Below are positions 1 to 5,138 of a DNA stretch of 5,138 nt, piece by piece. The number at the start of each line of letters is the position of its first letter. The first letter of the stretch is position 1. Below the pieces are notes generated by a model, which worked only from the letters and a program-made list of their open reading frames with translations, made no database searches and had not been told where the DNA came from. Source of the stretch: Chloroflexota bacterium (GTDB taxonomy: Bacteria; Chloroflexota; Anaerolineae; B4-G1); assembly GCA_003648125.1 (NCBI GenBank), contig QMOE01000226.1:1-5138 (forward strand). Reading direction: 5' to 3'. The position numbers and the translations under genes were made by a program.

Positions 1-486
1 GTAAATGTCCATCTGCACCTGGGAGAACGGCTGGGCCTGGAAAGTTTTGTCTCCCAGCGTTACCACGCCAGTTGTCAAGTCCACTGTGATCTCGGCGCCG
101 GTCTCGAACTCGCCCGCCATATCGGTCAGGCCGGGCAGTAAGACGATGGGCATTCCGCTGTTGATGGCGTTCCGTTTGTAGATCGCGCCAAAGCTCTCGG
201 CGACGATGGCGCTGACGCCCAGCGCGCGGAAGCAATCCACCGCCTGCTGGCGCGAAGAGCCTGCGCCAAAGTTCTTGCCCGCCATCACAATATCGCCCGG
301 TTGGGCCTTTTGGCTAAAGTCTTTCCAGCCCTCCAAGTTGTCCAGCGCATACTGGCCCATCTCGTCCACGTCAGTGATGTGCAGGTAGCGATTGTGAAAG
401 ATCATGTCTGTGTCAATGTCGTCGTACAGTTTGCCCTCGGGGTCGGTGAGCGCCCAAAGGCGGCCTGTGATTTTTGTGGGTCTCAT
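1..486 (-). CDS. Aconitase/isopropylmalate dehydratase-type small subunit (LeuD-like), 3' end cut by window
   Basis: This is the swivel-domain subunit that pairs with the adjacent large subunit to form a cytoplasmic [4Fe-4S] hydro-lyase moving a hydroxyl between neighbouring carbons of a di- or tricarboxylate. The frame is open for 162 codons to the left edge, so only a few residues are probably missing (family about 165-170). Visible motifs are DIDTDMIFHNRYL (residues 23-35), the substrate-binding NFGAGSSRQQA loop (72-82) and ESFGAIYKRNAINSGMP (97-113), all hallmarks of the LeuD/aconitase swivel fold. The ATG at 486 lies 2 nt past the TAG of the large-subunit gene and 7 nt after a GGAGG buried in that gene's last codons, so the pair is probably translationally coupled. 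The loop after the first motif (YLHITD), which contacts the substrate side chain in this family, is not one I can tie to isopropylmalate, so aconitase, homoaconitase or methylmalate-type specificity all remain open. Confidence 0.93.
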   Translation of the reverse strand, partial: MRPTKITGRLWALTDPEGKLYDDIDTDMIFHNRYLHITDVDEMGQYALDNLEGWKDFSQKAQPGDIVMAGKNFGAGSSRQQAVDCFRALGVSAIVAESFGAIYKRNAINSGMPIVLLPGLTDMAGEFETGAEITVDLTTGVVTLGDKTFQAQPFSQVQMDIY

Positions 487-488
487 TT

Positions 489-1739
489 CTACACCTCCGG
501 TACCGCGATCTCGCCCGCAAGCGCGCTCCAGGCGGCTGTGACAGGGCTGGCTAGATAGGTGTCGCCCGCGCCCTGCTTACCGGGAAAGTTGCGGTTGCTG
601 GTGCTGATATTCACTTGTTCTATCCCGGTCATACCGAGGTGGCCCGAAGCGCATCCTCCGCAACCGGGGTTGCTGACGATAAACCCGGCATCGAACAGTG
701 TCGCCAGCACGCCGGAGCGCAGCATCTGCTCGTAGACTCCCCGTGTGGCCGGCACCACCGTCGCCATGACGTGCGGCGCGACCTGTTTCCCTTTGACGAT
801 CTCCGCTACAGCGCCAAAGTCCTCAAAGCGCCCATTGGTGCACGAGCCGAGAAAGACGGAATCTATCCGCCGACCGGCCACCTCACGCACCGGCACCACG
901 TTGGCCGGACTGGGCGGGCAAGCGATGAGCGGTTCCAGTCCCGTGATGTCCACCTCGACCGTCTCCACGTACTCGGCGTCGGGGTCGGCGTAAATCCCAG
1001 AAACCAGGTTTTTGTCGCTGCGCTTACTGAAAAACCTGGTTTCTTCCGAAGGCGGGATAAAACCGATGATGCCCCCCACCTCTGTGACCTGGCTGGCGAG
1101 CGTGATGCGGCCCGGCAAATCCAGCGCTTCAATCGCCGGGCCGTAGAACTCGATGGCGCGGCCCAGCGCGCCGCTGGAACCAAGTTGGCCCATGACCGCC
1201 AGCGTCAAGTCGCGGGCCGTGCAGGGCGGCTTGATCTGGCCCTTGATGATCACCTTCATCGTCGGCGGTACCTCGAACCAGGTCTTGCCGGCCTTGAAGG
1301 TGAAGGCAATGTCCTGATCCCCCATGCCCTGGCCGAACGCGCCCACCGCGCCCAGGATATTGAGGTGGCTGTCGGTGCCGACAAAGGTTGAGCCGGGATA
1401 GGCCAACCCCTGCTCTATCGCCACGTGGGAGCCGATGCCGGCGTTCACGTCGTACACCTTGACCCCCTGCTCCCGCGCCCAGATGCGGCAGATTTGCTGA
1501 TTGTTGGCGTAGGGAATGTTGCTGGGCGGCACGACCAGGTCAAAGGTAAAGCAGGTCTTGGCCTTATCAGCCACGGGCGCGTCGCCATAGTGAGCGCGAT
1601 AGTTCTTGACCACGTTGGCCCCAGCAAAGTCGCGCGCCGAGCGGATGTCCAGATCGAGCCAGATGATGTTGCCCGGCGTGACGTCTGTCCCGGCGGGGCT
1701 GTGGGACTCGAAAATCTTTTGGATGATTGTCTTACCCAT
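489..1739 (-). CDS. Aconitase/3-isopropylmalate dehydratase-type large subunit (LeuC-like)
   Basis: This is the catalytic large subunit of a two-subunit [4Fe-4S] hydro-lyase, 416 residues, matching the shorter archaeal-type LeuC/homoaconitase branch (about 420) rather than the roughly 465-residue classical bacterial LeuC. The cluster ligands are C300 (GSCTNGR) and C360/C363 (NPGCGGCASGH). Also visible are the active-site GTDSH (121-125) and TSNRNFPGKQG (380-390). The ATG at 1739 lies 3 nt after the HD gene stop, with a purine-rich GAGG/GGGG stretch upstream, and the gene ends 2 nt before the small-subunit start. In this cluster an aconitase-like role (citrate/isocitrate) or action on a related substituted malate is as likely as leucine synthesis, since no LeuA or LeuB is present and a CoA ligase and a citryl-CoA-lyase homologue are. 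Residues about 233-247 are encoded by a perfect inverted repeat (999-1044), which is unusual. Family assignment is firm; substrate is inference. Confidence 0.95.
   Translation of the reverse strand: MGKTIIQKIFESHSPAGTDVTPGNIIWLDLDIRSARDFAGANVVKNYRAHYGDAPVADKAKTCFTFDLVVPPSNIPYANNQQICRIWAREQGVKVYDVNAGIGSHVAIEQGLAYPGSTFVGTDSHLNILGAVGAFGQGMGDQDIAFTFKAGKTWFEVPPTMKVIIKGQIKPPCTARDLTLAVMGQLGSSGALGRAIEFYGPAIEALDLPGRITLASQVTEVGGIIGFIPPSEETRFFSKRSDKNLVSGIYADPDAEYVETVEVDITGLEPLIACPPSPANVVPVREVAGRRIDSVFLGSCTNGRFEDFGAVAEIVKGKQVAPHVMATVVPATRGVYEQMLRSGVLATLFDAGFIVSNPGCGGCASGHLGMTGIEQVNISTSNRNFPGKQGAGDTYLASPVTAAWSALAGEIAVPEV
999..1044. repeat. Perfect 15-bp inverted repeat inside the leuC-like gene
   Basis: The left arm AGAAACCAGGTTTTT (999-1013) and the right arm AAAAACCTGGTTTCT (1030-1044) are exact reverse complements around a 16-nt spacer. 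Each arm also contains the near-palindrome AAACCAGGTTT. The element is translated in frame as roughly residues 233-247 of the large subunit (ETRFFSKRSDKNLVS), between the GFIPPSEE segment and the conserved YADPDAEY segment. Its shape resembles a dispersed palindromic repeat (REP/MITE-like) that has settled in a tolerant linker. I see no second copy in this window, so a dispersed family is inferred, not shown. Confidence 0.8.
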
Positions 1740-1742
1740 AGC

Positions 1743-2315
1743 TCACCCCATCCTCGCCGCTAGATTCTTGTCTTGCCCCATGCGCTGGATAGAGTGAAAG
1801 TTCATAAAGTCGGCGTGGTTGATGAGCGTGGCCTCGGTGGTGCGGATGACCTTGTCCCCCTCGCCGGCGTGGGTGGCGATGATATGCTGCACCTCGGCCG
1901 GCAGGCCGCAGCGGGCGGCCAGTTCCATGCCGGTGAAGGGATGGCGCAAGAGTTTTCCCTCGTAGGTCTGCACGGTAACGCCGTCGTCGCGGTTCTCGTA
2001 CTCGAGCAGCTTGCCGATGTCGTGCAAGAGTCCGCCAGCGACCAAATAGTCCATATTGACCGGAACCCGCTCGCCATAGATCTCCCCAAAGACTTTGGCA
2101 GCGCGCACCGCCGTCAGCGTCACCGCGCGGACGTGTTCGATGTAGGAGGCCGGGCAGGGGTTGATCAGCAGGGTGAACGGCATCTCGGCCAGCGCGTCGG
2201 GCGTCCAGCCGCTTTCCTCCATCGCCACATCCCAAGTCTTGAGGCACTTTTCGCGCAAGTCGTCGTCCCCGATCAAGTTAAATTCGGGAATCAACTCGAT
2301 TAGTCTCTCTCTCAT
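1743..2315 (-). CDS. HD-domain protein, probable metal-dependent phosphohydrolase
   Basis: This is a 190-residue soluble protein of the HD superfamily, whose members are mostly phosphohydrolases acting on nucleotides or phosphoesters. The conserved pattern is present: H61 (IEHVRAV), the HD doublet H98-D99 (GLLHDIGKL), H125 (LRHPFTG), H149 (IIATHAGEGD) and H167/D169 (INHADF), consistent with an intact one- or two-metal site. An upstream in-frame methionine exists at 2414, but it lies inside the lyase gene. The ATG at 2315 has AAGGAGAG just upstream with 4 nt between, and sits 13 nt after the lyase stop, so I chose it. The stop is 3 nt before the dehydratase large-subunit start, so it is an operon member. 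Its substrate is unknown; its place between a lyase and a hydro-lyase suggests a regulatory, repair or housekeeping role for the pathway rather than a carbon step, but that is inference. Confidence 0.9.
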   Translation of the reverse strand: MRERLIELIPEFNLIGDDDLREKCLKTWDVAMEESGWTPDALAEMPFTLLINPCPASYIEHVRAVTLTAVRAAKVFGEIYGERVPVNMDYLVAGGLLHDIGKLLEYENRDDGVTVQTYEGKLLRHPFTGMELAARCGLPAEVQHIIATHAGEGDKVIRTTEATLINHADFMNFHSIQRMGQDKNLAARMG

Positions 2316-2328
2316 TATTCTCTCCTTG

Positions 2329-3105
2329 TCACAGAGATCTCTCCTCCGGCCCACTGTACTCGTGCGCCGTGGGCGAGATGCGGCGCATGGGCCGCTGGGC
2401 AGTGATCTCGTCAAAGACGTGAGCCGTCAGCCCCACCGTGCGGGCGATGGCAAACAGACCGTTGCCCATCCCCGGCGGAAAGTCCAACTCGCACAGCACG
2501 GCGGCGATGGCCCCGTCCACATTCATTGGCAGATCGCGGCCCAGCGTCTCCTTCATCGCCTGACGCAGCGCCTGGCCCATCTCCACGTACTCGCCCGCCA
2601 CGCCTTCCTCCTCGCACAGAGCAAAGAGTTTGACTGTGCGCGGGTCCTCGCTGTGGATGCGGTGGCCGTAGCCGGGGATGCGTTTCTTTTGCGCCCGTTA
2701 CTCGGCCATCAGTTCGCGGGCGGCGGTGAGGGCGTCCTGCCCTTTTTCCTGCTTCCGCGACACGGCCTCCTTGAGCACTTTCATACAACCTTCGATGGCC
2801 CCGCCGTGATGTCGGTTGATGGTCATTATGCCGGCCGCGATACCAGTCGTCAGCGGCGCGCCGCCGGAGGCGACCGTCCGCGCCGCCAGCACCGAGGGGG
2901 GCGTCGCGCCGTGGTCCACGCTGGCGACGAGAATGGCGTCCATCACGCGCCCCTGCGACTCGGTGGGCAGTTCCCCCTTGAGCACCAAGTAAACGACGTG
3001 GGCGAACGGCACGCGGCCCATCAGTTCATCAATCCGGTAGCCGCGCACGGCCACCTTGTTCGGTTCGATTTTTGTGATCGGTTGTGACCAGGTTTGTTCG
3101 GTCAT
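2329..3105 (-). pseudogene. ccl: Citryl-CoA lyase / citrate synthase-like gene interrupted by in-frame TAA
   Basis: Read through the stop, this is 258 codons, the size of citryl-CoA lyase (about 260), not full citrate synthase (about 370-430). The family cleaves citryl-CoA to acetyl-CoA and oxaloacetate or runs related Claisen chemistry. Citrate-synthase-fold landmarks are ITKIEPNKVAVRGY (10-23), SVDHGATPPSVLAARTVAS (62-80), catalytic-type histidines in NRHHGG (97-102) and IPGYGHR (143-149), NVDGA (195-199), and ARTVGLTAHVFDEITAQRPMRRI (221-243). Codon 136 is TAA (2700-2698). Both sides stay in the same frame, so it is a point nonsense, not a frameshift. The 5' piece is 135 residues (3105-2698). 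The longest 3' piece with a usable start is a GTG at 2601 (90 residues), which would lack the second catalytic histidine (H148). The ATG at 3105 overlaps the nucleotidyltransferase stop as ATGA, with GGAG upstream. It may be a real pseudogene, a sequencing error, or rare readthrough. Family confident; functional state unknown. Confidence 0.85.
2698..2700 (-). other. In-frame TAA nonsense codon in the citryl-CoA lyase-like gene
   Basis: Codon 136 reads TAA between ELMAE and RAQKKRIPGYGHR. Single-base neighbours include CAA, GAA, AAA, TCA, TTA, TAC and TAT, so one substitution would restore a sense codon. TAA is neither the selenocysteine (TGA) nor the pyrrolysine (TAG) codon, and no ribosome-binding site with a start follows closely enough to rescue the second catalytic histidine. 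Confidence 0.9.
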
Positions 3106-3554
3106 GATTCATCTCCCGAGTGTAATTCCAAGATTCGCACGTCTTCTATATCCCGCTCACGCCCCGCCGCACGCTTGGAGGCTATCAGATCGTCTCTGGA
3201 AACTACCAGTATCTCTCGGCCCCGGTATTTCATAATCTCGCGCTGCTTCCACGCCTCATCAAAGTCTATCCCTGGGGTAGCGGTTTGTACGTCTATCTGC
3301 ACTCGATCCCTGAAAATCGTGATCTCGTGGGCCAGCAGATTTTCCGCTGTGGTCAGGCCAGCAGTGCCCAGCCTCGCTTCCAGTAGCGCATCCAGGAGCC
3401 GTTGCGCGTTTCCTGGTGTCGCTTCGATCAGGATATCCAGGTCAAACGTAGCGCGGGGCACGCCGTACAACACGGCCGCGATCCCTCCAATGACCAGATA
3501 TTTGACCTCATTCCGCTGTAAGGACGAGAACACGTCCTGCAATTGGTTGAGCAT
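3102..3554 (-). CDS. Small nucleotidyltransferase, AbiEii/MNT-like
   Basis: This 150-residue protein has the pol-beta-type nucleotidyltransferase core: the GG motif at 23-24 (LVIGGIAAVLYG), two metal-binding aspartates D38 and D40 (TFDLDILIE), a third carboxylate D88 (VQIDVQ), and a C-terminal DDLIASKRAAGRERDIEDV segment (121-139) typical of antitoxin/MNT-like stand-alone enzymes. Such proteins transfer an NMP to RNA or protein and often sit in toxin-antitoxin-type pairs. The ATG at 3554 has AAAAGG upstream. The reading frame overlaps the preceding 67-residue gene by 47 nt and overlaps the lyase start as ATGA, so all three may be translationally coupled. Base composition is lower in GC than the metabolic genes (for example 29/60 at 3541-3600 against 42/60 at 3841-3900 in the ligase gene), suggesting later arrival. 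Target and partner function are unknown. Confidence 0.85.
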   Translation of the reverse strand: MLNQLQDVFSSLQRNEVKYLVIGGIAAVLYGVPRATFDLDILIEATPGNAQRLLDALLEARLGTAGLTTAENLLAHEITIFRDRVQIDVQTATPGIDFDEAWKQREIMKYRGREILVVSRDDLIASKRAAGRERDIEDVRILELHSGDES

Positions 3555-3711
3555 CCTTTTGCTCCACTATATTCGGGTTGAGCGCGAGTATCAGGTCGGT
3601 AAAGGCGCACAAGAGTTCCATCCGCTCCTTGATGGAGAGAGATTGAAACCAACGCGCTTTGGCCTCTATCGAATCTTCGCTGCGGTCGTGCGAAATGGAA
3701 AAAGTAGACAT
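3508..3711 (-). CDS. Small protein paired with the nucleotidyltransferase (unknown function)
   Basis: This is a 67-residue protein I cannot assign to a named family. It starts with a polar segment followed by a helical-looking stretch, EAKARWFQSLSIKERMELL (16-34), then FTDLILALNPNI, and has no membrane segment or signal peptide. The ATG at 3711 shares a base with the ligase stop (TAATG), and AGGAG lies 4 nt upstream, so start choice is good and reinitiation after the ligase is likely. Its 3' end runs 47 nt into the nucleotidyltransferase gene in another frame, an arrangement typical of a coupled two-gene module. It is too short to be a HEPN-domain toxin. It may be a toxin or antitoxin partner, an adaptor, or a regulator. 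The overlaps and RBS support a real gene. Confidence 0.7.
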   Translation of the reverse strand: MSTFSISHDRSEDSIEAKARWFQSLSIKERMELLCAFTDLILALNPNIVEQKDAQPIAGRVLVLTAE

Positions 3712-4616
3712 TATGCTCCTATTCGGGCCAGCACCTCTTTGGTCGCCTGGGGCAAGTCCATAAAGCCCTCGACCACCGTCGCGCCGACCTGGCGCAGCCG
3801 CTCGACTTTGCCCTCGTAGGTGCCGCGTCCGCCTTCGACGATGGCCCCGGCGTGGGAAAAGCGGGTGCCGCTCTTGGCCGCCTTGCCGCCAATGTAGGCC
3901 ACCAGCGGCTTGGTGAACGCGCCTGCCTCGATCAGGTCGGCCACACGCTCCTCCTGGCTGGTGCCGATCTCGCCAAACATGACGACTGCTTTGGTATCGG
4001 GATCCCGTTCGTAGAGCTGCATCACATCCGGGTGAGGCAGGCCGACGACGGCGTCGCCGCCGACGTGAACCAGCGTGGTCGCGCCGATGCCCTCCCGCGC
4101 CAGGTAGTAGGCCATCGAAGAGGTGATGCCGCCGCTGCGGGAAGAGATGCCCACCGGCCCCTGGAAGAACCAGGAGCGGGCCGAGGCGGCCCGGCCGCCC
4201 ATCATGCCCAGCACGGCCTTGTCGGGGCTGAGCACGCCCAGCGTGTTTGGCCCGATAAAGTGCGCGCCGGTCTCTTTGGCCCGCCTGGCGATGACGAGTA
4301 CGTCGTAAATCGGCACCCGGTCGGGTACGATAACCAGCAACTTGACCCCGGCATCAATCGCCTCCAGCGCCGCGCTCTTGACCAGTGGCGCGGGGATAAA
4401 GAGCACGCTGACGTCAATCGGTCCGGTCTGCTCCCACGCCTCCTCGACCGTATCGAACACAGAGATGCCCTCGACTTCCTGGCCGCCCCGTCCGGGCGTC
4501 ACGCCGGCCACGACGTTGGTACCGTAGCCGACCATCAGTTTAGTGCGCGTCATACCCTCGCGCCCGGTGATGCCTTGTACCAGGACGCGCTTGGTTTGGT
4601 CTATCAGTATTGACAT
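3711..4616 (-). CDS. Succinyl-/citryl-CoA synthetase alpha-type subunit
   Basis: This 301-residue protein is the alpha subunit of an ATP-grasp acyl-CoA synthetase (ADP-forming type), which binds CoA and carries the phospho-histidine. The CoA-binding Rossmann part has QGITGREGM (14-22) and GVTPGRGG (38-45). GPNTLGV (122-128), GISSRSGG (156-163) and FGEIGTSQEE (214-223) follow, and the phosphorylated histidine is H255 in FSHAGAIVEGG. An in-frame ATG exists at 4637, but AAGGAGG (4632-4626) lies 9 nt before the ATG at 4616 and inside the longer version, so 4616 is chosen. No beta (SucC/CcsA-type) subunit is adjacent: upstream is an intergene then a DUF3800 gene. Next to a citryl-CoA-lyase homologue, the likeliest reading is citryl-CoA synthetase small subunit; succinyl-, malyl- or methylcitryl-type ligase is also possible. 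It is the first metabolic gene of the operon. Confidence 0.92.
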   Translation of the reverse strand: MSILIDQTKRVLVQGITGREGMTRTKLMVGYGTNVVAGVTPGRGGQEVEGISVFDTVEEAWEQTGPIDVSVLFIPAPLVKSAALEAIDAGVKLLVIVPDRVPIYDVLVIARRAKETGAHFIGPNTLGVLSPDKAVLGMMGGRAASARSWFFQGPVGISSRSGGITSSMAYYLAREGIGATTLVHVGGDAVVGLPHPDVMQLYERDPDTKAVVMFGEIGTSQEERVADLIEAGAFTKPLVAYIGGKAAKSGTRFSHAGAIVEGGRGTYEGKVERLRQVGATVVEGFMDLPQATKEVLARIGA

Positions 4617-4625
4617 ATTTCTTTT

Positions 4626-4632
4626 CCTCCTT
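4626..4632 (-). promoter_or_regulatory. Ribosome binding site that fixes the ligase alpha start
   Basis: AAGGAGG read on the minus strand, 9 nt before the ATG at 4616. It is the strongest Shine-Dalgarno in the window and argues against the upstream in-frame ATG at 4637. It abuts and slightly overlaps the -35 box of the rightward promoter. Confidence 0.85.
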
Positions 4633-4647
4633 GACACTGAGTGTAAA
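4631..4647. promoter_or_regulatory. Operator-like palindrome on the -35 box
   Basis: ACACTGAGTGT (4634-4644) is a perfect odd palindrome (5+1+5), and pairing resumes after one mismatch to give a 17-bp dyad, TTgACACTgAGTGTaAA. It covers the -35 box and start of the spacer of the rightward promoter and lies just upstream of the ligase RBS, where a bound repressor could block transcription in either direction. No regulator gene is in the window, and the match to any known operator is not claimed. Confidence 0.4.
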
Positions 4648-4659
4648 CTTTGCTATAAT
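4631..4659 (+). promoter_or_regulatory. Perfect sigma70 consensus promoter facing right
   Basis: TTGACA (4631-4636), a 17-nt spacer, then TATAAT (4654-4659): both hexamers match the housekeeping consensus at every position with optimal spacing. Transcription would begin near 4666 and run right, away from the operon, into the intergene and then antisense to the DUF3800-like gene. No plus-strand protein gene with coding character lies ahead, so a non-coding product is the simplest reading. Confidence 0.75.
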
Positions 4660-4681
4660 GTTGACGTAAGGTGCTCCGCAA
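4652..4681 (-). promoter_or_regulatory. Possible leftward operon promoter (weak)
   Basis: On the minus strand TTGCGG (4681-4676) and TATAGC (4657-4652) are separated by 18 nt, matching consensus at 3 and 4 of 6 positions. The -10 box lies on the same bases as the rightward TATAAT, which could make this a bidirectional -10 element. The start would fall near 4645, leaving a leader of about 28 nt before the ligase ATG. It is the best leftward candidate I can see, but the match is poor, and the operon could also be read from upstream. Confidence 0.25.
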
Positions 4682-4775
4682 CTGGATGGAGCGAATAGGG
4701 TGCTGAGATGCAACCGCCTGCTAGATAGGAGTCCTGCGCCCTTGATACTAGTGTCAGGGGCGCAACTCTTTGTTT
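4666..4775 (+). ncRNA. Candidate small structured RNA between the operon and the DUF3800-like gene
   Basis: A transcript from the perfect consensus promoter to the strong hairpin would be about 105-110 nt. Predicted local helices by eye are GCTCC/GGAGC (4673-4677 with 4688-4692, 10-nt loop), GGTGC/GCaACC (4699-4703 with 4710-4715, one bulge), and the 14-bp terminal hairpin. No coding frame of quality lies within it. I do not recognise the family: it lacks the SRP GGAAG/AGCA core. It has an AGGGTG...ACCGC order reminiscent of a T-box core, but without the intact T-box sequence or Stem I. Support is promoter plus structure plus terminator-like end, with no conservation data. Confidence 0.4.
4735..4775 (+). 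terminator. Hairpin, likely intrinsic terminator for rightward transcript
   Basis: TGCGCCCTTGATAC (4735-4748) pairs with GTGTCAGGGGCGCA (4751-4764) along all 14 positions, two as G-U wobbles; the two-base TA loop would in practice open to about six bases. A moderately T-rich tail, CTCTTTGTTT, follows on the plus strand. On the minus strand the hairpin is followed by GGACTCC, so it looks like a plus-strand terminator rather than one for the DUF3800-like gene. The tail is broken by C and G, so efficiency is uncertain. Confidence 0.55.
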
Positions 4776-5138
4776 ATGGCAATAGATCTAACCCCTCTGA
4801 GCGTGCCAGCATTTTGAGAATTATCTCCAGTCCCTTGAGACCTTTTGGATTTAGTTCGGCTAGCGTTCTTGCAGTTGGTACAGTCTGGTAAGCGTGAAAC
4901 AGTTTATAGGCACAAACATCAGCCAGTTGCACAGCAGCAAAAAATTCGGATTGTACAAAAACAGGGTACTCGACTAGCCGAGAGCCTCTGCCGGTTTTCT
5001 TCTGTCCCTGCAGATATTCCCGATGAACCGCTACAAGACGCGCATCTTTCAAGTTGCTGCGAATGGATGAAGCCCGAGAGTCAACCAGCACAAGGCCCAA
5101 GTCATCCTTCGCAAACAAGGATATGTCCACGCGATCAA
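4774..5138 (-). CDS. DUF3800-like protein, C-terminal part, 5' end cut by window
   Basis: The frame is open from the right edge to TAA at 4776-4774, giving about 121 residues. The apparent start, a GTG at 5130, sits in mid-domain, so the real start lies beyond the window. Features match the end of the DUF3800 family: a DISLFAKDDLGLVLVDSR strand-turn with the acidic DD, then LVEYPVFVQSEFFAAVQLADVCAYKLF, where the family has a 'xxFVxSxxSxxxQLAD' motif. DUF3800 proteins are uncharacterised, have been suggested to have an RNase-H-like fold, and are frequent in accessory regions. GC is lower than in the operon (28/60 at 4801-4860). It runs in the same direction as the operon but is separated by the 157-nt regulatory intergene. 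Confidence 0.75.
   Translation of the reverse strand, partial: DRVDISLFAKDDLGLVLVDSRASSIRSNLKDARLVAVHREYLQGQKKTGRGSRLVEYPVFVQSEFFAAVQLADVCAYKLFHAYQTVPTARTLAELNPKGLKGLEIILKMLARSEGLDLLP

Follow-up and report, generated by a model that had tools for sequence, protein, structure and literature searches.

Part of an Anaerolineae operon predicted to run the citrate arm without citrate synthase

The 5,138-nucleotide stretch of Chloroflexota DNA analyzed here (the window) is likely a piece of an Anaerolineae/Thermoflexia operon for the whole citrate arm without citrate synthase, judging from sequence comparisons. The operon probably encodes a two-enzyme interconversion of citrate with acetyl-CoA plus oxaloacetate and leads onward to 2-oxoglutarate. 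A citryl-CoA lyase (CCL) would reversibly join acetyl-CoA and oxaloacetate to citryl-CoA, a CoA ligase, consisting of an alpha subunit and a beta subunit with a ferredoxin domain, would act as citryl-CoA synthetase (CCS), LeuC2D2, with or without LeuC1D1, would serve as aconitase, and the product of the last gene would be an isocitrate dehydrogenase (IDH) yielding 2-oxoglutarate. CCS and CCL themselves are known enzymes. Five gene types, namely CoA-ligase alpha, lyase, HD protein, LeuC-type, and LeuD-type, were identified on the minus strand from the ORF list, Pfam, and NCBIfam:

3711..4616, minus strand: CoA-ligase alpha (SucD-like), proposed citryl-CoA synthetase alpha (scanned as 3711-4613: PF02629, 89.7 bits; PF00549, 52.8 bits; PF13607)
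3508..3711, minus strand: 67-aa ORF, part of an apparent insert between alpha and lyase
3102..3554, minus strand: nucleotidyltransferase (DUF6036/DUF2204), apparently inserted (PF19502, 36 bits; PF09970, 23.5 bits)
2329..3105, minus strand: citryl-CoA-lyase-type gene, broken by an in-frame TAA (PF00285 in both ORFs; NF004869)
1743..2315, minus strand: HD/HDIG metal-dependent phosphohydrolase-type protein, 190 aa (scanned as 1743-2303: PF01966, 48 bits)
489..1739, minus strand: LeuC1, a large subunit of LeuC type (aconitase superfamily) whose active-site motifs are altered (PF00330, 258 bits)
1..486, minus strand: LeuD1, a LeuD-type small subunit truncated at the window end (PF00694, 59 bits; TIGR02087, 129.5 bits against a cut-off of 109)

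The first-pass annotation had placed the five families in one close-packed run. All are present on one strand, but the nucleotidyltransferase and the 67-aa ORF, the latter lacking any Pfam or NCBIfam match, split alpha from the lyase. Among loci L001 to L011, only L002 carries a counterpart of the 67-aa ORF (75% identical, same position), and the sole match to the nucleotidyltransferase, 20 residues long, is also in L002. Wherever ORF calls at these loci show both alpha and lyase, they are separate ORFs, and they are likewise unfused in the window. The gene order of the window was found again in other Anaerolineae, which bears out the linkage that the annotation had proposed to look for; because the same order recurs elsewhere, the arrangement is not due to chance. 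Complete copies carry, upstream, a gene for the ligase beta subunit, which has an 8-Cys ferredoxin-type domain at its C-terminus, and, downstream, a second LeuC/LeuD pair and an isocitrate-dehydrogenase-type gene, none of which occurs in the window. The gene set originally named was hence right in its families but incomplete. In the close relative L001, beta lies immediately ahead of alpha, while the window has a DUF3800 fragment (4774-5136) as the next gene on that side of alpha. LeuC2D2 and the dehydrogenase are located away from the rest of the operon in G024 and G060, and in G029 the lyase, HD-LeuC1D1, LeuC2D2, and beta are spread over four contigs. No operon partner was seen near the lyases of G129, G100, and G258, which are more distantly related. 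A parallel cluster in G111 reads LeuCD-PrpF-SucB'-SucA'-HMGL lyase, and G184 has LeuCD-SucB'-SucA' plus an HMGL-family match.

The lyase appears to be of the citryl-CoA-lyase type, as originally proposed. PRK06224 citryl-CoA lyase models score best for both window ORFs, with NF004869 giving 136 bits for the first and 72 bits for the last, each under the cut-off of 212, and the intact relative L074 reaches 274.5 bits, above that cut-off (PRK06224 model). Grouping with ordinary citrate synthase, which the annotation had named as a refutation, was not borne out: the best PDB match is the citryl-CoA lyase 6hxp at 197 bits, and the next match scores 71. Further intact relatives include the Thermoflexus sp. 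locus L006 and G016. The citrate-synthase motifs DHG, HGGA, GHR, DPR, NVDG, and R..G..AH are aligned in the lyase and presumably bind a dicarboxylic 2-oxoacid. The window copy is interrupted by a single in-frame TAA at 2698-2700, beyond which the reading frame is unchanged. Between this stop and the start of the next listed ORF (2601) lie 32 codons (96 bases); the GHR motif falls in this gap, and so neither listed ORF contains the whole active site. Together with the insert separating alpha from the lyase and the DUF3800 gene occupying the place that beta has in L001, the nonsense codon could mean that the window holds a decaying pseudo-operon with a displaced beta, a reading that is compatible with our preferred account of the family and that we consider possible but doubtful. 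The remaining cluster frames are free of internal stops, the single substitution could stem from an assembly or read error, and in L007, whose lyase frame is open, beta and alpha are likewise separated by a gene. Moreover, dN/dS against L001 is 0.07 to 0.11 across alpha, both lyase parts, and the HD protein. As the lyase values are equally low before (0.09) and after (0.07) the stop, the break is either recent or a sequence error.

The ligase has the fold shared by succinyl-CoA synthetase (SCS), CCS, and ATP-citrate lyase (ACLY), and its alpha/beta pair is distinct from ordinary SCS. Alpha scores 294 bits with TIGR01019, under the cut-off of 353; its best PDB match is SCS alpha (281 bits), with the CCS small subunit at 172 bits, and beta likewise scores higher against SCS (245 bits) than against CCS (148 bits). 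Compared by eye, beta retains the CCS-like blocks RPPTE, D.RG, GGGGS, and GNPPA; the residues that contact citrate in human ACLY are, by eye, not kept. Operon betas form one clade in the beta tree (support 100/99), where Hydrogenobacter CCS sits on a long branch (end branch 3.75) and in no firm position. Ordinary SCS beta was found above cut-off in 9 of 22 carriers, six of which also possess the operon-type beta (G001, G029, G060, G070, G098, and G291). Fused ACL-like alpha-lyase frames of 571 to 591 aa were seen in relatives G259, G174, G030, and G157.

In the LeuC tree, LeuC1 (18 rows) and LeuC2 (20 rows) form two clades, each with support of 100/100, and both lie outside the clade of LeuA-linked isopropylmalate isomerases (IPMI), the opposite of the firm leucine-pathway placement that the annotation had named as a refutation; leuC/LEU2 equivalog cut-offs were not attained. 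LeuC2 carries the standard aconitase motifs (DH, CHQ, DSH, NRNF.GR), for example LDHVVP, GICHQV, DSHTP, and GRMG. In the 17 LeuC1 rows listed, the window included, D[LYC], G[IV]G[SQ]HV, and NRNF.GK replace the standard motifs, while DSH and the Cys residues are kept; the window protein reads FDLVVP, GIGSHV, and GKQG. LeuC1 may be something other than an aconitase, since the conserved His101 and His147 motifs are missing and Lys takes the place of an active-site Arg (Arg452 in aconitase). Among aconitase residues, PMC8184944 names His101, His147, Asp165, His167, and Cys358/421/424. The LeuD1 loop, HNRYLHIT, differs from the PARYLN of LeuA-linked LeuD. LeuC1 of G001 is truncated by a contig end. 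One-chain aconitase frames (654 to 924 aa) were found in 4 of the 22 carriers (G005, G006, G009, and G060).

Operon dehydrogenases carry SPIV..R and RENT[EQ]G[LM]Y where context LeuBs have RELTGGIY, which indicates a substrate loop of the IDH type rather than the isopropylmalate dehydrogenase (IPMDH) type. Their top PDB matches are IDH (247 bits) and homoisocitrate dehydrogenase (226 bits), and PRK08997 (IDH) scores 284 to 299 bits, below its curated cut-off of 510. No operon-type dehydrogenase was found in the draft genome G007. In the HD protein, the metal set H..HD..H..H..D is conserved across 44 sequences, with H61, D99, H125, H149, and D169 invariant and H98 nearly so. Of 21 genomes whose lyase is at least 54% identical, 19 have an HD orthologue (E <= 1e-40), as do 9 of 277 others; these nine genomes lack a close lyase.

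The operon appears to replace citrate synthase in most carriers. Our class sample comprised 298 draft genomes, with counts tallied by hand; 17 encode a window-type lyase (identity at least 67%), and five more genomes (G001, G003, G007, G008, and G011) bring the carriers to 22. Taking E rather than coverage as the criterion (best PF00285 match per genome, E < 1e-80), strong citrate-synthase matches were recorded in 2/17 genomes with a window-type lyase, 23/30 with other lyase-like genes, and 184/251 with no lyase (2/17 vs 184/251, Fisher p 5.6e-7). The citrate-synthase label changes at least five times on a 30-genome lyase tree. Aconitase frames and partial citrate synthases were searched in 30 genomes, including the 22 carriers; G005 and G060 possess a full citrate synthase, and G006 was scored as lacking one despite a partial match of 82.6 bits. 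PF00682, the LeuA/Re-citrate-synthase family, gave clear matches in 11 of the 22 draft carriers, weak matches in two, and none in nine. In these nine, PF00180 dehydrogenases score 270 to 290 bits each, the operon-type range, and none reaches the LeuB-type 400 to 473 bits; the operon-type assignment rests on the motif in G003, G008, G016, and G098 and on score in the other five. With clear LeuA-family genes present in 11 carriers, leucine loss is no general trait, and as the genomes are drafts, gene absences may reflect missing contigs.

Another use of these genes, which we regard as quite improbable, would be autotrophic fixation of CO2 through reductive-TCA (rTCA) citrate cleavage of the Hydrogenobacter kind. 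PMC5459899 treats CCS/CCL as the known rTCA marker pair, the ligase bears a ferredoxin-type domain, 2-oxoacid:ferredoxin oxidoreductase alpha-type matches occur in all 22 carriers (13 above cut-off), and half of the carriers retain LeuA-family genes. However, the nine carriers with neither LeuA-family match nor LeuB-type gene are ill-suited to autotrophy, so the leucine-pathway gaps argue against it in some carriers, and fused ACL-like frames go with a full citrate synthase while the split form mostly lacks one. The genome content suits citrate synthesis at least as well as cleavage. For carriers without leucine-pathway genes, we tentatively prefer net synthesis of citrate and 2-oxoglutarate, with ATP gain, to autotrophic cleavage.

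The annotation had also left the acid undecided between isocitrate or citrate and methylcitrate-, citramalate-, or homocitrate-type acids. CoA-dependent degradation of a citrate relative (methylcitrate, homocitrate, or a substituted malate), with LeuC1D1 as a novel dehydratase, would agree with the altered LeuC1 motifs, the divergent LeuD loops, the ligase scores nearer SCS than CCS, the parallel clusters of G111 and G184, and the best NCBIfam match of the dehydrogenase, homoisocitrate dehydrogenase AksF2 (334 to 345 bits, below the cut-off of 540). Against this improbable reading, the lyase retains its citrate-synthase motifs, the operon phylogenetically replaces citrate synthase, and no homocitrate-synthase family match was found in 9 of 22 carriers. 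Citrate is the likelier substrate, and the other acids less likely, because the full operon includes beta, a second LeuCD pair, and the isocitrate-dehydrogenase-type gene.

Within the preferred citrate-arm reading, a speculative and rather unlikely extension by analogy is that, in heterotrophic Anaerolineae living anaerobically, a redox-linked CCS with a ferredoxin domain fused to beta takes the place of citrate synthase, forming citrate and yielding ATP. Its product would pass to a LeuCD aconitase, with half of the isomerization done by LeuC1D1 as a novel active-site variant of the aconitase superfamily, while the HD protein would clear a by-product or signal nucleotide. In fungi, homocitrate isomerization is split between two aconitase-family enzymes, according to PMC3556520. 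If the citrate-arm reading is true, a group of uncultured Chloroflexota needs no citrate synthase to close the citrate gap and could win ATP from citrate synthesis, annotation that takes CCL/CCS for an autotrophy marker would mislabel them, and the ferredoxin-fused CoA ligase and the aconitase-superfamily enzyme without the usual histidines would both be testable.

The Hydrogenobacter/Aquificota CCS and CCL resemble this system in their separate alpha, beta, and lyase (about 260 aa, nearest 6hxp) and in the CCS-like beta blocks. Here, in contrast, beta is extended by a ferredoxin-type domain, the genes are linked with those for HD, a dehydrogenase, and two LeuCD pairs, and just 2 of 17 class-sample carriers have a strong citrate-synthase match. 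CCS/CCL-like genes of Planctomycetes OTU-14 are also unfused and outside Aquificota, whereas section 17 of PMC5459899 does not mention the LeuCD/HD/IDH linkage present here. ATP-citrate lyase (fused alpha-CCL) has the same domains, but the window genes are unfused; fused frames occur in the four relatives named above. Homoaconitase/IPMI-type LeuCD of M. jannaschii (4nqy, 4kp2) shares the family and Fe-S cysteines with LeuC1, which scores 296 bits against 4nqy; in LeuC1, the DH and CHQ motifs are missing and GK stands in place of GR. Aconitase X, as described in PMC8184944, likewise belongs to the aconitase superfamily without the standard active-site set; LeuC1 differs from it in belonging to PF00330 and retaining the three Cys positions. 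The related operons L077/L078 have AcnX genes on their upstream side, and no LeuC1D1 was seen in them.

Listing of ORFs in six frames over the 5138 bases of the window gave the following genes, in 5' to 3' order on the minus strand, all assigned with Pfam and NCBIfam except a 67-aa ORF that had zero matches in either database:

3711-4616, minus: CoA-ligase alpha subunit
3508-3711, minus: 67-aa ORF, between alpha and the lyase
3102-3554, minus: nucleotidyltransferase (DUF6036), between alpha and the lyase
2329-3105, minus: citrate-synthase-family lyase
1743-2315, minus: HD phosphohydrolase-type protein
489-1739, minus: LeuC-type subunit
1-486, minus: LeuD-type subunit, truncated at the window end

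The lyase is broken by a single in-frame TAA (2698-2700), beyond which the reading frame is unchanged. Compared with L001, the locus of a close relative, dN/dS was 0.09 before the stop and 0.07 after it (alpha, 0.11; HD, 0.07), and since selection is equally strong on both sides, the break is either young or a sequence error. The ligase beta subunit, located directly upstream of alpha in L001, is missing from the window, where a DUF3800 fragment (4774-5136, minus) occupies its position.

Using the read-through window lyase as query, 11 loci were recovered in named Chloroflexota MAGs. These encoded alpha (10/11), HD (10/11), the LeuC1 subunit (7/11), and its partner LeuD1 (5/11), with several contigs ending within the cluster. 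The nucleotidyltransferase was matched at locus L002 alone, across its first 20 residues only, and hence looks like an insert in the window sequence; L002 retains the 67-aa ORF. Across 298 genomes of the class, some lyase match occurred in 221, the weaker ones being citrate-synthase-like, while lyase-like proteins (E <= 1e-40) were found in 47, including 17 at least 67% identical to that of the window (window-type carriers, 22 overall). HD orthologues (E <= 1e-40) were present in 28 of the 298: where lyase identity was at least 54%, 19 of 21 genomes had one, the exceptions being G060 and G086, versus 9 of 277 others (Fisher p 2.9e-21). The metal set of the HD protein is complete, and its fold is YhaM-like.

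Gene order was surveyed in 20 stretches, each up to 20 kb, some of them cut by contig ends or differently arranged. The full order beta-alpha-lyase-HD-LeuC1-LeuD1-LeuC2-LeuD2-dehydrogenase, including a second LeuCD-type pair, was uninterrupted in four (G016, G184, G111, and G168) and interrupted in G098 and G291, the dehydrogenase of the latter lying ~5.5 kb further on. LeuC2D2-dehydrogenase was located elsewhere in the genomes of G024 and G060; in G060, LeuC1 follows the lyase and HD went unmatched across the genome. G029 has its lyase, HD-LeuC1D1, LeuC2D2, and beta spread over four contigs, and no partner genes were seen around the lyases of G129, G100, and G258 (44-46% identity).

Owing to a C-terminal ferredoxin-type extension (e.g., L005:3069-4661 and L074:11211-12788, among others), most beta subunits are 500-550 aa long. 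Its pattern, CX2CX4CX3C...CX2CX2CX3C (2x[4Fe-4S] type), occurred in 18 of 19 locus betas, the remaining one having a run of X at that place, and in 119 of the best 120 homologues among 7105 database matches (7999 scored candidates). This domain may act as an electron sensor or carrier. The structure model was fairly confident (mean pLDDT 88), with a body resembling succinyl-CoA synthetase (SCS), citryl-CoA synthetase (CCS), and ATP-citrate lyase. In PDB comparisons, beta scored higher with Thermus SCS beta (245 bits) than with Hydrogenobacter CCS (148 bits); however, the blocks RPPTE, D.RG, GGGGS, and GNPPA are common to operon beta and Hydrogenobacter CCS and missing from Thermus SCS. Operon betas formed one clade (100/99) separate from the ordinary SCS betas of nine genomes, the branch of Hydrogenobacter CCS being too long for placement. 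Ordinary SCS beta exceeded the curated cut-off in 9 of 22 carriers, six of which also had the operon-type beta.

In a 55-row LeuC tree, all nine LeuC near a LeuA-family gene, eight of them also near a LeuB-type gene, fell in a 10-row clade (100/99), while LeuC1 (18 rows, window included) and LeuC2 (20 rows) each formed a 100/100 clade. Typical small-subunit loops were PARYLN in leucine contexts, HNRYLHIT or HGSYLPLT in LeuD1, and PGKYTY in LeuD2. LeuC2 kept the aconitase motifs; LeuC1 kept the Fe-S cysteines and DSH, and in the 17 LeuC1 rows listed DH was replaced by D[LYC], GICHQV by G[IV]G[SQ]HV, and GR by GK. A yeast Aco1 study (PMC3556520) describes an active-site Arg-to-Lys change that lowered aconitate activity to 0.4% and shifted preference, at an Arg that we judge to differ from the one replaced in LeuC1. 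The L074 dehydrogenase matched isocitrate dehydrogenases (IDH) best in the PDB (247 bits; homoisocitrate dehydrogenase, 226), and in NCBIfam the three operon dehydrogenases scanned came closest to homoisocitrate dehydrogenase, scoring under its cut-off. Operon enzymes carried SPIV..R and RENT[EQ]G[LM]Y; LeuB-context enzymes had RELTGGIY instead.

Strong citrate-synthase matches (PF00285, E < 1e-80) were found in 209 of 298 class genomes: 2 of 17 with the window-type lyase (G005 and G060), 23 of 30 with other lyase-like proteins, and 184 of 251 with no lyase-like protein. Window-type genomes differed from this last group (Fisher p 5.6e-7), on counts tallied by hand from related genomes; a 30-genome lyase tree required at least five changes of citrate-synthase label. 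Among the 22 window-type carriers, PF00682 (LeuA, homocitrate synthase, and Re-citrate synthase) was clear in 11, weak in 2, and unmatched in 9, one-chain aconitase frames occurred in 4, and 2-oxoacid:ferredoxin oxidoreductase-type matches in all 22 (13 above cut-off).

These linked genes probably encode a route between acetyl-CoA and 2-oxoglutarate, whose substrates and direction we infer from family knowledge and genome content. The lyase would interconvert acetyl-CoA plus oxaloacetate and citryl-CoA, the ligase citryl-CoA, ADP, and Pi and citrate, CoA, and ATP, LeuCD citrate and isocitrate, and the dehydrogenase isocitrate and 2-oxoglutarate plus CO2. Some carriers have neither citrate synthase nor the leucine-pathway genes, and for this reason we weakly favour formation of citrate to supply 2-oxoglutarate over autotrophic cleavage. 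CCS and citryl-CoA lyase (CCL) are known enzymes of Aquificota, and CCS/CCL-like genes are reported for a Planctomycetes bin (PMC5459899). Their linkage to two pairs of LeuCD genes and to IDH and HD genes, with a ferredoxin domain fused to beta, appears new, no such combination being found in the literature searched.

Variants of the operon were also seen. In G259, G174, G030, and G157 (L062, L064, L065, and L067), alpha and lyase are fused in a single frame of 571-591 aa; genomes with this ATP-citrate-lyase-like fusion also encode a full citrate synthase, whereas those with the split window type mostly do not. G231 and G279 (L077 and L078) have large and small aconitase X genes (L077:4912-6574 and L078:12653-14653) upstream of beta and a PrpD-type gene downstream; LeuC1D1 was not seen in these two operons, a possible functional swap. 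Immediately upstream of beta in G098 are ETF beta- and alpha-type genes (L073:4128-6270), the latter with 4Fe-4S ferredoxin domains, and a NACHT NTPase gene weakly similar to antiphage EruA lies just upstream of the L005 operon (L005:637-2892). G111 carries a parallel cluster, LeuC-LeuD-PrpF-SucB'-SucA'-HMGL-type lyase (L103:2118-8568), perhaps another CoA-dependent acid pathway of the same logic, and LeuC-LeuD-SucB'-SucA' recur in that order in G184 (L102).
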